The position numbers were made by a program, and so were the translations under genes. From the NCBI RefSeq assembly GCF_003207825.1, contig NZ_NKTY01000018.1:1-59511 (forward strand): a stretch of 59,511 nt of DNA, read 5' to 3'. Source of the stretch: Komagataeibacter saccharivorans. Lineage in GTDB: Bacteria; Pseudomonadota; Alphaproteobacteria; Acetobacterales; Acetobacteraceae. The notes under the pieces were generated by a model that had not been told where the DNA came from, ran no database searches, and was given only the letters and a program-made list of their open reading frames with translations. Shown one piece after another: positions 1 to 59,511 of this stretch (positions are counted from its first letter, which is position 1; the number at the start of each line of letters is the position of its first letter).

Positions 1-628
1 GGTCTGCTACATCGGCTGCGGCGTCACCACGGGTATTGGCGCGGTGCTGTTCACGGCCAAGGTGGAAGCCGGTGCGTCCGTTGTGGTGTTCGGGCTGGGT
101 GGTATCGGCCTCAACGTGATCCAGGGTGCGAAGATGGTCGGGGCTGACAGGATCATCGGCGTGGACATCAACCCCGCACGCGAAGCGATGGCGCGTAAGT
201 TCGGCATGACCGATTTCGTCAACCCGAACGATCTGGGACCGGATGGCGATATCGTGGGCCATCTGGTGGAACTGACCGGTGGTGGGGCGGACTACTCGTT
301 TGAATGCGTGGGTAATCCCACCCTCATGCGGCAGGCGCTGGAATGTGCGCATCGGGGCTGGGGCGTGTCCACCATCATCGGTGTTGCGGGTGCGGGACAG
401 GAAATCAGCACGCGCCCGTTCCAGCTCGTGACCGGACGGCGGTGGATCGGCTCGGCCTTCGGTGGCGCGCGCGGGCGTACGGACGTGCCCAGGATCGTTG
501 ACTGGTATATGGAAAACCGCATCAACATCGACGACCTGATTACCCACACCCTGCCGCTGGAGCGCATCAACGAAGGCTTCGACATGATGGCCCGTGGCGA
601 GAGCATCCGTACCGTCGTGGAGTTCTGA
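1..628 (+). CDS. frmA: S-(hydroxymethyl)glutathione dehydrogenase / class III alcohol dehydrogenase (5' truncated by window)
   Basis: The open frame runs in from the left edge (first full codon at base 2) and supplies about 208 C-terminal residues. This part holds the nucleotide-binding half of a zinc-dependent alcohol dehydrogenase: the IGCGVTTGIGA helix, the Rossmann glycine motif GLGGIGLNVIQGAK, and the acidic GVDIN end of the second strand that selects NAD. The FECVGN and RTVVEF segments are typical of the class III family. Such enzymes oxidise the adduct of formaldehyde and glutathione in the cytoplasm. The catalytic zinc ligands lie mostly in the missing N-terminal part, so they cannot be checked. 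It ends three bases before the next gene, so the two are probably co-transcribed. A formyl-THF deformylase gene 2 kb downstream fits one-carbon metabolism. A broader alcohol dehydrogenase role is possible. Confidence 0.88.
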   Translation, partial: VCYIGCGVTTGIGAVLFTAKVEAGASVVVFGLGGIGLNVIQGAKMVGADRIIGVDINPAREAMARKFGMTDFVNPNDLGPDGDIVGHLVELTGGGADYSFECVGNPTLMRQALECAHRGWGVSTIIGVAGAGQEISTRPFQLVTGRRWIGSAFGGARGRTDVPRIVDWYMENRINIDDLITHTLPLERINEGFDMMARGESIRTVVEF

Positions 629-631
629 GCC

Positions 632-1138
632 GTGATGGAAACCGGCCAACGGCTGCTTGACCTGCTGGCCGAACTCGACATCCAGCCCGAAATCCTGTCC
701 CATCCGCCGGTGCGCACCGTTGAGGACGCGGAGGCCTACTGGGGGGATATACGTGGCCAGCACACCAAGAACCTGTTCCTGAAGGATGCAAAGGGGGCGA
801 TGTTCCTGCTGACGGTCCCGGCGGACAGGAAGGTCGATCTCAAGAAGCTGCCGCAACTGCTGGACTGCAAGCGGCTGTCCTTTGGCAGTGCGGAGCGGAT
901 GATGGAAAGGCTGCAGACCATACCGGGGTCACTCGGCCCGCTCAGCATGATTGCGGATACGGATCATCAGGTGCGTTTCGCCATTGATGCCGCACTTCTG
1001 CAGGGTGATTACATCACCATGCACCCGATGGATAATACGCAGACATTTTCCATCAGTCCTGATGACCTGCGTAAATTTCTCCACGCCCTCGGGGTGGAAC
1101 CGCTGGTCGTCACCTTTACCGATGCGGAGACGGTCTGA
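632..1138 (+). CDS. YbaK/ProX-type aminoacyl-tRNA deacylase (PrdX-like)
   Basis: This 168-residue protein is a free-standing editing domain of the YbaK/ProRS-associated superfamily. The family hydrolyses mischarged tRNA, typically Ala-tRNA(Pro) in the ProX/PrdX branch. Visible hallmarks are the N-terminal SHPPVRTVEDAEAYW segment, the HTKNLFLKDAKG loop, the VPADRKVDLKKL stretch that carries the conserved lysines, and a GSLGPLSM segment. GTG at 632 is followed immediately by ATG at 635; either may be used. The gene begins three bases after the dehydrogenase, so they are likely co-transcribed, although a functional link is not obvious. The stop codon lies in the loop of a 9-bp hairpin (1126-1146). 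A second YbaK-type gene is at 38764-39258, so the window carries two members of different branches. Confidence 0.85.
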   Translation: MMETGQRLLDLLAELDIQPEILSHPPVRTVEDAEAYWGDIRGQHTKNLFLKDAKGAMFLLTVPADRKVDLKKLPQLLDCKRLSFGSAERMMERLQTIPGSLGPLSMIADTDHQVRFAIDAALLQGDYITMHPMDNTQTFSISPDDLRKFLHALGVEPLVVTFTDAETV

Positions 1139-1214
1139 CCGTCTCCCCCGTAACATGGCGCAGACTGTCCATATGGATGGTCCGGAAAGGGGGACGGGAC
1201 CATCCTGTCCCCCT
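1126..1214 (+). other. Hairpin over a stop codon, then two interleaved hairpins
   Basis: Three inverted repeats follow each other at the end of the ProX-like gene. The first pairs 1126-1134 with 1138-1146 across the stop codon. The second pairs GGATGGTCC (1175-1183) with GGACCATCC (1197-1205). The third pairs AGGGGGAC (1188-1195) with GTCCCCCT (1207-1214). The arms of the second and third interleave, so they would normally be alternatives. No T-run follows any of them, so a standard intrinsic terminator is not supported. The AraC-family gene starts 180 bases downstream. Confidence 0.5.
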
Positions 1215-1395
1215 GTGTGCATCTGGCGTGGATGCGCATGGCCACAGCCGGACAGATTATATTTAATGCCGTAATGAAATAAATTTCTGTCGCATAAGGA
1301 AAAGTCGGGGGCGATACTGTCTCATACTCTCATGAATACGCCATCGGGGTAATCGGTCGGTCATTGCCGTGCGGCCAGGCTGTGCAGGGGTAAGC

Positions 1396-2484
1396 ATGAT
1401 GCGTTTTCAGTCCGATAGTGCCAGGCCAACCCCACGTCTGCGGGTCGGCATCATACTGGCGGAAAATTTCACGCTTTCCGCTTTTTCGCTGTTTGTCGAT
1501 TACCTGCGTCTTGCAGGGGACAAGGACGATAACAGCCGTCCCATCCTGTGTAACTGGACGATCATGAACAGTCGCCCCGATCCGGTGCGTTCAAGCTGCG
1601 ACATCCCGATCAGCCGCCATAGCGAGTTCCGCGATCCTTCCGAATTCGACTGTATCGCGGTTGTCGGCGGCCTGCTGCATGGCAGGCGGCAGGTGGATGA
1701 CAGCACGCTGCAGTACCTGCGCCGCGCCGCCAGCGCGGGTGTCACGCTGATCGGGCTATGCACCGGCGTCTTTGTCCTGTGCCGTGCGCGGGTGATGGAA
1801 GGCCGTGCATGCTGCCTGAGCTGGTATCACCGGCAGGACTTCATGGAGGAGTTTCCCGAACATGAAGTCGTCAGTGACCGGATGTACCTGGTCGAAGGCG
1901 ATCGCATTACCTGTTCGGGCGGCGGCGGGACCGCGGACATGGTGCTGTACCTGATCGAACAGTATCTGGGCCGTCAGGTCGCCAAGAAGGCAAGTCATAT
2001 CCTGCTTCTGGACCGTCCGACGCGAAGCAATGCGCCATTACTGCAACCCTATCCCCCCATTATTGATGAAATAAATCATATTACTGATTCCCGTATCCGT
2101 CGCGCGGTGCTGGAAATGGAACAGAATATGAATGAACCGGTTTCGATCAGTCGGCTGGCATCCTATCTGGGCATATCCTCGCGCCAGCTTGAACGCCTGT
2201 TCCAGACGACGCTGGGCATGAAACCGACGGATTTCTACCGCCTGATCCGCCTGCGTTACGCGCGCTCCCTGCTGCAGCAGGGGGAACTGTCGGTCACGGA
2301 AATCGCGGTCGAGACAGGGTTTTCAGACTGCGCGCATTTCTCCCGGCATTTCAAGTCCATGTTCGGCCAGAGCCCGAGCGAGGTCAGGGGCGCGAAACGT
2401 CTGGTGCCCGACGGTGGCATATCCTTCATGCCCGAACGTTCGCTGACGGAACGTGTCGGCGTGCGTCTGTTTGAGGAGTTGTAA
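1396..2484 (+). CDS. GlxA-type AraC-family transcriptional regulator
   Basis: The 362-residue product has an N-terminal DJ-1/PfpI-like domain (about residues 15-190, with the GLCTGVFVL elbow containing a cysteine) and a C-terminal AraC helix-turn-helix pair (about 220-320; ISRLASYLGISSRQLERLF and VTEIAVETGFSDCAHFSRHF). This is the layout of GlxA/GbdR/CdhR regulators, which activate catabolism of amino-containing compounds such as choline, betaine or carnitine. I chose ATG 1396 because AGGGG lies 6 bases upstream; an in-frame GTG at 1369 would add nine residues. It ends 3 bases before purU, and the aconitase-X gene follows, so it probably controls these genes. The inducer is unknown. Betaine or hydroxyproline breakdown is inferred from neighbours only. 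Confidence 0.85.
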   Translation: MMRFQSDSARPTPRLRVGIILAENFTLSAFSLFVDYLRLAGDKDDNSRPILCNWTIMNSRPDPVRSSCDIPISRHSEFRDPSEFDCIAVVGGLLHGRRQVDDSTLQYLRRAASAGVTLIGLCTGVFVLCRARVMEGRACCLSWYHRQDFMEEFPEHEVVSDRMYLVEGDRITCSGGGGTADMVLYLIEQYLGRQVAKKASHILLLDRPTRSNAPLLQPYPPIIDEINHITDSRIRRAVLEMEQNMNEPVSISRLASYLGISSRQLERLFQTTLGMKPTDFYRLIRLRYARSLLQQGELSVTEIAVETGFSDCAHFSRHFKSMFGQSPSEVRGAKRLVPDGGISFMPERSLTERVGVRLFEEL

Positions 2485-2487
2485 CGG

Positions 2488-3360
2488 GTGTCTCCATCAC
2501 AGGAAACGACTGCGTGGGTCCTGATTGTCACCTGCGACAGTGTGCCCGGCATTGTTGCTGCATTTTCCCGCACGCTGTTTGAAACCGGCGGTAATATCAT
2601 TGAAATGAATCAGTACAATGACGTTGCCAATGGCCAGTTTTTCATGCGCATCTATTTCACCCATCCCGGTGGGATGACCGATGATGGGCTGCATGCTGAA
2701 CTGGCGGCGGTTGCGGGTCGTTTCGGGGCCATGTGGTCGCTGCGCAATACGGCGGTACGGCAGAAAGTGCTGATCATGGTCTCCCGCTTCGATCACTGTC
2801 TGGCGGACCTGCTTTACCGCTGGCGTATTGGCGAACTGCATATGGACCCCGTCGCCATCGTATCGAACCACCCGGTCGAGGCCTGCGGGCAGGTGGATAT
2901 GGGCACCATCCCCTTCCATCACCTGCCGATTACGCCACAGACCAAGGCCATGCAGGAAGACCGCCTGCGCGAACTGATCGGGCAGACCGGCGCGGAACTG
3001 GTCGTTCTTGCACGGTATATGCAGATACTGTCTGATGAGCTTTCGCGTGAACTTGCGGGGCGCTGCATCAATATCCATCATTCTTTCCTGCCCGGCTTCA
3101 AGGGCGCGCGGCCCTATCATCAGGCGCATCGGCGGGGGGTAAAGCTGATTGGCGCGACCGCTCATTACGTTACGGCCGATCTGGATGAAGGGCCGATCAT
3201 CGAACAGTCCGTGGAACGCATCAGCCATTCGGATACGGCGGAAGACCTGATCCGCAAGGGGCGTGATATCGAAAGCCGCGCCCTGTCGCGTGCCGTGCAT
3301 TACCATCTGGACGGGCGGGTCATCATGCACGGCATGCGCACGGTGGTATTTGGCGATTAG
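2488..3360 (+). CDS. purU: Formyltetrahydrofolate deformylase
   Basis: This 290-residue protein has the PurU layout: an N-terminal ACT domain (residues 1-85, [20 protein letters not shown]) and a C-terminal formyl-transferase-like domain. The catalytic region is clear, with [20 protein letters not shown] followed by [19 protein letters not shown], giving the Asn/His/Asp set. PurU hydrolyses 10-formyl-THF to formate and THF, regenerating folate and dissipating excess one-carbon units. It starts with GTG three bases after the GlxA-like regulator. With the formaldehyde dehydrogenase upstream, this suggests one-carbon clearance during catabolism of methylated amines; that context is inference. 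Length and motifs match the family and no defect is seen. Confidence 0.95.
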
Positions 3361-3459
3361 GGGCGCGGATCAAACACGTTTCCTTGTCAAAACATTTGTC
3401 CTGACATACAGATTGACCGCCGCAGGCGCATCCGCGCGGCAGATCAGCGGGGACAGGGC

Positions 3460-5223
3460 ATGACCGGATCGCAGGCCGCCGAAATGAAAGCCGGACGCAC
3501 GCTGGCAGGACGCATGCTGGTGCAGGGCAGGGCGCAGGCCCCGCTGCTTTATGCCGATATGGGGCTGAGTTTCTGGGGCGCGGTCGATCCCTTCACGGGG
3601 ATGGTGGTTGACAGTCACCACCCGTTAAGGGGGGCCTGTCTTGCGGGCAAAATACTGGCCATCCCCAAGGGGCGGGGGTCATGCACCGGCAGCAGCGTCA
3701 TGCTGGAACTGATACTGAACGGACATGCGCCAGCGGGCCTGATACTGGCGGAACCTGACGAAATTCTGGTGTTGGGTGTGGTTGTGGCCAATTTCATGTT
3801 TGGCCGCTCCCTGCCTGTGATCTGCGTCGGTCACGATGCCTTCGCCACCCTTGAACATGCGCGGTCCGCCTGTATGGCGGATGGTTGCGTCATGGTAGGT
3901 GAAAATGTCCATATTGCCGATACGAAACCAGCACAACGGCAGGCCGGGCATACGGTTTCCTTAAGCGCATATGACCGTAGCGTGCTGGATGGCGCGCATG
4001 GGAAAGCCGCGCAGGCCGCCATGAATATCGTGCTGGAAATGGCAGCGCTACAGAATGCGGACAGGCTGATTGACATCGGGCAGGCGCATATAGATGGCTG
4101 TATCTACACCGGCCCCGCAAGCCTGCGTTTTGCGCGGCAGTTTGTGGAATGGGGTGCGAAGGTCCGGGTCCCGACCACGCTCAATTCCATCTCCGTCGAT
4201 CAGCGGCGCTGGCGTGCGCAGGGCGTAGATCCATCATTGGGCGACCCGGCGGCGGCACTGGGTAATGCGTATGTGGAAATGGGTGCGCAGCCCAGCTTTA
4301 CCTGCGCGCCCTACCTGCTGGATGGCGCGCCGGTGCTTGGTGAACAGATTGTATGGGCGGAATCCAATGCGGTCGCGTTCGCCAATAGTGTGCTGGGTGC
4401 GCGTACGCTGAAATATCCGGATTATCTGGACCTGTGCGTTGCACTGACGGGGCGCGCGCCTTTTGTCGGTACGCATTGCGATAGCGGACGGCACGGGACC
4501 GTACATATTGCGGTGCAGCCGCCCGATAATGCCGATGAATCCTTCTTCGCGCTGCTGGGCTATCATATTGGCCTGTTGAGCAGCACCGAAATCCCGGTGG
4601 TAAGCGGGTTGCAGGACATGGCGCCGGATCGGGACGCGCTCAAGGCCTTCAGCGCGGCGTTCGCCACGACTTCCGCCGCGCCGATGTTTCATATCGTTGG
4701 TGTTACACCCGAAGCCCCCACAGTGCAGGCCGCCCTTGGCCATAAACCGGCACGGCGTGAATATGGGGTGCGGCCGGGCGATCTGGTCCAGTCGTGGCAG
4801 GAACTCGATAGCGCCGCGGAAACGGCCATACAGCTTGTATCGCTTGGTAATCCGCATCTCTCCCTTGAGGAGTGCGGGCATCTGGCTGCCCTGTGCAACG
4901 GCAGGGTCAGGAATGACGGGACCGAATTCATTCTGACCATGGGGCGCGAGATCCATGACCGGGCCAGCGCGGCCGGTTATATCAAGGTACTGGAAGCATT
5001 CGGCGCGCAGATCATAACCGATACATGCTGGTGCATGATCGGGGAGCCGGTCATTCCCCGCAATACCCGGACATTGATGACCAATTCCGGTAAATATGCC
5101 CATTACGCGCCCGGTCTGGTCGGCAGGCAGGTGCGTTTCGGCAGTCTGGCCGCCTGTGTTGATGCGGCCGAGACCGGAACAGCCCTGAAGAAACTGCCCG
5201 CATGGCTGATGCCGCCCGGATGA
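3460..5223 (+). CDS. Aconitase X family dehydratase, fused small and large domains
   Basis: The 587-residue protein joins the two parts of aconitase X in one chain. Residues about 10-140 are the DUF126 swivelling domain with the active-site loop KGRGSCTGSS. Residues about 165-580 are the DUF521 catalytic part, with IDGCIYTGPASLRFA, THCDSGRHG and a cysteine-rich DTCWCMIGEPV segment that could hold iron-sulfur ligands. Single-chain members include bacterial cis-3-hydroxy-L-proline dehydratases; others act in the archaeal mevalonate route. An amino-acid dehydratase is the likelier bacterial role, but the substrate cannot be read from sequence. It starts at ATG 3460 with GGGGACAGG just upstream, 99 bases after purU, and probably shares the regulator at 1396. 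No truncation is visible. Confidence 0.85.
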   Translation: MTGSQAAEMKAGRTLAGRMLVQGRAQAPLLYADMGLSFWGAVDPFTGMVVDSHHPLRGACLAGKILAIPKGRGSCTGSSVMLELILNGHAPAGLILAEPDEILVLGVVVANFMFGRSLPVICVGHDAFATLEHARSACMADGCVMVGENVHIADTKPAQRQAGHTVSLSAYDRSVLDGAHGKAAQAAMNIVLEMAALQNADRLIDIGQAHIDGCIYTGPASLRFARQFVEWGAKVRVPTTLNSISVDQRRWRAQGVDPSLGDPAAALGNAYVEMGAQPSFTCAPYLLDGAPVLGEQIVWAESNAVAFANSVLGARTLKYPDYLDLCVALTGRAPFVGTHCDSGRHGTVHIAVQPPDNADESFFALLGYHIGLLSSTEIPVVSGLQDMAPDRDALKAFSAAFATTSAAPMFHIVGVTPEAPTVQAALGHKPARREYGVRPGDLVQSWQELDSAAETAIQLVSLGNPHLSLEECGHLAALCNGRVRNDGTEFILTMGREIHDRASAAGYIKVLEAFGAQIITDTCWCMIGEPVIPRNTRTLMTNSGKYAHYAPGLVGRQVRFGSLAACVDAAETGTALKKLPAWLMPPG

Positions 5224-5300
5224 TACATGGCGTAAAGATACTGATATGGTGATGTTTTCGTATTTTTGCTTTCGGGCTTCGTCAAAAGAAAGTTTTTGGT

Positions 5301-5322
5301 GAAGCTTTTTTCAAAAAGCTTC
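5301..5322. repeat. A/T-rich perfect palindrome in the intergenic region
   Basis: GAAGCTTTTT and AAAAAGCTTC form 10-bp perfect arms around a two-base centre, preceded by AAAGAAAGTTTTTGGT. It follows the aconitase-X gene by about 80 bases. There is no T-run beyond the palindrome, so it is not an ordinary terminator. A shorter related string (AAAGCTTCAGAAG) lies at about 54637-54649, after nagA. This suggests a dispersed intergenic element, but one degenerate relative is weak support. Confidence 0.5.
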
Positions 5323-5473
5323 GGAAGCTGTCACCCCAGAATTTTCCGCCGACATCTGGCGTCTCCATGCGTTTATCCCATCAGGCGGGCAGGGCGTGCG
5401 CCCGGCTGGCCGGGTTGCGCGACGGCCCCTTTTTGTACGATGCTGCCTGCCTGAACGGATATGGGAAAACGAG

Positions 5474-6262
5474 ATGCGCATTGATCTGACAGGTCGCAAG
5501 GCCATTGTAACAGGTTCGACAGGCGGTATCGGACTGGCCATTGCAAAGGGGCTTGCCGCCAGCGGGGCACAGGTCGTGGTGAATGGGCGGCGGCCCGAAG
5601 CGGTTGAACGGGCCGTGGCTGCGCTGTCCGGCCTTGGTTCTGGCGGTGCGGTCGGCTTTACGGAAGATCTGGGCACGGCTGCCGGGTGTGCGGCGCTGGT
5701 CAAGGCCCATCCGGATTGCGATATCCTGATCAACAATCTGGGGATATTCGAGCCCAAGGATTTTTTCGACACCCCCGATGAGGACTGGAGCCGGTTTTTC
5801 GAGGTCAACGTCATGTCCGGGGTACGGCTGTCGCGTGCCTACCTGCCGGGCATGCAGGCGCGGGGCTGGGGGCGTGTCGTGTTCATATCGTCGGAATCCG
5901 CGTTCAATATCCCGGTGGAGATGATCCATTACGGCTTCAGCAAGACAGCACAGGTTTCCGTCGCGCGCGGTCTGGCCGAACGGATGGCCGGAACTGGGGT
6001 TACGGTGAATTCCGTGTTGCCGGGGCCGACCCTGTCCGAAGGACTGGCGGAGATGCTCAGGCCCGAACAGGAAAAAACCGGCAAACCGCTGGAAGAAGTG
6101 GCAGCGGAATTCGTCATGGCGCATCGGCCCAGTTCGATCATCCGCCGTGCCGCCACGGTGGAGGAGGTGGCGAATATGGTGGTCTATCTTTCATCCCCAC
6201 AGGCATCGGCCACGACCGGGGCATCCGTGCGCGTGGATGGGGGCGTGCTGAGCACGATCTGA
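5474..6262 (+). CDS. Short-chain dehydrogenase/reductase (SDR)
   Basis: A 262-residue classical SDR. The N-terminal TGSTGGIGLAIA is the TGxxxGIG cofactor motif and NNLG is the central structural motif. The catalytic set is a serine in FISSESAFN and tyrosine/lysine in HYGFSK. A PGPTLSEG segment follows the active site and VDGG lies near the end. ATG 5474 has GGGAAAACGAG just upstream; the frame is open further 5' to GTG 5396 but that part lacks family similarity. The substrate is unknown; sequence of this type fits 3-oxoacyl or sugar/polyol reductases. It stands alone, with a 250-base gap upstream that contains the palindrome at 5301. Confidence 0.85.
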   Translation: MRIDLTGRKAIVTGSTGGIGLAIAKGLAASGAQVVVNGRRPEAVERAVAALSGLGSGGAVGFTEDLGTAAGCAALVKAHPDCDILINNLGIFEPKDFFDTPDEDWSRFFEVNVMSGVRLSRAYLPGMQARGWGRVVFISSESAFNIPVEMIHYGFSKTAQVSVARGLAERMAGTGVTVNSVLPGPTLSEGLAEMLRPEQEKTGKPLEEVAAEFVMAHRPSSIIRRAATVEEVANMVVYLSSPQASATTGASVRVDGGVLSTI

Positions 6263-6369
6263 ACGGCGTAAAACGGGCCGGGACGGCAGGGAATGGTACA
6301 CAGGCCGTGCATCCGTTCCCCGGCTGCGTTAGGCCCTGCCAGACCGGTATGGCAGGAAGGGGAACGACA

Positions 6370-7185
6370 ATGAAAACGGCACTGGTCATCCTTAACCGCC
6401 CGCAGGATGTGACCGGCCTTCTGGCTGCCGGGCTGTCGGTTCTTCGTGCTGTTGGGGGCATGGCGATGAGTGTTCTGGCCGCGCGTGAACCGCCCGAGGA
6501 CACTATCGTGCCGACCGAGGAAATGCTGACCGACACGGATCGCGCCCGTATCCGCGCGCAGCAGCGTGAATGGGCCGACGGGCTGCATGACCGCTATCAC
6601 GACTGGCTGGCAAAGTGCCGCGCGGATGGCACGCTGGGGGAGATGGAAACCAACTGGCTCGATCCCGAAATATCGGTTGAGCGGATGATCCGTGCCTATG
6701 CCAGTGAGACCGACCTGATCGTAATCGGTTTTCCCCAGTCGCATGACAGTGACCAGAAACGCCGCGCCGTGCGGGCCGCGATATTTGATTCCGCCCGGCC
6801 CGTGCTGTTCATCCCGCCTGGCTGGGATGGCCCCGTGGGTCGTAATGTCCTGCTGGCATGGAAGGATACGGCCTCCTGCCGCAGGACATTCCTTTCAGTG
6901 CGGCCGATCCTTGATGCGGCGCGGGATGTGGAAATCGTGGGTGATGGCGCGGGGTCCGCCGTGGATAAACTGCTGCCGGGGCTACAGGTCACGCCTGTCA
7001 TGGCGGATGATGGCGGTGCCCCGGTGGAACTCGCCGCAGCCCTCCTGCGGCTGTGTCGTGACAACGGGCGCGATATGCTGGTTATGGGGGGATACGCGCA
7101 TGGCAGGCTTTATAACCACATTATTGGAAGCGTTACGCAGATCATGCTCGAAAGTCCCGAAATCCCGATTTTCCTGCAGCACTGA
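6370..7185 (+). CDS. Universal stress protein, tandem UspA-like
   Basis: The 271-residue product resembles two UspA folds in tandem. The N-terminal half ([11 protein letters not shown] to about residue 145) is degenerate, while the C-terminal half keeps the ATP-binding loop [17 protein letters not shown], matching G-2x-G-9x-G-S/T. Such cytoplasmic proteins accumulate under growth arrest or stress and their targets are seldom known. ATG 6370 follows GGAAGGGGAACGA; an upstream in-frame GTG (6307) looks less likely. The fluoride exporter starts 32 bases downstream and may be co-transcribed. Confidence 0.8.
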
Positions 7186-7217
7186 TCGGGTCATGTGGAA
7201 CCGCATTAAACAAGAGA

Positions 7218-7631
7218 ATGTTCATGGATTTCGATAGATTGTCCGCAACCTTGTGGATCGCGGCGGGCGGTGCGCTGGGCACGGTCGGGCGCTACTGGGT
7301 CGGTATCTGGATGGCGCGATGGAGCCAGAGCCTGCCATGGGGCACAATCGCAATCAATGTGACCGGGTCTTTCGCCATCGCGTTTTTCGCCACGCTGACA
7401 ACAGCGGCGGGGCGCTACCCGGTATCGGATGTGGGACGCCTGTTTTTCATGGTTGGCATCTGTGGCGGGTATACTACGTTTTCATCATTCACGTTACAGA
7501 CGCTTGACCTGCTGCGTGGTGGTGCGCCGGGTCGTGCCCTGCTGAATATCGGCATTTCCGTCGTTTTGGGCATGCTTGCGGTATCAGCGGGTTATCTGGT
7601 CGCCGAACGCCTTAACCAGACAACCGTATAG
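7218..7631 (+). CDS. crcB: Fluoride exporter CrcB/Fluc
   Basis: A 137-residue inner-membrane protein with four predicted helices. Family motifs are [13 protein letters not shown] at the start, [12 protein letters not shown] in helix 2 (the Asn lining the pore) and [15 protein letters not shown] in helix 3 (the Phe-box and the TTFSSF break). Fluc proteins work as antiparallel dimers that let toxic fluoride leave the cell. ATG 7218 and ATG 7224 are both possible starts. No fluoride riboswitch fits in the 32 bases before it, so expression is probably driven from the stress-protein gene upstream. Confidence 0.93.
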
Positions 7632-7642
7632 GAGTGCCGCGC

Positions 7643-7816
7643 ATGCCCTGGACACCTGACGAGGCCGAAAAGCATACGCACAAAGCTACTACCCCGGTCC
7701 TGCGCAATCTGTGGGCGAAGGTCGCCAATGAATGTCTGGACCGTACAGGTGATGAAGGCCGCGCGATCCGCGAGGCAAACGCCGTCGTCGCCCGTCATGC
7801 ACAGGCGGATGGCTGA
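7643..7816 (+). CDS. Small conserved protein (57 aa), MPWT...GDEGRAIREAN type
   Basis: The 57-residue product begins MPWTPDEAEKHTHKA and ends with GDEGRAIREANAVVARH. I recognise the general pattern as a small, charged, helical protein found widely in proteobacteria and phages, but no function is known to me. AGGAG at 7630-7634 is well placed for ATG 7643. It begins 11 bases after crcB and is probably in the same transcript. There is no membrane segment or signal peptide. Confidence 0.65.
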   Translation: MPWTPDEAEKHTHKATTPVLRNLWAKVANECLDRTGDEGRAIREANAVVARHAQADG

Positions 7817-7879
7817 TTACGGAACGATATCTGCAAATGGAAGCCCGTTACTGTCCGGGCTTCCATCCGCATCTTACTG

Positions 7880-8014
7880 TCATACGAAAAATATCAGCGC
7901 GGTTGAAATCGCGAATGCCGTTGCCAGCAGGGCGGGGCCGATGATGTCCCATCTGTCAAGACGTCCGGCCTGTGAAGTGCCAGTATTACGCTGGCGGCGC
8001 GAATACATCCACAT
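7880..8014 (-). CDS. Small single-pass membrane protein (44 aa)
   Basis: On the minus strand, AGGAGC followed by ATG at 8014 opens a 44-codon frame starting MWMYSRRQRN. A basic N-terminal half is followed by a hydrophobic helix, IIGPALLATAFAISTALIFF, that ends the protein. This is the profile of an N-in, C-terminal-anchored small membrane protein. The good ribosome site and sharp hydrophobic segment support it; no family is recognised. A second tiny membrane protein lies 68 bases upstream on the same strand. Confidence 0.55.
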   Translation of the reverse strand: MWMYSRRQRNTGTSQAGRLDRWDIIGPALLATAFAISTALIFFV

Positions 8015-8082
8015 TGCAAGGCTCCTGTAGCCATATTCCCGGTTGGGTCGTGTGTGTCAGTAATGACTGTACGGATCGGGCT

Positions 8083-8190
8083 TCATATGAAGATCAGCGA
8101 CAGCCATAATGCCAGTGTCAGCAGAAGAACCCCAATGCCCAGTATGGTCATGATATTGGGATTTGAGCGGTATCCAGTTCCCATAACCAT
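8083..8190 (-). CDS. Very small membrane protein (35 aa)
   Basis: The ATG at 8190 is preceded by GGAGG with 5 bases spacing. The 35 residues start MVMGTGYRSNPNIM and continue into a hydrophobic helix, TILGIGVLLLTLALWLSLIF, which reaches the C-terminus. The frame is open further upstream to 8298, but that extension has no coding character and the ribosome site is decisive. It resembles the many small single-helix inner-membrane proteins. No function can be given. It probably shares a transcript with the 44-residue protein downstream. Confidence 0.55.
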   Translation of the reverse strand: MVMGTGYRSNPNIMTILGIGVLLLTLALWLSLIFI

Positions 8191-8400
8191 GGCAACCTCC
8201 AGTTCGGCAGGAAGATCCTTCCGATACCACGCCATATGGGTGGGCGCAGGGTGGCCGGAAAGGGGGCTGCTACCGCGTGAAGGCCCAAAAAGAAGCACGC
8301 CCGATCACAAAACAGGCATCACCCACTGGTCCTGTTACCGCCCGGTTTCCGGGGCAGGTTGCTGAACGAAGCAGGGCAGGAAACCGGTTTGGGCAGGGCG

Positions 8401-8859
8401 TCAGGTCGCCGCCTGCGTATTGCCGGAACGGGTCAGGCGTTGCCGTTCCGCCGGGGTGATGACATCAGCCAGCGTATGGCTGTCCAGCACGGCCATGAAG
8501 GAGCCCATCGCCTGTCCCAGCACGCCGCGCAGGCGGCACGCATCGGCCAGAATGCAGGGTGCGTCCTTGCCCGGTTCCATCTGCATGCAACTGACCAGCG
8601 CCATGTCGTCCTCGGTAAAGCGTACGACATCCCCGATCCTTATGGTGGATGCCGGGCGGGCAAGACGCAGCCCGCCGCCACGCCCGCGCACGGTTTCGAT
8701 GAAACCGCCAAGGCCAAGCCGGTGGATGATCTTCATCAGGTGATTTTCCGAAATACCGTAGGTTGTCGCGATTTCACGGATGGATGAAAGCCGTTCGGTA
8801 TGGACGGCCAGATACATCAATGTTCTCAGCGCATAGTCGGTATGTAGGGTCAGTCGCAT
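8401..8859 (-). CDS. nsrR: Rrf2-family nitric-oxide-sensing repressor NsrR
   Basis: A 152-residue Rrf2 regulator. Residues 1-65 form the winged helix (LTLHTDYALRTLMYLA, GISENHLMKIIHRL, VRGRGGGLRLA). Three cysteines, C91, C102 and C108, follow in the iron-sulfur region with spacing C-x10-C-x5-C. NsrR proteins bind an iron-sulfur cluster that reacts with nitric oxide, releasing DNA and inducing detoxification genes. The divergent neighbour hmp, a flavohaemoglobin, is the classic target, and two matching 23-bp palindromes lie between them. The first two cysteines are farther apart than in the E. coli protein (x4). IscR or RirA identity is less likely given context. Confidence 0.88.
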   Translation of the reverse strand: MRLTLHTDYALRTLMYLAVHTERLSSIREIATTYGISENHLMKIIHRLGLGGFIETVRGRGGGLRLARPASTIRIGDVVRFTEDDMALVSCMQMEPGKDAPCILADACRLRGVLGQAMGSFMAVLDSHTLADVITPAERQRLTRSGNTQAAT

Positions 8860-8864
8860 GCTTA

Positions 8865-8887
8865 AAGATATACAGACTTGACATCTT
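8865..8887. promoter_or_regulatory. NsrR operator candidate 1
   Basis: A 23-bp interrupted palindrome with arms AAGATAT and ACATCTT, six bases upstream of the nsrR start codon. It resembles the NsrR consensus (11-1-11 arms starting AAGATG). It contains the -35 hexamer of hmp, so binding would block hmp and probably nsrR. Confidence 0.7.
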
Positions 8888-8906
8888 TTTTCCAGCGGAC
8901 TTTAAA
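8878..8906 (+). promoter_or_regulatory. hmp promoter
   Basis: TTGACA at 8878-8883 is a perfect -35 hexamer. TTTAAA at 8901-8906 is a plausible -10 hexamer after a 17-base spacer. The expected start of transcription is near 8913, and hmp begins at 8939 after AGGAG. Both elements touch the operator palindromes on either side. Confidence 0.7.
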
Positions 8907-8927
8907 GATGTGCGAAACATACATCTT
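8905..8927. promoter_or_regulatory. NsrR operator candidate 2
   Basis: A 23-bp palindrome with perfect 7-base arms AAGATGT and ACATCTT, overlapping the -10 hexamer and the probable start of hmp transcription. Its centre is 40 bp from that of operator 1, close to four helical turns, so two repressor dimers could sit on the same DNA face. Confidence 0.78.
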
Positions 8928-8938
8928 AGGAGTCAGAG

Positions 8939-10144
8939 ATGGCCGCTCCCCTGGACGACAAGACCCGCGCGATCATCACGGCCTGCGTGCCGGCACTGGA
9001 AGGTCACGGGCTGGCAATCACGACCGAAATGTACCGGCGCCTTCTGGCCAACCCGGCCATTCGTGACCTGTTCAACATTTCCCACCAGAAGGATGGGGAG
9101 CAGCCCCGCGCGCTTGCGCTGGCGGTTCTGGCCTATGCGCGGCATATCAATGATCCGGGCGTACTGGGCGCGATGGTCGAACGCATTGCTGAAAAGCATG
9201 TCGGCCTGAATATCCTGCCCGAACATTACCCGTATGTGGCCGAGGCCCTGCTGGGGGCGATCGGGCATGTTCTGGGCGATGCCGCCACGCCGGAAATTCT
9301 GGATGCGTGGGGCAAGGCCTACTGGTTCCTTGCCGATATCCTGATCGGGCGTGAAAAGGAGATTTATGAGGCGCATGAGGCAGCGCCCGGCGGCTGGATC
9401 GGCTGGCGGCCCTTCCGCGTAGCCCGTCGCGTGCGTGAAAGCGAGACTGTTACGTCCTTTGAACTTGTCCCCACCGACGGCCAGCCTGTCATGCGTCATC
9501 AGCCCGGTCAGTATCTCAGCTTCCGCCTTGACGTGCCGGGGCATGGATCGCAGCGGCGCAATTACAGCATTTCCTCCGCCCCTGATGACAGCGTCTATCG
9601 CATCAGCGTGCGCCGGATCGAAGGCGGTGTCGTATCGGACTGGCTGCATGCCAGCGTGGATGAAGGCACCGAACTTCTGGTTTCGGCCCCGGCGGGTGAT
9701 TTCGTGCTGGAGCAGGCGCCTGCAATAACCCTGCTGAGTGCGGGTGTGGGTCTTACGCCGCTTATGTCGATGCTGGATACGCTGATGGGTGCAGGCAATG
9801 CGCCCGCCCTGCATTATATTCACGCCACCCGCACCCCGCAGACCGAGGCATTCGGCAGCCACGTGCGCACTCTCGCGGCTGGCGGGCGTATCCGTCATGA
9901 TGTGTTTTACAGCCGTGAAACCCCGGCGGACGACGTGGTGGATGCGGGCACGACGCAGCACGCCGGTCACCTTACCCCCGAGTGGCTGAAGACGCAGGTC
10001 CAGCCCGGCGGTGTCTATTACATCTGTGGTCCCGATGCGTTCATGCGCAGCATGGTCGCCACGCTGAAGGAAGCCGGGGTACCCGAAAAGGCGATCCGGT
10101 TTGAATTCTTCGGTTCCGCAGCGGATGCCGAACTGGCGGCGTAA
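8939..10144 (+). CDS. hmp: Flavohaemoglobin, nitric oxide dioxygenase
   Basis: The 401-residue protein has an N-terminal globin domain (1-138) with distal Tyr32 and proximal His87 (EKHVGLNI), then an FAD domain with RRNYSISSAP, then an NAD domain with GVGLTPLMSML and YICGPDAFM. Hmp converts nitric oxide and oxygen to nitrate using NAD(P)H in the cytoplasm. All active-site signatures are present and the length is usual for the family. It lies divergent from nsrR, with a near-consensus promoter covered by two operator-like palindromes, and is followed by a strong intrinsic terminator, so it is a single-gene transcript. Confidence 0.96.
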   Translation: MAAPLDDKTRAIITACVPALEGHGLAITTEMYRRLLANPAIRDLFNISHQKDGEQPRALALAVLAYARHINDPGVLGAMVERIAEKHVGLNILPEHYPYVAEALLGAIGHVLGDAATPEILDAWGKAYWFLADILIGREKEIYEAHEAAPGGWIGWRPFRVARRVRESETVTSFELVPTDGQPVMRHQPGQYLSFRLDVPGHGSQRRNYSISSAPDDSVYRISVRRIEGGVVSDWLHASVDEGTELLVSAPAGDFVLEQAPAITLLSAGVGLTPLMSMLDTLMGAGNAPALHYIHATRTPQTEAFGSHVRTLAAGGRIRHDVFYSRETPADDVVDAGTTQHAGHLTPEWLKTQVQPGGVYYICGPDAFMRSMVATLKEAGVPEKAIRFEFFGSAADAELAA

Positions 10145-10164
10145 GGGACGCCGCCATCCGTTAC

Positions 10165-10197
10165 CGCCCCCTGTCGTCAGGCAGGGGGCGTTTTTTT
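10165..10197 (+). terminator. Intrinsic terminator of hmp
   Basis: CGCCCCCTG pairs with CAGGGGGCG (9 bp) around an 8-base loop, followed by seven T residues. It lies 20 bases after the hmp stop and overlaps the stop codon of the convergent small lipoprotein gene. Confidence 0.92.
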
Positions 10198-10357
10198 ACC
10201 AGTGCCCCCTTGGTCCACCCCGGTAGGGGCCGGGTCCGTTGTGGCCACCACGGTAATAACCATCATGCCAGCCGCGATGGTGATAGCGTGGTCCGTAACA
10301 GCCTGCGACGGAGAGCGCCAGAACAAGCGTGGTCAGTATCCTTAGGGTTTTGTTCAT
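10196..10357 (-). CDS. Small His/Gly/Tyr-rich lipoprotein (53 aa)
   Basis: GGAGG six bases before ATG 10357 opens a 53-codon frame. The start MNKTLRILTTLVLALSVAGC is a lipoprotein signal peptide with lipobox SVAGC, so Cys20 would be lipidated. The mature 34 residues are dominated by His, Gly, Arg, Tyr and Pro (YHHRGWHDGYYRGGHNG), without hydrophobic core. It would be a surface-exposed or periplasmic tail. Metal binding is possible from the histidines but unproved. It is convergent with hmp and shares the terminator region. Confidence 0.7.
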   Translation of the reverse strand: MNKTLRILTTLVLALSVAGCYGPRYHHRGWHDGYYRGGHNGPGPYRGGPRGHW

Positions 10358-10426
10358 CGCAACCTCCTGCGGGATGCAGGTAGGAACGCCACGGGACAGG
10401 AAAGGTTTTGCGGGCGGTGGCGGGGT

Positions 10427-11602
10427 TCAGGTCCGGTCCGGCACGGCGAAGCAGGCCATGGCATGGGCATGCAGCGTTGCGCAGGCCGTGCTGGCATCGG
10501 CGGGCGCGAAACCGATCAGGCGCGCGCGGTAAAGCGTGCCCCCGCTTGCCGGAACCGGCATGACCACGGCGGAAAGCTGACCGCCATTGATGCCAATCAT
10601 GCGCCGCGTGGTATCCAGTGCGCTACGGGCCTCGTTACTGGTGGAAAACGCACCCACCTGAACCGCCCAGCTTCCGTGGGCCGCGGCGGTGTAGCTGACC
10701 GGCTGGACAAAGGCCGGTCGCGCGGGCAGGCCCGGTTCACCCACGGGCTGCGCGCCATCGGGTATGACAGCATCGCGCGATACCGTATCATCCGCGACCG
10801 AGGCCACCTGCCGGGTTCCCGCGCTATCGGCATGCGGGGTGTCCTGATCCATCAGGCACGGCGAAGCAGGGTCATAGGCGGCATCGGCATTGCGCAGGCA
10901 TCCATCCGCCGTGCGTGACAGGGCAGCGGCCTGCGCTGGCATGACCTGCGCGCCACCACCACCGGCATAGGCGGCATTGGCATTGATGCCATCAGCACTG
11001 GCCAGCATGACCGGGGCCGCCATAGGGGCCGACGGGGCGACGCCACCACCCAGATTGGGCGTGATCGCCGCGACGTACTGCACGGTTTCATCGGGCAGTG
11101 GCGTGCCGTTCTGCCGCCATGAATCCACGCGCTCCGGCCCGGCGTTGTAGGCGGCCAGAAAATCCGGTGCGCCAAACCGGTCATACATCAGCCGGATATA
11201 GGCAGTCCCGGCCATGATGTTGTCATGGGGTTCGTACGGATCGCCGCCCAGCCCGTACTGGGTCTGCATGTCGGCATAGGTTTCGGGCATTAGCTGCATA
11301 AGGCCCATCGCCCCGGCATCCGATGTGGTGAGCTGGCCACCCAGATACTCCTTACCGCCGGATTCCTGCTGCATGACGGCGCGTATCCATGAATCCGGCA
11401 CGCTGAAGCGGGTTGCGGCTTCCTGTATATAGGGGCCCCACGGATCATCAGCCGTGCCCGGCGCGTGGTAGATGCGCTGTCCTGCCGTGGCGAGGGGACC
11501 GCGCACCGTCTGCGGTGTCGTGGTACACGCCGCCATGGCCAGCGTTAACGCGACAGACAGCCCGAACCGGCATCGTGCGATGGCATCCGTGCCCACGGCC
11601 AT
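10427..11602 (-). CDS. Lytic transglycosylase lipoprotein with SPOR domain
   Basis: The 391-residue product has a lipoprotein signal (LTLAMAAC), an SLT lysozyme-like domain at about residues 55-180 with catalytic Glu in VMQQESGGKEY, GAMGLMQLMP and AAYNAGPERV. A low-complexity Ala/Gly linker follows, and a C-terminal SPOR domain at about 310-385 (SWAVQVGAFSTSNEARSAL). The enzyme cleaves peptidoglycan with formation of anhydro-muropeptides, and SPOR domains bind denuded glycan at division sites. Together they suggest a role in septal wall remodelling, similar to RlpA-like enzymes. It is monocistronic or followed by the small lipoprotein gene, 69 bases downstream. Confidence 0.88.
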   Translation of the reverse strand: MAVGTDAIARCRFGLSVALTLAMAACTTTPQTVRGPLATAGQRIYHAPGTADDPWGPYIQEAATRFSVPDSWIRAVMQQESGGKEYLGGQLTTSDAGAMGLMQLMPETYADMQTQYGLGGDPYEPHDNIMAGTAYIRLMYDRFGAPDFLAAYNAGPERVDSWRQNGTPLPDETVQYVAAITPNLGGGVAPSAPMAAPVMLASADGINANAAYAGGGGAQVMPAQAAALSRTADGCLRNADAAYDPASPCLMDQDTPHADSAGTRQVASVADDTVSRDAVIPDGAQPVGEPGLPARPAFVQPVSYTAAAHGSWAVQVGAFSTSNEARSALDTTRRMIGINGGQLSAVVMPVPASGGTLYRARLIGFAPADASTACATLHAHAMACFAVPDRT

Positions 11603-11704
11603 GATCTTCTACCTTTGCCCTGTAATATGTCCCCTCATATCAATCCCGGTCCCTGCGCCGCAATCAACTTTGTGCAGGGACGGGCAGGGAAGGCCGGTTT
11701 TCGA

Positions 11705-12049
11705 TCAGGGCAGGAAACCCGCGCCCATCACATCGTCAATCAGGTTGTCAAGGAAAGTGCGGTGGCGTCCGCTTCCCCCGTCGGAAGGGGACTGCTCCCC
11801 GGCCTGCGCCTCTGCGGGCGGCGGCGGGTTCTGGCCTGACGCCAGACGCCACAGATAGTCGGAGCGCGTGCGTTCCTCTTCCATGGAAACGGCGGCCCTG
11901 CGCAGGTTCTCCAGCGCCGTTTTCGCAGCCGGGTTGCCATGTTTCACAAGGGGAAGCAGGGCTTCAGCCGCGTCGCTGACACGGGCCTGACTTTCCTCGA
12001 TCTGGGCGCGGACGTTGAAATAGGCTTCCGCGATGGCTTTTGTGTCCAT
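11705..12049 (-). CDS. Hypothetical helical protein (114 aa)
   Basis: ATG 12049 follows GGAGAGAGGTC, and the 114-residue product starts MDTKAIAEAYFNVRAQ. The N-terminal two thirds look helical and charged (EESQARVSDAAEALLPL, NLRRAAVSMEEERTR), then a Pro/Gly-rich linker precedes a short C-terminal helix (TFLDNLIDDVMGAGFLP). No signal or membrane segment is present. No family is recognised. Its head-to-head position with the efflux operon leaves a 264-base shared control region. Confidence 0.6.
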   Translation of the reverse strand: MDTKAIAEAYFNVRAQIEESQARVSDAAEALLPLVKHGNPAAKTALENLRRAAVSMEEERTRSDYLWRLASGQNPPPPAEAQAGEQSPSDGGSGRHRTFLDNLIDDVMGAGFLP

Positions 12050-12191
12050 GACCTCTCTCCGCATGCATCTGGAACATGAACGTAGCGCAACGCCGGTCCG
12101 GACGCCAATCAATGCAGGTGTGAAGGGGAAGCGGGGAAGGAAGGGGGCGGTATGGGCCGTGGCGTCCCCTACGCATCGTGAACCGGATACG

Positions 12192-12214
12192 GTCACGGTC
12201 CGTGCTATCGTGAC
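12192..12214. promoter_or_regulatory. Candidate operator upstream of the efflux operon
   Basis: GTCACG (12192-12197) and CGTGAC (12209-12214) are inverted arms 11 bases apart, and an inner palindrome CACGGTCCGTG overlaps the left arm. It lies 100 bases before emrB in the divergent control region. No regulator gene is adjacent, so the binding protein is unknown. Confidence 0.35.
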
Positions 12215-12313
12215 AGTTGCGGGGTCTGCCGGTTTTTCATTCCGCAAATCGAAATCGTCATCTGCCGGAAATGGGGGTTGTCGCGGCGCGGGGCGTAGGG
12301 ATCAAGTGCGCAC

Positions 12314-13951
12314 ATGAACAACCTTGCTACTGCACAGGCGGCTGACGGGCCTGTCATTCATGCCTCCCCGCCACGGCCTTCGTATATTCCGCCGTTCGGG
12401 CTGCGGACGGTCATCGGTTGCCTTGGCATGCTGCTGGCTGTGCATGTGGCGGGTTTTAATGAACACGTAACCGAAATCGGCCTGTCCGATATTCGTGGAG
12501 CGATGCATATCGGCCACGACGAGGGCACGTGGGTCATCGCCATCTATGAAGCGTTCAATATTGCCGCCATGGCTTTCACGCCATGGTTTTACATGACGTT
12601 TTCCATCTACCGTTTTTCCATTTTCATGACGGCGATGCTCGCGCTGCTGTCCATCCCGGCACCCTTCATGCCCGATGTGACGTCACTGTGCATCCTGCGT
12701 GCGTTTCAGGGACTGGCGGGCGGGTGCCTGCCGCCGGTGCTGATGACCGTCATGCTGAAATACCTGCCACCACAGATCCGGGTGTTCGGCATCGGCGGCT
12801 ATGCCATGAGCGCCACCTTCGGCCCCAATCTCGGCCTGCCGCTGGAAGCGTTCTGGTTCGAACATGTGGGCTGGCACTGGCTGTACTGGGAAATCATACC
12901 CACGGCCGCCGCCGCCATCGCCATGATGGCTTACGGCCTGCCGCGTGATCCCATGCATTTTGAACGGTTCGAGAAGTTCAACTGGTTCGGCATCCTTGTG
13001 GGCCTGCCTGCCATCTGCTCGCTGGTCATCGTGCTGTATCAGGGCGACCGGCTGGACTGGTTCCGTTCCCCAATCATCACGGATCTGGCGTTGTGGGGTG
13101 GTGCGGCCTTCGTCGTCTTTGTCATTAACGAGGCGTTTCACCCCAGCCCCTATTTCCGCATCCAGTACTGGCGGTCGCGTAACATTCAGGCGTCGCTGCT
13201 ATCGCTGGTGGGGATTCTCGCCATCTGCGCGATGATGGGGGATATTCCGGCGGTCTATCTTGAGGGCGTGCGTGGTTACCGACCCATACAGGCCGCGCCC
13301 GTGGCGCTGGTGGTGGCGCTGCCGCAGCTTATCATGCTGCCGCTGATCGCGGCCATCTGCAACCGGCGCACGGTGGACTGCCGCTATGTGCTGGCGGGGG
13401 GCATGCTGTGCCTGGCGGCAGCGGCGTGGCTGGGCACGTGGCTTACGGTGGACTGGGTACGCGACAATTTCTACGTGCTGCAGGTGCTGCAGGTCTTTGG
13501 CCAGCCCATGACCGTCATCCCCACGCTCATGCTGGCGACCATGGCCATGGGGCCTGCGGACGGGCCGTTCATTTCCGGCATGGTGAACATGCTCAAGGGG
13601 CTGGCCAATGCGGTGGCCTATGCCCTGTTCGCCGCGCTGACCCGGCGGCGGGAACAGTACCATTCCACCATGCTGCTGGACCATAACGGCACGCACGGCC
13701 TTGCGCTGCAGGGCATGGGCAACCCCATCGGGCAGCAGCTATCCGCAACATCGCCCGACAGTGCGCATGTGGCGCGCAACACGCTGCAGGTTTTCCATAC
13801 CTACGTGCATGAACAGGCGCTCGTACTGGCGCTGAACGACATCTATTACATCCTCATCTGGGTCTGTCTTGGCTACGCCGTCATGAATCTCATCCTGCCG
13901 CACCGGGTCTATCCGCCGCGTGCGCCGTCCCCCGATACTCCAGCCCGCTAA
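12314..13951 (+). CDS. emrB: DHA2-type MFS multidrug efflux transporter, EmrB-like
   Basis: The 545-residue protein has about 14 hydrophobic helices. Typical segments are HDEGTWVIAIYEAFNIAAMA, LRAFQGLAGGCLPPVLMTVM (family motif after helix 4) and WHWLYWEIIPTAAAAI. DHA2 transporters move drugs, uncouplers or organic acids out using the proton gradient. The next two genes encode a periplasmic adaptor and an outer-membrane channel, so the three would form a tripartite pump across both membranes. A short gap of 16 bases precedes the adaptor gene. The exact substrates cannot be inferred. Confidence 0.9.
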   Translation: MNNLATAQAADGPVIHASPPRPSYIPPFGLRTVIGCLGMLLAVHVAGFNEHVTEIGLSDIRGAMHIGHDEGTWVIAIYEAFNIAAMAFTPWFYMTFSIYRFSIFMTAMLALLSIPAPFMPDVTSLCILRAFQGLAGGCLPPVLMTVMLKYLPPQIRVFGIGGYAMSATFGPNLGLPLEAFWFEHVGWHWLYWEIIPTAAAAIAMMAYGLPRDPMHFERFEKFNWFGILVGLPAICSLVIVLYQGDRLDWFRSPIITDLALWGGAAFVVFVINEAFHPSPYFRIQYWRSRNIQASLLSLVGILAICAMMGDIPAVYLEGVRGYRPIQAAPVALVVALPQLIMLPLIAAICNRRTVDCRYVLAGGMLCLAAAAWLGTWLTVDWVRDNFYVLQVLQVFGQPMTVIPTLMLATMAMGPADGPFISGMVNMLKGLANAVAYALFAALTRRREQYHSTMLLDHNGTHGLALQGMGNPIGQQLSATSPDSAHVARNTLQVFHTYVHEQALVLALNDIYYILIWVCLGYAVMNLILPHRVYPPRAPSPDTPAR

Positions 13952-13967
13952 ACCGGAATTACCGATC

Positions 13968-15044
13968 ATGATTTACAAGAAACCGCTGCTTTACGCCGGT
14001 TGCGCCGCAGGTGTGCTCGCCCTTGTCGCCTGGGGTGGCACGCGGCTGGTCAATGGCGATGGTGTCAACCAGTACACGAACGATGCCTATGTCACGGCGG
14101 ATTTCCCCACCGTAGCCCCCAAGGTTTCGGGACGTATCGACCGGGTGATCGCGCAGGACAACCAGCAGGTCCACACCGGCGAGGAACTGGCCCATATCGA
14201 GGATGACGACTACCGCGCGGCACTGGAGGTCGCACGCGGCAACCGGCAGGCGGCGCAGGGCGATGTCGCCAATCTGGAAGCGGAAATCGCACGGCAGGAT
14301 TCCGTAATCGCGCAGGCCCGCGCCGCCGTGCTGGCCGATCAGGCGGCACTGGTGTTCGCGCGCCAGAACGCGACGCGGTACCGCAACCTGTCGTCAGGCG
14401 GGGCAGGCACCATCGAGCAGAAACAGGCATCCGATGCCCATGAGAAGGAAGCCGAAGCCGCCATATCACGCGATCAGGCCGGCGTGGACGCCGCCATCCG
14501 TCAGGTTGCCGTCCTTCAGGGCCAGCTTGAACGCGCCCGTGGCGTGCTGCTGCGCGCGCAGGGGGATGAAAAACAGGCCGAACTGAACCTGTCCTACTGC
14601 ACCATTCCCGCCCCCATGGATGGCGTTGTGGGCGAACGCGGGGTGCGTGTGGGTAACTACGTCCATCCGGGCACGGGCATCCTTGCCGTCGTTCCAACGC
14701 ATGAAGCCTACGTGCTGGCCAATTTTCAGGAAACCCAACTGACGAAGGTGCAGACCGGGCAGCGCGCGACCATATGGGTCGATACGTTTCCCGGCCATCC
14801 GCTAAAGGCGCATGTGGACTCCCTTGCGCCCGCGACCGGCGTGGCCTTCGCCCCCATCCAGCCCGATAACGCAACCGGCAACTTTACGAAGGTGGTCCAG
14901 CGCATCCCCGTCAAGCTCACCTTCGACCCCGGCCAGCCACTTGCGGAGCGGGTGCGTGTCGGCATGTCGGTCGAAGCGAATATCGATACATCTTCCACGC
15001 CGGAAGGCCCGCATGCCAGCGACGCGCGCTATGTCTGGCAGTAA
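13968..15044 (+). CDS. emrA: HlyD/EmrA periplasmic adaptor of the efflux pump
   Basis: The 358-residue product has one N-terminal membrane anchor (LLYAGCAAGVLALVAWG), a biotinyl-lipoyl half-motif (APKVSGRIDRVIAQDNQQV), a long coiled-coil region (about residues 90-190) and a second lipoyl half (LSYCTIPAPMDGVVGERGVRVG), then beta-barrel sequence. This is the EmrA/HlyD membrane-fusion protein layout. It links EmrB in the inner membrane to the outer-membrane channel. ATG 13968 is the first start after the emrB stop; the frame also extends 5' into emrB, which is not used. Its stop lies inside the next gene, indicating translational coupling. Confidence 0.92.
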   Translation: MIYKKPLLYAGCAAGVLALVAWGGTRLVNGDGVNQYTNDAYVTADFPTVAPKVSGRIDRVIAQDNQQVHTGEELAHIEDDDYRAALEVARGNRQAAQGDVANLEAEIARQDSVIAQARAAVLADQAALVFARQNATRYRNLSSGGAGTIEQKQASDAHEKEAEAAISRDQAGVDAAIRQVAVLQGQLERARGVLLRAQGDEKQAELNLSYCTIPAPMDGVVGERGVRVGNYVHPGTGILAVVPTHEAYVLANFQETQLTKVQTGQRATIWVDTFPGHPLKAHVDSLAPATGVAFAPIQPDNATGNFTKVVQRIPVKLTFDPGQPLAERVRVGMSVEANIDTSSTPEGPHASDARYVWQ

Positions 15045-16572
15045 CGCGGTGAAGCGCCTCCTCCTTCCGGGGCTGTCGATGCTGGCGCTGGCGGCATGCA
15101 CCGTTGGCCCGGACTATCACAAGCCGCAGGTCAGGGCGCCCGAGGCATGGCGCGCGACCCAGCCGCCAGCCGAAAGCCAGGTGACGGGCGCCACCGCCGA
15201 TCCGCAGTGGTGGAAACTGTTCAACGATCCCGTCCTGACCCGGCTGGAAAACGAGGTCGCGGCTTCCAACCTCGACCTGCGGGCGGCGAGCCTGCGTCTC
15301 ATGCAAAGTCAGGCGGAGCGGCGGATCGCCAGCGCCGCGCAGTTTCCGCATGCACAGGCCAATGCGTCCTACGGTCGTGAACGCGCCAGCACCAATGGCG
15401 TGCTGGGCCTGCTGGGCACGATGGAGCGTGAGGGAGCGGGTTCCATCGCATCGGGCACGCAGGGCTTTGGCCCCACCGCGCTGCCTGGCAGCATTGGCAA
15501 TCCGTCCTTCAACCTGCCGCAATATGGCATGAACGCGTCATGGGAAGTGGATTTCTGGGGCCATGTGCGCCGTCAGGTGGAAGCCGCCACCGCCGCCATG
15601 CACGAAACCGAGGAAATGCGGCGGGACATGCTCGTCTCCCTCATGGCCGAGACGGCGCAGGATTACATCGACCTGCGTGCCGCGCAGACCCAGCTTGGCA
15701 TCCTTGAACATAATATCGAGATCTCCACCAATAGCGTCAGGCTGACGACCCTGCGTTTCCAGCAGGGGGCTGCAACCCGGCTGGATGTGGCCGAGGCCAC
15801 GGGACAGCTTCATACATTCACATCCCGTCTGGCCCCGCTGCGCGCGCAGGTGACGCACAGGCTCAATGCCCTGAGCTTCCTTGTGGCGCGTGAACCCGGC
15901 GCGCTGGATGCCGAACTGGGCAAGGCGGGGGATATTCCGGCCGTGCCCGCCGTGGTGCCTGTCGGCCTGCCATCGGAACTGGCTGAACGCCGCCCCGATA
16001 TCCGCATGGCGGCGGATCACCTGCATGCCGCAACCGCCAGTATTGGCGTGGCAATCGCCGATTTCTTCCCGCGCGTGACCCTGTCGGGCAGTCTGGATGT
16101 GCAGGCGCTCCAGTTCAGCGGGCTGGGGTCGTGGGCATCGCGGCAGTACGGTTTTGGCCCTACGGCGACCCTGCCCCTTTTTGAAGGGGGACGCCTGACG
16201 GGGCAGTTGCACCTGCGTCGCGCGCAGCAGAAGGAAGCGGCGACGATGTTCCAGCGCACCGTGCTGAAGGCATGGCAGGAAATCGACGATGCGATGGCCG
16301 ATTTCACGGCGGCCCAGCGGCAGCGTGATGAACTGGCCCTTGCCGTGCAGGAAAACGAGATCGCGGTCGAGACGGCGAAGGCACAGTACACGCAGGGCTC
16401 ATCCGACTTCCTGAACGTGCTGACATTGCAGAACGCATTGCTGTCATCCCAGAGCGCACTGGTGGACGCCACGGCGCATGTGGCAGGATCGGTAACGCAT
16501 CTCTACCGCGCGGTAGGGGGCGGATGGGAAGATATCTATCCGCAGAAACAGAAGACGAAAAAGCGGGCATGA
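15031..16572 (+). CDS. Outer-membrane efflux lipoprotein, NodT/OprM family
   Basis: The start MSGSNAVKRLLLPGLSMLALAAC gives a lipoprotein signal with lipobox LALAAC, then CTVGPDYHKP, the standard mature N-terminus of this family. Two OEP repeats follow with TLRFQQGAATRLDVAEATGQ and the second-half copy YTQGSSDFLNVLTLQNALL. The 513-residue protein would form the trimeric outer-membrane channel of the EmrAB pump. ATG 15031 overlaps the adaptor stop by 14 bases; ATG 15013 and GTG 15049 are alternatives. Ten bases later the pirin-like gene starts, perhaps in the same transcript. Confidence 0.92.
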   Translation: MSGSNAVKRLLLPGLSMLALAACTVGPDYHKPQVRAPEAWRATQPPAESQVTGATADPQWWKLFNDPVLTRLENEVAASNLDLRAASLRLMQSQAERRIASAAQFPHAQANASYGRERASTNGVLGLLGTMEREGAGSIASGTQGFGPTALPGSIGNPSFNLPQYGMNASWEVDFWGHVRRQVEAATAAMHETEEMRRDMLVSLMAETAQDYIDLRAAQTQLGILEHNIEISTNSVRLTTLRFQQGAATRLDVAEATGQLHTFTSRLAPLRAQVTHRLNALSFLVAREPGALDAELGKAGDIPAVPAVVPVGLPSELAERRPDIRMAADHLHAATASIGVAIADFFPRVTLSGSLDVQALQFSGLGSWASRQYGFGPTATLPLFEGGRLTGQLHLRRAQQKEAATMFQRTVLKAWQEIDDAMADFTAAQRQRDELALAVQENEIAVETAKAQYTQGSSDFLNVLTLQNALLSSQSALVDATAHVAGSVTHLYRAVGGGWEDIYPQKQKTKKRA

Positions 16573-16582
16573 GGGACAGGGC

Positions 16583-17314
16583 ATGATAACGATCCGGCGC
16601 TCGGATACACTGGGCAGCGCCCGTTCGGATGGCCTGACGCTGCGGTGTCATTTCGCATTTGCGGATTACCGCGATCCGGCCTGCATGCACGAAGGACGCC
16701 TGCGCGCCATCAATACGGGTACGCTACCACCCGGCGGGTCCTACCATCTGGGGCCGGAAGCCAGCGTTGATATCCTGACCTGGTTGGGTAGCGGGCGTGT
16801 CACTGCCCATGCCGATGACTTCGCGCCCGAAGATGTGTGTGCGGGCGGCCTGCATCTGGCCAGCACGGGCAGGGGATGCCGGACACTGGAATGGAAGGCG
16901 GGCGCAGATGGCGCGTCCTTCATCCAGTTCTGGCTCATGGCCGATACGGAGGGCACGACCCCCGCGCAGGAAACCCGCGCCGCGCTGGCGCAGTTCGAGG
17001 ATGGGGGTTTTACGATCCTTGCATCCGGCTTTCCCGAAGATGACCCGGAGGAAAGCGAAAGTGTATCGGACGGTTCCCCCGTTACCCTGAGTGCGCGCGC
17101 ACGCCTGCTGCACGCCGCCATTGCAGCGGGGGAGGGCGCGGCCTACCAGACCAGCGCCGGACGCGACCTGTATCTTGTGGTGGTGTCAGGCACAGTAAGT
17201 ATTGACGCCAGCATACTGCACGCGGGCGATGGCGCCGCTGTAACCGATGCCACGGACCTGACCGTAATTGCACACGAAGCAGCGGTCGTGCTGCTGACGG
17301 ATGTTGCGGCGTAA
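16583..17314 (+). CDS. Pirin-like bicupin with degraded metal site
   Basis: The first 120 residues follow the pirin/YhhW pattern (MITIRRSD, CHFAFADYRDP, LRAINTGTLPPGG, DILTWLGSG, STGRGCRTLEW). Bacterial pirins often act as quercetin 2,3-dioxygenases or redox-sensing cofactors and need a His-x-His plus His-x-Glu metal site. Here the first His pair corresponds to YHLGPEAS and the later site to TLEW, so most ligands are lost although the Glu remains. The 243-residue length is normal. It follows the efflux operon by 10 bases. It may be a structural or regulatory pirin without enzyme activity, or use different ligands. Confidence 0.7.
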   Translation: MITIRRSDTLGSARSDGLTLRCHFAFADYRDPACMHEGRLRAINTGTLPPGGSYHLGPEASVDILTWLGSGRVTAHADDFAPEDVCAGGLHLASTGRGCRTLEWKAGADGASFIQFWLMADTEGTTPAQETRAALAQFEDGGFTILASGFPEDDPEESESVSDGSPVTLSARARLLHAAIAAGEGAAYQTSAGRDLYLVVVSGTVSIDASILHAGDGAAVTDATDLTVIAHEAAVVLLTDVAA

Positions 17315-17357
17315 ATGGGCCTGCGCGTCCCTGTGACCTGACCTGCCGCCAGGGCGG

Positions 17358-17543
17358 CTAGAATTTGGGCAGGGGAATATGGGGCGAGAACAGGCACCCG
17401 ATAACAATTCCGCCCAGAAAAAGAATGACCATCAAGGTGGTCAGCATGCCGTTCCTTCGTTCCAGAGGCGTGGCGAAAGGGGGCTTGATGCTTCGGTCCG
17501 CCAGGGGAGGGGGTTCGCCATCCGTCCTGAAATTCCTGCTCAT
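17358..17543 (-). CDS. Small single-pass membrane protein (61 aa)
   Basis: The 61-residue product starts MSRNFRTDGEPPPLADRS at 17543, with AGGAA about 8 bases upstream. A hydrophilic Pro/Arg-rich N-terminal part precedes one hydrophobic helix (TLMVILFLGGIVIGCLF) and a short tail. Cytoplasmic N-terminus and a single anchor are expected. The frame extends to 17651 without convincing coding character. No family is recognised. It lies back to back with the actA promoter region. Confidence 0.55.
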   Translation of the reverse strand: MSRNFRTDGEPPPLADRSIKPPFATPLERRNGMLTTLMVILFLGGIVIGCLFSPHIPLPKF

Positions 17544-17793
17544 GGCCGTATTCCTGTTGCTGGATTGCGCTGCCTGAACGTTACCCCCGCGCCGTAAGTT
17601 TCGTAGTGGAACAATAAAGGCGTCAATAAAGAAGTGAAAACGTCGGCACACGACGGAGAATTATTATTCACTGCGTTGTGAAGGGATCGTTTTTTACGTC
17701 CACGGCGTTCTGCTTGCGCAATGGTCGGGGCAACCTGATATCATGCGGTAACCGGAAGTATAAAGCGTAATATAAAAAACGGGATGCAAACGG

Positions 17794-18447
17794 ATGGCAG
17801 CGCTGTTCACGCCCCGCGCCAATGTCATCATGACTGCATCCGTGCTTGCCATCGCCTGCGCGGTCACAAGCGGGTGCCTGCTGTGGTTCGCGTGGCCGTA
17901 TACCGATTATGCACGGCAGGTGGGGTGGACGATCGAACAGCCGGTTCCCTTCAGTCACCAGCATCATGTCGCGGGGCTGGGTATTGACTGCCGGTTCTGC
18001 CACAGCAGCGTCGAACGCAGCGCGCAGGCCAGCATGCCCCCGACCTTTACCTGCATGACATGCCATTCACAGATATGGACGGATGCAGCGGTACTGGCGG
18101 GCATTCGTGACAGCTTCCTCAGGAATACACCGATGACCTGGCAGCGCGTGACCGATGTTCCCGATTATGTCTATTTCAACCACGGCATCCACGTCACGAA
18201 GGGTGTCGGCTGTGAAAGCTGCCATGGCAATGTCGCCACCATGGCGCTGACATACAAGGCAAAGAGCCTGACAATGCAGTTCTGTCTGGACTGCCATCGC
18301 GATCCCGGCTCCAGCCTGCGTCCCGCTGAAAACATATTCGATACCGACTGGCATCGCGTCCCGTCCACGCCCGGACCAGCGGCGCTGCTGGCGCGTTATC
18401 ACGTAGGCGGGCGTAATCTTACGGAATGTTCGATATGTCACCGCTAG
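17794..18447 (+). CDS. actA: Alternative complex III pentahaem cytochrome subunit ActA
   Basis: The 217-residue protein has an N-terminal membrane anchor (residues 11-35) and five CxxCH haem sites: C66, C87, C140, C164 and C212. The N-terminal FSHQHHVAGLGIDCRFCH pattern is the hallmark of ActA, the pentahaem subunit of alternative complex III. It faces the periplasm and relays electrons from the quinol-oxidising core to soluble or fused cytochromes. It heads a twelve-gene cluster of overlapping genes ending with coxD. A 250-base gap with A/T-rich promoter-like sequence lies upstream. Methionine 17794 is the best start; no clear Shine-Dalgarno is seen. Confidence 0.95.
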   Translation: MAALFTPRANVIMTASVLAIACAVTSGCLLWFAWPYTDYARQVGWTIEQPVPFSHQHHVAGLGIDCRFCHSSVERSAQASMPPTFTCMTCHSQIWTDAAVLAGIRDSFLRNTPMTWQRVTDVPDYVYFNHGIHVTKGVGCESCHGNVATMALTYKAKSLTMQFCLDCHRDPGSSLRPAENIFDTDWHRVPSTPGPAALLARYHVGGRNLTECSICHR

Positions 18448-21326
18448 GCCGGTTTTCCGGTGCGCAGGCGGTGCGGCGGCTCATGGCCCTGCCGGATAGC
18501 GAACTGGCACGCCGGTTTCCCCAGCTTGAAGCCGCCCTGTCGCATCCACTGGACCGGCGGCGGACGCTGCGGCTGCTTGCACTGGCGCTGGCTGGCGGGG
18601 GAATGGCCGGGTGCGGTCCGGGCACGCCTGACCGGGGCTTCGTTTCCGCCGTAAGGGCTGCCGAAGGCGTGGTGCCGGGTATTCCCAACATCTACGCCAC
18701 CGCCCATGTGCGCGATGGCTACGCCGAGGGCATTCTGGTGACGCACCAGATGGGCCGCCCCATCAAGGTTGAAGGCAATCCCGCCCATCCCGCCAGCCTT
18801 GGTGCGACCGATGTCATGGCGCAGGCCCTCATCCATGATTTTTACGATCCCGACCGCGCCACCGGTCCGCTGCATCGGGGCATGCCGGTATCGTGGCAGG
18901 ATCTGGCGGATGCGATGCATGCAATGCGCGCTGCCGTCACGGCCCCGCGTTCCGATGGGGGCCAGCCGGGCCGCAGGCTGCGTATCCTGACGGGCACGGT
19001 CACGTCGCCTGCGCTGGGCCGGACCATAGATCAGCTACTGGCTGCCTGTCCGGGTGCGGTGTGGCACCGGTGGGATGCGATCGGGCGGGAGAATGTCAGC
19101 CGGGGGACCAGTCTCGCCTACGGGCAGCCGACTGCGGTTACTGCTGATCTGACGCAGGCGGATGTGCTGCTTGCGCTGGACAGCGACCTGCTGGACAGCG
19201 CGCCGGGGCATCTGGCCCATGCGCGCGCCTTTGCCGCGCGGCGCAATCCGGTGCGGGGTGTCATGAGCCGGGTATATGCGGTGGAATCCACGCCATCGCT
19301 GACCGGCGTGGCGGCGGATCACCGCTTTAGCGTGTCGCCTGCCGTGCTGAACGAGGTCATTGGCCGGTTATCCGCCCGTATCCTGCAAAACGAAGCGCCA
19401 TCGGGTGGCCCGGACTGGCTGGGTGCCGTTGCCGCGGACCTGCGTGCCAGTCGGGGGCGGGCCGTCATCCATCTCGGTCCCGACCACGCGCCAGAGGTCC
19501 ACGCCGTGGTACACGCCATGAACGAGGCCCTTGGCGGGCGCGGTCGGGTGTTCGATGTGATCGCAACGCCCGAATATCAGCCCGCTGCCCCACAGGGCAC
19601 GCTGTCGGATCTGATCGCGGATATGGAAAGCGGGGGCGTGGACGCGCTGCTGATCGTGGATGTCAATCCGGTCTATCAGGCTCCGCGTTTCGCTGCCGCG
19701 CTTGGCCATGTGGCGCGCAGCATCACCCTTGCGGACCGCCCGCATGAAACGGCGCTGGCCGCGCGCTGGCATGTCCCGCTGGCGCATGGGATGGAGGACT
19801 GGGGCGATGTGCGTGGGCATGACGGCACGGTCGCCATCGTGCAACCACAGGCCATGCCGCTTTATGGCGGGATGAACCTGCTCAGCGCCCTGCATGCCTG
19901 CATGGGCCAGCCGTTGCGCCCCGCATCCGATCTGCTGCGTGCGACGTGGCGCGAGCATCTGCCATCGGCACGGGACTGGCATGATGCCCTGGCGTCGGGC
20001 GTCATCGCGCGGACCCGATCCCCGTCCGTCAGTGCGGCGTTGCAGCCCGCGGCCATACGGGTGGCGTCTCCCGCCTCATTTCCCCGCACGCCCGCGCAGC
20101 CCGTCCTGCTGCTGCGGCCCGACCCCCATCTGTGGGACGGGCGGGGGGCCAATAATCCATGGTTGCAGGAACTGCCGCGCCCATTGAGCAAGGTGGTGTG
20201 GGACAACCCGCTTCTGGTCCCGCCGGACCTTGCGCGCGACCTGCACCTGCGCAACGGCGATGTGGTGGATCTGTCGCAGGGGGAACGCCATGCGCGGCTG
20301 CCCGTATGGATACAGCCGGGACAGGCGGCGGGATGCGTGGTTGGCTTTCTGGGCTGGGGGCGCATTCATGCGGGGGAGACGGGCAATCACGTCGGCACCG
20401 ACCTGTATCCGTTCCGTGACGCGACCGGCCCCGTGCGGGTTGACGTGACGAAGGTTCCCTCCGTTCCGGTGGCGTGTACGGAACATCACGCCACGATCAT
20501 CAACACCGCACCATCGGACATCGCCCGTCATGGCACGCTGGAGCAGTACAGGGCCAACCCGGCATTCCTGAAGGATACGGAGGCGGGGCAGGAGGATACG
20601 CTGTACCGCAGGCCCCCGGATGCAGCCGTGGCATGGGGCATGGGCATCGACCTGAATGCCTGCATCGGCTGCAATGCCTGTGTCGTCGCCTGCCAGGTGG
20701 AAAACAACGTGCCGGTGGTTGGACGCGATGCGGTGCTGCATCAGCGGGAAATGCACTGGCTGAGGATTGACCGCATCTATGAAGGAACGGAGGCCGCGCC
20801 CGATACGTTCTTCCAGCCGATGCTGTGCATGCATTGCGAGCAGGCCCCGTGCGAGACCGTCTGTCCGGTGGGGGCGACGACACATGATTCCGAAGGCCTG
20901 AATGTCATGGTCTATAATCGGTGTATCGGGACCAAGTTCTGCTCCAACAACTGCCCCTACAAGGTCCGGCGGTTCAATTACTTTGCCTTTGCCCAGCGCG
21001 AAAACCGCCCCGCCCCCAGCCGCAATCCCGATGTATCGGTCCGCACGCGCGGGGTCATGGAAAAATGCACGTTCTGCGTGCAGCGTATAGCGCAGGCCCG
21101 GATCGTGGCGGACCGTGATGGCGTGCCCGAACAGGTGGTCACCGCCTGTCAGGCCGCCTGTCCCACGCGGGCCATAAGCTTTGGCGACATCAACGATCCC
21201 ATTGCGGACGTATCGCGGCGCAAGGCCAGCCCGCTGGATTATGCCGCCCTGCCTGAACAGGGCACGCATCCGCGCGTGACATATGAAGGGCGCATCCGCA
21301 ATCCGAACCCGGATATCGGGTCATGA
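18426..21326 (+). CDS. actB: Alternative complex III ActB, molybdopterin-like and iron-sulfur subunit
   Basis: The 966-residue protein fuses a molybdopterin-oxidoreductase-like region (about 70-700, starting IPNIYATAHVRDGYAEGILV) with a four-cluster ferredoxin region near the C-terminus. Cysteine groups begin at C746 (CIGCNACVVAC), C801 (CMHCEQAPCETVC), then CIGTKFCSNNC and CTFC...CQAAC. A twin-arginine-like signal (RRRTLRLLALALAGGGMAGC) is present. In this family the pterin site is empty and the subunit passes electrons between quinol site and haems on the periplasmic side. Start codons 18426 and 18435 both lie inside actA, giving tight coupling. Confidence 0.95.
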   Translation: MFDMSPLGRFSGAQAVRRLMALPDSELARRFPQLEAALSHPLDRRRTLRLLALALAGGGMAGCGPGTPDRGFVSAVRAAEGVVPGIPNIYATAHVRDGYAEGILVTHQMGRPIKVEGNPAHPASLGATDVMAQALIHDFYDPDRATGPLHRGMPVSWQDLADAMHAMRAAVTAPRSDGGQPGRRLRILTGTVTSPALGRTIDQLLAACPGAVWHRWDAIGRENVSRGTSLAYGQPTAVTADLTQADVLLALDSDLLDSAPGHLAHARAFAARRNPVRGVMSRVYAVESTPSLTGVAADHRFSVSPAVLNEVIGRLSARILQNEAPSGGPDWLGAVAADLRASRGRAVIHLGPDHAPEVHAVVHAMNEALGGRGRVFDVIATPEYQPAAPQGTLSDLIADMESGGVDALLIVDVNPVYQAPRFAAALGHVARSITLADRPHETALAARWHVPLAHGMEDWGDVRGHDGTVAIVQPQAMPLYGGMNLLSALHACMGQPLRPASDLLRATWREHLPSARDWHDALASGVIARTRSPSVSAALQPAAIRVASPASFPRTPAQPVLLLRPDPHLWDGRGANNPWLQELPRPLSKVVWDNPLLVPPDLARDLHLRNGDVVDLSQGERHARLPVWIQPGQAAGCVVGFLGWGRIHAGETGNHVGTDLYPFRDATGPVRVDVTKVPSVPVACTEHHATIINTAPSDIARHGTLEQYRANPAFLKDTEAGQEDTLYRRPPDAAVAWGMGIDLNACIGCNACVVACQVENNVPVVGRDAVLHQREMHWLRIDRIYEGTEAAPDTFFQPMLCMHCEQAPCETVCPVGATTHDSEGLNVMVYNRCIGTKFCSNNCPYKVRRFNYFAFAQRENRPAPSRNPDVSVRTRGVMEKCTFCVQRIAQARIVADRDGVPEQVVTACQAACPTRAISFGDINDPIADVSRRKASPLDYAALPEQGTHPRVTYEGRIRNPNPDIGS

Positions 21327-22666
21327 CCGGGCGCATCGTCCATCCCGGCGAGACGCCGTGGTCCATGACGGAACGGGTATGCGTCACCACCCTGCGCCCC
21401 GATGCGGGGCTGTGGACGCCGCTGTGGTGGTGGCTGTGCCTTGGCATGGCGCTGGCGCTGCTGGCGGGGGGCGTGGTGTCGGTTGCGTGGCTGTTTTACG
21501 CGGGGCTGGGGATATGGGGCATCGACTGGCCCGTGGCGTGGGGTTTCGATATCCTCAATTACGTGTGGTGGATTGCCATTGCATCGGGCGGTACGTTCAT
21601 TTCCGCCCTGTTTTTCCTGCTGCGCGCGCCATGGCGGACATCGCTCAACCGGCTGGCCGAAAGCCTGACGCTGTGCGCGGCACTGTGTGCGGCCATATTC
21701 CCCATCCTGCATCTGGGACGGCCGCAGTTTTTCTACTGGCTGTTTCCCTATCCCAACACGATGGGGCTTTGGGCGCAGTTCCGCAGTCCGCTGGTATGGG
21801 ATTTCTTCGCCATTCTGGCCTACGTGCTGTGTTCCGTCCTGTTCTGGTATTTCGGGCTGCTGCCTGACCTTGCCACCCTGCGCGAACGCGCGCAGCGCCG
21901 GTGGCAGCGCGTGTTCTATGGCGTGCTGGCGCTGGGGTTCCGTGGGTCGGCCCGGCAGTGGCGGCATTACCAGCCGGTCTACGGCGTCATGGCGGCCCTG
22001 ATGGCGCCGCTGGTGGTGTCGGTGCACAGTATTGTAGGCATGGATTTTGCCGGTGGGGCCGCAACCGGCTGGCATTCCACGCAGTTCCCGCCATTTTTTG
22101 TATTCGGCGCGGGACTGTCGGGGTTCGCCATCGTGCTGCTGGCTGTCATTCCCCTGCGTCCGGCCCTTGGGCTGCAACCCTATATCACCGACTGGCATAT
22201 TGATGTGCTGGGCAGGCTGCTTCTGACCGCCAGCCTGTGCGTGGCATATGCCTATGTCATGGATGTCTTTTCGACATTCTACGGCCCCGATCAGGCTGAC
22301 CGGACCATGTTCGCTTTCCGGCTGCATGGACTTTATGCGCCCGTCTACTGGGGCACCATCATGCTGAATATCGTGTTCCCGCAACTGCTGTGGTGGCGCG
22401 GGGTGCGGATGAAGCAGCCGGTGGTATGGGCAATCTGTCTGGGCGTGCTGGTCGGCATGTGGCTCGAACGTTTCCAGATCATCGTAAGCAGCCTTGCACG
22501 CACGCAGCTACAGTCCGCCTGGGGTCAGTATACGCCTACGCTGTGGGAATGGAGCCTTCTGGCGGGCACGATCGGGCTGTTCCTGACCGCTTTCCTGCTG
22601 CTTGTCCGCTTCATCCCCATGCTGGCCATGGCGGAGATGCGGGCAGTGCTGGAGGACAGGCCCTGA
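21323..22666 (+). CDS. actC: Alternative complex III ActC, NrfD-like membrane subunit
   Basis: A 447-residue membrane protein with about ten helices, of the NrfD/PsrC quinol-interacting family. Segments such as WGFDILNYVWWIAIASGGTF, RFQIIVSSL and YTPTLWEW are characteristic of ActC. It would bind and oxidise quinol in the membrane and deliver electrons to ActB. It starts with ATG overlapping the actB stop (ATGA). The stop TGA overlaps the presumed non-standard start of actD. No disruption is visible. Confidence 0.94.
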   Translation: MTGRIVHPGETPWSMTERVCVTTLRPDAGLWTPLWWWLCLGMALALLAGGVVSVAWLFYAGLGIWGIDWPVAWGFDILNYVWWIAIASGGTFISALFFLLRAPWRTSLNRLAESLTLCAALCAAIFPILHLGRPQFFYWLFPYPNTMGLWAQFRSPLVWDFFAILAYVLCSVLFWYFGLLPDLATLRERAQRRWQRVFYGVLALGFRGSARQWRHYQPVYGVMAALMAPLVVSVHSIVGMDFAGGAATGWHSTQFPPFFVFGAGLSGFAIVLLAVIPLRPALGLQPYITDWHIDVLGRLLLTASLCVAYAYVMDVFSTFYGPDQADRTMFAFRLHGLYAPVYWGTIMLNIVFPQLLWWRGVRMKQPVVWAICLGVLVGMWLERFQIIVSSLARTQLQSAWGQYTPTLWEWSLLAGTIGLFLTAFLLLVRFIPMLAMAEMRAVLEDRP

Positions 22667-23151
22667 TTATCGCCGCCTTCGCCACGGAGGCGACCCTGAA
22701 CGACGCCGCCACCACATTGCGGCGGGAGGGGGCATGCGTGGTCGAAACCTATACCGGCACGCAGGCCGGGGATAACGGCGGCGGCTCCATCCTGCCTGTA
22801 CTGATGCTGGGTGGGGGTGTTGCGGGCGGCATGGGTGGTTTTGGCATGCAGGTCTATGCCACGACCATAAGCTATCCGCTTGATGTTGGCGGCAGGCCCA
22901 ACCTGTCATGGCCGTCCTATATCCCCGCCACCTTTGAACTGGCGGTACTGGGCGCGATGCTGGCGGGAATTATCGGCTACTTCGTAACCGTGCGCCTTCC
23001 ACGCCTGTATGACCCTGTGGATGAAAGTGCCGCCATGCGCGATGTGATGAAGGGGGCGCATGTCCTGGTCGTGCGTTCAGGCGACCGTGCCAGGGCGCGC
23101 CAGATGCTGTCGCGCTACGAGGTGCTGGGTATTGAGGAAATCGGGCCATGA
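22663..23151 (+). CDS. actD: Alternative complex III ActD (DUF3341), non-ATG start
   Basis: The conserved part begins LIIAAFATEATLNDAATTLR directly at the end of actC, then two membrane helices (ILPVLMLGGGVAGGMGGFGM and ATFELAVLGAMLAGIIGYFV) and a cytoplasmic tail ending in YEVLGIEEIGP. This matches DUF3341/ActD. No ATG, GTG or TTG fits near the start; the nearest upstream in-frame ATGs lie deep in actC. GGAGG at 22651-22655 is 7 bases from CTG 22663 and 10 from ATT 22666, so CTG is preferred. The product would have about 162 residues and lie in the membrane arm of the complex. Confidence 0.85.
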   Translation: MIIAAFATEATLNDAATTLRREGACVVETYTGTQAGDNGGGSILPVLMLGGGVAGGMGGFGMQVYATTISYPLDVGGRPNLSWPSYIPATFELAVLGAMLAGIIGYFVTVRLPRLYDPVDESAAMRDVMKGAHVLVVRSGDRARARQMLSRYEVLGIEEIGP

Positions 23152-23651
23152 ACGCGGTGCGGTCCGTGTGCATCATGGCCATTTCCCTGCCGCTTCTGGC
23201 CGGCGGGTGCGATGACATGTCGAAGCAGGACCGGGAAAACCCGTACGCCAGCCGTAACAGCGCACCGGCGGATATTGCGCAGGGAACCGTGCCCTATCAC
23301 GACGCGCCGCATCCCGTGCCCCCGCTTACGGCGGGCCTGCTGCAACGCGGGCGCAGCGAATATCATGCCTTCTGCGCCCCATGCCATGCCGAAACGGGCA
23401 ATGGTGACGGCATGGTGGTGCAGCGCGGCTTTCCCGCCCCCCTGCCGCTGGTCACGCCGGATGGCCATGCCCTGCCGTCGCGCCACGTCTATGATGTCAT
23501 TACCGTGGGGCAGGGGATCATGTACGGCTTTGCCCAGCGGATCGCGCCGGAGGACCGATGGGCCATCGTCGCCTATCTTCACGCCCTTGCGCGCAGCCAG
23601 CACGCCACCCGCGCCGATATGACGCCCGAACAGCAGGCAAGCGCGCAATGA
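23148..23651 (+). CDS. actE: Alternative complex III monohaem cytochrome ActE
   Basis: The 167-residue lipoprotein has a signal peptide with lipobox LAGGC (Cys21) and one haem site CAPCH (Cys76, Cys79, His80). The HAFCAPCHAETGNGDGMVVQRG segment and the later GQGIMYGFAQRI, which may supply the axial Met, fit ActE. It is anchored in the periplasm by lipid and would accept electrons from ActA/ActB. ATG 23148 overlaps the actD stop (ATGA). Confidence 0.93.
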   Translation: MNAVRSVCIMAISLPLLAGGCDDMSKQDRENPYASRNSAPADIAQGTVPYHDAPHPVPPLTAGLLQRGRSEYHAFCAPCHAETGNGDGMVVQRGFPAPLPLVTPDGHALPSRHVYDVITVGQGIMYGFAQRIAPEDRWAIVAYLHALARSQHATRADMTPEQQASAQ

Positions 23652-24697
23652 AGTACGCGCTTCGTATCGCCGCCGGTGTCGCGGCTGTTGCGCTGGTGGC
23701 TGTGGTGGCAGCGGCGATCCGGGTGCCGCAGGCGGTTTTCCCGGCGTGGCTGGCGGTATGCGCCGCATGGATCGGATGGCCGCTGGGCAGTATGGCGCTT
23801 GTGCTGGTGCATGCGCTGACGGGGGGACGGTGGGGGGATATCCTGCGTCCCGCCCTGCGCGCCGGGATTGCCACATTGCCGCTGGGCATACCCGCGCTGG
23901 CGGGTGTGCTGTGGGGCGCGCGCCACCTGTATCCGTGGGTGCAGCCCGGCGGCGGGGCGCGGATCACCAACGGTTTTTACCTGAACGTGCCCTTTGCCAT
24001 GGGACGGGTGGTGGCCTACGTGCTGGTGTGGGGATGGCTTGGGACTGTCTGCCTGCGCGGGCGTGATGTGGGGCGTACTGCGCCTGTCGGGCTGATCGCG
24101 CTGGCGTTTACCTCCGGCTTTGCCGCGATTGATCTGACCGAATCCCTTGATCCGCATTTCAGTTCCAGCGCGTACGGGCTGATCGCCGCCGCCGGTTCGG
24201 TGCTGCTGGCCTTCGCGGTGGGTGTGCTGATGGAAGGGATGTGGACGCGGGGGCAGGACCTGCGCGACCTTGCACGCCTGCTGCTGGGGCTGACGGTGCT
24301 ATGGGCGTATCTGGATTTCATGCAGTTCCTGATTGTGTGGCAGTCGAACCTGCCGGTGGAAGCCGCGTGGTACGCGCCCCGGCTGCGGGGCGCATGGGGG
24401 GGCGTGGCGCTGACTATCGTGGCGCTGCATTTCCTGCTGCCCTTTGCCGTGCTGGTGCTGTCGCCACTTCAGGCCCGGCGGCCTGCCATCATGCTGGCGG
24501 CGGGGCTGCTGACAGGCATGGAAATACTGCGCAACCTCTGGCTGGTCCTGCCCACATGGACACAGCCCGTCCCGCTGGCGGGGGTGGGACTGTCGCTTTT
24601 CTTCTTCGGTGGCGGCAGCGCGCTGCTGGTCCTGCGCCACAGGAACCGCGAAAGCGTCCTGTCATGTTCCGTACAGCCGGGAGACGCCCATGTCTGA
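23648..24697 (+). CDS. actF: Alternative complex III ActF, second NrfD-like subunit
   Basis: The 349-residue membrane protein has about ten hydrophobic segments and the WAYLDFMQFLIVWQSNLPVE motif, a hallmark of ActF. It is the second NrfD-like subunit and may contribute a second quinol or proton pathway. ATG 23648 forms ATGA with the actE stop; the frame also runs further upstream but that would read through actE. The C-terminus overlaps the next gene by 8 bases. Confidence 0.92.
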   Translation: MKYALRIAAGVAAVALVAVVAAAIRVPQAVFPAWLAVCAAWIGWPLGSMALVLVHALTGGRWGDILRPALRAGIATLPLGIPALAGVLWGARHLYPWVQPGGGARITNGFYLNVPFAMGRVVAYVLVWGWLGTVCLRGRDVGRTAPVGLIALAFTSGFAAIDLTESLDPHFSSSAYGLIAAAGSVLLAFAVGVLMEGMWTRGQDLRDLARLLLGLTVLWAYLDFMQFLIVWQSNLPVEAAWYAPRLRGAWGGVALTIVALHFLLPFAVLVLSPLQARRPAIMLAAGLLTGMEILRNLWLVLPTWTQPVPLAGVGLSLFFFGGGSALLVLRHRNRESVLSCSVQPGDAHV

Positions 24698-25058
24698 ACA
24701 TCCTGCATCAGCGCAATCGCACCATGAAACCCGCGACATTTCCCTGCGTGCGGCGGTCATGGGGGGCGTGGTCATCGGCATGGTGGTGGGCGGGCTGGTG
24801 ATACTGGCGGACGTGCTGTTCCCGCAGAAATCACTCGACCGGCTGCTCCGGCCGCCCTTTCCCGTCATTGCGGAACCGGCCCTGCAATCCGACCCGCCGG
24901 CGGACATGGCGGCGTTCCACACGCGGGAAATGGCCATCATGAACAGTTTCGGCTGGACCGACCGGCCACGCGGCATCGGGCATATCCCCATCGATCAGGC
25001 CATGCAGGAGACCCTGCGCGATGGTATTCCCGACTGGCCCCAAGGTGATGCGCCATGA
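24690..25058 (+). CDS. Small membrane-anchored protein between ActF and SCO (122 aa)
   Basis: The 122-residue product has one helix near the N-terminus (LRAAVMGGVVIGMVVGGLVILADVLF), then a periplasmic tail with AIMNSFGWTDRPRGIGHIPI and DQAMQETLRDGIPDWP. Proteins with this SYGWVDR...IPIDRAM-like pattern recur, as I recall, between respiratory-complex and SCO genes in other bacteria, without assigned function. ATG 24690 follows GGGAGACG and overlaps actF. It overlaps the SCO gene by four bases (ATGA). A subunit or assembly factor of the complex or the oxidase is likely, but this is inference. Confidence 0.75.
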   Translation: MSEHPASAQSHHETRDISLRAAVMGGVVIGMVVGGLVILADVLFPQKSLDRLLRPPFPVIAEPALQSDPPADMAAFHTREMAIMNSFGWTDRPRGIGHIPIDQAMQETLRDGIPDWPQGDAP

Positions 25059-25870
25059 ATACGGTGGGGGCAATGGCGGCACGATGGCGCAGCGTGATGC
25101 TGGCAGCCATGCTGGCATGCCCGGTCATTATTGCGTGGGGTGGAACCGGTGTCGCGGCGGATGAGGCGACGCAGGCACTGGCCTTTACGCCCCGGCAGGG
25201 TGTCGCCCTGCCACTGGATGCACGCTTTGCCGATACCACGGGACAGGTGCGGCCGCTGGGGGCGTTCCTTGGTGGCAGGCCCGCCATTGTATCAATGGGG
25301 TATTACGCCTGTCCCAACATGTGCGGACTGGAACGCGCGGACCTTCTGCATGCGCTGGCGCGTAGCGGGCTGCACAGCCCTGCCGACTATACCCTGCTGG
25401 TTGTCAGCATCGACCCGTCTGAAACGCCGGTGCAGGCGCGTCAGGCGCGCGATGACGATCTGGCCCATTTTCCCGCATCCACGGCGGGGGCAGGATGGCA
25501 TTTCCTGACCGGGGACGCCGCCAGCATCGGGCGTCTGTCGCGCGCCGTGGGGTTCCATGCGCGCTTTGATCCCCGGCTGGGGCAGTATCTCCATCCCATG
25601 GGGCTGGTGTTCGTGACCCCTGCGGGCGTGGTGTCCGGCTATGTGCTGGGGGTGGGCTACCAGCCCGGCGATGTGCGCCAGGCGGTGGCCCATGCTGCGC
25701 GGGGCGAGCGCGTTGCGGCATCGCCGGTCCTGCTGCTGTGTTTCCATTACGACGAAACGACGGGGCGTTACACGCTGGCGGTGGAAAAACTGTTACGGAT
25801 CGGCGGTGGGCTGACCGTACTGATGCTGGGGACGATGCTGTTCATGGCGCACAGGCGGGGCCTGCGATGA
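25055..25870 (+). CDS. SCO1/SenC-type copper chaperone
   Basis: The 271-residue protein has a signal peptide or anchor, a thioredoxin-like fold with copper ligands C86 and C90 (YYACPNMCG) and H180 (YLHPMG), and a C-terminal membrane helix (IGGGLTVLMLGTMLFM). SCO proteins deliver copper to the CuA site of cytochrome c oxidase subunit II. That subunit is encoded by the next gene, which overlaps by ATGA. All three ligands are present, so it is probably functional. Many SCO proteins have an N-terminal anchor only, so the C-terminal helix is a variant. Confidence 0.92.
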   Translation: MNTVGAMAARWRSVMLAAMLACPVIIAWGGTGVAADEATQALAFTPRQGVALPLDARFADTTGQVRPLGAFLGGRPAIVSMGYYACPNMCGLERADLLHALARSGLHSPADYTLLVVSIDPSETPVQARQARDDDLAHFPASTAGAGWHFLTGDAASIGRLSRAVGFHARFDPRLGQYLHPMGLVFVTPAGVVSGYVLGVGYQPGDVRQAVAHAARGERVAASPVLLLCFHYDETTGRYTLAVEKLLRIGGGLTVLMLGTMLFMAHRRGLR

Positions 25871-26865
25871 GCTGGCTGCCTGAAGCCTCGGGGCATGCCA
25901 CGCGGGTTGATGTCCTGCTCGCGGGGCTGCTGCTTATCAGTCTGGCGGTGCTGGGGCTGGTGTTCGGGCTGATGGTTCTCAACATCATCCGCTTCCGGGT
26001 TGGCAGCGGGGTGCCGGTTTCGCATGAAGCCGTGGTCCATAAAAGCTGGGGGTTTGAAATCGGCTGGACCGTGGCGACGCTGGTGATTTTCTTCGCCCTG
26101 TTCATATGGGCGGCACGGCTGTACGTGGTGGGGTTCCAGCCACCATCGGGTGCGATCCAGATCTATGTGACCGGCAGGCAGTGGATGTGGAAGGTGCAGT
26201 ATCCCGGCGGTCAGCGGGAGATCAATGCGCTGCATGTCCCGCTGGGACGACCGGTGCAGCTACTGATGACATCGGAAGATGTCATCCATGATTTCTCGAT
26301 CCCCGTGCTGCGGATCAAGCACGATGTCCTGCCTGGACGGTACCAGAGCCTATGGTTCATTGCCACGCGTCCCGGTTCCTTCCGTTTTTACTGCACGCAG
26401 TTCTGTGGCATCGGGCATTCGCGCATGACGGGTACGCTGGTGGTGCTGAGCAGCACCGAATACGCCGACTGGCTGGATCATACCCCAGCCAGTGGCAGTC
26501 TGGCCACGGCGGGGGAAATGCTGTTCATCCATAATGGATGCAGCGGCTGCCACGTATCGGGGCGTTACGCGCCCGATGCGCAGGACACCAGCCGCGCACC
26601 ATCCATGGTCGGGCTGTATGGCAGCCTGGTCCCCGGCCCCGACGGGCGGCCCGTGCGGGTGGATGGCGGCTTCCTGCATGACGCCATCCTTCATGTTGGG
26701 CCCGCGCGCACACCGCAGGCAAATTATACCACCACGATGCCGTCCTTCCGTGGCGTACTGGGGGAAGACGATCTGGCGGCACTGGTGGCCTATATCCAGA
26801 CACTGTCGCCATCCGTGCCTGCGGGCATGGGGGCTGCGGCCGTTACCGCGCGTGACGGGGGGTGA
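25867..26865 (+). CDS. ctaC: Cytochrome c oxidase subunit II with fused cytochrome c (caa3)
   Basis: The 332-residue protein has two N-terminal helices, the CuA domain (C176, C180, H184, M187 in CTQFCGIGHSRM) and a C-terminal cytochrome c domain (C225, C228, H229 in CSGCH; Met291 as likely sixth ligand). The fusion defines caa3-type oxidases, which take electrons directly from a partner complex. It fits the alternative complex III upstream. ATG 25867 overlaps the SCO stop. No signal peptide cleavage site was identified, so the mature N-terminus is uncertain. Confidence 0.96.
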   Translation: MSWLPEASGHATRVDVLLAGLLLISLAVLGLVFGLMVLNIIRFRVGSGVPVSHEAVVHKSWGFEIGWTVATLVIFFALFIWAARLYVVGFQPPSGAIQIYVTGRQWMWKVQYPGGQREINALHVPLGRPVQLLMTSEDVIHDFSIPVLRIKHDVLPGRYQSLWFIATRPGSFRFYCTQFCGIGHSRMTGTLVVLSSTEYADWLDHTPASGSLATAGEMLFIHNGCSGCHVSGRYAPDAQDTSRAPSMVGLYGSLVPGPDGRPVRVDGGFLHDAILHVGPARTPQANYTTTMPSFRGVLGEDDLAALVAYIQTLSPSVPAGMGAAAVTARDGG

Positions 26866-28512
26866 ATGTCCATGGCACCGATGGCAGACAGCGCGAACGG
26901 TTACCTGTGGCAGGACGGCACCCTGCGGTCATGGCTGCTGACGACCGACCATAAACGGATCGCACTTCTTTACATGGCGTCCATCACCGCGTTTTTCATA
27001 CTCGGCGGCGTAGGGGCGGCCCTGATCCGGTTGCAACTGCTCGTGCCTGCCGGGGCCATCCTGTCCGATGAGACCTACAGCCGCATGTTCACCCTGCATG
27101 GCGTTGTCATGGTCTGGCTGTTTCTGGTGCCTTCCATTCCCGTCACGCTGGGCAATTTCCTCGTGCCGCTGATGCTGGGCGCGCGGGATCTGGCCTTTCC
27201 AAGGCTGAACCTGCTGAGCTGGTACCTGTTCGTCATGGCCGGGATGCTGGTTGTTTACGGCCTGTTCCGGGGCGGACTGGAAACGGGGTGGACGTTCTAT
27301 ACGCCGCTATCGACCGATTATACGCAGGGCCATGTGCTGCCGGTGGTGGCGGGGGTGTTCCTCAGCGGTTTTTCCTCCATCGCGACGGGGGTGAATTTCA
27401 TCATAAGCATCCATCAACTGCGTGCGCCGGGCATGACGTGGTACCGTCTGCCGCTGATGCTATGGGCGCTGTATGCCACCAGTGTCATTTTCGTGCTGGC
27501 GACGCCGGTACTCAGCATTACGCTGGTGCTGCTGGCGTTCGAGCATTTTTTCCATGTGGGCGTGTTCGATCCCGCGCTTGGGGGTGACCCGCTGCTGTTC
27601 CAGCACCTGTTCTGGTTCTACTCCCATCCGGCGGTCTACATCATGATCCTGCCCGGTATGGGGGTGATAAGCGAGGTGGTCAGCACTTTCTGCCACAAGC
27701 CGGTCTTTGGTTACAGGTTCGTGGCCTGGTCTTCCATTTCCATTGCCTCGATCGGGTTTCTGGTCTGGGGGCACCATATGTTCGTGGCGGGCACATCGCT
27801 ATACGCCGCCGTGGTGTTTTCCATGCTGAGTTTCCTTGTATCGGTTCCCTCGGCCATCAAGGTTTTCAACTGGCTGGGGACGATGCATGGCGGGGCGATC
27901 AGGCTGGATGCCCCCATGCTGTACGCCATGGGCTTTATCGGCCTGTTTACGGTGGGGGGGCTGACCGGGCTGTTTCTGGCATCGCTGGCCAGTGACGTAC
28001 ACCTGACACAGACATATTTCGTGGTGGCCCATTTCCACTACATCATGGTGGGGGGCATGGTTTCGGCCTATTTTGCCGGGCTGCATTACTGGTGGCCCAA
28101 GATAACGGGACGGATGTATCCCGAAATGTGGGGACGGACTGCGGCTGGGCTGCTGTTCTTCGGGTTCAACCTGACGTTTTTTCCGCAGTTCCTGCTTGGG
28201 TATGAGGGGATGCCACGGCGGTACGCAACCTATCCGGCGCAGTTTCAGGTGCTTAATGTACTGTCATCTGCGGGTGCCAGTATCCTTGCGCTGGCCTATA
28301 TCCTGCCGCTGGTCTATTTCGCATGGTCATTGCTGCGTGGTGCGCGCGCGAGCGACAATCCGTGGCAGGCAACCGGACTGGAATGGCGCACATCCTCGCC
28401 CCCGCCCACGGAAAACTTTGCGCATGTCCCCGTCGTAAATCATGACGCATATGATTACGCCGCGCTGGATCAGGCGAACCGGGCCGCCAGTCAGGAGCCG
28501 CCCCATGCCTGA
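26866..28512 (+). CDS. ctaD: Cytochrome c oxidase subunit I, A2-type
   Basis: The 548-residue subunit has twelve helices and the haem-copper ligands. These include the haem a His in LHGVVMVWLF, CuB His254 with Tyr258 (YSHPAVY), the GHHMFV pair and the VAHFHYIMVGG haem ligands. The D-channel glutamate position reads Ala256 and the preceding residues are Tyr252-Ser253, the YS motif of A2-type oxidases such as Rhodothermus caa3. It reduces oxygen to water and pumps protons. The start is directly after the subunit II stop, with four bases left in the A/T-poor junction. Confidence 0.97.
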   Translation: MSMAPMADSANGYLWQDGTLRSWLLTTDHKRIALLYMASITAFFILGGVGAALIRLQLLVPAGAILSDETYSRMFTLHGVVMVWLFLVPSIPVTLGNFLVPLMLGARDLAFPRLNLLSWYLFVMAGMLVVYGLFRGGLETGWTFYTPLSTDYTQGHVLPVVAGVFLSGFSSIATGVNFIISIHQLRAPGMTWYRLPLMLWALYATSVIFVLATPVLSITLVLLAFEHFFHVGVFDPALGGDPLLFQHLFWFYSHPAVYIMILPGMGVISEVVSTFCHKPVFGYRFVAWSSISIASIGFLVWGHHMFVAGTSLYAAVVFSMLSFLVSVPSAIKVFNWLGTMHGGAIRLDAPMLYAMGFIGLFTVGGLTGLFLASLASDVHLTQTYFVVAHFHYIMVGGMVSAYFAGLHYWWPKITGRMYPEMWGRTAAGLLFFGFNLTFFPQFLLGYEGMPRRYATYPAQFQVLNVLSSAGASILALAYILPLVYFAWSLLRGARASDNPWQATGLEWRTSSPPPTENFAHVPVVNHDAYDYAALDQANRAASQEPPHA

Positions 28513-29137
28513 CGACCTTGCCCCCTATGACACGCCGCAACACCGTGACGAAACGGCGGTGGCGGGAATGTGGCTGTTCCTTGCCAGTGAAGTCCTGCTG
28601 TTTGGGGGGCTGTTTCTGGTCGTTCTGGTCTATTCGCACACCCGTAGGGCGGGATGGATCATGGGCGTGCGGCATACCAACCTTATCATAGGCAGCATCA
28701 ACACGCTGCTGCTGCTGACCAGCAGCGCCATGTACACTCTTGCGGTCGTAGCCGCGCGGGCGGGACGCGCGCGCCGCATCATTGCCCCCGCACTGGGTGC
28801 CGCCGGGCTGGGTGTCGCCTTTCTTGGGCTGAAAAGCTGGGAATGGCATCTCGAATTTAGCGAACACCTGTTTCCCGGTGCGGGTTTTTCCATTTCGGGG
28901 CCGGATGCGGGTGGCGCGCAACTGTTCTACAGCTTCTATTTCCTGTCCACCGCGCTGCATGGGTTGCACATGCTGGTGGGGATCGGACTGATCCTGTGGG
29001 TCTGTTACCGCATGGCCCGGCGCAGGGGGCAGCCCGTGCCCGTCATACCGGTGGAGGTGGTTGGACTGTACTGGAGCTTTGTAGATCTGGTCTGGATACT
29101 GCTGTTTCCCGTCCTCTATCTGGTCGGGCGGGTGTGA
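28505..29137 (+). CDS. ctaE: Cytochrome c oxidase subunit III
   Basis: The 210-residue protein has five helices and the subunit III patterns TAVAGMWLFLASEVLLFGGLF and FYFLSTALHGLHMLVG, with the glutamate in the first segment near the usual position. It stabilises the subunit I proton uptake path. ATG 28505 overlaps the subunit I stop by 8 bases. It is of the shorter five-helix type found in caa3 and bo3 enzymes. Confidence 0.93.
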   Translation: MPDDLAPYDTPQHRDETAVAGMWLFLASEVLLFGGLFLVVLVYSHTRRAGWIMGVRHTNLIIGSINTLLLLTSSAMYTLAVVAARAGRARRIIAPALGAAGLGVAFLGLKSWEWHLEFSEHLFPGAGFSISGPDAGGAQLFYSFYFLSTALHGLHMLVGIGLILWVCYRMARRRGQPVPVIPVEVVGLYWSFVDLVWILLFPVLYLVGRV

Positions 29138-29451
29138 TGGTTCGCGTTATGGCATGCTGGGGCGCGCTCATGGTGCTTTTCATGGGGGAACTGGCTATCG
29201 CCACGACCGGTTTCGGGCCGGGCATATGTGCGGTGGCGGTGCTGATGGGGCTGGTTATCGTCTTTGGCTTCATGCGTATTACGCTGGCGCCGCCACTGGC
29301 TGCGATCTTTGCGCTGGGCAGCCTATTCTGGCTGGCGATACTGCTGTCCCTTGGCAGTCTGGACAGTTTTACCAGAACAAATTTTTCCGTGGGCGATACA
29401 CTTTCGTCGCGCACCCAGAATGCCGTGACCGCACGGGACAGGGCGCCGTGA
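29137..29451 (+). CDS. Cytochrome c oxidase subunit IV-like membrane protein
   Basis: The 104-residue product has three hydrophobic helices (GALMVLFMGELAIATTGFGP, AVAVLMGLVIVFGFMRI, PPLAAIFALGSLFWLAILL). Its place after subunit III and its size match the small fourth subunit of caa3 oxidases (CtaF/COX4-like). ATG 29137 overlaps the subunit III stop by one base. The family call rests mainly on position and topology, as sequence similarity in this subunit is weak. Confidence 0.75.
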   Translation: MVRVMACWGALMVLFMGELAIATTGFGPGICAVAVLMGLVIVFGFMRITLAPPLAAIFALGSLFWLAILLSLGSLDSFTRTNFSVGDTLSSRTQNAVTARDRAP

Positions 29452-29614
29452 TGCAGGATCGTGCGGACGACACCCTGAAGTGCGACCGAAACACCGGCGC
29501 GGGCCGTTTCAAAGTCAGCCCAACGCATCGGCTTCAGGACGGGCAGATAAAATCTGTCCACCAGTATGAAGCAGCACCATTTTCGCATCCCGCCGGAAAC
29601 GGGCAGGGACACAG

Positions 29615-29640
29615 GCCGCCCCGCAGCGGGGCAGGGCGGC
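29615..29640. terminator. GC-rich hairpin between convergent genes
   Basis: GCCGCCC (29615-29621) pairs with GGGCGGC (29634-29640), with further pairing inside. It lies between the ends of the oxidase operon and sodC. No T-run follows on either strand, so termination is possible but not of the classic type. Confidence 0.35.
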
Positions 29641-29668
29641 TTCGACGTATCAAGCGATCAGGCCGTAA

Positions 29669-30199
29669 TCAGCGGATGACCCCACAGACGACACGGTCGC
29701 CCGCGCCACCAATCGGCTGCGTCCTGTAATCGTCGGGGTTGGCGTGAATGACCAGCGCCGCGCCATCGGCATCCAGCAGGGCAGGGCGGCCATCCTTGCC
29801 GTTAAGCGAAACCAGCGTGGAATAGAGCTCCACCGTCGCCGTCCCGTCCTGATTGACAAAAAGGTTGGGCAGGTCGCCCGCATCATTGGCGTTGGGGTTC
29901 AGCAGGCCATGCACGACCGGCGTGGTCGCATGCACATGCGCACCGGCGCTGGTGAATTTCGGCGGGCCGCAATCGCCTTTCTCATGGAAATGGATGCCGT
30001 GCCAGCCCGGGGTCAGCCCCTTGGCCATGATGCGCAGGATAACGCCCTTGGGTGCTTCCGCGATGTTGGCTGTCCCCCGGTCGGTTCCGTCCGTTCCGAC
30101 CAGATGGGCCGTTGCCGTATCGGCGGCATGGGCCATTGCAGGTAGAACGGCCAGACCGATGGCAAGGGCGGCAGATAGTTTAAGGCGGGAGACAGGCAT
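29669..30199 (-). CDS. sodC: Periplasmic Cu/Zn superoxide dismutase
   Basis: The 176-residue protein has a signal peptide (ALAIGLAVLPAMAHA). Metal ligands include HGIHFHEKGDC and HVHATTPVVHG, with the second disulfide Cys in VVCGVIR. It converts superoxide to oxygen and hydrogen peroxide in the periplasm. Its position beside the caa3 oxidase cluster is convergent, so it is a separate transcript; it may protect against respiratory superoxide. ATG 30199 follows AAGGAA; the open frame continues upstream without a family match. Confidence 0.94.
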   Translation of the reverse strand: MPVSRLKLSAALAIGLAVLPAMAHAADTATAHLVGTDGTDRGTANIAEAPKGVILRIMAKGLTPGWHGIHFHEKGDCGPPKFTSAGAHVHATTPVVHGLLNPNANDAGDLPNLFVNQDGTATVELYSTLVSLNGKDGRPALLDADGAALVIHANPDDYRTQPIGGAGDRVVCGVIR

Positions 30200-30455
30200 A
30201 AGGCATTTCCTTTTCCGGTTCAGGGTGCATCGGGAAAGCGGCGCACCATGCCTGCAAACGCCTGGAATGCTGGCACGATGCACCGCGTGATGCTCCCCGT
30301 ATGATGGCAGCTTGCCGTAATTACGAGTGCGTCGCAATTACCGAAGAAGTGAGTGCCGCGTCCCTTGCATCACAGTATAAGAAAAGCGTGCTGCCTGCGG
30401 TGAAACTCCTGTCCCGTACCGTCCGTTGCACGGGCATCCTTTATGGAGAAGCGCC

Positions 30456-30707
30456 ATGCTCAGGATGCAGGTAAAAGATAACCCGGATATCCCCGTGCCG
30501 TCTGAAGCGCCGCCATCCGTGCCGCCGACACCGATATCCGATCCCGGCCCGGACCCCGACGAGGACCCGGATGACGACCCGCTGGGCGATCCCGACAGTC
30601 CGGCCCCCGACTGGGATGAAGATGAACCGATAGATCCCGACAAGGACGGCCTGATAGACCCGCTGGAACCCGATGAGGAGGATGAAGGGCCGGTTTCAGA
30701 CTGGTAA
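30456..30707 (+). CDS. Acidic Asp/Pro-rich protein with one EF-hand loop (83 aa)
   Basis: The 83-residue product starts MLRMQVKDNPDIPVP at ATG 30456, preceded by GGAGAAG. Apart from the first eight residues it is low complexity, rich in Asp, Pro and Glu, and probably disordered. Residues 60-71 (DPDKDGLIDPLE) fit a canonical 12-residue EF-hand loop: Asp at positions 1, 3, 5 and 9, Gly at 6, Ile at 8 and Glu at 12. Calcium binding is plausible. No signal peptide is seen, and no family is recognised. It is divergent from sodC, 256 bases away. Confidence 0.6.
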   Translation: MLRMQVKDNPDIPVPSEAPPSVPPTPISDPGPDPDEDPDDDPLGDPDSPAPDWDEDEPIDPDKDGLIDPLEPDEEDEGPVSDW

Positions 30708-31089
30708 GGGCATCCGGGACAGCAGGTGACAGCATGGAATAATGGACACCCGCCGCCAGCGCGATGGGGGAGACATGCTGGCTGGGATTTTCCTCTGGCA
30801 GCGACAGGAATGTGAAAATTGATCCCAGAACTGTCCTGTGGTTCCGCTTCGTTGTGAGCGTCTTGTCGCAGCGGCATGGTGCCGCGACAGTGTGACCAGC
30901 ACCAACCGGATGGGTGCCGCAGCATGTGGATTATAGGGGGATGGGGCGCGGGTACAAGCCAAAAACACTCCACGGATTTTCCACAGATCGAGGTAGATTA
31001 CCGTAGACAGATATAGACGCTGGTAGACTTTCCCGTTTCGGGAATTATCACACACAACGCTGGTTTTTGGCGGAATACCCGGAGCCGAG
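30708..31089. other. Intergenic stretch, no gene seen
   Basis: No convincing coding frame was found between the acidic protein and the tRNA. An imperfect inverted repeat (TGTCGC / GCGACA at about 30867-30892) and a small CCCG/CGGG hairpin near 31038 are present. Neither has a T-run. A TTTTCCACA string near 30977 is a single DnaA-box-like match. Confidence 0.4.
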
Positions 31090-31164
31090 TGGTGGGCGCA
31101 ACAGGGATTGAACCTGTGACCCCTACCATGTCAAGATAGTGCTCTACCGCTGAGCTATGCGCCC
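31090..31164 (-). tRNA. tRNA-Val (anticodon GAC)
   Basis: On the minus strand the sequence folds as a full cloverleaf. The acceptor GGGCGCA pairs with TGCGCCC, the D stem is GCTC/GAGC, the anticodon arm is CTATC-TTGACAT-GGTAG with GAC in the loop, and the T arm is ACAGG-TTCAATC-CCTGT. Discriminator A and an encoded CCA follow, giving 75 bases. GAC reads the valine codons GUC and GUU. Confidence 0.97.
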
Positions 31165-31342
31165 AATCGGCTCCGGTGAGATGGCTTTTACTCACCATTT
31201 CAGGGGGATGCAACCCCCCTTTTGAAAAAAATCGCATTGACCCGAAAGCCGCCGCCTGTCCCTATGTCGGGATGTGTCATCATGCCTGCCTGTCCACGCG
31301 TGTAACGCGGCCTGCCAGCCTGGCTGGGGCGCAGGATCTGCC

Positions 31343-32206
31343 GTGACGGCCCCTGTCGACCCGCCACTGCGCATCCTTGCGCCGCAGGGCAGGGCAGCCC
31401 CCGTCATCGTCGCGTCCCCACATTCGGGGCGTGATTACACGGCTGAATTCCTGCGCATGTCACGGCTGGATGCACATGCGCTGCGGCGCAGCGAGGACTG
31501 TTACGTGGAACGGTTGTGCGAAGGGTCGATGGGGCAGGGGGCGACCATGCTGCACGCCACGTTTCCGCGTGCCTATTGCGACGTCAACCGCGAAGCGTGG
31601 GAACTGGACCCCACCATGTTCCGCGATCCGCTGCCCCACTGGTGCAATACGACCAGCAGCAAGGTGCGCGCCGGATTTGGTACGATTGCCCGCATCGTCT
31701 CCCGCGACGGGCCGATCTATCCCCGTCCGTTACCGTTCAGCGAGGCTGAAACGCGCATCCGTACCTGCTGGCAGCCCTATCACGATACGCTGTCGCGTCT
31801 GGTGCAGGCATGCCGGGACCAGCATGGCTGCTGCATCCTGCTTGATGCCCATTCCATGCCGACGCCGCAGGGGCGGGGCGAGATGCCTGATTTCGTGCTG
31901 GGCAATGCCTGGGGCACGTCCTGCACGGCGGAACTGACGACGCTGGTGGAAGATGTGCTGAGCGGGCATGGTTACACGGTAGCCCGCAACGTGCCGTTTG
32001 CCGGTGGCTATGTGACCCGTCATTACGGTCGGCCACGTCGGGGCGTGCAGGCCCTGCAGCTTGAAATCAGCCGTGGCCTGTACATGGATCAGGATTCGCT
32101 GGAACCCCATGCGGGCTTCGTATCGCTACAGGCCGTGCTGACCGACCTGTTCGCCGCCATCGCGCAATACGGCGACCTGCTGGCCCGGCAGGTGGCGGCG
32201 GAATAG
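31343..32206 (+). CDS. N-formylglutamate amidohydrolase-like protein
   Basis: The product of 287 residues carries the N-formylglutamate amidohydrolase signature segments: IVASPHSGRDY, YCDVNREAWELDPTMF, LDAHSMPTP and ALQLEISRGLYMD. The enzyme hydrolyses N-formyl-L-glutamate, the last step in one histidine degradation route. No other hut genes are present here, so the role may be different. GTG 31343 follows AGGA; GTG 31274 would add 23 residues of poor character. It ends near a GC-rich hairpin and is convergent with yidB. Confidence 0.85.
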   Translation: MTAPVDPPLRILAPQGRAAPVIVASPHSGRDYTAEFLRMSRLDAHALRRSEDCYVERLCEGSMGQGATMLHATFPRAYCDVNREAWELDPTMFRDPLPHWCNTTSSKVRAGFGTIARIVSRDGPIYPRPLPFSEAETRIRTCWQPYHDTLSRLVQACRDQHGCCILLDAHSMPTPQGRGEMPDFVLGNAWGTSCTAELTTLVEDVLSGHGYTVARNVPFAGGYVTRHYGRPRRGVQALQLEISRGLYMDQDSLEPHAGFVSLQAVLTDLFAAIAQYGDLLARQVAAE

Positions 32207-32209
32207 GAA

Positions 32210-32233
32210 CGGGCCGGAACCGTGACCGGCCCG
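32210..32233. terminator. GC-rich hairpin between convergent genes
   Basis: CGGGCCGG (32210-32217) and CCGGCCCG (32226-32233) form an 8-bp stem with an 8-base loop, directly after the amidohydrolase stop and before the yidB stop. No T-run is seen on either strand. Confidence 0.4.
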
Positions 32234-32241
32234 ATCATGGC

Positions 32242-32604
32242 TTACGCCGTTTTCGGGGGTACGCTGCCCTGCGGGGTCTGGGCGTTGACGGCTTCTGGCA
32301 GCAGGTGGGCCAGAACCGGCAGGATGGTTGCGGCGGGCAGGCCGGTCTTGTCCACCATGGCCTGTACCTGCTGGTTGTTCAGCAGCGTGCGCAGTTCATC
32401 GGTGGAAATGGGCAGGTTGTGGCCATCGCCAACCCATGAACGGACCTTGTCGCCCAGTCCGGCCTGTTCCGCCTGTGCCAGCATGGTATTGAGGGTATCG
32501 GGCGTAAGCAACTGCGACAGATAGGAATGAACCTGCTGCGACAGGCCGGTGGCACCCGCCAGTTCGCTCAGCTTGCCCATCACGTCGTTGAAGATACCGC
32601 TCAT
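32242..32604 (-). CDS. yidB: YidB-like protein (DUF937)
   Basis: A 120-residue protein of the YidB/DUF937 family. It begins MSGIFNDVMGKLSELAG, continues with repeated helical units, and has the characteristic GLGDKVRSWVGDGHNLPIS and LAHLLPEAVN segments. The function of the family is not established. A good GGAAG site precedes the start. The gene lies downstream of the sRNA terminator on the same strand, so it has its own promoter in the 85-base gap. Confidence 0.88.
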   Translation of the reverse strand: MSGIFNDVMGKLSELAGATGLSQQVHSYLSQLLTPDTLNTMLAQAEQAGLGDKVRSWVGDGHNLPISTDELRTLLNNQQVQAMVDKTGLPAATILPVLAHLLPEAVNAQTPQGSVPPKTA

Positions 32605-32687
32605 GCTGCTTCCTTCCGGTCTGTTATGTCGTGGCTGTGATTATACGACACGACATACAGTTATAGGACTTATCTATAAAAAAGGAT

Positions 32688-32766
32688 AAAAAAAAGCGGT
32701 GCATGCGCACCGCTGAGTTTAGGGAGGAAACGTCCAAGAAGCAGTTGCACAAGGCAGGTCTGCTTC
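32688..32766 (-). ncRNA. mmgR: MmgR-like (alpha-r8) trans-acting small RNA
   Basis: On the minus strand an about 79-base transcript is predicted. It opens with a 7-bp hairpin (GAAGCAG at 32766-32760 with CTGCTTC at 32744-32738). A single-stranded stretch follows with TTTCCTCCCT (32730-32721). An 8-bp terminator hairpin (AGCGGTGC / GCACCGCT, 32714-32695) and eight T residues end it. From memory this order, the size and the exact 10-base motif match the alphaproteobacterial MmgR family, which restrains polyhydroxybutyrate accumulation in Sinorhizobium. The motif is complementary to Shine-Dalgarno sequences. Its targets in this organism are unknown. Confidence 0.72.
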
Positions 32767-32771
32767 CCACC

Positions 32772-32801
32772 CTTATGATTGACCTCACGGGGTTGTGTCA
32801 A
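32772..32801 (-). promoter_or_regulatory. Promoter of the MmgR-like sRNA
   Basis: On the minus strand TTGACA (32801-32796) is a perfect -35 hexamer. CATAAG (32777-32772) is a four-of-six -10 match after an 18-base spacer. The expected start is near 32766, at the first base of the 5' hairpin. Confidence 0.6.
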
Positions 32802-32818
32802 CAAAAAAAGCGGCGCGG

Positions 32819-33508
32819 TTATTTATGACGTGCCTGATACATATGCCATGACAGCAGGGTCTTGGCGTCCGTCATGCCGATACGGGGCAGGTCAGCCATG
32901 TTGACGACGTGCAGGCGGATATATTCATGCTCGCAGGCAAGGCCGGTCTGGCGTTCGGCAAGGCTGCGGGCCAGCGCCTCCTCTATATGCAGTTCGGTGT
33001 AATACAGGCCGATGGCTTCGTCACAGCCGCCGGGGGAAAGCCAGACATCCGTCAGTCTGATCAGGTCCTTTTCCCGCACGCGCAGATCCGCGCCCACTTC
33101 TTCCGACAGTTCACGCAGCGCGGTACTGACAAATGCGCCACCATCCAGCATGCCCGCGGGCAGGGCCAGAAGGTCGGGCCGGGCGATGGGTACGCGTGCT
33201 TCGCGTGTCAGGATGGTGCGATCGGGATGGCCGGGGCATTTCAGCACGATCAGCACGGAGACGGAATCACCACGCAGCAGGGCGAGGCCGGGGACAGGCT
33301 CGCCATGATGCAGGGCATCGGCCTGCACCAGAATAAAGCCCATGCGGGTCGCGCTGAAGGCCACTGCATCGCGCACCAGCACATGGCGCAGGGTGAAGCG
33401 GGCGCGCATGCTGTCATACCAGCGGCGGAAATGCGGGGCTGTCAGCACGCGCGCCTGCAATGCCGCGTCGATGCCGGGGGCAAAGGAAATATCGGTTAAC
33501 GGGTCCAT
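32819..33508 (-). CDS. NUDIX hydrolase
   Basis: The 229-residue protein has a NUDIX box core ALRELSEEVGA at about residues 145-155 preceded by LPAGMLDGG. The RE...EE part that binds magnesium is intact, whereas the earlier conserved Glu position is not obvious. An N-terminal extension of about 80 residues is typical of ADP-sugar pyrophosphatases. It would hydrolyse a nucleoside-diphosphate derivative, perhaps ADP-ribose or a sugar nucleotide. ATG 33508 follows AGGAACC; the frame is open further upstream. It ends 18 bases before the sRNA promoter. Confidence 0.85.
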   Translation of the reverse strand: MDPLTDISFAPGIDAALQARVLTAPHFRRWYDSMRARFTLRHVLVRDAVAFSATRMGFILVQADALHHGEPVPGLALLRGDSVSVLIVLKCPGHPDRTILTREARVPIARPDLLALPAGMLDGGAFVSTALRELSEEVGADLRVREKDLIRLTDVWLSPGGCDEAIGLYYTELHIEEALARSLAERQTGLACEHEYIRLHVVNMADLPRIGMTDAKTLLSWHMYQARHK

Positions 33509-33911
33509 GCGGTTCCTGCCTTGCCTGCCTGCCGGTTCGCCCTGTTGTTCATGCGGCATCCGGGGCGGCCATAAATAACGGGCGATCCTCTCCATCCCTT
33601 GTGCGGCCATGCGCCGGTTTAATCAACCGCGTGGCGGGGGCCGGTCACATGGGAAAGCTGCCCCCGCGATCATCGCGGCCAGCCGCATGGCAGGACTGAA
33701 AAGTCGCTGCAACGTCATGGGCATCGCCACACCCACGGGTCATTTCATGGCATGGATTGCCGCTTTGCCCGATGCGCGGCTGACACGCCGTCAATGCGTG
33801 AGCGCAGTCCAGAAACAGTCATCGCGTTTTTCTCGAACGCAGACAGGACGGCAGCATTGCTGTTCATGGGCAGGGGGGCAGGTCCAAAGGATTAATGGCA
33901 ATACGTGTCCG
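33509..33911. other. Intergenic stretch, no gene seen
   Basis: No family-like coding sequence, RNA or repeat was recognised. Open frames exist because the GC content is high, but none shows a ribosome site with domain-like content. The stretch separates the NUDIX gene (start at 33508) from the end of the HAD gene. Confidence 0.4.
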
Positions 33912-34499
33912 TCATGCCGGGGGAATTATCTGTGCAACATCTATACACCGCATCCCTGCGGCATGGGCGGCATCGAGACCGGACTGCGTGTCTTCAAAAA
34001 CAAAACAGCGTGTCGGCGCTGTATTGAGGAGCTGCGCTGCCTTCAGAAATAGATCCGGCGCAGGCTTGGGGTGAGCAACATCCTCGATCGTGACGATCCT
34101 GTCGAAAAGATCGAACAGATGTGTCGCCTTCAGGCAGGCCTCGACAATGGGCCGGGCACCGCCGGATGCGACCGCCAGTTGGCGGGTTCCGTGGTTTGAT
34201 CGCGCGATCTGGGCTACGGTCGCGATTTCCTTAAGGTCGGCAATGTTGGTGAAAAATTCCCGGCGCATGGCTTCGATGGCTCTGGCGCGGCTGGGGATGC
34301 GAACTTTGAAATCCCCTTCAAACGCGTCCATCAGAACATGATCGGACATGCCCGCGCGGGCCATGAACCATTCCCGCGGCATCTGTTTCCCGGTTTCCTG
34401 AAACCCTTTGGTCCATGCCAGCGCATAAATGGGCGGTGTATTCAAAAGGGTGCCATCACAGTCAAAAATCAGCGTATCGATGTCCGAAAGATCAATCAT
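33912..34499 (-). CDS. HAD-superfamily sugar-phosphatase-like hydrolase
   Basis: The 195-residue HAD protein has motif I FDCDGTLLNT (nucleophile Asp13, acid Asp15), motif II in AVASGGAR, motif III lysine in HPKPAPD and motif IV FEDTQSGLDAA. A small helical cap lies between motifs I and II, as in beta-phosphoglucomutase and YqaB-type fructose-1-phosphatases. Substrate cannot be assigned. The full motif set suggests activity. It is transcribed away from the monooxygenase gene, from a 273-base shared control region. Confidence 0.88.
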   Translation of the reverse strand: MIDLSDIDTLIFDCDGTLLNTPPIYALAWTKGFQETGKQMPREWFMARAGMSDHVLMDAFEGDFKVRIPSRARAIEAMRREFFTNIADLKEIATVAQIARSNHGTRQLAVASGGARPIVEACLKATHLFDLFDRIVTIEDVAHPKPAPDLFLKAAQLLNTAPTRCFVFEDTQSGLDAAHAAGMRCIDVAQIIPPA

Positions 34500-34772
34500 G
34501 GCCGTAATCCTGCCCTCAGCGATTGCATGATTTATACGGCGGGATTCATGGGGCCGACATCACGTTCCGGGCATTTCGCGCTGCCTCCGAGCCGGCTGCC
34601 CCGATTACCGAAGGCACCCCACGCGGGTTCCGGTCATTGAAAAGCCAACCAAGCTGTCAGAAGCTGGTCCATACGCTTCGGGGCACAGGAAACAGTCCCG
34701 ACATATCTGACGTTAACGGGGTGGTGCGTATCCGTATTTTTCGGCTTGCCTCCTCTTTTTCGGACCAAAATC

Positions 34773-36233
34773 ATGTCGGAGCCTGTTCTTGTTACCGGCG
34801 CGGGGCCTGTCGGGCTGACCATGGCCATTGCACTGGCCCGGTATGGCGTGCCTGTCCGGGTTATAGACCGGCTGCCGACACGGACCACCCGGTCCCGCGC
34901 GCTGGCCATCTGGCCCCGAACCCTCGAACTGCTTGACGCGGCGGGCTGCGCGGATGCTTTCGTGGCTGCGGGGCTGCATGCGCACGCTGTCAGCCTGCAT
35001 ACTGGTAATACGACACTCGCCCGGATTCCGTTCGGGACGATTGCCTCATCCTTCAATTACCTGTTGATGATTCCGCAGTCTGAAACCGAGCGGTTGCTGG
35101 AAGAACATCTCGGCACTTTTGGCGTCACGGTCGAACGCGCAACGGAACTGACCGATTTCGTGGATCGGGGAGCGCGTGTTACCTGCACGCTTACGCATGC
35201 ACAGGGCGGGATTGAAGTAATGGAGGCCGCGTGGCTCATCGGCTGCGACGGGGCGCATTCTTTCGTGCGCGGCAGGCTTGGCCTTGTATTTGAAGGCGAC
35301 ACCCTGCCTACGGGTTTTGTCATCGCGGATGCCCATGTAGCCGGGTCTGCGATCCCGCCTGACGAGCCGGCGATTTTCTGGCACCCCGACGGGGCTGTCA
35401 TGTTCTTTCCGATTTCGCATGACCGTTCCCGTATCATAGCCGATTCAGGTCCGGTTCCGTTGCACAGGCCCGATCTTGAGGAAATGCAGGCCATTGTTGA
35501 CCGGCGGGGACCGGACGGGACCATCCTGTCCGATCCGGTGTGGCTGTCGGATTTCGGGGTTAATGAACGCATGGTGCGGGATTACCGCAGGGGCCGCGTG
35601 TTTTTGGCGGGCGACGCAGCCCATGTCCATAGTCCCGCCGGTGGTCAGGGCATGAATACGGGCATGCAGGATGCCTTCAATCTTGGCTGGAAGCTGGCGC
35701 TTGTCGAGCAGCGGCTGGCGCGGCGATCCCTGCTGGACAGCTACAGTATCGAACGCAGCGGCGTTGCACGGCAGATCCTGTCGGATTCCGGTCGCATGAC
35801 CCGTGTTGTTCTGCTCAGAGGTCATCTGGCGCAGAAGATACGCAACTTTATTGTAAAACAGGGTTTCCGCATTCCGGCAATCCGTCGCGGCATGGCCAAC
35901 AGGTTTGCCGGTATCACGACAGGGTATCCTGACAGCCCCCTCAACGCGGGGTCGTCGCGGGGACTGCATGGCCCCGAACCGGGACAGAGATGGGTTTTCG
36001 GACATGACGGCGCGGGGGGCGGTATTCCCCGCTTTGTGCTCGCATCCACGGACAATGCCGGAGCGCGGGCCATGATCGCGCGTCACTCATCCTTGCTGGC
36101 TCCCCGTGTGTGTCAGCCACCGGATGAAAACGGTATCTGGCTCATACGTCCCGATGGCTACATCGCGGCGGTCGCCAGAAGCACGAACTGGACGATAATC
36201 GATATGGCCCTGACTGGCATAACCGCCGATTGA
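34773..36233 (+). CDS. FAD-dependent aromatic monooxygenase (PheA/TfdB/PobA-like)
   Basis: The 486-residue protein has the FAD dinucleotide motif VTGAGPVGLTMAIALARYG, the DGAHS segment (residues about 157-161) and GDAAHVHSPAGGQGMNTGMQDA. These are the three fingerprints of class A flavoprotein monooxygenases. They hydroxylate phenols, aromatic acids or polyketides with NAD(P)H and oxygen. The C-terminal domain includes a thioredoxin-like portion but is shorter than in phenol hydroxylase. ATG 34773 is used; the frame extends a little further 5' without similarity. The substrate is unknown, and no ring-cleavage gene is nearby. Confidence 0.85.
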   Translation: MSEPVLVTGAGPVGLTMAIALARYGVPVRVIDRLPTRTTRSRALAIWPRTLELLDAAGCADAFVAAGLHAHAVSLHTGNTTLARIPFGTIASSFNYLLMIPQSETERLLEEHLGTFGVTVERATELTDFVDRGARVTCTLTHAQGGIEVMEAAWLIGCDGAHSFVRGRLGLVFEGDTLPTGFVIADAHVAGSAIPPDEPAIFWHPDGAVMFFPISHDRSRIIADSGPVPLHRPDLEEMQAIVDRRGPDGTILSDPVWLSDFGVNERMVRDYRRGRVFLAGDAAHVHSPAGGQGMNTGMQDAFNLGWKLALVEQRLARRSLLDSYSIERSGVARQILSDSGRMTRVVLLRGHLAQKIRNFIVKQGFRIPAIRRGMANRFAGITTGYPDSPLNAGSSRGLHGPEPGQRWVFGHDGAGGGIPRFVLASTDNAGARAMIARHSSLLAPRVCQPPDENGIWLIRPDGYIAAVARSTNWTIIDMALTGITAD

Positions 36234-36594
36234 AGCAATCTCCCTATGAAGCCGGGCAGAAGCTGTCGCCTCATTTGCGATATTTTATGAGTAATGATTT
36301 TTTATACTGTTCTGATGATGCCCTTTGACGACTGTTCCATGCTGGCCCCGGCGCGCGAAGTAATTTCATGGAACAGGTGTTGAACATCGCATATCATGTT
36401 TCCATGCCATGCTTTCTATTTTAGGCGCTATCGGAACAGAAAAGGATTGGGCCGTATTTTTGTGAAACAGCGGCGCGTCAAAGGCATTTTGCAAAATCCC
36501 GTCTGGTTCATGCGCAAGGTATCCATCACGAAAATGATAGCCCTGCGCGGAATGGCAGCATGTATTATTCCGCCCGTCAGAAGGAGACACGGGC
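36234..36594. other. Intergenic stretch, no gene seen
   Basis: The first part is A/T-rich (around 36280-36320), unlike its neighbours. An ATTTTGCAAAAT palindrome lies at about 36486-36497. No convincing gene was found. The reductase gene downstream has a good AAGGAGACACGGGC ribosome site, so this region probably contains its promoter. Confidence 0.4.
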
Positions 36595-37635
36595 ATGGTT
36601 TACAAGGCACTGGTGGCAGGGGCTAACGGCATTATCGGCAAGGCCCTGCTTGAAGTCATGGCCACGACACCCGACTGGGAGGGGCGGGGTCTCTCCCGTA
36701 GTCATGGGGATGTTCGCGCTGACCTGACCGATGCCGGACAGACGCGAAAGGCGCTGGAAGCCGCAGCGGACTGCACGCACCTGTTTTACGCAGCCTACGG
36801 CCCCGGTGGCGGACTGGCCGAGGAGGATGCGCGCAATTCGGTCATGCTGCGGAACCTGCTGGATGGGCTGAAGCATGCGGGTGCGTCGCTGAAGCGTGTT
36901 GTCCTCTATCAGGGCGCCAAGGTGTATGGCGTGCATCTCGGCCCGGTTGCAACGCCATTTTATGAAGACGAAAACCCGCGGCCGATCGGCCCAAACTTCT
37001 ATTTCACCCAGCAGCGCGAATTGCAGGCACGCCATGAAGCCGGTGGCCCGGAATGGACAATCCTGCGCCCTGACGTGGTTGTGGGCGACGCTGCTGGCAA
37101 CGCGATGAATATTGCTACTGTCATAGGGGCCTACGCTGCGATCTGCGCGGCGGATCAGGCAGCATTCCGGTTTCCGGGGTCATATCGGACATATGACGGG
37201 TGTCTGGCGCAGGTCACGGATGCCCATGCGCTGGCGCGGGCAAGCCTGTGGGCGGCAACGTCCGATGCGGCGGCTGGTCAGGCGTTCAACTATGTGCATC
37301 CGCCTTTCCGGTGGCGTCGCATATGGGAACGTCTGGCCCGGCATTTCGGCCTTGAGGTGGGCGAGCCTATCCCGTTCTCGCTGGCCGGACACATGCCCGC
37401 ACTGACCCCGATATGGGATCGGATCGGCAGGGATCTGGTGCAGCCCGATTTCGCCCGGGCCGTTGGCTGGGGATTTGGGGATTTCGTGTTCGGAACGGAA
37501 GCCGATGTCGTATCTGACATGACGAAAATCCGGCTGGCCGGATATACGCAGGATGCCGATCCGCTGGCGGTTCTGATCAGTGCGATTGAACGCCAGCAGC
37601 AACAGGGCGTGATCCCGCGCATCGGGGCGGGCTAG
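36595..37635 (+). CDS. PRISE-like SDR (iridoid synthase / progesterone 5-beta-reductase family)
   Basis: A 346-residue extended SDR. The cofactor motif is GANGIIGKALL. The active-site signatures of PRISE enzymes are present: QGAKVYGVHLGP, with the catalytic lysine, and GPNFYFTQQ, with the tyrosine. Such enzymes reduce enones with NADPH in plants, and bacterial homologues have weakly defined substrates. A strong ribosome site (AAGGAGACACGGGC) precedes ATG 36595. It stands alone downstream of a monooxygenase, so a role in detoxifying unsaturated carbonyls is possible but inferred. Confidence 0.8.
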   Translation: MVYKALVAGANGIIGKALLEVMATTPDWEGRGLSRSHGDVRADLTDAGQTRKALEAAADCTHLFYAAYGPGGGLAEEDARNSVMLRNLLDGLKHAGASLKRVVLYQGAKVYGVHLGPVATPFYEDENPRPIGPNFYFTQQRELQARHEAGGPEWTILRPDVVVGDAAGNAMNIATVIGAYAAICAADQAAFRFPGSYRTYDGCLAQVTDAHALARASLWAATSDAAAGQAFNYVHPPFRWRRIWERLARHFGLEVGEPIPFSLAGHMPALTPIWDRIGRDLVQPDFARAVGWGFGDFVFGTEADVVSDMTKIRLAGYTQDADPLAVLISAIERQQQQGVIPRIGAG

Positions 37636-37715
37636 CGGCCTCTTTCACCATTCGCCCTGTATCTCTGGGGTAGAGGGCTACGCCATCGCGGCGATCCCCG
37701 GTCGCCCGCAGCGTT

Positions 37716-38675
37716 TCAGCTTTTGTCGTAGCGAACGGATGCCGTGCCCGGACTGCCCGAAACCGGCCTGTCCTGTGCCGCGCAGATGCGGGCCTGCCTG
37801 CGGTCCGGGTGGCCCCATGTGTTCATGATGATCACGCCCGTCATTACAACCGCACCACCCAGTAGCGTGCGCAGGCCGGGGATCTCACCGGTCAGGATAA
37901 AGGCCAGCACCATCGTCACGGGGGGCAGGGTATACAGCAGCGCCGAACCACGCGCCGCCCCCATATGGCCGATTACGAATGTCCACGCCCCGTACCCCAG
38001 CGCGGCAGGAAAAACCGCCAGTTCAACCACCGCCGCCGTGCAGGACCACGGAGCATTCGGCAGGATGGAACATGCCCGGGGCAGCCAGGGCAGCAGCAGT
38101 ATCGCCCCCGCGATCAGGATATAGCATATGCCCGGCAGGCCGCCGTAACGCTGGATCACCTGCCGCAGCATGATGATGTAGATGGCCGAACACAGGGCCG
38201 CCCCAAGCACGAAGGTTGCCCCCGAACCGAACGCGATGCCACCGGCCTGCCCACCCGCGATCAGGATTACGCCGGAAAAGCTGAGCAGCGATCCAATCCA
38301 GCCCCAGCCATTCAGCCGTTCGCCCAGGACCGGCATGGCGATCAGCGCGGTCATCAGTGGCGCGGATGCGATCAGCAGGCTTGCCGCACCGGAGGAAACC
38401 GTGACTTCCCCCATGTTGAACAGCACATTGTACAGCGAGATGCCAATCCCCGCGCAGGCCAGAACACGCGGCACGTCGCGCAGCGCCGGGGGCGGGATGC
38501 GGTTATATGCCAGCCATGCCCCGGCCAGAAGGGCGGCGAGGGCATAACGTATGGCCGCAAGCGGTACCGGCGGCATGTCCCGCAACGCGATCCGCACGAC
38601 AGGATAGGCACTGGACCAGGACAGGATGGCCGTCGCGGCGGCAAGGGGCAGCACGCGGGTTGCAAGCTTGTTCAT
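37716..38675 (-). CDS. EamA/DMT-family transporter
   Basis: The 319-residue protein has ten hydrophobic helices in two EamA repeats (LSWSSAYPVVRIALRDMPPVPLA and LGAALCSAIYIIMLRQVIQ in the second half). Members export amino acids, sugars or metabolites. ATG 38675 is the likely start (MNKLATRVLPLAAATAILS); the 20 upstream codons have no transporter character. The substrate is unknown. A second DMT protein lies at 54688-55575. Confidence 0.87.
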   Translation of the reverse strand: MNKLATRVLPLAAATAILSWSSAYPVVRIALRDMPPVPLAAIRYALAALLAGAWLAYNRIPPPALRDVPRVLACAGIGISLYNVLFNMGEVTVSSGAASLLIASAPLMTALIAMPVLGERLNGWGWIGSLLSFSGVILIAGGQAGGIAFGSGATFVLGAALCSAIYIIMLRQVIQRYGGLPGICYILIAGAILLLPWLPRACSILPNAPWSCTAAVVELAVFPAALGYGAWTFVIGHMGAARGSALLYTLPPVTMVLAFILTGEIPGLRTLLGGAVVMTGVIIMNTWGHPDRRQARICAAQDRPVSGSPGTASVRYDKS

Positions 38676-38763
38676 GTCGTCCGCATAGCAGGATTCGAAA
38701 CGGGACGATAATGGATTTGGCGTGTGGGCCACCACGCCGTCACCCCGGCCCCCGTGGCTGGCC

Positions 38764-39258
38764 TTATGCGGCAGGGGGCGCGGGCGGGGCTGAAATCTCG
38801 GCTACCTGCGCATTCACCACCTTTTGCGCGTCCGCCGGGGCAATGCAGACCACCAGTCCCTGATCGCCCGCGTTGATGTAGACCTGCGGCTGCGCCATGG
38901 CATCGGCTGACAGGACGACGGGCATTTGCTGCGCCTGACCGAACGGACTGGTGCCGCCGGAGCGGAAACCGGTCAGATCCGCTGACTTTTCGGGGTTCAT
39001 CATCCGCGCGTTACGACCGCCAAACAGGGCCGCCACCTTCTTGAAATTCACCTTGTGATCCGCAGGCACCACAAGGCAGACGGGCGTGGTGCGATCGACT
39101 TCCACCACCAGTGTCTTGAGCACGCAGGCCGGGTCCACACCGATGGAGGACGCAGCCTGCATGCCGATCAGCCCGCCGCCCGGTGCGTATTCATAATCAT
39201 GCACCGTGAATGCTACGCCGGTGGTGGACAGGAATTCGGTAGCCGGGGTCTGTTTCAT
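38764..39258 (-). CDS. ybaK: YbaK/EbsC-type Cys-tRNA(Pro) deacylase
   Basis: The 164-residue protein follows the YbaK pattern: an N-terminal VAFTVHDYEYAP, then VLKTLVVEVDR, VVPADHKVNFKKVAALFG with the catalytic lysine, and a central GGTSPFGQAQQMPVVL. YbaK hydrolyses cysteine mischarged onto tRNA(Pro). A Pro/Ala tail ends the protein. It starts 95 bases downstream of DUF1275's stop and is on the same strand. It is the second tRNA-editing protein in the window, of a different branch from the one at 632. Confidence 0.9.
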   Translation of the reverse strand: MKQTPATEFLSTTGVAFTVHDYEYAPGGGLIGMQAASSIGVDPACVLKTLVVEVDRTTPVCLVVPADHKVNFKKVAALFGGRNARMMNPEKSADLTGFRSGGTSPFGQAQQMPVVLSADAMAQPQVYINAGDQGLVVCIAPADAQKVVNAQVAEISAPPAPPAA

Positions 39259-39353
39259 GATGCCTCACGCGCGCTGGACGGGTCGCGGGCCATGCCCGCC
39301 ATTTCTGGCACCAAGGATAAACTGGCACCGCGTGGCATGCAACCGCACGCCCG

Positions 39354-40070
39354 TCAGCCCCGCCGCAGCGTGCGCACAACCCCGGGCAGCGCCAGCGCAA
39401 TCAGCACCACCCCCATAAGCGGCAGTACCATCACCCCGCACCAGCGGTAAGACAGCGCGCCCGCAATACCCCCCAGTGCGAAGGACAGCACGATTGCCCC
39501 ATGCAGCCGCAGCCGTTCGCGCACCCGCATGGCCGTTGCATCCGCCCATGGGGTGCGGCGGTGTTCAAGCCACTGGGCCAGTTCTATGCCCAGATCGGTC
39601 AGCATGCCGGTCATATGCGTGGTGCGGACCCGCGCGCCGGAAATATGGGTAACGGTGGCGTTCTGCAGGCCCATCAGAAAACTCAGCCCATAGGCCAGCA
39701 TCCGTGTGGCCTGCCGCGCGGGCAGAAAATCGGCGGTCGCCCCCAGCGCCACCAGCATCATGCCCTCCAGCACGATGCCGCAGGCATAGACCGCATGCAG
39801 GTGATGCCTGCGTCCCGCATTGACCAGCAGCGTGGCTGAAATCCCACCCACGACGAATGCGGCGATCAGACCAAGGCAGGACAGGACGGACACCGCCCCG
39901 CCACCCAGAATATCAGCAGCCAGCGCCGACAGGTTGCCGGTCATGTTGGCGGAATAGTACCCCACCACAAGAAAGCCGGTCACGTTGATCGCCCCCGCCA
40001 TCGCCGCCAGTGTGCAGCCCAGCCGCAGGTCGGTACTGATACTGCGTGATGCCCCTTCGTGAACCAGCAT
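39354..40070 (-). CDS. DUF1275 membrane protein (YoaK-like)
   Basis: A 238-residue protein with six hydrophobic helices. The pattern GAINVTGFLVVGYYSANMTGN and LMGLQNATVTHISGARVRTTHMTG is diagnostic of DUF1275/YoaK. No function is established for the family; a transport role is assumed. ATG 40070 is the start, with AAGGGGC just upstream. It may be co-transcribed with ybaK. Confidence 0.9.
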   Translation of the reverse strand: MLVHEGASRSISTDLRLGCTLAAMAGAINVTGFLVVGYYSANMTGNLSALAADILGGGAVSVLSCLGLIAAFVVGGISATLLVNAGRRHHLHAVYACGIVLEGMMLVALGATADFLPARQATRMLAYGLSFLMGLQNATVTHISGARVRTTHMTGMLTDLGIELAQWLEHRRTPWADATAMRVRERLRLHGAIVLSFALGGIAGALSYRWCGVMVLPLMGVVLIALALPGVVRTLRRG

Positions 40071-40523
40071 TGTTCCTGTCCGCCCGTGCGGGGTGTCGGC
40101 ATCCGGCCCGCATGGCCATGCCCTCCCGCCGCCGGTTGCGACGTGGCGGCCCCGATACGGATTGTTATCACATCATGCCACGCGCCCGACCCGCGCACAA
40201 CCGGGGCAGGGCGCGGGTATGGCAGTATAACGGATGTGAAATGCCCCGTATCCCGAATGCCCACACGCCATGTTACCGTCGGGCGGCATGGTGCGGGGCA
40301 ATAATATCGGAATGGACGGAAGGCTGGATTTCCGGCGTTCCAGTCCTGCAACGACCCGGCCTTACCCCACAATGGCGCATGCCACTATTGTCAAAACCGG
40401 CAGGCTGGTGGAAAACTGATGATGACCAGCAGGCGGATATGGCCGCTGGACTGTTGACCTGGGGTGCGCGGTCTGTCTGGGGGGCGGATCGTGCGGCCTG
40501 CATATCAAACCGGGGGAATAACA
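40071..40523. other. Intergenic control region, no gene seen
   Basis: A 453-base divergent region between DUF1275 and the oxygenase operon. No gene-like frame was accepted. A GC-rich inverted repeat (CCCGCGC / GCGCGGG, about 40191-40217) is present. TTGACC at about 40454 could be a -35 hexamer for the operon, but no matching -10 is clear. Confidence 0.35.
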
Positions 40524-41498
40524 ATGCCTGAACAGTCATGTGCAGCGGCATGGCAGGGTCTTCCTGTCATATCGGTTGCGGGCCTGCGCGCGGATGATCC
40601 CGCCCGGCGGCAGGAAGTGGGTGCAACCTTGCACGAAGCATGCCGCGACATGGGCTTTTTCTACTGTGTCGACCATGGCGTGCCAGCGGACCTGATTGCC
40701 GCGGTATTTGAACAGTCGCGCCAGTTCTTCGCGTTGCCGGAAACCTGCAAGGAAGCACTGAACAAGAACCGCTCGACCTGCAATCGCGGGTATGAACCCC
40801 TGCGCGACCAGACGCTGGAACCCGGCACGCCGCCGGACCTGAAAGAAGGGTTCTATATCGGGCCGGAAAAATCACTTTCCGATCCCGCCGTGGTGGCCGG
40901 ACGCTTCAATCAGGGACCGAACCAGTGGCCGCAGGACATGCCGCGGTTCCGCGCCGTCATGATGGAATACAGCGCGGCCATGACTGCGCTGGGCGAACAG
41001 CTCATGCGCGGGATCGCCCTGTCACTGGGGCTGGCGGAAGATTATTTCGCCACTTTCTGTCATGACCCGCTGACCACGCTGCGCCTGCTGCATTATCCGC
41101 CCCAGCCCGCCAAGGCCCCGCCGGGACAGAAGGGGGCAGGTGCCCATACCGATTTCGGCGGGCTGACGCTGCTCCTTCAGGATGACAGCGGCGGGTTGCA
41201 GGTGCGCGCGCCGGACGGAAACTGGCTGGACGCCACGCCCATTCCCGGCAGCTTCGTCGTCAACCTGGGCGACATGATCTCGCGCTGGACCAATAACCGC
41301 TACCGGTCCACCCTGCACCGCGTCATCAACACATCGGGGCGGGAACGGTATTCGGTGCCCTTCTTCCATACCGGCAATCCCGATCAGGTGGTCGAATGCC
41401 TGCCCGGCTGTCTTGCCCCCGGTGAAAGCCCGCTCTGGCCGCCGGTAACGGTGGAAGACCATCTGCGGACCATGTATGACCGGACTTACGGTCGATGA
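40524..41498 (+). CDS. 2-oxoglutarate/Fe(II) dioxygenase, isopenicillin N synthase family
   Basis: The 324-residue protein has the DIOX_N domain (LPVISVAGL, GFFYCVDHGVP) and the catalytic 2OG-Fe(II) core. Iron ligands are His and Asp in AHTDFGGLTLL and His in TLHRVIN; RYSVPFF supplies the 2-oxoglutarate-binding arginine. All the required residues are present. The substrate is not predictable; the family makes or breaks diverse metabolites. ATG 40524 is chosen over the in-frame upstream extension. The next gene overlaps by ATGA, indicating coupled translation. Confidence 0.88.
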   Translation: MPEQSCAAAWQGLPVISVAGLRADDPARRQEVGATLHEACRDMGFFYCVDHGVPADLIAAVFEQSRQFFALPETCKEALNKNRSTCNRGYEPLRDQTLEPGTPPDLKEGFYIGPEKSLSDPAVVAGRFNQGPNQWPQDMPRFRAVMMEYSAAMTALGEQLMRGIALSLGLAEDYFATFCHDPLTTLRLLHYPPQPAKAPPGQKGAGAHTDFGGLTLLLQDDSGGLQVRAPDGNWLDATPIPGSFVVNLGDMISRWTNNRYRSTLHRVINTSGRERYSVPFFHTGNPDQVVECLPGCLAPGESPLWPPVTVEDHLRTMYDRTYGR

Positions 41499-42262
41499 AG
41501 GACATATCCGGCCCGTCCGCCGTTATCCTGATCCATGGCGCATGGCAGGGAAGCTGGGCCTGGCAGCGCTTCATGGATGTATGGGCGACGCGCACCGCCA
41601 TTCCCACCCATGCCGTCGATCTGCCCGGTAATGGTGTGGATGGCACGCCCGCGCGGGATGCCACGCTGGCGCGTTACGTGGCGCATGTGGCGGAACTGAT
41701 GGACACGATCGGCACGCCCGTCCACCTTGTCGCCCATTCGGGGGGCGGGGTTGTCGCCTCCGCCGTGGCGGAACGCTTTCCCGCGCGCGTGCGCTCCATC
41801 GCCTATCTTGCGGGCATGATGCTGCCCGATGGCATGGGCTTCGGGCAGGTGGTGGAACAGATGGTGCCGCAATACCCGGCGGCGACCGGCATCAACCCCT
41901 ACCTGCGCTGGCCCGAACCCGGCATGGTGTCCGTTGTCCCGCCTGAGGCGGCCGTGGCCATCTTTCTGCAGGACTGTCCGCCCGATGTCGCCATCGCCGC
42001 GTCACGCAGGCTGACACCGCAGGGGCTGGGCGGGCTGGACCTGCGCGCATCCCTTACGGCAGCGCGTTTTGGTACGGTTCCCCGCCTGTATGTCGAGGCA
42101 ACTGGCGACCGTTCGGTCATCCTGCCCGTGCAGCGCCGGATGCAGGCCCTTGTGCCCGGCGCGCAGGTCATTACCATGGATACGGGACACGCCCCGCAGG
42201 TTGCGGACCCTGTGGGCACGGTAGACCATCTCCTTCCTTTTATTGAAAGACACGGCGCATGA
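41495..42262 (+). CDS. Alpha/beta hydrolase
   Basis: The 255-residue product has the alpha/beta hydrolase N-terminus ILIHGAWQGSWAW, the nucleophile elbow AHSGGG (serine) and a C-terminal histidine in MDTGHAPQ. A cap region lies between residues about 120 and 190. The sequence style is close to EstC/hydroxynitrile-lyase-like esterases. It lies between the oxygenase and a BMP-family binding protein, overlapping both by four bases. It probably hydrolyses an ester or amide in the pathway served by that operon. Confidence 0.85.
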   Translation: MKDISGPSAVILIHGAWQGSWAWQRFMDVWATRTAIPTHAVDLPGNGVDGTPARDATLARYVAHVAELMDTIGTPVHLVAHSGGGVVASAVAERFPARVRSIAYLAGMMLPDGMGFGQVVEQMVPQYPAATGINPYLRWPEPGMVSVVPPEAAVAIFLQDCPPDVAIAASRRLTPQGLGGLDLRASLTAARFGTVPRLYVEATGDRSVILPVQRRMQALVPGAQVITMDTGHAPQVADPVGTVDHLLPFIERHGA

Positions 42263-43413
42263 TCCTGCCGCGCAGGCACCTGCTGGCCACGGCCGGGGCT
42301 GCCCTTTCCACCGGCCTTGCGCCACGACGGGGCCTTGCCGCCCCATCCGGCCCACAGTCAACGGCGCAGATACTGGCCGATCTTGCCGCCCCCTATGCCA
42401 GTATGCCGCCCCTGCCGCCGGTAGCGGAGGAGGACGCCCTGCTGGCCATGGGCTATGTCGGACCGACCAGTGATGGCGGCTGGACCGAAATGCACCATGT
42501 CGCCCTGCAGGCGGTGCGCAGGGAATTCCCGCGCCTGCGCACGGTCTATGTGGAAAGCGTGCCCTATTCCGCCGACGCTACCCGCCTTTTACGTGAATTC
42601 GTGGCCGAAGGCGCGCAGATGGTCATGACCGGCGCGGATTATGGCGACTTCCTGACCGATGTTGCCGCCCGCGCGCCCGATACCGCCTTCGTGCAGTGCG
42701 ACGGGCGGGCCGTGAAACGCAACGTATCATGGTATTATATCGCGCACTGGTATGTCAGCTACGTGATCGGGGTTGCGGCGGGGCTGCTCAGCAAGACGGG
42801 CAAGCTGGGCTTTATCGGCGCGTTCCCGCTGCCTTCGGCCTATGCCGGGGCCAATGCGGCGCTGATGGGCGCGCGCACGGTCAACCCGGACGCCACGATG
42901 CAGGTCATCACCATCAACGCATGGTTCGATCCGCAGGCCGCCATTCAGGCCGCCAACGCACTGGCGGACAAGGGATGCGACTTCCTGTTCGGCATCATGG
43001 ATGAGGCAGGCTACCTGCATGTGGCGCAGGAACGGGGCCTGTGGGCCGCGATGTGGAACAAGGACATCCGCCAGTTCGGGCCGGACGCGTATGTGGCCTC
43101 CGTCGTGCTGGACTTCGCGCAGTTCTACATAGCGCAGGTCCGTGCGCGCCTTGCGGGCACATGGCGGCCCGTGCCGCAACTGCTGATGATGGGTCAGGGC
43201 GTTGACCGCGACCCGTGGGGCAGGCGCGTGCCACAGGATGTGCGTGATAAGGCCGATGCGGTGCGCAGCCGTATCATGAACGGCTGGTCCCCCTTCGTTG
43301 GTCCCCTGCGTGACCAGCACGGCACGCTACGCCTTGCGCAAGGGGAGGTCATGAACGACCTCGAACTCTATCACTGGAACTGGGCGGTGGACGGCGTAAG
43401 CGGTCTGCCATAG
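42259..43413 (+). CDS. BMP-family (PnrA-like) substrate-binding protein
   Basis: The 384-residue protein has a twin-arginine-like signal (LPRRHLLATAGAALSTGLA) and the BMP/PnrA fold: MGYVGPTSDGGWTEMHHVALQ at the start of the domain, GADYGDF, and KTGKLGFIGAFPLPSAYAGANA. BMP proteins bind purine nucleosides or nucleobases for an ABC importer. No permease or ATPase genes are adjacent, so it might serve a transporter encoded elsewhere or work as a sensor. It overlaps the hydrolase stop by ATGA. A guanine deaminase gene lies close by on the other strand. Confidence 0.85.
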   Translation: MILPRRHLLATAGAALSTGLAPRRGLAAPSGPQSTAQILADLAAPYASMPPLPPVAEEDALLAMGYVGPTSDGGWTEMHHVALQAVRREFPRLRTVYVESVPYSADATRLLREFVAEGAQMVMTGADYGDFLTDVAARAPDTAFVQCDGRAVKRNVSWYYIAHWYVSYVIGVAAGLLSKTGKLGFIGAFPLPSAYAGANAALMGARTVNPDATMQVITINAWFDPQAAIQAANALADKGCDFLFGIMDEAGYLHVAQERGLWAAMWNKDIRQFGPDAYVASVVLDFAQFYIAQVRARLAGTWRPVPQLLMMGQGVDRDPWGRRVPQDVRDKADAVRSRIMNGWSPFVGPLRDQHGTLRLAQGEVMNDLELYHWNWAVDGVSGLP

Positions 43414-43498
43414 CGCCCACTGCCGCATGCGGGACCGCCGGTTGTGGCGGCCCGCATGGTCCGGGCGTAAGCTTGCGGTCGGGTTTACCGGTAGCGGG

Positions 43499-44011
43499 TC
43501 AGATCCATATCACGCCCTGAAATATCGCCCTGACCGGCTGGCCGGACGGATTGGGGTTCAGGTGGACGTACTGGCCCTCAAGCGCGTCGATCAGCATGCA
43601 GTCATCCACTTCCATCAGATTGTCCTTGTGCTGGTGTTCGTAATCGACCAGCAGCGTATTCTTGGCCTTGCGTTTGGCGTCTTCCTCATTTTCCGCGACG
43701 AAGAAGGCGAACTGGTGATCCTCGCGCAGCCTGCCGGGCAGATAGCCGCCCATGTTTACAAAGAACAGCCTGCTGGAACCCGCAGGCTTCTCGGGGGAGA
43801 GGGTCACGTCATGGCCGTCGGCCCAGTCCACGATGCCGTATGCGTCGATATGCAGGCCCTTGCGCGTGCCGTACCATTTTTCGGCCATGATGGGGTAGGC
43901 GTCTTCCGGCTTTCTTACGGCGGCGAACTGTACGTCATGCACTTCAATATTCGCGCCCGGCGCCGACCCGCCAAGGTAGAACACGAACAGTTTCGTTTTT
44001 TCCCCGTCCAT
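43499..44011 (-). CDS. DUF1543 protein
   Basis: The 170-residue protein matches the DUF1543 pattern: KTKLFVFYLGGSAPGANIEV, VQFAAVRKPEDAYPIMAEKWYG and RLFFVNMGGYLPGRLREDHQ. The family, common in proteobacteria, has no known function. ATG 44011 is used (MDGEKTKLF); the upstream extension is unlikely. It is soluble and without a signal. Its two neighbours, the BMP protein and guanine deaminase, do not give a clear link. Confidence 0.8.
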   Translation of the reverse strand: MDGEKTKLFVFYLGGSAPGANIEVHDVQFAAVRKPEDAYPIMAEKWYGTRKGLHIDAYGIVDWADGHDVTLSPEKPAGSSRLFFVNMGGYLPGRLREDHQFAFFVAENEEDAKRKAKNTLLVDYEHQHKDNLMEVDDCMLIDALEGQYVHLNPNPSGQPVRAIFQGVIWI

Positions 44012-44159
44012 CCGATTGATGCCTTTCGTCGTGCCCCGGTCATCCGGTTGGCATGATTTCCCGTTTTTACGAAATTGTTTCGATATGATTACATGATGCA
44101 AGCGACGGCACAATGGCCGTACCGCCGCGTGGCGCCATCATATTGGCCCGATAGCCCGG

Positions 44160-45539
44160 TCAGTCCGGGGCTGCGTCAGTTCCATGCACCTGCCGTCCCG
44201 CGACCCATACGGTGCGGATATTGGGGCGGCCCATGTTGCACAGGATCTGCTGGGCCACATCCTCCGCCGCGCCATCCTCGCCATGGATGAGGGGCAGGAT
44301 GTTGCTGCCCGGTGCCGTGCGGTCGATTTCGATGGCGTCGAATGCCATGCCGACCTCAAGCTGGCCTGCGGCAATCCCCAGTGCTTGCGCACCCCCGCGC
44401 GTGGCCAGCCACAGCCCTTCGGCAAAGCTGATGCGGGAACCGGGCCGCCCCCGTTGTGCCTGCGGGCGTGCGGGATCGTTACCCGTATCCAGCATGCGGG
44501 CCGCGGTGACCGCCATGGCGGCATTGACGGCTACGGAAGGCGAGTAACCGCCGGAAATATCCGTGCCCAGGCCCACATGCACGCCTGCCTGCCATGCCGT
44601 GCGAAGCGGCAGCACCCCGCCTGCGAAATAGGCGTTGGATAGCGGGCAGTGCGCGATGGCCGCCCCGCGCGCCTGCACCAGCGCCATGTCATCCTCGGTC
44701 ATGAAACACGAATGGGCCAGCACCGTGCCCCGGCGCAGCAGCCCGAACCGGTCCAGCGCAACGGTATCGTTTACTCCCGTGCGCTGGCGCACGTAATCAT
44801 GTTCCCAGTCGCTTTCCGAACAGTGGGTCTGGATCAGGCAGTCTTCTTCCGCCGCCATGACGCCCAGACCATGCAGCAGCCCGTCCGTGCAGGCGGGAAT
44901 GAAGCGTGGCGTGACCATGGGGCGCACCAGTCCGATTTCATTGCCCGGTAGCGCACGCACGGCGTGGATGAAGCGCCGGGTGGCGGCAAGGGCCTGTTCC
45001 ACGCTGGTATTGCGGTAGCCTTCGGGGCACAGTTCGGGATCGTCCATCGCCACCAGCCCCACATGGGCGCGCAGGCCATGGCGCAGGCAGATGCGTGCAA
45101 GCAGCAGGCTGCTGTCTTCATGAATGGTGGCGAAAAAGACCGCCGTGGTTGTGCCGTTGGCCAGCAGGGTGGTGACCATTTCCTCATAGACCGGGCCGGC
45201 GAAGTCCGGGTCGGCAAAGCGGGCTTCAAGGGGGAAGGTGCGCTGTTCCAGCCAGTCACGCAGCGGCAGGTCCAGCGCGCGGCCCATCTGCGGCCATTGC
45301 GGGGCATGGACGTGCAGGTCGGCAAAACCGGGCATGAGCAGTTGCCCCGGCCCCAGCGTGCGCACCGGTATGCCGCTGCGCGCGGCGTGGGCCAGCAGGT
45401 CGGCGGCGGCGGGGGTATCATGTGCATGACGGGCGGCAATGCGGCCATCCGCGGCCACATGCACCACATCGCGGCCCATGCCGACCCGTGTGGCGCTGAC
45501 CGGCGTAAGAACCGTGCCCTGTATGATGAATTCACCCAT
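44160..45539 (-). CDS. guaD: Guanine deaminase
   Basis: The 459-residue amidohydrolase carries the guanine deaminase signature PGFADLHVHAPQWPQMG, with zinc ligands in HVHAPQ. It also has TTTAVFFATIH, the HCSES segment, the AHSCFMTEDDM segment and GTDISGGYSPS, with its Asp. It converts guanine to xanthine and ammonia. ATG 45539 (MGEFIIQGTVLTPV) is chosen; the open frame upstream is not family-like. The nearby BMP protein hints at purine uptake, but the strands are opposite, so no operon. Confidence 0.94.
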   Translation of the reverse strand: MGEFIIQGTVLTPVSATRVGMGRDVVHVAADGRIAARHAHDTPAAADLLAHAARSGIPVRTLGPGQLLMPGFADLHVHAPQWPQMGRALDLPLRDWLEQRTFPLEARFADPDFAGPVYEEMVTTLLANGTTTAVFFATIHEDSSLLLARICLRHGLRAHVGLVAMDDPELCPEGYRNTSVEQALAATRRFIHAVRALPGNEIGLVRPMVTPRFIPACTDGLLHGLGVMAAEEDCLIQTHCSESDWEHDYVRQRTGVNDTVALDRFGLLRRGTVLAHSCFMTEDDMALVQARGAAIAHCPLSNAYFAGGVLPLRTAWQAGVHVGLGTDISGGYSPSVAVNAAMAVTAARMLDTGNDPARPQAQRGRPGSRISFAEGLWLATRGGAQALGIAAGQLEVGMAFDAIEIDRTAPGSNILPLIHGEDGAAEDVAQQILCNMGRPNIRTVWVAGRQVHGTDAAPD

Positions 45540-45944
45540 TCCCGCACCTCTGCTTTCCTGTATCGCGGGCCGCTCCCGTCCGGGGCCACCCGCATATGTT
45601 TTACAGGTCGTAACAGTATGCCGCGATGGCGGCTGTGCATATGGCCCTGTCAGGGGGAGGGTGCAGAAATCCACACTCATGCGAAAGATCATTGAATTTA
45701 CAAGATAAATTCAATTCCTAAGGTTTTTTCCACAGGGTTATCTTTCCGACTATCCCCGGAATCTGTGGATAAGAATATGACCGATGGTCACGACTTTTGC
45801 GCTATCCGCTGATAACTGTAGTGGAAGGAAAGGTCAGGTTCGTAATCGTAACGAATTGCGATGCAGGTCTGTCCCTGATTGTCCCGTGTGCTCCGTAATC
45901 TGGCTCTTTTCTACCTCCTCCAACCAACCGGATGGGGCTAAGCG
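45540..45944. other. Intergenic region with DnaA-box cluster
   Basis: A 405-base region between guaD and the cupin gene, without a gene. It includes an A/T-rich stretch (45685-45730) flanked by DnaA-box-like sequences at 45667-45772. No coding frame of note was found. Confidence 0.5.
45667..45772. other. DnaA-box-like cluster, possible origin or DnaA-titration site
   Basis: TGTGGATAA (45764-45772) is a perfect DnaA box on the reverse strand. TTTTCCACA (45726-45734) has one mismatch and AAATCCACA (45667-45675) has two. Between the last two lies a stretch rich in A and T (TTACAAGATAAATTCAATTC). A GAATC site (GANTC, the CcrM motif of alphaproteobacteria) is near 45760. This is consistent with an origin-like or DnaA-regulated site; no replication gene is close by, so the call is tentative. 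Confidence 0.35.
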
Positions 45945-46496
45945 TTAGCGATAACGGCAGGGCTGGTTGATGACCGGGGCGCTGGCGGTCTGGATGACCA
46001 TAAGGGTAACGGGTCCATCGCCGATATTGCCTGCATCATGGCCCTTGCGGCCACGGTAGGGGCCGGTTTCCATCGGGCGGACATTCTGGTCTTCTCCGAA
46101 CAGGATATCGCCGGGGCCCATCTCTACGCGCGTGCCGTCCATGGCGCGCACATACCAGCTTCCCTGCAACGGGATGATCCATTGCGGCCTGGGGTCCGGG
46201 TGCCACGCGCCATCCCAGTGGGCGGGCTGGACCGTCATCATGATGGTGGCTACCTGCGGCATCATCGGGTCCTGCCATTGTGGTCCGGCAGGCGGGGACA
46301 TGCTCTTGAGGAAGAAATTGCTGACCGGACAGGTGGCGATGTGGCTTATGCCTTTGTCATCGGTCCATAAATGCCGGTAGATGCGCTGCGGTGGCTGCCC
46401 GGTCTGGCTGGCGGGGGCAGGGGGCTGCGCCGCATTGGCGGGCAGGGTGGATATGGCCAGCATGCAGGCGGCGATCAGGGTGGTGCCACGGATCAA
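45945..46496 (-). CDS. Secreted cupin-domain protein
   Basis: The 183-residue protein has a signal peptide ending near NAAQPP (residue 23), then a single cupin fold of about 110 residues. HWDGAWHPDP and the later GPGDILFGED segment represent the two cupin motifs. Metal ligands are not certain. It lies 40 bases after a sorbosone-dehydrogenase-like gene and probably shares its transcript. The enzyme or binding function cannot be deduced; periplasmic location is predicted. Confidence 0.75.
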   Translation of the reverse strand: MIRGTTLIAACMLAISTLPANAAQPPAPASQTGQPPQRIYRHLWTDDKGISHIATCPVSNFFLKSMSPPAGPQWQDPMMPQVATIMMTVQPAHWDGAWHPDPRPQWIIPLQGSWYVRAMDGTRVEMGPGDILFGEDQNVRPMETGPYRGRKGHDAGNIGDGPVTLMVIQTASAPVINQPCRYR

Positions 46497-46535
46497 GATG
46501 GTCCCTCCTTTATGGGCATGACGGGAACGGGCGGA

Positions 46536-47675
46536 TTACTGCGTGGCAGGGGGCGGGCCGTAGATCAGGCGATAGATCGCGCCTGACAGGTCATCGCTTA
46601 TCAGCACGCTGCCATCGGGCATGGGCTGCACGTCCACGGGCCTGCCCCATGCCTGCTGCCCCTGCCGGAAGCCACTGACCAGCACGGCGGGTGGCTGGGG
46701 CCGGTTATCGGGGCCGAAGCCCACGCTTACGACCTGATACCCCGCAAGCGTACTGCGGTTCCATGACCCGTGTTCGGCAACCAGCAGGCTGTTGTGATAG
46801 GCGGCGGGAAACTGGCTGCCTTCATAAAACCGCAGGCCAAGTGCAGCCACATGCGCACCCAGCAGCAGGGCGGGCGGGGTGAATTCGCCGCACGCATGCT
46901 GGCTGCCGAACTCCGGGTCGGGCACGTTGCCCTGATGGCAGTAGGGATAACCGAAGGACTGTCCCGGCCGGTCCAGCCGGTTCAGTTCGTCCGATGGCAT
47001 GTCATCGCCCATGTTGTCGCGCCCGTTATCGGTAAACCACAGCGTGCCGGTGCCCGGCTGCCATGTGAAGCCGACCGTGTTGCGGATGCCGAAGGCCACG
47101 TCGCGGCGGTCCCCGCCATCGGGCGTCATGCTGATGATACGGCCGAAATCATGTCCTACGTCGCATATGTTGCACGGCGCGCCGATGGGGACGTACAGCC
47201 GGTTATCCGGGCCGAAAGCAATGAATTTCCATGAATGGTCGCCCGCGCGGTAGGGCAGGTCGTCGGCTACGATCTGTGGTGCGGGCGGCGTATCGAGATG
47301 GTTTTCGATATCGCGCAGCACCACGATGCGCCGCATGTCGGACACGTAAAGATCCCCATCATGGAACGCCACCCCCACCGGCAGGTCCAGCCCGTGGGCG
47401 ATGGTGCGCACCCTGAGTGGCCCCGGACCGTCAAGCCCGCTCAGCGCGTAGACCCGTCCCGCCCCCATGCTGCCCACGAACAGCGTGCCCCGTGCGCCGC
47501 GCGTCATTTCCCGCGCGCCGGGCACCTGATCCGATACAAGGCTTATATGAAATCCCGCAGGTACCCGCAGCCGGTCCGCATGCACTGCCGCGCGCGCGGC
47601 GGAGGAGGACATGACGCCCAGCGTCAGCATGGCCAGACCGACATGGGTAACGGGGAAACGGGGCAAGGCGGGCAC
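46536..47675 (-). CDS. PQQ-dependent sugar dehydrogenase-like protein (L-sorbosone dehydrogenase family)
   Basis: The 379-residue protein has a signal peptide (LAMLTLGVMSSSAARAA) and the six-bladed beta-propeller of soluble glucose/sorbosone dehydrogenases. Features are DLPVGVAFHDGDLYVSD, DHSWKFIAFGPDNRLYV, GIRNTVGFTWQPG, TDNGRDNMGDDMPSDELN and VAEHGSWNRS. It would oxidise an aldose, sorbosone or similar compound in the periplasm and pass electrons to quinone or cytochromes. Such enzymes are frequent in acetic acid bacteria. A PQQ cofactor is expected for this family; the key histidine and arginine positions appear in GIRN and AEHGSW. The cupin gene follows in the same direction. Confidence 0.85.
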   Translation of the reverse strand: MPALPRFPVTHVGLAMLTLGVMSSSAARAAVHADRLRVPAGFHISLVSDQVPGAREMTRGARGTLFVGSMGAGRVYALSGLDGPGPLRVRTIAHGLDLPVGVAFHDGDLYVSDMRRIVVLRDIENHLDTPPAPQIVADDLPYRAGDHSWKFIAFGPDNRLYVPIGAPCNICDVGHDFGRIISMTPDGGDRRDVAFGIRNTVGFTWQPGTGTLWFTDNGRDNMGDDMPSDELNRLDRPGQSFGYPYCHQGNVPDPEFGSQHACGEFTPPALLLGAHVAALGLRFYEGSQFPAAYHNSLLVAEHGSWNRSTLAGYQVVSVGFGPDNRPQPPAVLVSGFRQGQQAWGRPVDVQPMPDGSVLISDDLSGAIYRLIYGPPPATQ

Positions 47676-47695
47676 TTCCTTTCCAGCGTCGGGCG

Positions 47696-50236
47696 TCAGG
47701 ATATGATCTGGCGGATTTTTTCAGCCAGCGCCGTGGCGGAATAGGGTTTGCGCTCCACCGGCACATCATGCAGTTCGCTGGGGATGAGGGTGCCGTCGGC
47801 ATAGCCGGTGGCGAAAATGAACGGCACGCCGCGTTCACGCAGGGCACGCGCCACCGCGATCGAACTTTCACCACCCAGATTGACATCCAGTATCGCCACA
47901 TCGGGCACGCGCTCGCTTATCGCGTTCAGCGCCTCGTAAACCGAGGCCACGGTCCGCACCTGCCCGATCCGGGTGTCCTCGATCGCCTGTTCCGCCTCCA
48001 TCGCGATCAGGAACTGATCCTCGACCAGCAGAATATCCGCATCCAGCACTTTCTTCTCCTTTCCGGTGGCGGGGGATTGGGGTGGGGGCGACGGGTCCGC
48101 GTCATCGGCGGCGTCCGGGGCAGGATTGACGTGGCGGGCAGGCAGGTTGAGCGTTACCCGCAACCCGTCGGGCCTGCAGTCGGCATGGGCGCTGCCGCCC
48201 AGTTCATGCGGGAACCCGCGTTCGATCAGCACGGAGCCAAAACCCCGCCGCGTGGGGGGCAGGACCGCATTGCCTACGGTCTCGCGCCATGTGATACGCC
48301 ATTCATCCACCTTCGCATCATATGTCCAGCTTATGTCCAGCCGCCCGCAGGCCTGCCCCAGCGCGCCATATTTGACCGCGTTGGTGGCCAGTTCATGGAT
48401 CACCAGCGCCAGCACCGAAAGCGCCTGACCCGTCAGCCATATGCGCGGGCCGGAGCATGTAATGAACGAACGTTCCCGGTACGGTGCAAGTTCCGCGTCC
48501 AGCAACGCGTAAAGCAGGCCGCCGCCTTCGCTGCGCACCGCCTGATCGTGCGCCAGCGCCAGTGCGCGGATGCGCCCGCGCAGGCGCTGGACATGTTCGG
48601 GGGCCGTATCTTCGGGTGCGACGGGCTGGCTGACCAGTGACTGCACGACGGACAGGATGTTCTTGACCCGGTGGTTCAGTTCCTCGTTCAGCATGCGCTG
48701 CCGCTGGTCCGCCGCCGCGCGTTCACGCAACTGCAACTGGTGGTATGCGCCCATCACTTCGATCAGGGCGGAGCGCACCAGTGTCGCGGCTTCCACCTCA
48801 TCCGCCGTCCATGGCAGGCATTCCTGCGTGACCTGCTGGGTCCATATCTCGAAACTGTTGCGCGGGCCGAAATAGCCGTCCTGCACGTCAACGGGATCGT
48901 GCGGGTCCGGTGGCGTATCGGGGGAGGCGCCCCATTTCAGAGTCCGCACCACCTCGCGGCGGAAAACCAGCAGGTAGTCCCCGACGCGCGAAGAAATCGG
49001 GACGATCATCACCCCCGCCGCATCGGCTACATAATGCACCGCGTCCGGTATGAAGGTGCTCAGGCGGTTCGTGTGCCATATCTGCGTCCCCGCCTGTTCG
49101 CGCGCCAGTTCCAGCAGGGCGTCCATGGCATCCGGCGGGGGATGCGCGCCGTTATAGGTCCACCGTCCGCCCACCCACAGCGCCGCGCCATCGCACTGCA
49201 CGAAGGTCAGCATCTCCTTCAGGTGGGCCATGAGATAGGCCGGCATGTCAGAGACCGGGGCCGCCCCCTTGAGGAAGGTTTCGATCAGCGCATGGGTCTG
49301 GTGCGTCATGACCAGCCGCTTGGTGCGCAGCAGGTTGGTGATCTGTAGCGACAGGAATTCCCCGAACATGCGGGCCACGACGCGCTCGCTCATGTTCAGC
49401 GTGCGCGCGCTGTAATGGTGGCACACGATCATGCCCCACAGCCGCCCGTCCACCATCAGCGATACCGACAGTGATGCGACGACCCCCAGCCCGCGCAGGT
49501 AGTCGCGGTGGGTTGGCACCGCCGCGCGCAGGTGGGTATGCAGCAGGTCCGCCGGCGGCAGGCGGGCAGGCGAGATGACAGGCACCGGTTTGGCCGCAAG
49601 ATCACTGATCGCGCGGATCAGGTTGGTGCTGTACAGCCTGCGGGCCGGGGCAGGGATGTCGCTGGCGGGAAAATGCTGGCCGAGGAAGCTTTCAAGGTCG
49701 GGACCGTGATGTTCGGCCTCCACCTTGCCTGACCCGTCCTCGGCGAAGTGGTAGAGCATGACCCGGTCGAAGCGCAGCACCCCGGCCATCAGGCGGACAA
49801 CAGTGCGGTAAAGACGCTCGAATTCCGTAATCTCGCGGATGCGGTCGATCATGGTGCGCAGCAGCGACAGATAGGCCCCGTCCAGCCCCATACGGGCGGG
49901 CGGTTCCCATTCCAGCATGATTTCGTCGCCTGCCGTATGGATCGCGACATCATAAAGACCGCCAGATGGCAGCTCCTGACCGAATACAAGGGCAGGGCGG
50001 CGATGGGCTTCGCCATGGGTGGCCAGCGCGTTGCGGATGCTATGGGTTGCCTCGCGCCCGATCACGTCGCGCAGGCCCATTCCGTAAGCCAGTTTCACGT
50101 TACCCAGATGTTCCGGCGCGTTGGCCGACCACCGCGTGATGCGCTCCAGCCGCGCATCGCATACCAGCAGCCATCCATGGGGCTGGATGCATTCCGCCCC
50201 GACGGACAGGCTGCATGTCCCGTCATGTCCCGCCAT
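47696..50236 (-). CDS. Bacteriophytochrome HWE-type histidine kinase with C-terminal receiver
   Basis: The 846-residue protein has PAS, GAF and PHY domains (residues about 10-500), an HWE-family kinase (His about 522 in NEELNHRVKN, then VIHELATNAVKYGALG) and a receiver domain (phospho-acceptor Asp about 784 in AILDVNLGG). The chromophore pocket is intact: IQPHG, PASDIP, PTHRDYL and CHH. A biliverdin-attaching Cys could be Cys8 or Cys16. Such proteins sense red/far-red light. No haem oxygenase gene for biliverdin is in the window. ATG 50236 was chosen; ATG 50245 and GTG 50257 are also open. It is divergent from a DosP-like c-di-GMP gene. Confidence 0.92.
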   Translation of the reverse strand: MAGHDGTCSLSVGAECIQPHGWLLVCDARLERITRWSANAPEHLGNVKLAYGMGLRDVIGREATHSIRNALATHGEAHRRPALVFGQELPSGGLYDVAIHTAGDEIMLEWEPPARMGLDGAYLSLLRTMIDRIREITEFERLYRTVVRLMAGVLRFDRVMLYHFAEDGSGKVEAEHHGPDLESFLGQHFPASDIPAPARRLYSTNLIRAISDLAAKPVPVISPARLPPADLLHTHLRAAVPTHRDYLRGLGVVASLSVSLMVDGRLWGMIVCHHYSARTLNMSERVVARMFGEFLSLQITNLLRTKRLVMTHQTHALIETFLKGAAPVSDMPAYLMAHLKEMLTFVQCDGAALWVGGRWTYNGAHPPPDAMDALLELAREQAGTQIWHTNRLSTFIPDAVHYVADAAGVMIVPISSRVGDYLLVFRREVVRTLKWGASPDTPPDPHDPVDVQDGYFGPRNSFEIWTQQVTQECLPWTADEVEAATLVRSALIEVMGAYHQLQLRERAAADQRQRMLNEELNHRVKNILSVVQSLVSQPVAPEDTAPEHVQRLRGRIRALALAHDQAVRSEGGGLLYALLDAELAPYRERSFITCSGPRIWLTGQALSVLALVIHELATNAVKYGALGQACGRLDISWTYDAKVDEWRITWRETVGNAVLPPTRRGFGSVLIERGFPHELGGSAHADCRPDGLRVTLNLPARHVNPAPDAADDADPSPPPQSPATGKEKKVLDADILLVEDQFLIAMEAEQAIEDTRIGQVRTVASVYEALNAISERVPDVAILDVNLGGESSIAVARALRERGVPFIFATGYADGTLIPSELHDVPVERKPYSATALAEKIRQIIS

Positions 50237-50919
50237 TATGCGCCCCATCCACCCCACCGGAAACCGATCCGCGCCACGGTATGCCCGTATGGGACGTGTC
50301 CGTGCAATATGCCCCCGCCTGTGCCATTGCGGCTCCTGCCTGTGGGATGATCGTACGCGGCGATCCGGGCTGTCCCGCCCCGCCGCTGGCGCCCGCCCCG
50401 ATTGCGCCCCTGCGGTCCGTACGCCATGTCGCGCCCGCTACCATACAGTCATCGTGACGGCTGCGCCCGATCACATTTGTGTGGTGGTAAAGACATGGTG
50501 CAACCCTTCCTCATAACCATGCAGATGATGCGTCATGACCACCCTTATCCATACATTTCCGGTATAGATAAAGTCATCCGTGGCACTGGCATGCCGTGCC
50601 CGCGCATCCTGCCCGGCAATGCGGCGGGGCGTGCGGGTATTGCCAGCGGGGGAGTGGTATCGGGGCGCATATCCTTCCATAGCGCGTGTCAATGCCCGGT
50701 AAACGGGGCCATAAGGCATGGCCCGCCTGCAGGAGACAGGTATTACCCGGGCGGTAATTTTGGCCATATACTTTCGATATATGCTTTGTTAATACGACCA
50801 TGCGCATTAAGGCGCGTACTGGCTGGTCACGCGATATGGTTATCGAAATATTTCAGTATATGTCACATTTCCGTCTCCTCATCCCGCGCGTTGCCGATTA
50901 GCAGGAGCCCAGCAGCAAG
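50237..50919. other. Divergent control region with long imperfect inverted repeat
   Basis: A 683-base region between the phytochrome and the DosP-like gene. No gene was accepted. Near the right end CATATACTTTCGATA (50765-50779) pairs with TATCGAA and AGTATATG at 50841-50862, with a 7-base bulge, and an A/T-rich loop of 61 bases. The coding start at 50920 has AGGAG upstream. A role in regulation is plausible but untested. Confidence 0.4.
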
Positions 50920-53475
50920 ATGCCCCGAGACGTGATAGACAACACGCCGATTACTGTCCTGCCCGCGCTGGAACAGAGCATTCTCGCCGTCGTGCTGATT
51001 GATGAGAAAAACGACATCACCTTCTTCAACAGCGCCGCGGAAAAACTGTGGCGCTGCGCGCGTGAAGACGTGATGGGGCGTAATGTGAGTGTCCTCGTGC
51101 CCCGCGCGCTGCGCAGCACGCATGATGACCTGATCCGCCAGAACCGCGATGGCGGGGTCAACCGCATCGTCGGCACCAGCCGCGATGTGGAAGTCGAACG
51201 TTTTGACGGCACCACCTTCTGGGCCAACCTGTCGCTGTCGCGCATCGCGGTGGGGGGCAAGGTCGGGTACATGGCGCTGATCCGCGACATATCGCGTGAA
51301 GTCGCCGACCGCGAAAAAATCCGCATGCTGTCGCTGGTGGTGCGCGAGACCGACCGTGGCGTCGCCATCCTCGATCCTTCCTTCCGCATCATCTACGTCA
51401 ACCGCGCCTTCAGCGACCTGTTCGGTTTCACCTTTGAGCAGGTGGTGGGGCAGGGACTGTCCGCCCTGCTGACGGGCGACGCGGCCGATATCGGCATCCT
51501 GAACGCCCTGCATGAAAGTGCCCGCAACGCCCGGGGCTTCACGGTTGAAATCCGCGCCCGCCACGCCAGCGGGCGCGATATCTGGGTATCCGCCACCATG
51601 AATCCCGTATTCGATGCCGATGGCGGGATCGAGAACATCGTGGTGGTGCTGACCGATATTACCGAACAGTATTTCCTCGACAGCCTTCAGCGCGACACGC
51701 TGGAAGCGATTTCAAGCGACCTTGGCCTCAACGAGGTCATGGATTTCATCTGCCGCCGTATCGAACAGCATATCCCCGACGTGATGGTGGCCATCTACCT
51801 GATCGGTTCGGATGACCGGCTGAAATGCGTGGGCCGCGCCAGCCTGCCGTCCGAACTGGTCGAACTGTATGACGCGCAGCCCATCGGGCCGGACGCCCCG
51901 TGTTCCGGCGTGGCCGCCATTACCGGCACGGTGGCGCAGTCCCCCGCCATCGCAACCGACCCGCGCTGGCGGAACATGCGCGATGCGACGCTGCGCCACG
52001 GCATCCATACCGCCGTCGCCACCCCCATCATCCTGCGCAACAGCCGCGTGGCCGGGGTCTTCACCTGCTATTCCCGCACCGCCAGCCTGCCCGGTCCCGC
52101 CTGCCAGAAGGCGGTGAACGCCAGCCTGCACCTGTGCACCGTGGCCATAGAACGGCACGAGGCGAAGGAACATATCAGCCGCCTGTCGGATTTCGACATG
52201 CTGACCGGCCTGCCCAACAGCCGCTGGCTGCGGCAGAACATGGCCCGCCTGCTGCGCCGCCCCGGCCGCGGCAACCTGATGCTGGTTACGGTGGGCATGG
52301 ACAATTTCAAGCACATCAACGACCTGTTCGGCCATACGGCGGGTGACGAACTGATCGCGCGGGTCAGCAACCAGTTGCGGGAGATCATAAGTCTGGATGA
52401 TACGCTGGTGCGCAGCGGGGGCGACCAGTTTACCATCGTGACGGCGGGGGAGCAGCAGCATGCCTCCACCCTGAGCGCCACGATCCTGCATCAGCTTGAA
52501 GCCCCGGCGCAGATTGGCGATGTCCGCATCGGCCTGTCCGCCAGCCTTGGCGTGGCCGTTTACCCCGAAAACGGGGAAGATGGCGGCACGCTGCTCAAGA
52601 ATGCCGAAAGCGCCATGTTCCAGGCCAAGGCCAGCGGGGGCGGGCGGTGCTGTTTCTTCAGCCAGAGCATGAACCAGCAGGCCAGCGACCGGCTGATCCT
52701 TGCCGCCGCCCTGCGTGACGCCATCGCCAATAACGACCTGCGCCTGTTCTATCAGCCGCAGGTCCATGCCCGCAGCGGCAGGCTGTACGGGGTGGAGGCG
52801 CTGTCGCGCTGGACCGATCCGAAACTTGGCTTTGTCTCGCCTGAACGGTTCATTACCGTGGCGGAGGAAACCGGCCAGATCTAGGCCATCGGCAAATGGT
52901 CGCTGCGTGTGGCGTGCGAGCAGATGGCCGAGTGGATACGCGATGGCGTGGATGTGCCGATTGTATCGGTCAACCTGTCGGCGCTGCATTTCCGTGATGA
53001 AACGCTGCCTGATTTCGTGCGTGACCTGCTGCGCGAGACCGGGATTCCGCCCAACCGGCTGACAATCGAAATTACCGAAACCACCATGATCGACAGCTAC
53101 GAGCGGACCATCCACATGGTTCAGACGCTGCGTGAAATGGGTGTTGGCATGTCGATGGACGATTTCGGCACCGGTTTTTCCAGCCTGTCCAACCTTGCGG
53201 GCCTGCCGGTGAACGAAATGAAGATCGACCGCAGCTTCATGGTGGGTCTGGAAAGCATCGAGAAGGTGCGCGCGGTGGTGATGGCGTCGGTACGCATTGG
53301 CCAGAGCCTTGGCATGACCGTGGTGGCCGAAGGTGTCGAGCATGAGCAGCAGCGTCGCCTGCTGGCGGAAATGGACTGCGACGTGCTTCAGGGATACATG
53401 TTCTCCAAACCGTTGCCGGCGGACCAGTTCAGGGACTGGTTTGCAGCCTACCGGCCGGAAGAACTGGGCCTGTAA
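50920..53475 (+). pseudogene. DosP/PdeA1-type PAS-PAS-GAF-GGDEF-EAL protein interrupted by an in-frame TAG
   Basis: The frame encodes an E. coli DosP-like oxygen sensor: haem-type PAS (His68, distal site Thr86 in place of Met, Arg88), second PAS, GAF, degenerate GGDEF (GGDQF, 500-504), then EAL (E626). A TAG stop at 52882-52884 (codon 655) interrupts ETGQI-stop-AIGKW. After it the same frame continues to 53475 with all the remaining EAL motifs: VSVNLS, IEITET, DDFGTGFSSL, EGVE and QGY. DosP and the sister protein at 57832 carry Glu at this position, so one base change (GAG to TAG) explains it. The truncated 654-residue protein would lack phosphodiesterase activity. Sequencing error or amber readthrough are alternatives. 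Confidence 0.88.
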
Positions 53476-53528
53476 CCACCATGCGCCCCGTCACGGCATG
53501 ACGTGACAGGCGGGGAGAAAGCCGTACC

Positions 53529-54632
53529 GTGAGCATTGACGGCCACATCGTCCTGCCCGACCGGGTCATGCCCGGCCGTATTGCGTTCGACACGGTCATT
53601 ACCGGCATGCAGGACCGCAGCGACGTGCCGGATCGCTATATCCTGCCCGGTTTTATTGACGGGCATGTGCATGGCGGCGGCGGGGCCGATACCATGGATG
53701 GGGTGGATGCGATCCGCCATCTGTCACGTTTTCATATGCGCCACGGGACCACCACGCTCCTGCCCACCACCATAACCGCGCCGTGGGATGATGTGCTGGG
53801 CGCGCTGCGGGCGGTGGCGGATGTCATGCGCGATGGCATGGCGGATGGCCCCGACATTCCCGGCGCACATCTGGAAGGGCCGTTCATCAGCCCCCACCGG
53901 CTTGGCGCGCAGCCACCCTTCGCCCTGCTGCCCACACCCGCGCGGGTTGGCGCGGCACTGGATACCGGGGCGGTGCGGGTGGTGACGCTGGCCCCGGAAA
54001 TCGATCATGCACAGGCCGCAATGCGCCAGTTCGCGCAGGCGGGCGTGCGGGTCAGTATCGGCCATACGATGGCGGATTACGACTGCACGGAACAGGCCAT
54101 CGGCTGCATCTGCGCGGCGGGCGGGGTTGCCGGTGGCACGCACCTGTTCAACGCCATGCCGCCGGTCATGGCGCGTGCGCCCGGTCCCGTTACGGCGCTT
54201 ATGTGTAGCGATGCGGGCTATGGCGAGATGGTGTTCGACACCCATCATGTCCATCCGGCCCTGTTCGGGCTTGCGCATCGTGTGATGGGTGGGCGGCTGG
54301 TATTCGTGACCGACGCCATGCGCGCCACCGGCACGGGCGATGGCCCGAGCGAACTGGGCGGGCAGGGGGTCATGGTGGCCGATGGCGTGGCCCGTCTGGC
54401 CGATGGCACGCTGGCTGGCAGCGTGCTGACGCTGGATGTGGCGCTACGCAACGCCGTGCGGGCCGGGGCGTCACTGCCGCAGGCGGCCGGACTGGTCAGC
54501 ACACATGCGGCGAACTGGCTGGGCCTGCCCGATCGCGGCGTGCTCGCACCGGGGCGCCGTGCCGATTTCGTCGTCATGGACCGGGATCTGAACGTGCAGG
54601 AAGTCTGGGTAGCCGGTCGCCGCTGTATATAA
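53529..54632 (+). CDS. nagA: N-acetylglucosamine-6-phosphate deacetylase
   Basis: The 367-residue amidohydrolase has the NagA motifs HVHGGGG, HLEGPFIS, SIGHTMADYD, GTHLFNAM and FVTDAM. It removes acetate from GlcNAc-6-phosphate, a step in amino-sugar and wall recycling. GTG 53529 starts it, 53 bases after the DosP-like frame. All metal and substrate motifs are in place. No nagB or PTS genes are in view. A DMT transporter follows, on the opposite strand. Confidence 0.93.
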   Translation: MSIDGHIVLPDRVMPGRIAFDTVITGMQDRSDVPDRYILPGFIDGHVHGGGGADTMDGVDAIRHLSRFHMRHGTTTLLPTTITAPWDDVLGALRAVADVMRDGMADGPDIPGAHLEGPFISPHRLGAQPPFALLPTPARVGAALDTGAVRVVTLAPEIDHAQAAMRQFAQAGVRVSIGHTMADYDCTEQAIGCICAAGGVAGGTHLFNAMPPVMARAPGPVTALMCSDAGYGEMVFDTHHVHPALFGLAHRVMGGRLVFVTDAMRATGTGDGPSELGGQGVMVADGVARLADGTLAGSVLTLDVALRNAVRAGASLPQAAGLVSTHAANWLGLPDRGVLAPGRRADFVVMDRDLNVQEVWVAGRRCI

Positions 54633-54687
54633 AGAAAGCTTCAGAAGACGCCGCAGATCATTTCAGGGAATGTCCCACGGGATGGCC

Positions 54688-55575
54688 CTATGACTCTGCC
54701 GCATTGCCACGCATGCACAGCAATCCCCCCGCAAGGGCAAGACACAGCCCGACCGCATAGGCAGGCAGGAACGGTTCGTGAAAGAACATCACCAGCCACA
54801 GCGTTGACAGCACGGGGGTCAGGAAAACCAGCGCGGAAATCCGCACCGCGTTGCCGCGTGCCAGCGCCACTATCCAGAATATGTAGGACAGGCCATTGAT
54901 CGCCACCCCGTTCAGGACCAGCGTGGGCAGGGCCGCCGCCGGTGGCAGGCTGATCCCGCCCGCCGCAGCACCCACCGCCAGCGAGGTGAGGGTGGATGTC
55001 ACGAACAGCCACACCGTGCCCGCCAGCGCATCGTCCATGTAGTATTTGGACAGGACCGACAGCACCGCGAAACACAGCGCGCCGCCGACCACCAACCCCA
55101 GCGCGCCTGGATGGCCCAGCCCGATATGCAGCGGGTCGCCATGGCTTATGGTGATGATGATGGCCAGCACCCCGCAGGCCAGCCCCATTCCCTGCCGCGC
55201 GGTGGGGCGGACGTGAAAGAACACGGCGGACAGCACCACAATCAGCACCGGCCAGCTATACTGCGCGATCAGCACCGCAACCCCGTTACTGATGCGGTAG
55301 CCGTGATAGATGCCAAGGTAGAACATGCAGTCCAGCACGCCCGCCATCATCGCCACCTGATTGGTCCGCCGCACGGGCGACAGGCGCGCGAAATTCCCCC
55401 GGCACATCACGGCAAATGCCGCGCCCACCGCCACGCAGGAAATGACGTTGGAGATGAACAGGAAATTGTAGAAATTGAGTGATACCAGCGCCAGCTTGGA
55501 CACCGGGGCGATCAGGCTCCATGCCACGATGGCGGTCATGGCCAGCGCAAGGGGGGAGCGCATCATGCCACCCAT
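54688..55575 (-). CDS. EamA/DMT-family transporter
   Basis: The 295-residue protein has ten hydrophobic helices with the EamA pattern (AIVAWSLIAPVSKLALVSLNF at the start, a central repeat KYYMDDALAGTVWLF and a C-terminal FFHEPFLPAYAVGL). Members carry small metabolites or drugs. ATG 55575 (MGGMMRS) is chosen; ATG 55566 is possible. The substrate is unknown. It is convergent with nagA and divergent from the helicase gene. Confidence 0.87.
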   Translation of the reverse strand: MGGMMRSPLALAMTAIVAWSLIAPVSKLALVSLNFYNFLFISNVISCVAVGAAFAVMCRGNFARLSPVRRTNQVAMMAGVLDCMFYLGIYHGYRISNGVAVLIAQYSWPVLIVVLSAVFFHVRPTARQGMGLACGVLAIIITISHGDPLHIGLGHPGALGLVVGGALCFAVLSVLSKYYMDDALAGTVWLFVTSTLTSLAVGAAAGGISLPPAAALPTLVLNGVAINGLSYIFWIVALARGNAVRISALVFLTPVLSTLWLVMFFHEPFLPAYAVGLCLALAGGLLCMRGNAAES

Positions 55576-55934
55576 CCCGCGCGCGGCGGGGATGATGGCG
55601 GCGTCCGGCGCGGGGCGGTCAGTGCGCGGTGGTGACGGCAGGGGTTTTTACGGACGATCATCATGGCATCGCCACTGTGGACCGCACGCGGCGGCTTATC
55701 AATACGATTACATAACGATCACGGCAATTGTGCTTTGCGGTTCATGTATGGCGGCAATCGTATTTTCCGTGGTACCGGACCTGTCCGGCCCCTGCGGTCG
55801 GGGCAGGGCACGCTTTTCTTCTGGTCGGCTGTCGTGGCGCGGCTTATTAGTCGGGCGGATACGTAACCCGCAGGAAGGAACAGACCCGCCCCGATGCTTC
55901 AGGCCCGCGCATCTTCACCCCGTCCGGTGGTTTC
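55576..55934. other. Divergent control region with a spaced 9-bp inverted repeat
   Basis: No gene was found in 359 bases. AATACGATT (55701-55709) and AATCGTATT (55756-55764) are perfect inverted 9-bp arms, 46 bases apart. This could be an operator or RNA stem for either flanking gene. The helicase gene begins at 55935. Confidence 0.4.
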
Positions 55935-57263
55935 ATGTCCCGCACGGTCCTGACCGCGTGCCAGGAACGGGCGCTGGCGGAAATACTCGCCGCGCGCGGG
56001 GTCTCGGCCACCCATCTGCTGACCGGCTATGCCGGGACGGGCAAGACCACCCTCATGCAGCAGGTCGCCCGCGCGCTGCGCAAACGCGGGGCGGAAGTGG
56101 TGTTCACCGCCGCCACGCACAAGGCGACGGCGGTGCTGCGCGCGCGCGTTGGCAATCTGGCCCCGTGCCGCACCATCCATAATGTGCTGTCGCTGCAACC
56201 CGGCGCGCAGGACGGGCGCGAGGTGCTGCAACGCGCCGACCGGCCCGAACCGATCACGGCGGATGTCATCATCATTGATGAATGCAGCATGGTAGGTTCC
56301 GAACTCATGCGCTGGGTGCGCGAACTCGTGCCGGACCGCTTCGTGCTGTTCGTGGGCGACCCGGCGCAGCTTCCCCCGGTGGGGGAGGCCATAAGCCCGT
56401 CCTTCGCCATCCGTTCCGCCTCGCACCTCAATACCGTGGTGCGGCAGGCCGCCGATAACCCGCTGGTCGCCGCCGCCACCGCCATACGCGAAAGTCAGGG
56501 CGGCCCGCTGGACTGGTCATGGTGCCGCGCCAGCCATCATGACGGGGCGGGCCTGTTCGTGCCGCGCGCGCCGGACGAATGGATGCGGCGGGCCTTTACG
56601 TCCGATGAGTTCCGCGCGGACAGCGATGCGTTCCGTTACCTGTGCTGGACCAATGCGCGTGTGGACGCCATCAACCGCACCGTGCGGCGCTGGGTGCATG
56701 GGGGGGAGACGCCAACGCCCTTCGTCGCGGGGGAACGTGTGATCGCCCGCACCCCGGTCATGGATGTGGAAGGCCGTCGCGTGATGGTCGCCACCAACGA
56801 GGAAGCGGAAGTCGCCGCCATCCGCCCCACGGTGCTGCGCCATGCCTTTCCCGCCACGTCGAAGGTGGCGGGGTGGACAACGGAACTGCCGATCCATGAA
56901 GTGGTCCTGCGCACGCTTGCGGGGGATGAAACGCCGGTGCCGATCCTGCGCCCCGGCGCGGATATGGGCGCGATCGAGCGCAGGCTTAAAAACGAGGCGG
57001 CGCAGGACCGCGCGCGCTGGCAGCACCGTTTCGTGTTCCGCCGTGGCATAGGCAGGTTGCAGGCGGTCTATGCCATGACGGTGCATACCGCGCAGGGCAG
57101 CACGTTCGGGCGCGTATTCGTGGATGTGGGCGACATTGCCCGCCGCGCCAGCGCCAACCTGCTGGAAACGCAGCAACTGCTGTATGTGGCGGCGACACGC
57201 CCGTCGAAGGCCATGATCCTGACGGGCCTGCCCGGCCAGCTTGCGGGTGCGCAGGGGGACTGA
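55935..57263 (+). CDS. Dda/RecD-like SF1B helicase
   Basis: The 442-residue protein has Walker A GYAGTGKTT, Walker B IIIDECSM, LFVGDPAQLPPVGE (motif III), the LCWTNARVDAINRTVRRW segment and a C-terminal UvrD_C_2 segment MTVHTAQGSTF followed by YVAATRPSK. This is close to T4 Dda and RecD2-like helicases that unwind DNA 5' to 3'. It lacks RecD's N-terminal domain. It is a single gene without recBC or phage genes nearby, so a repair or replication role is likely. Phage ancestry is possible. Confidence 0.9.
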   Translation: MSRTVLTACQERALAEILAARGVSATHLLTGYAGTGKTTLMQQVARALRKRGAEVVFTAATHKATAVLRARVGNLAPCRTIHNVLSLQPGAQDGREVLQRADRPEPITADVIIIDECSMVGSELMRWVRELVPDRFVLFVGDPAQLPPVGEAISPSFAIRSASHLNTVVRQAADNPLVAAATAIRESQGGPLDWSWCRASHHDGAGLFVPRAPDEWMRRAFTSDEFRADSDAFRYLCWTNARVDAINRTVRRWVHGGETPTPFVAGERVIARTPVMDVEGRRVMVATNEEAEVAAIRPTVLRHAFPATSKVAGWTTELPIHEVVLRTLAGDETPVPILRPGADMGAIERRLKNEAAQDRARWQHRFVFRRGIGRLQAVYAMTVHTAQGSTFGRVFVDVGDIARRASANLLETQQLLYVAATRPSKAMILTGLPGQLAGAQGD

Positions 57264-57831
57264 GCGCCACAATACGCCGTGCCGGAACCAGCGCAGGAAA
57301 CGGACCGGCGGGGCATACGTTACAAAACAATATCTCCCCACATGATTTGTATCCATTCATGTTCAGTTATCGTATATTCAATATGCGTATTAATTAATTG
57401 TTAAATATTCTCAAATAGGCTGTTTTGTGTTATATCATATAATAACTGGAGCAGAAACCATTTGCGTTAGAGGCATCAATCGCCCGACAGGTCGGATCAA
57501 TACCTGCCGCATTGGCAATCTGGAACCAGATGAAGTATAAATAGAGAACAGAATTAAAAAATATTACGATTTATGTGCCTTTTATAAATTTCTTATCCGA
57601 CTGTAACGCCCCCATGGAGAAAACCGGCCCGTTGCCCCCACAGACCGCCCCGATCATTCCCCACGCCGCCATCGCAGGCCGCGCCGCTATGGAACGGACC
57701 CGGCTGCCTTCCCATATGAAAGGGGGAAGGGGACGCCGCGTGTCCATTCGTGCGGGATGCCGTCCGTATTCCCTGTCCCGGTCGTTGCGGCGATGGGGGC
57801 GGATGATGAATGCCAGTGACGAAGGACGGTA
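57264..57831. other. A/T-rich intergenic region before the second c-di-GMP gene
   Basis: Bases 57340-57600 are distinctly A/T-rich, unlike the surrounding genes, with TATAAT at 57438-57443 and several A/T tracts. No gene, repeat array or RNA was recognised. The stretch from about 57600 to 57830 returns to normal composition and holds no convincing frame. It may include a promoter for the following gene or be a remnant of foreign DNA. Confidence 0.45.
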
Positions 57832-59511
57832 ATGCAGATGCGCGCGCCCCCAGCCCTGACCGCCGACATCCTGCTTCCCGCCCTTCAGCAGGCCATGGAT
57901 GGCATCATAATCTTCGATCACGACGGTCGTGTCGTCTTCTGCAACCACGCTGCCGAGGGGCTGTGGGGCCTGACGCATACTGACATGATGGGCCGTGACG
58001 CCACGCTGCTGATCCCCGCCTGCGCGGGTCAGGCGGCGCGGACGGGCGGACTGGATGCGCTGGTCGGTGCCGCGCGGGAGATGGCCATTACCCGCGCCGA
58101 TGGCGATTATGTCTGCGCGGAACTGTCCATATCGAAAGTGCGGGCCGGGAAGGGGGACGCGGCACAGGTCTTTTACATCGCGACCCTGAAGAACGTGACG
58201 GAGGAAACCCAGCGCCGCAAGATCCTGATCCTGCAGAATGACGTGGTGCAGGCGCTGACGGGCGATATTGGCATGGCCGAAATCGGCGGCCTGATCTGCC
58301 GCAAGGTGGAAGGTTTCGTGCCCGACAGCGTCGGAATCCTGATGGTGCGTGACGATACGCGGCCGGAGTGGCGGGTCATATGCACGTCCGCCCTGCCGCC
58401 CCGTATCCGCACGGCGCTGGAAAGCGGGGGGCCATCCGCTGTCGATCTGGAAAAGCTGGCCGCAATCCCGTCTTATGCCGGGCGGCTGGCATGGGACAGC
58501 TACCAGTCCCTGTGCCGTTCACTGGGGCTTCAGTCGTGCTACGCGGCACCTGTCATGGGCGCGGACGGGCAGGTTGGCGGCATTTTCGCGCTGTACCTGC
58601 GCGGGGCCAACCATCTTGGCGCATGGCCGCAGCGTCTGGTGGGGGCGTGTGCGCCCTTCTGCGCGCTGGCGATGGAACAGCAGGCGGCACGTACGCGCAT
58701 TACGCGGCTGGCGCGCTTCGACATGCTGACCGGGCTGCTCAACCGCAGCGCGCTGCATCAGGCCCTGACGGACGCCATCGCGCGCTCCGGCAACCGCCGC
58801 TTTGCCGTATTCATGCTCGATATCGACCGTTTCCACGATATCAACGACGCGCTGGGCCATATCCATGGCGACGAATTCCTGATGGAAATCGCACGTCGGC
58901 TGCGTTCAGTGGCGCAGGATGACTATATCCTCAGCCGCTCCGGCGGGGATGAGTTCGTTATGGTCGTGCCCGACTGCCACGGCGAACGGATCGCCAATGT
59001 GGCGGGGGACCTGATCGCGGCCATCAGCCGTCCGTTCCATATCGCCCGCAATATGATCGGCGTGACGTGCTGCATCGGCGTCAGCACCTTTCCCGCCAAC
59101 GGGCCGGACAGTGAATCCCTGCTCAGCCATGCCGATGCGGCCATGCGGCAGGCGCGGCACGACGGTTGCTGCGGCTTCCATGTCGCCAGCCCCACCAAAA
59201 GCCATGCCACGCCCGACCGGCTGCTGCTTGGGGCGGCGCTGCGCGACACGGTGGCCCATCATGGACTGGAACTGCACTATCAGCCGCAGGTCCATACCCG
59301 TACGCTGGAACTGACGGGGGTGGAGGCACTGGCGCGGTGGCATCATCCGCGCCTTGGCAACATTTTTCCCTCCCGCTTCATCGCGGTGGCGGAGGAAACC
59401 GGCCAGATCGAAGCCATCGGCCAGTGGGCGCTGCTTGAAGCATGCCGCCAGATCGTGAAATGGGACCGCGACGGCATCCATGTGCCCACGGTGGCCGTGA
59501 ACCTGTCCGCC
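57832..59511 (+). CDS. PAS-GAF-GGDEF-EAL protein (3' truncated by window)
   Basis: The 560 visible residues contain a PAS domain (about 14-125), a GAF-like region (about 130-280), GGDEF (FDMLTGLLN to GGDEF at 371-375, intact) and the start of EAL (E498, VEALARW, TGQIEAIG, VAVNLS). An intact GGDEF predicts diguanylate cyclase activity. The RxxD inhibition site is not visible in its usual position. An EAL domain follows, so it may also degrade c-di-GMP or have one silent half. ATG 57832 and ATG 57838 are both near GAAGGACGG. Its Glu at the position of the DosP-like stop codon helps to interpret that defect. The frame is open to the end of the window. Confidence 0.9.
   Translation, partial: MQMRAPPALTADILLPALQQAMDGIIIFDHDGRVVFCNHAAEGLWGLTHTDMMGRDATLLIPACAGQAARTGGLDALVGAAREMAITRADGDYVCAELSISKVRAGKGDAAQVFYIATLKNVTEETQRRKILILQNDVVQALTGDIGMAEIGGLICRKVEGFVPDSVGILMVRDDTRPEWRVICTSALPPRIRTALESGGPSAVDLEKLAAIPSYAGRLAWDSYQSLCRSLGLQSCYAAPVMGADGQVGGIFALYLRGANHLGAWPQRLVGACAPFCALAMEQQAARTRITRLARFDMLTGLLNRSALHQALTDAIARSGNRRFAVFMLDIDRFHDINDALGHIHGDEFLMEIARRLRSVAQDDYILSRSGGDEFVMVVPDCHGERIANVAGDLIAAISRPFHIARNMIGVTCCIGVSTFPANGPDSESLLSHADAAMRQARHDGCCGFHVASPTKSHATPDRLLLGAALRDTVAHHGLELHYQPQVHTRTLELTGVEALARWHHPRLGNIFPSRFIAVAEETGQIEAIGQWALLEACRQIVKWDRDGIHVPTVAVNLSA

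Follow-up and report, generated by a model that had tools for sequence, protein, structure and literature searches.

Several described systems offer comparisons for the gene reported here. AxPDEA1 and the phosphodiesterases of the cdg1-3 operon of Komagataeibacter xylinus: these come from the same genus and are placed, in the passages cited, in the oxygen-sensing heme-PAS class of c-di-GMP phosphodiesterases (PMC4263535, PMC6528568). Escherichia coli DosP (also EcDOS or PdeO; NF008467): this has the same domain order as our gene and provides the best-matching solved chains (9cdr, 9cmf, 9bgv and 9clo). The nonsense alleles of c-di-GMP turnover genes documented in other bacteria: according to the accounts cited, yciR, dgcE, dgcQ and dgcN of E. 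coli and Shigella are likewise GGDEF or GGDEF-EAL genes with a premature stop (PMC10459773, PMC11327459). In Komagataeibacter the cellulose synthase is activated by c-di-GMP, as stated in the cited part of one of these sources (PMC6528568). The genus has many GGDEF-EAL proteins, whose roles are only partly assigned.

The window, by which we mean the whole stretch of DNA analyzed, is a single contig (C25) of 59,511 bases from a draft genome of Komagataeibacter saccharivorans (3.35 Mb in 107 contigs). It contains a gene with the Pfam domain order PAS-PAS-GAF-GGDEF-EAL, which opens with an MPRD start common to all 18 congener orthologues and is interrupted by an in-frame TAG (Table 1). The original prediction had taken this TAG for an amber codon inside the EAL domain of a gene for a DosP-like c-di-GMP phosphodiesterase, and the description holds in each respect: the match to PF00563 (EAL) runs consecutively over both pieces, through positions 2-60 before the TAG and 63-236 behind it, of 236; the DosP model NF008467 (800 positions) is covered in the same manner across the two pieces; and the frame continues behind the TAG to its final stop. 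The 5' product is 78-80% identical to proteins of twelve named Komagataeibacter records. The gene adjoins the PAS-GAF-PHY HWE kinase with a receiver, a light-sensor type beside an oxygen-sensor type, and the nearest other GGDEF-EAL gene starts 4.4 kb downstream.

Table 1. Features of the window that bear on the interrupted DosP-like gene
Feature	Coordinates	Strand	Remarks
DosP-like frame, whole	50920..53475	+	ATG at 50920; final stop TAA at 53473-53475
5' piece, 654 codons and TAG	50920..52884	+	PAS-PAS-GAF-GGDEF plus roughly the initial quarter of EAL; NF008467 positions 13-605, 535 bits
In-frame TAG, codon 655	52882..52884	+	GAG (Glu) in 18/18 congeners
Same-frame continuation, 196 codons and TAA	52885..53475	+	Other three quarters of EAL; NF008467 positions 607-797, 247 bits
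NagA-like amidohydrolase, downstream neighbor	53529..54632	+	Intact, collinear in congener G013
Bacteriophytochrome-type HWE kinase with receiver, upstream divergent neighbor	47696..50257	-	Intact, collinear in G013
Second DosP-like PAS-GGDEF-EAL gene (paralogue)	57832..59511	+	Cut by contig end, only partly seen; Glu at equivalent codon
TAG-ended conserved gene, match	7311-7628		TAG within three codons of G013 ORF match end
TAG-ended conserved gene, match	31343-32197		TAG within three codons of G013 ORF match end
TAG-ended conserved gene, match	42259-43410		TAG within three codons of G013 ORF match end

All 18 congener genomes searched have an orthologue that is open through the site, with frames of 857-907 aa (851-853 aa when counted from MPRD, in the four measured), and each of them has at the aligned codon GAG, the codon that the original prediction had considered as a possible ancestral state, one base away from TAG. 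Comparison with the congener G013 reveals this one stop and no frame change. The Glu predicted for the paralogue and for E. coli DosP was confirmed by alignment, that of DosP (9cdr) as aligned to the paralogue. As the EAL match is consecutive over both pieces and the 18 orthologues are open with GAG, chance is ruled out as the source of this arrangement. A pattern search recovered 25 distinct EAL contexts, 12 of which have Glu at the site and the rest V, R, I, H, K, T, Y, C and the TAG itself. With ten letters occupying the position (TAG counted), Glu by this comparison is not essential there, and a product of readthrough could work. No stop common to other species or paralogues was seen: among the best-scoring matches listed from the 281 EAL matches in 19 genomes, only the DosP-like gene has an internal stop, and it is also the only one of the 12 EAL matches in its own genome to have one. 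A paralogue in another congener (G016:C97:668-1243) has, among the matches listed, an in-frame TGA in its matched stretch and none inside its EAL match.

The EAL motif itself (residue 625 on) precedes the TAG, while VNLS, EITET, DDFGTGFSS, a Lys stretch, EGVE and QGY follow it; all of the downstream motifs that had been listed in advance are thus present. As the TAG falls between EAL positions 60 and 63, the domain is incomplete in both pieces. For an active EAL phosphodiesterase, the EAL motif and the later motifs must be joined in a single unbroken polypeptide, and no such polypeptide is encoded here; from the motif positions we infer that neither piece alone could form a complete EAL active site. 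Six potential in-frame starts (ATG or GTG) are found between the TAG and 53100, and by eye none of them is preceded by an evident or strong ribosome-binding sequence. In the region 52966-53085 of the window the DosP-like copy has two peculiarities, VNLSA and EITET, where 18/18 congeners have VNLSP and EITES; VNLSA is also found in E. coli DosP, so the change from VNLSP to VNLSA at least looks tolerable.

The age of the stop was approached through branch omega, obtained from pairwise distances, with the gene's own branch solved against either G001 or G013 together with 16 other species. Behind the stop, omega on the own branch is 0.15 (0.147; bootstrap 0.06-0.27, 60 resamples), as against 0.16 and 0.19, or about 0.17 (0.172), on the intact G001 and G013 branches of like depth. 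Before the stop, it is 0.24 as against 0.27 and 0.21 on the two intact branches. The gene's own pairwise omega in the 5' part, 0.21-0.27, is raised relative to the pairs among the 16 other species (n=120, synonymous distances 0.10-0.67), which have a mean of 0.065 for the 5' part and 0.067 for the 3' part; relaxed selection on the gene as a whole might give such a difference. Compared with the same 16 species, the intact G001 and G013 genes have an equally high omega, 0.24 and 0.18 (32 pairs); since these are as high and the branch estimates agree, the raised omega is not peculiar to the stop-bearing lineage. With the matched control the neutral share of the own branch comes to -0.03 (bootstrap 2.5-97.5% range -0.14 to 0.10, 300 resamples); with a stricter reference, namely the 120 pairwise comparisons within the more constrained group of 16 species, it comes to 0.08 (0.01 to 0.20, 200 resamples), and by this second figure the matched control may make the stop look too young. 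By these estimates the stop would have arisen within about the final tenth to fifth of the own branch, or else translation would pass it. That branch spans a synonymous distance of about 0.3, long enough for a 'recent' event to be as old as a species. Selection behind the stop is not relaxed beyond that on two intact lineages of like depth, in agreement with the fairly recent nonsense mutation originally proposed. An old pseudogene is rejected on account of the single lesion and of an omega behind the stop that resembles the values on intact branches.

The gene has intact orthologues in its relatives and no second lesion, two marks of a recent nonsense pseudogene, and we consider it probable that it is a loss-of-function allele of a DosP-like c-di-GMP phosphodiesterase produced by a fairly recent nonsense mutation. 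Such a mutation, arising in this Komagataeibacter lineage, would have shortened a stand-alone DosP-like phosphodiesterase that had until then been functional, the cut lying behind the GGDEF domain and translation ending at codon 655. The short product would keep the heme-type PAS, the PAS, the GAF, the degenerate GGDEF and only the first conserved EAL motif, and with that motif alone it should not hydrolyze c-di-GMP; any tail produced through re-initiation would be without the EAL motif. As neither product would have a complete EAL domain, the gene would be a young loss-of-function allele. The mutation may also be confined to a sub-strain.

Several other accounts of the TAG have to be weighed against this one. 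A sequencing or assembly error, with the strain really having an intact gene, would need a single base in a draft assembly, and it would fit both the 18 intact orthologues and a selection behind the stop that is unrelaxed relative to the matched control. We regard it as unlikely, given the quality of the assembly (completeness 100, contamination 0.42) and the scarcity of comparable stops elsewhere. For the base rate, mechanical ORFs of at least 80 aa from one relative (G013) were chosen greedily by score, leaving 22 loci (7,374 codons) of the window after overlaps were dropped; about 1-5.4, 10.1-31.3 (except for a weak match near 16.6) and 33.5-38.8 kb have no G013 counterpart. Two of these loci were flagged for an internal stop: the DosP-like gene and 39357-40214. 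The stop in the latter sits in a poorly aligned, gapped stretch before a likely true start, leaving the TAG as the only convincing case. Similarly, in the genome at large no stop is seen inside the matched stretch of any of 51 ABC_tran, 12 GGDEF (one of them in the DosP-like gene) and 39 adh_short matches, a count that covers the matched domain stretches only. Where compared, the assembly is not error-ridden; a single wrong base is possible. Readthrough, whether by near-cognate decoding or by an undetected suppressor, might on the other hand supply enough full-length enzyme for function: if efficient, it would equally be expected to leave selection behind the stop unrelaxed, and the purifying selection on the tail is indeed like that in intact lineages. 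There is also a precedent in the cited portion of a study of Shigella, in which nonsense mutants of dgcQ and dgcN, while still raising c-di-GMP, gave both a short product and one of full-length size (PMC11327459). What renders readthrough improbable here is that none of the 45 tRNA matches has a CTA anticodon (ARAGORN run on all 45 places); that the RNA following the stop shows no unusual degree of folding (z -1.08); that no inverted repeat of at least 12 was found in 52700-53100; and that TAG ends three other conserved genes of the window. With the stop in 0/18 congeners, nothing suggests a conserved programmed event. The tRNA set is incomplete, in that neither tRNA-Ile(GAT) nor tRNA-Ala(TGC) is among the 45 matches and some tRNA genes are unassembled or missed, and a suppressor in the unassembled part of the genome is therefore still conceivable. 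Amber readthrough, which had been named as the alternative from the outset, is in sum disfavored by the anticodon count and by the use of TAG as an ordinary stop, with room left for a weak form of it. Genome-wide reassignment of the amber codon is rejected on these same two grounds and on the 0/102 matches in the three other families with a stop inside the matched domain stretch.

Truncation might also have changed the function, in that the short heme-PAS-GGDEF protein would have become a cyclase, or else a dominant partner for other DosP-like proteins. The 5' piece itself lacks nothing through the end of GGDEF, and a nonsense mutant of E. coli YciR is called an apparent diguanylate cyclase, as a result cited in the relevant passage of its source (PMC10459773). 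However, the GGDEF motif is GGDQF in 19/19 (the DosP-like gene and its 18 congeners), in place of the GG(D/E)EF signature of cyclases; E. coli DosP, which aligns with EGTQF at this point, shows no DGC activity according to the part of a review cited here (PMC4263535); and the branch omega of the 5' part reveals no specific change in selection. Such a change of function is hardly to be expected, and the idea that losing the EAL end conferred cyclase activity was set aside as unlikely because GGDQF is fixed in all 19. We likewise give only a slim chance to the more speculative idea that the short product is kept as an oxygen-responsive non-catalytic partner or competitor, or that low-level readthrough occurs, and that this retunes the oxygen response of cellulose synthesis.

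If the probable reading, loss of the phosphodiesterase, is adopted, its consequence has to be seen against the other EAL proteins of the strain. Of the 12 EAL matches in the genome, eight are full-length (the DosP-like gene included) and four are partial, at contig ends. Seven other full-length EAL domains thus remain, and four of them (on C19, C33, C44 and C48) also have an intact GG(D/E)EF signature. The rise in c-di-GMP put forward in the original prediction, with a possible gain in cellulose, may or may not follow when a single phosphodiesterase out of several is lost: some effect on c-di-GMP would be expected, but its size cannot be told since the other EAL proteins remain. In the parts of the literature cited, one source quotes for K. 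xylinus 2955 a pde knockout with 48% more cellulose (PMC13068021), and in an overproducing evolved strain, of nine DosP proteins, three were more abundant and one less (PMC12412545). This published evidence points both ways. CelA, the model for the catalytic part of cellulose synthase, matches the genome once (C57:44582-46591), in an open frame of 1547 aa. This frame is presumably long enough for a fused BcsA-BcsB. The contig itself ends inside the second DosP-like gene (window 59236-59511), and C31 breaks off in a related gene at the identical point; C44 and C48 begin with the missing EAL end and are 93% identical to each other over 217 bases. Probably a repeat common to several DosP-like genes broke the assembly.

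The stop is a real feature of the sequence, and the apparent gene loss is of an ordinary type whose main use would be as a natural mutant. If borne out, it means that one of the conserved DosP-like phosphodiesterases is inactivated in a natural allele, and this provides a ready comparison strain, no more. Our literature search found no published report of this stop.

When set beside E. coli DosP, the Komagataeibacter saccharivorans copy shares the histidine of the first PAS domain, which is conserved in 19/19 (the gene and its 18 congeners) and aligns with a DosP histidine that we take to be the proximal heme ligand His77. The GGDEF domain is degenerate in both. The Met of the GMSRE stretch of DosP, again on our assumption the heme ligand Met95, aligns with a Thr in the DosP-like gene, and the EAL domain, uninterrupted in DosP, is interrupted here. 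The NF008467 cut-off is 857 bits: both pieces fall below it, and so do all four intact congener proteins scored, out of 18 (822-831 bits); on this scoring the gene is DosP-like, not a DosP equivalog. Its likeness to AxPDEA1 and the cdg1-3 operon proteins lies in the genus and in the class description, and unlike them it sits between a phytochrome kinase and a NagA-like gene. Lastly, in the three Shigella genes the stop comes before the GGDEF domain, so far as the cited account describes them (PMC11327459), whereas in the DosP-like gene it is the EAL end that is cut, and this in an acetic acid bacterium.
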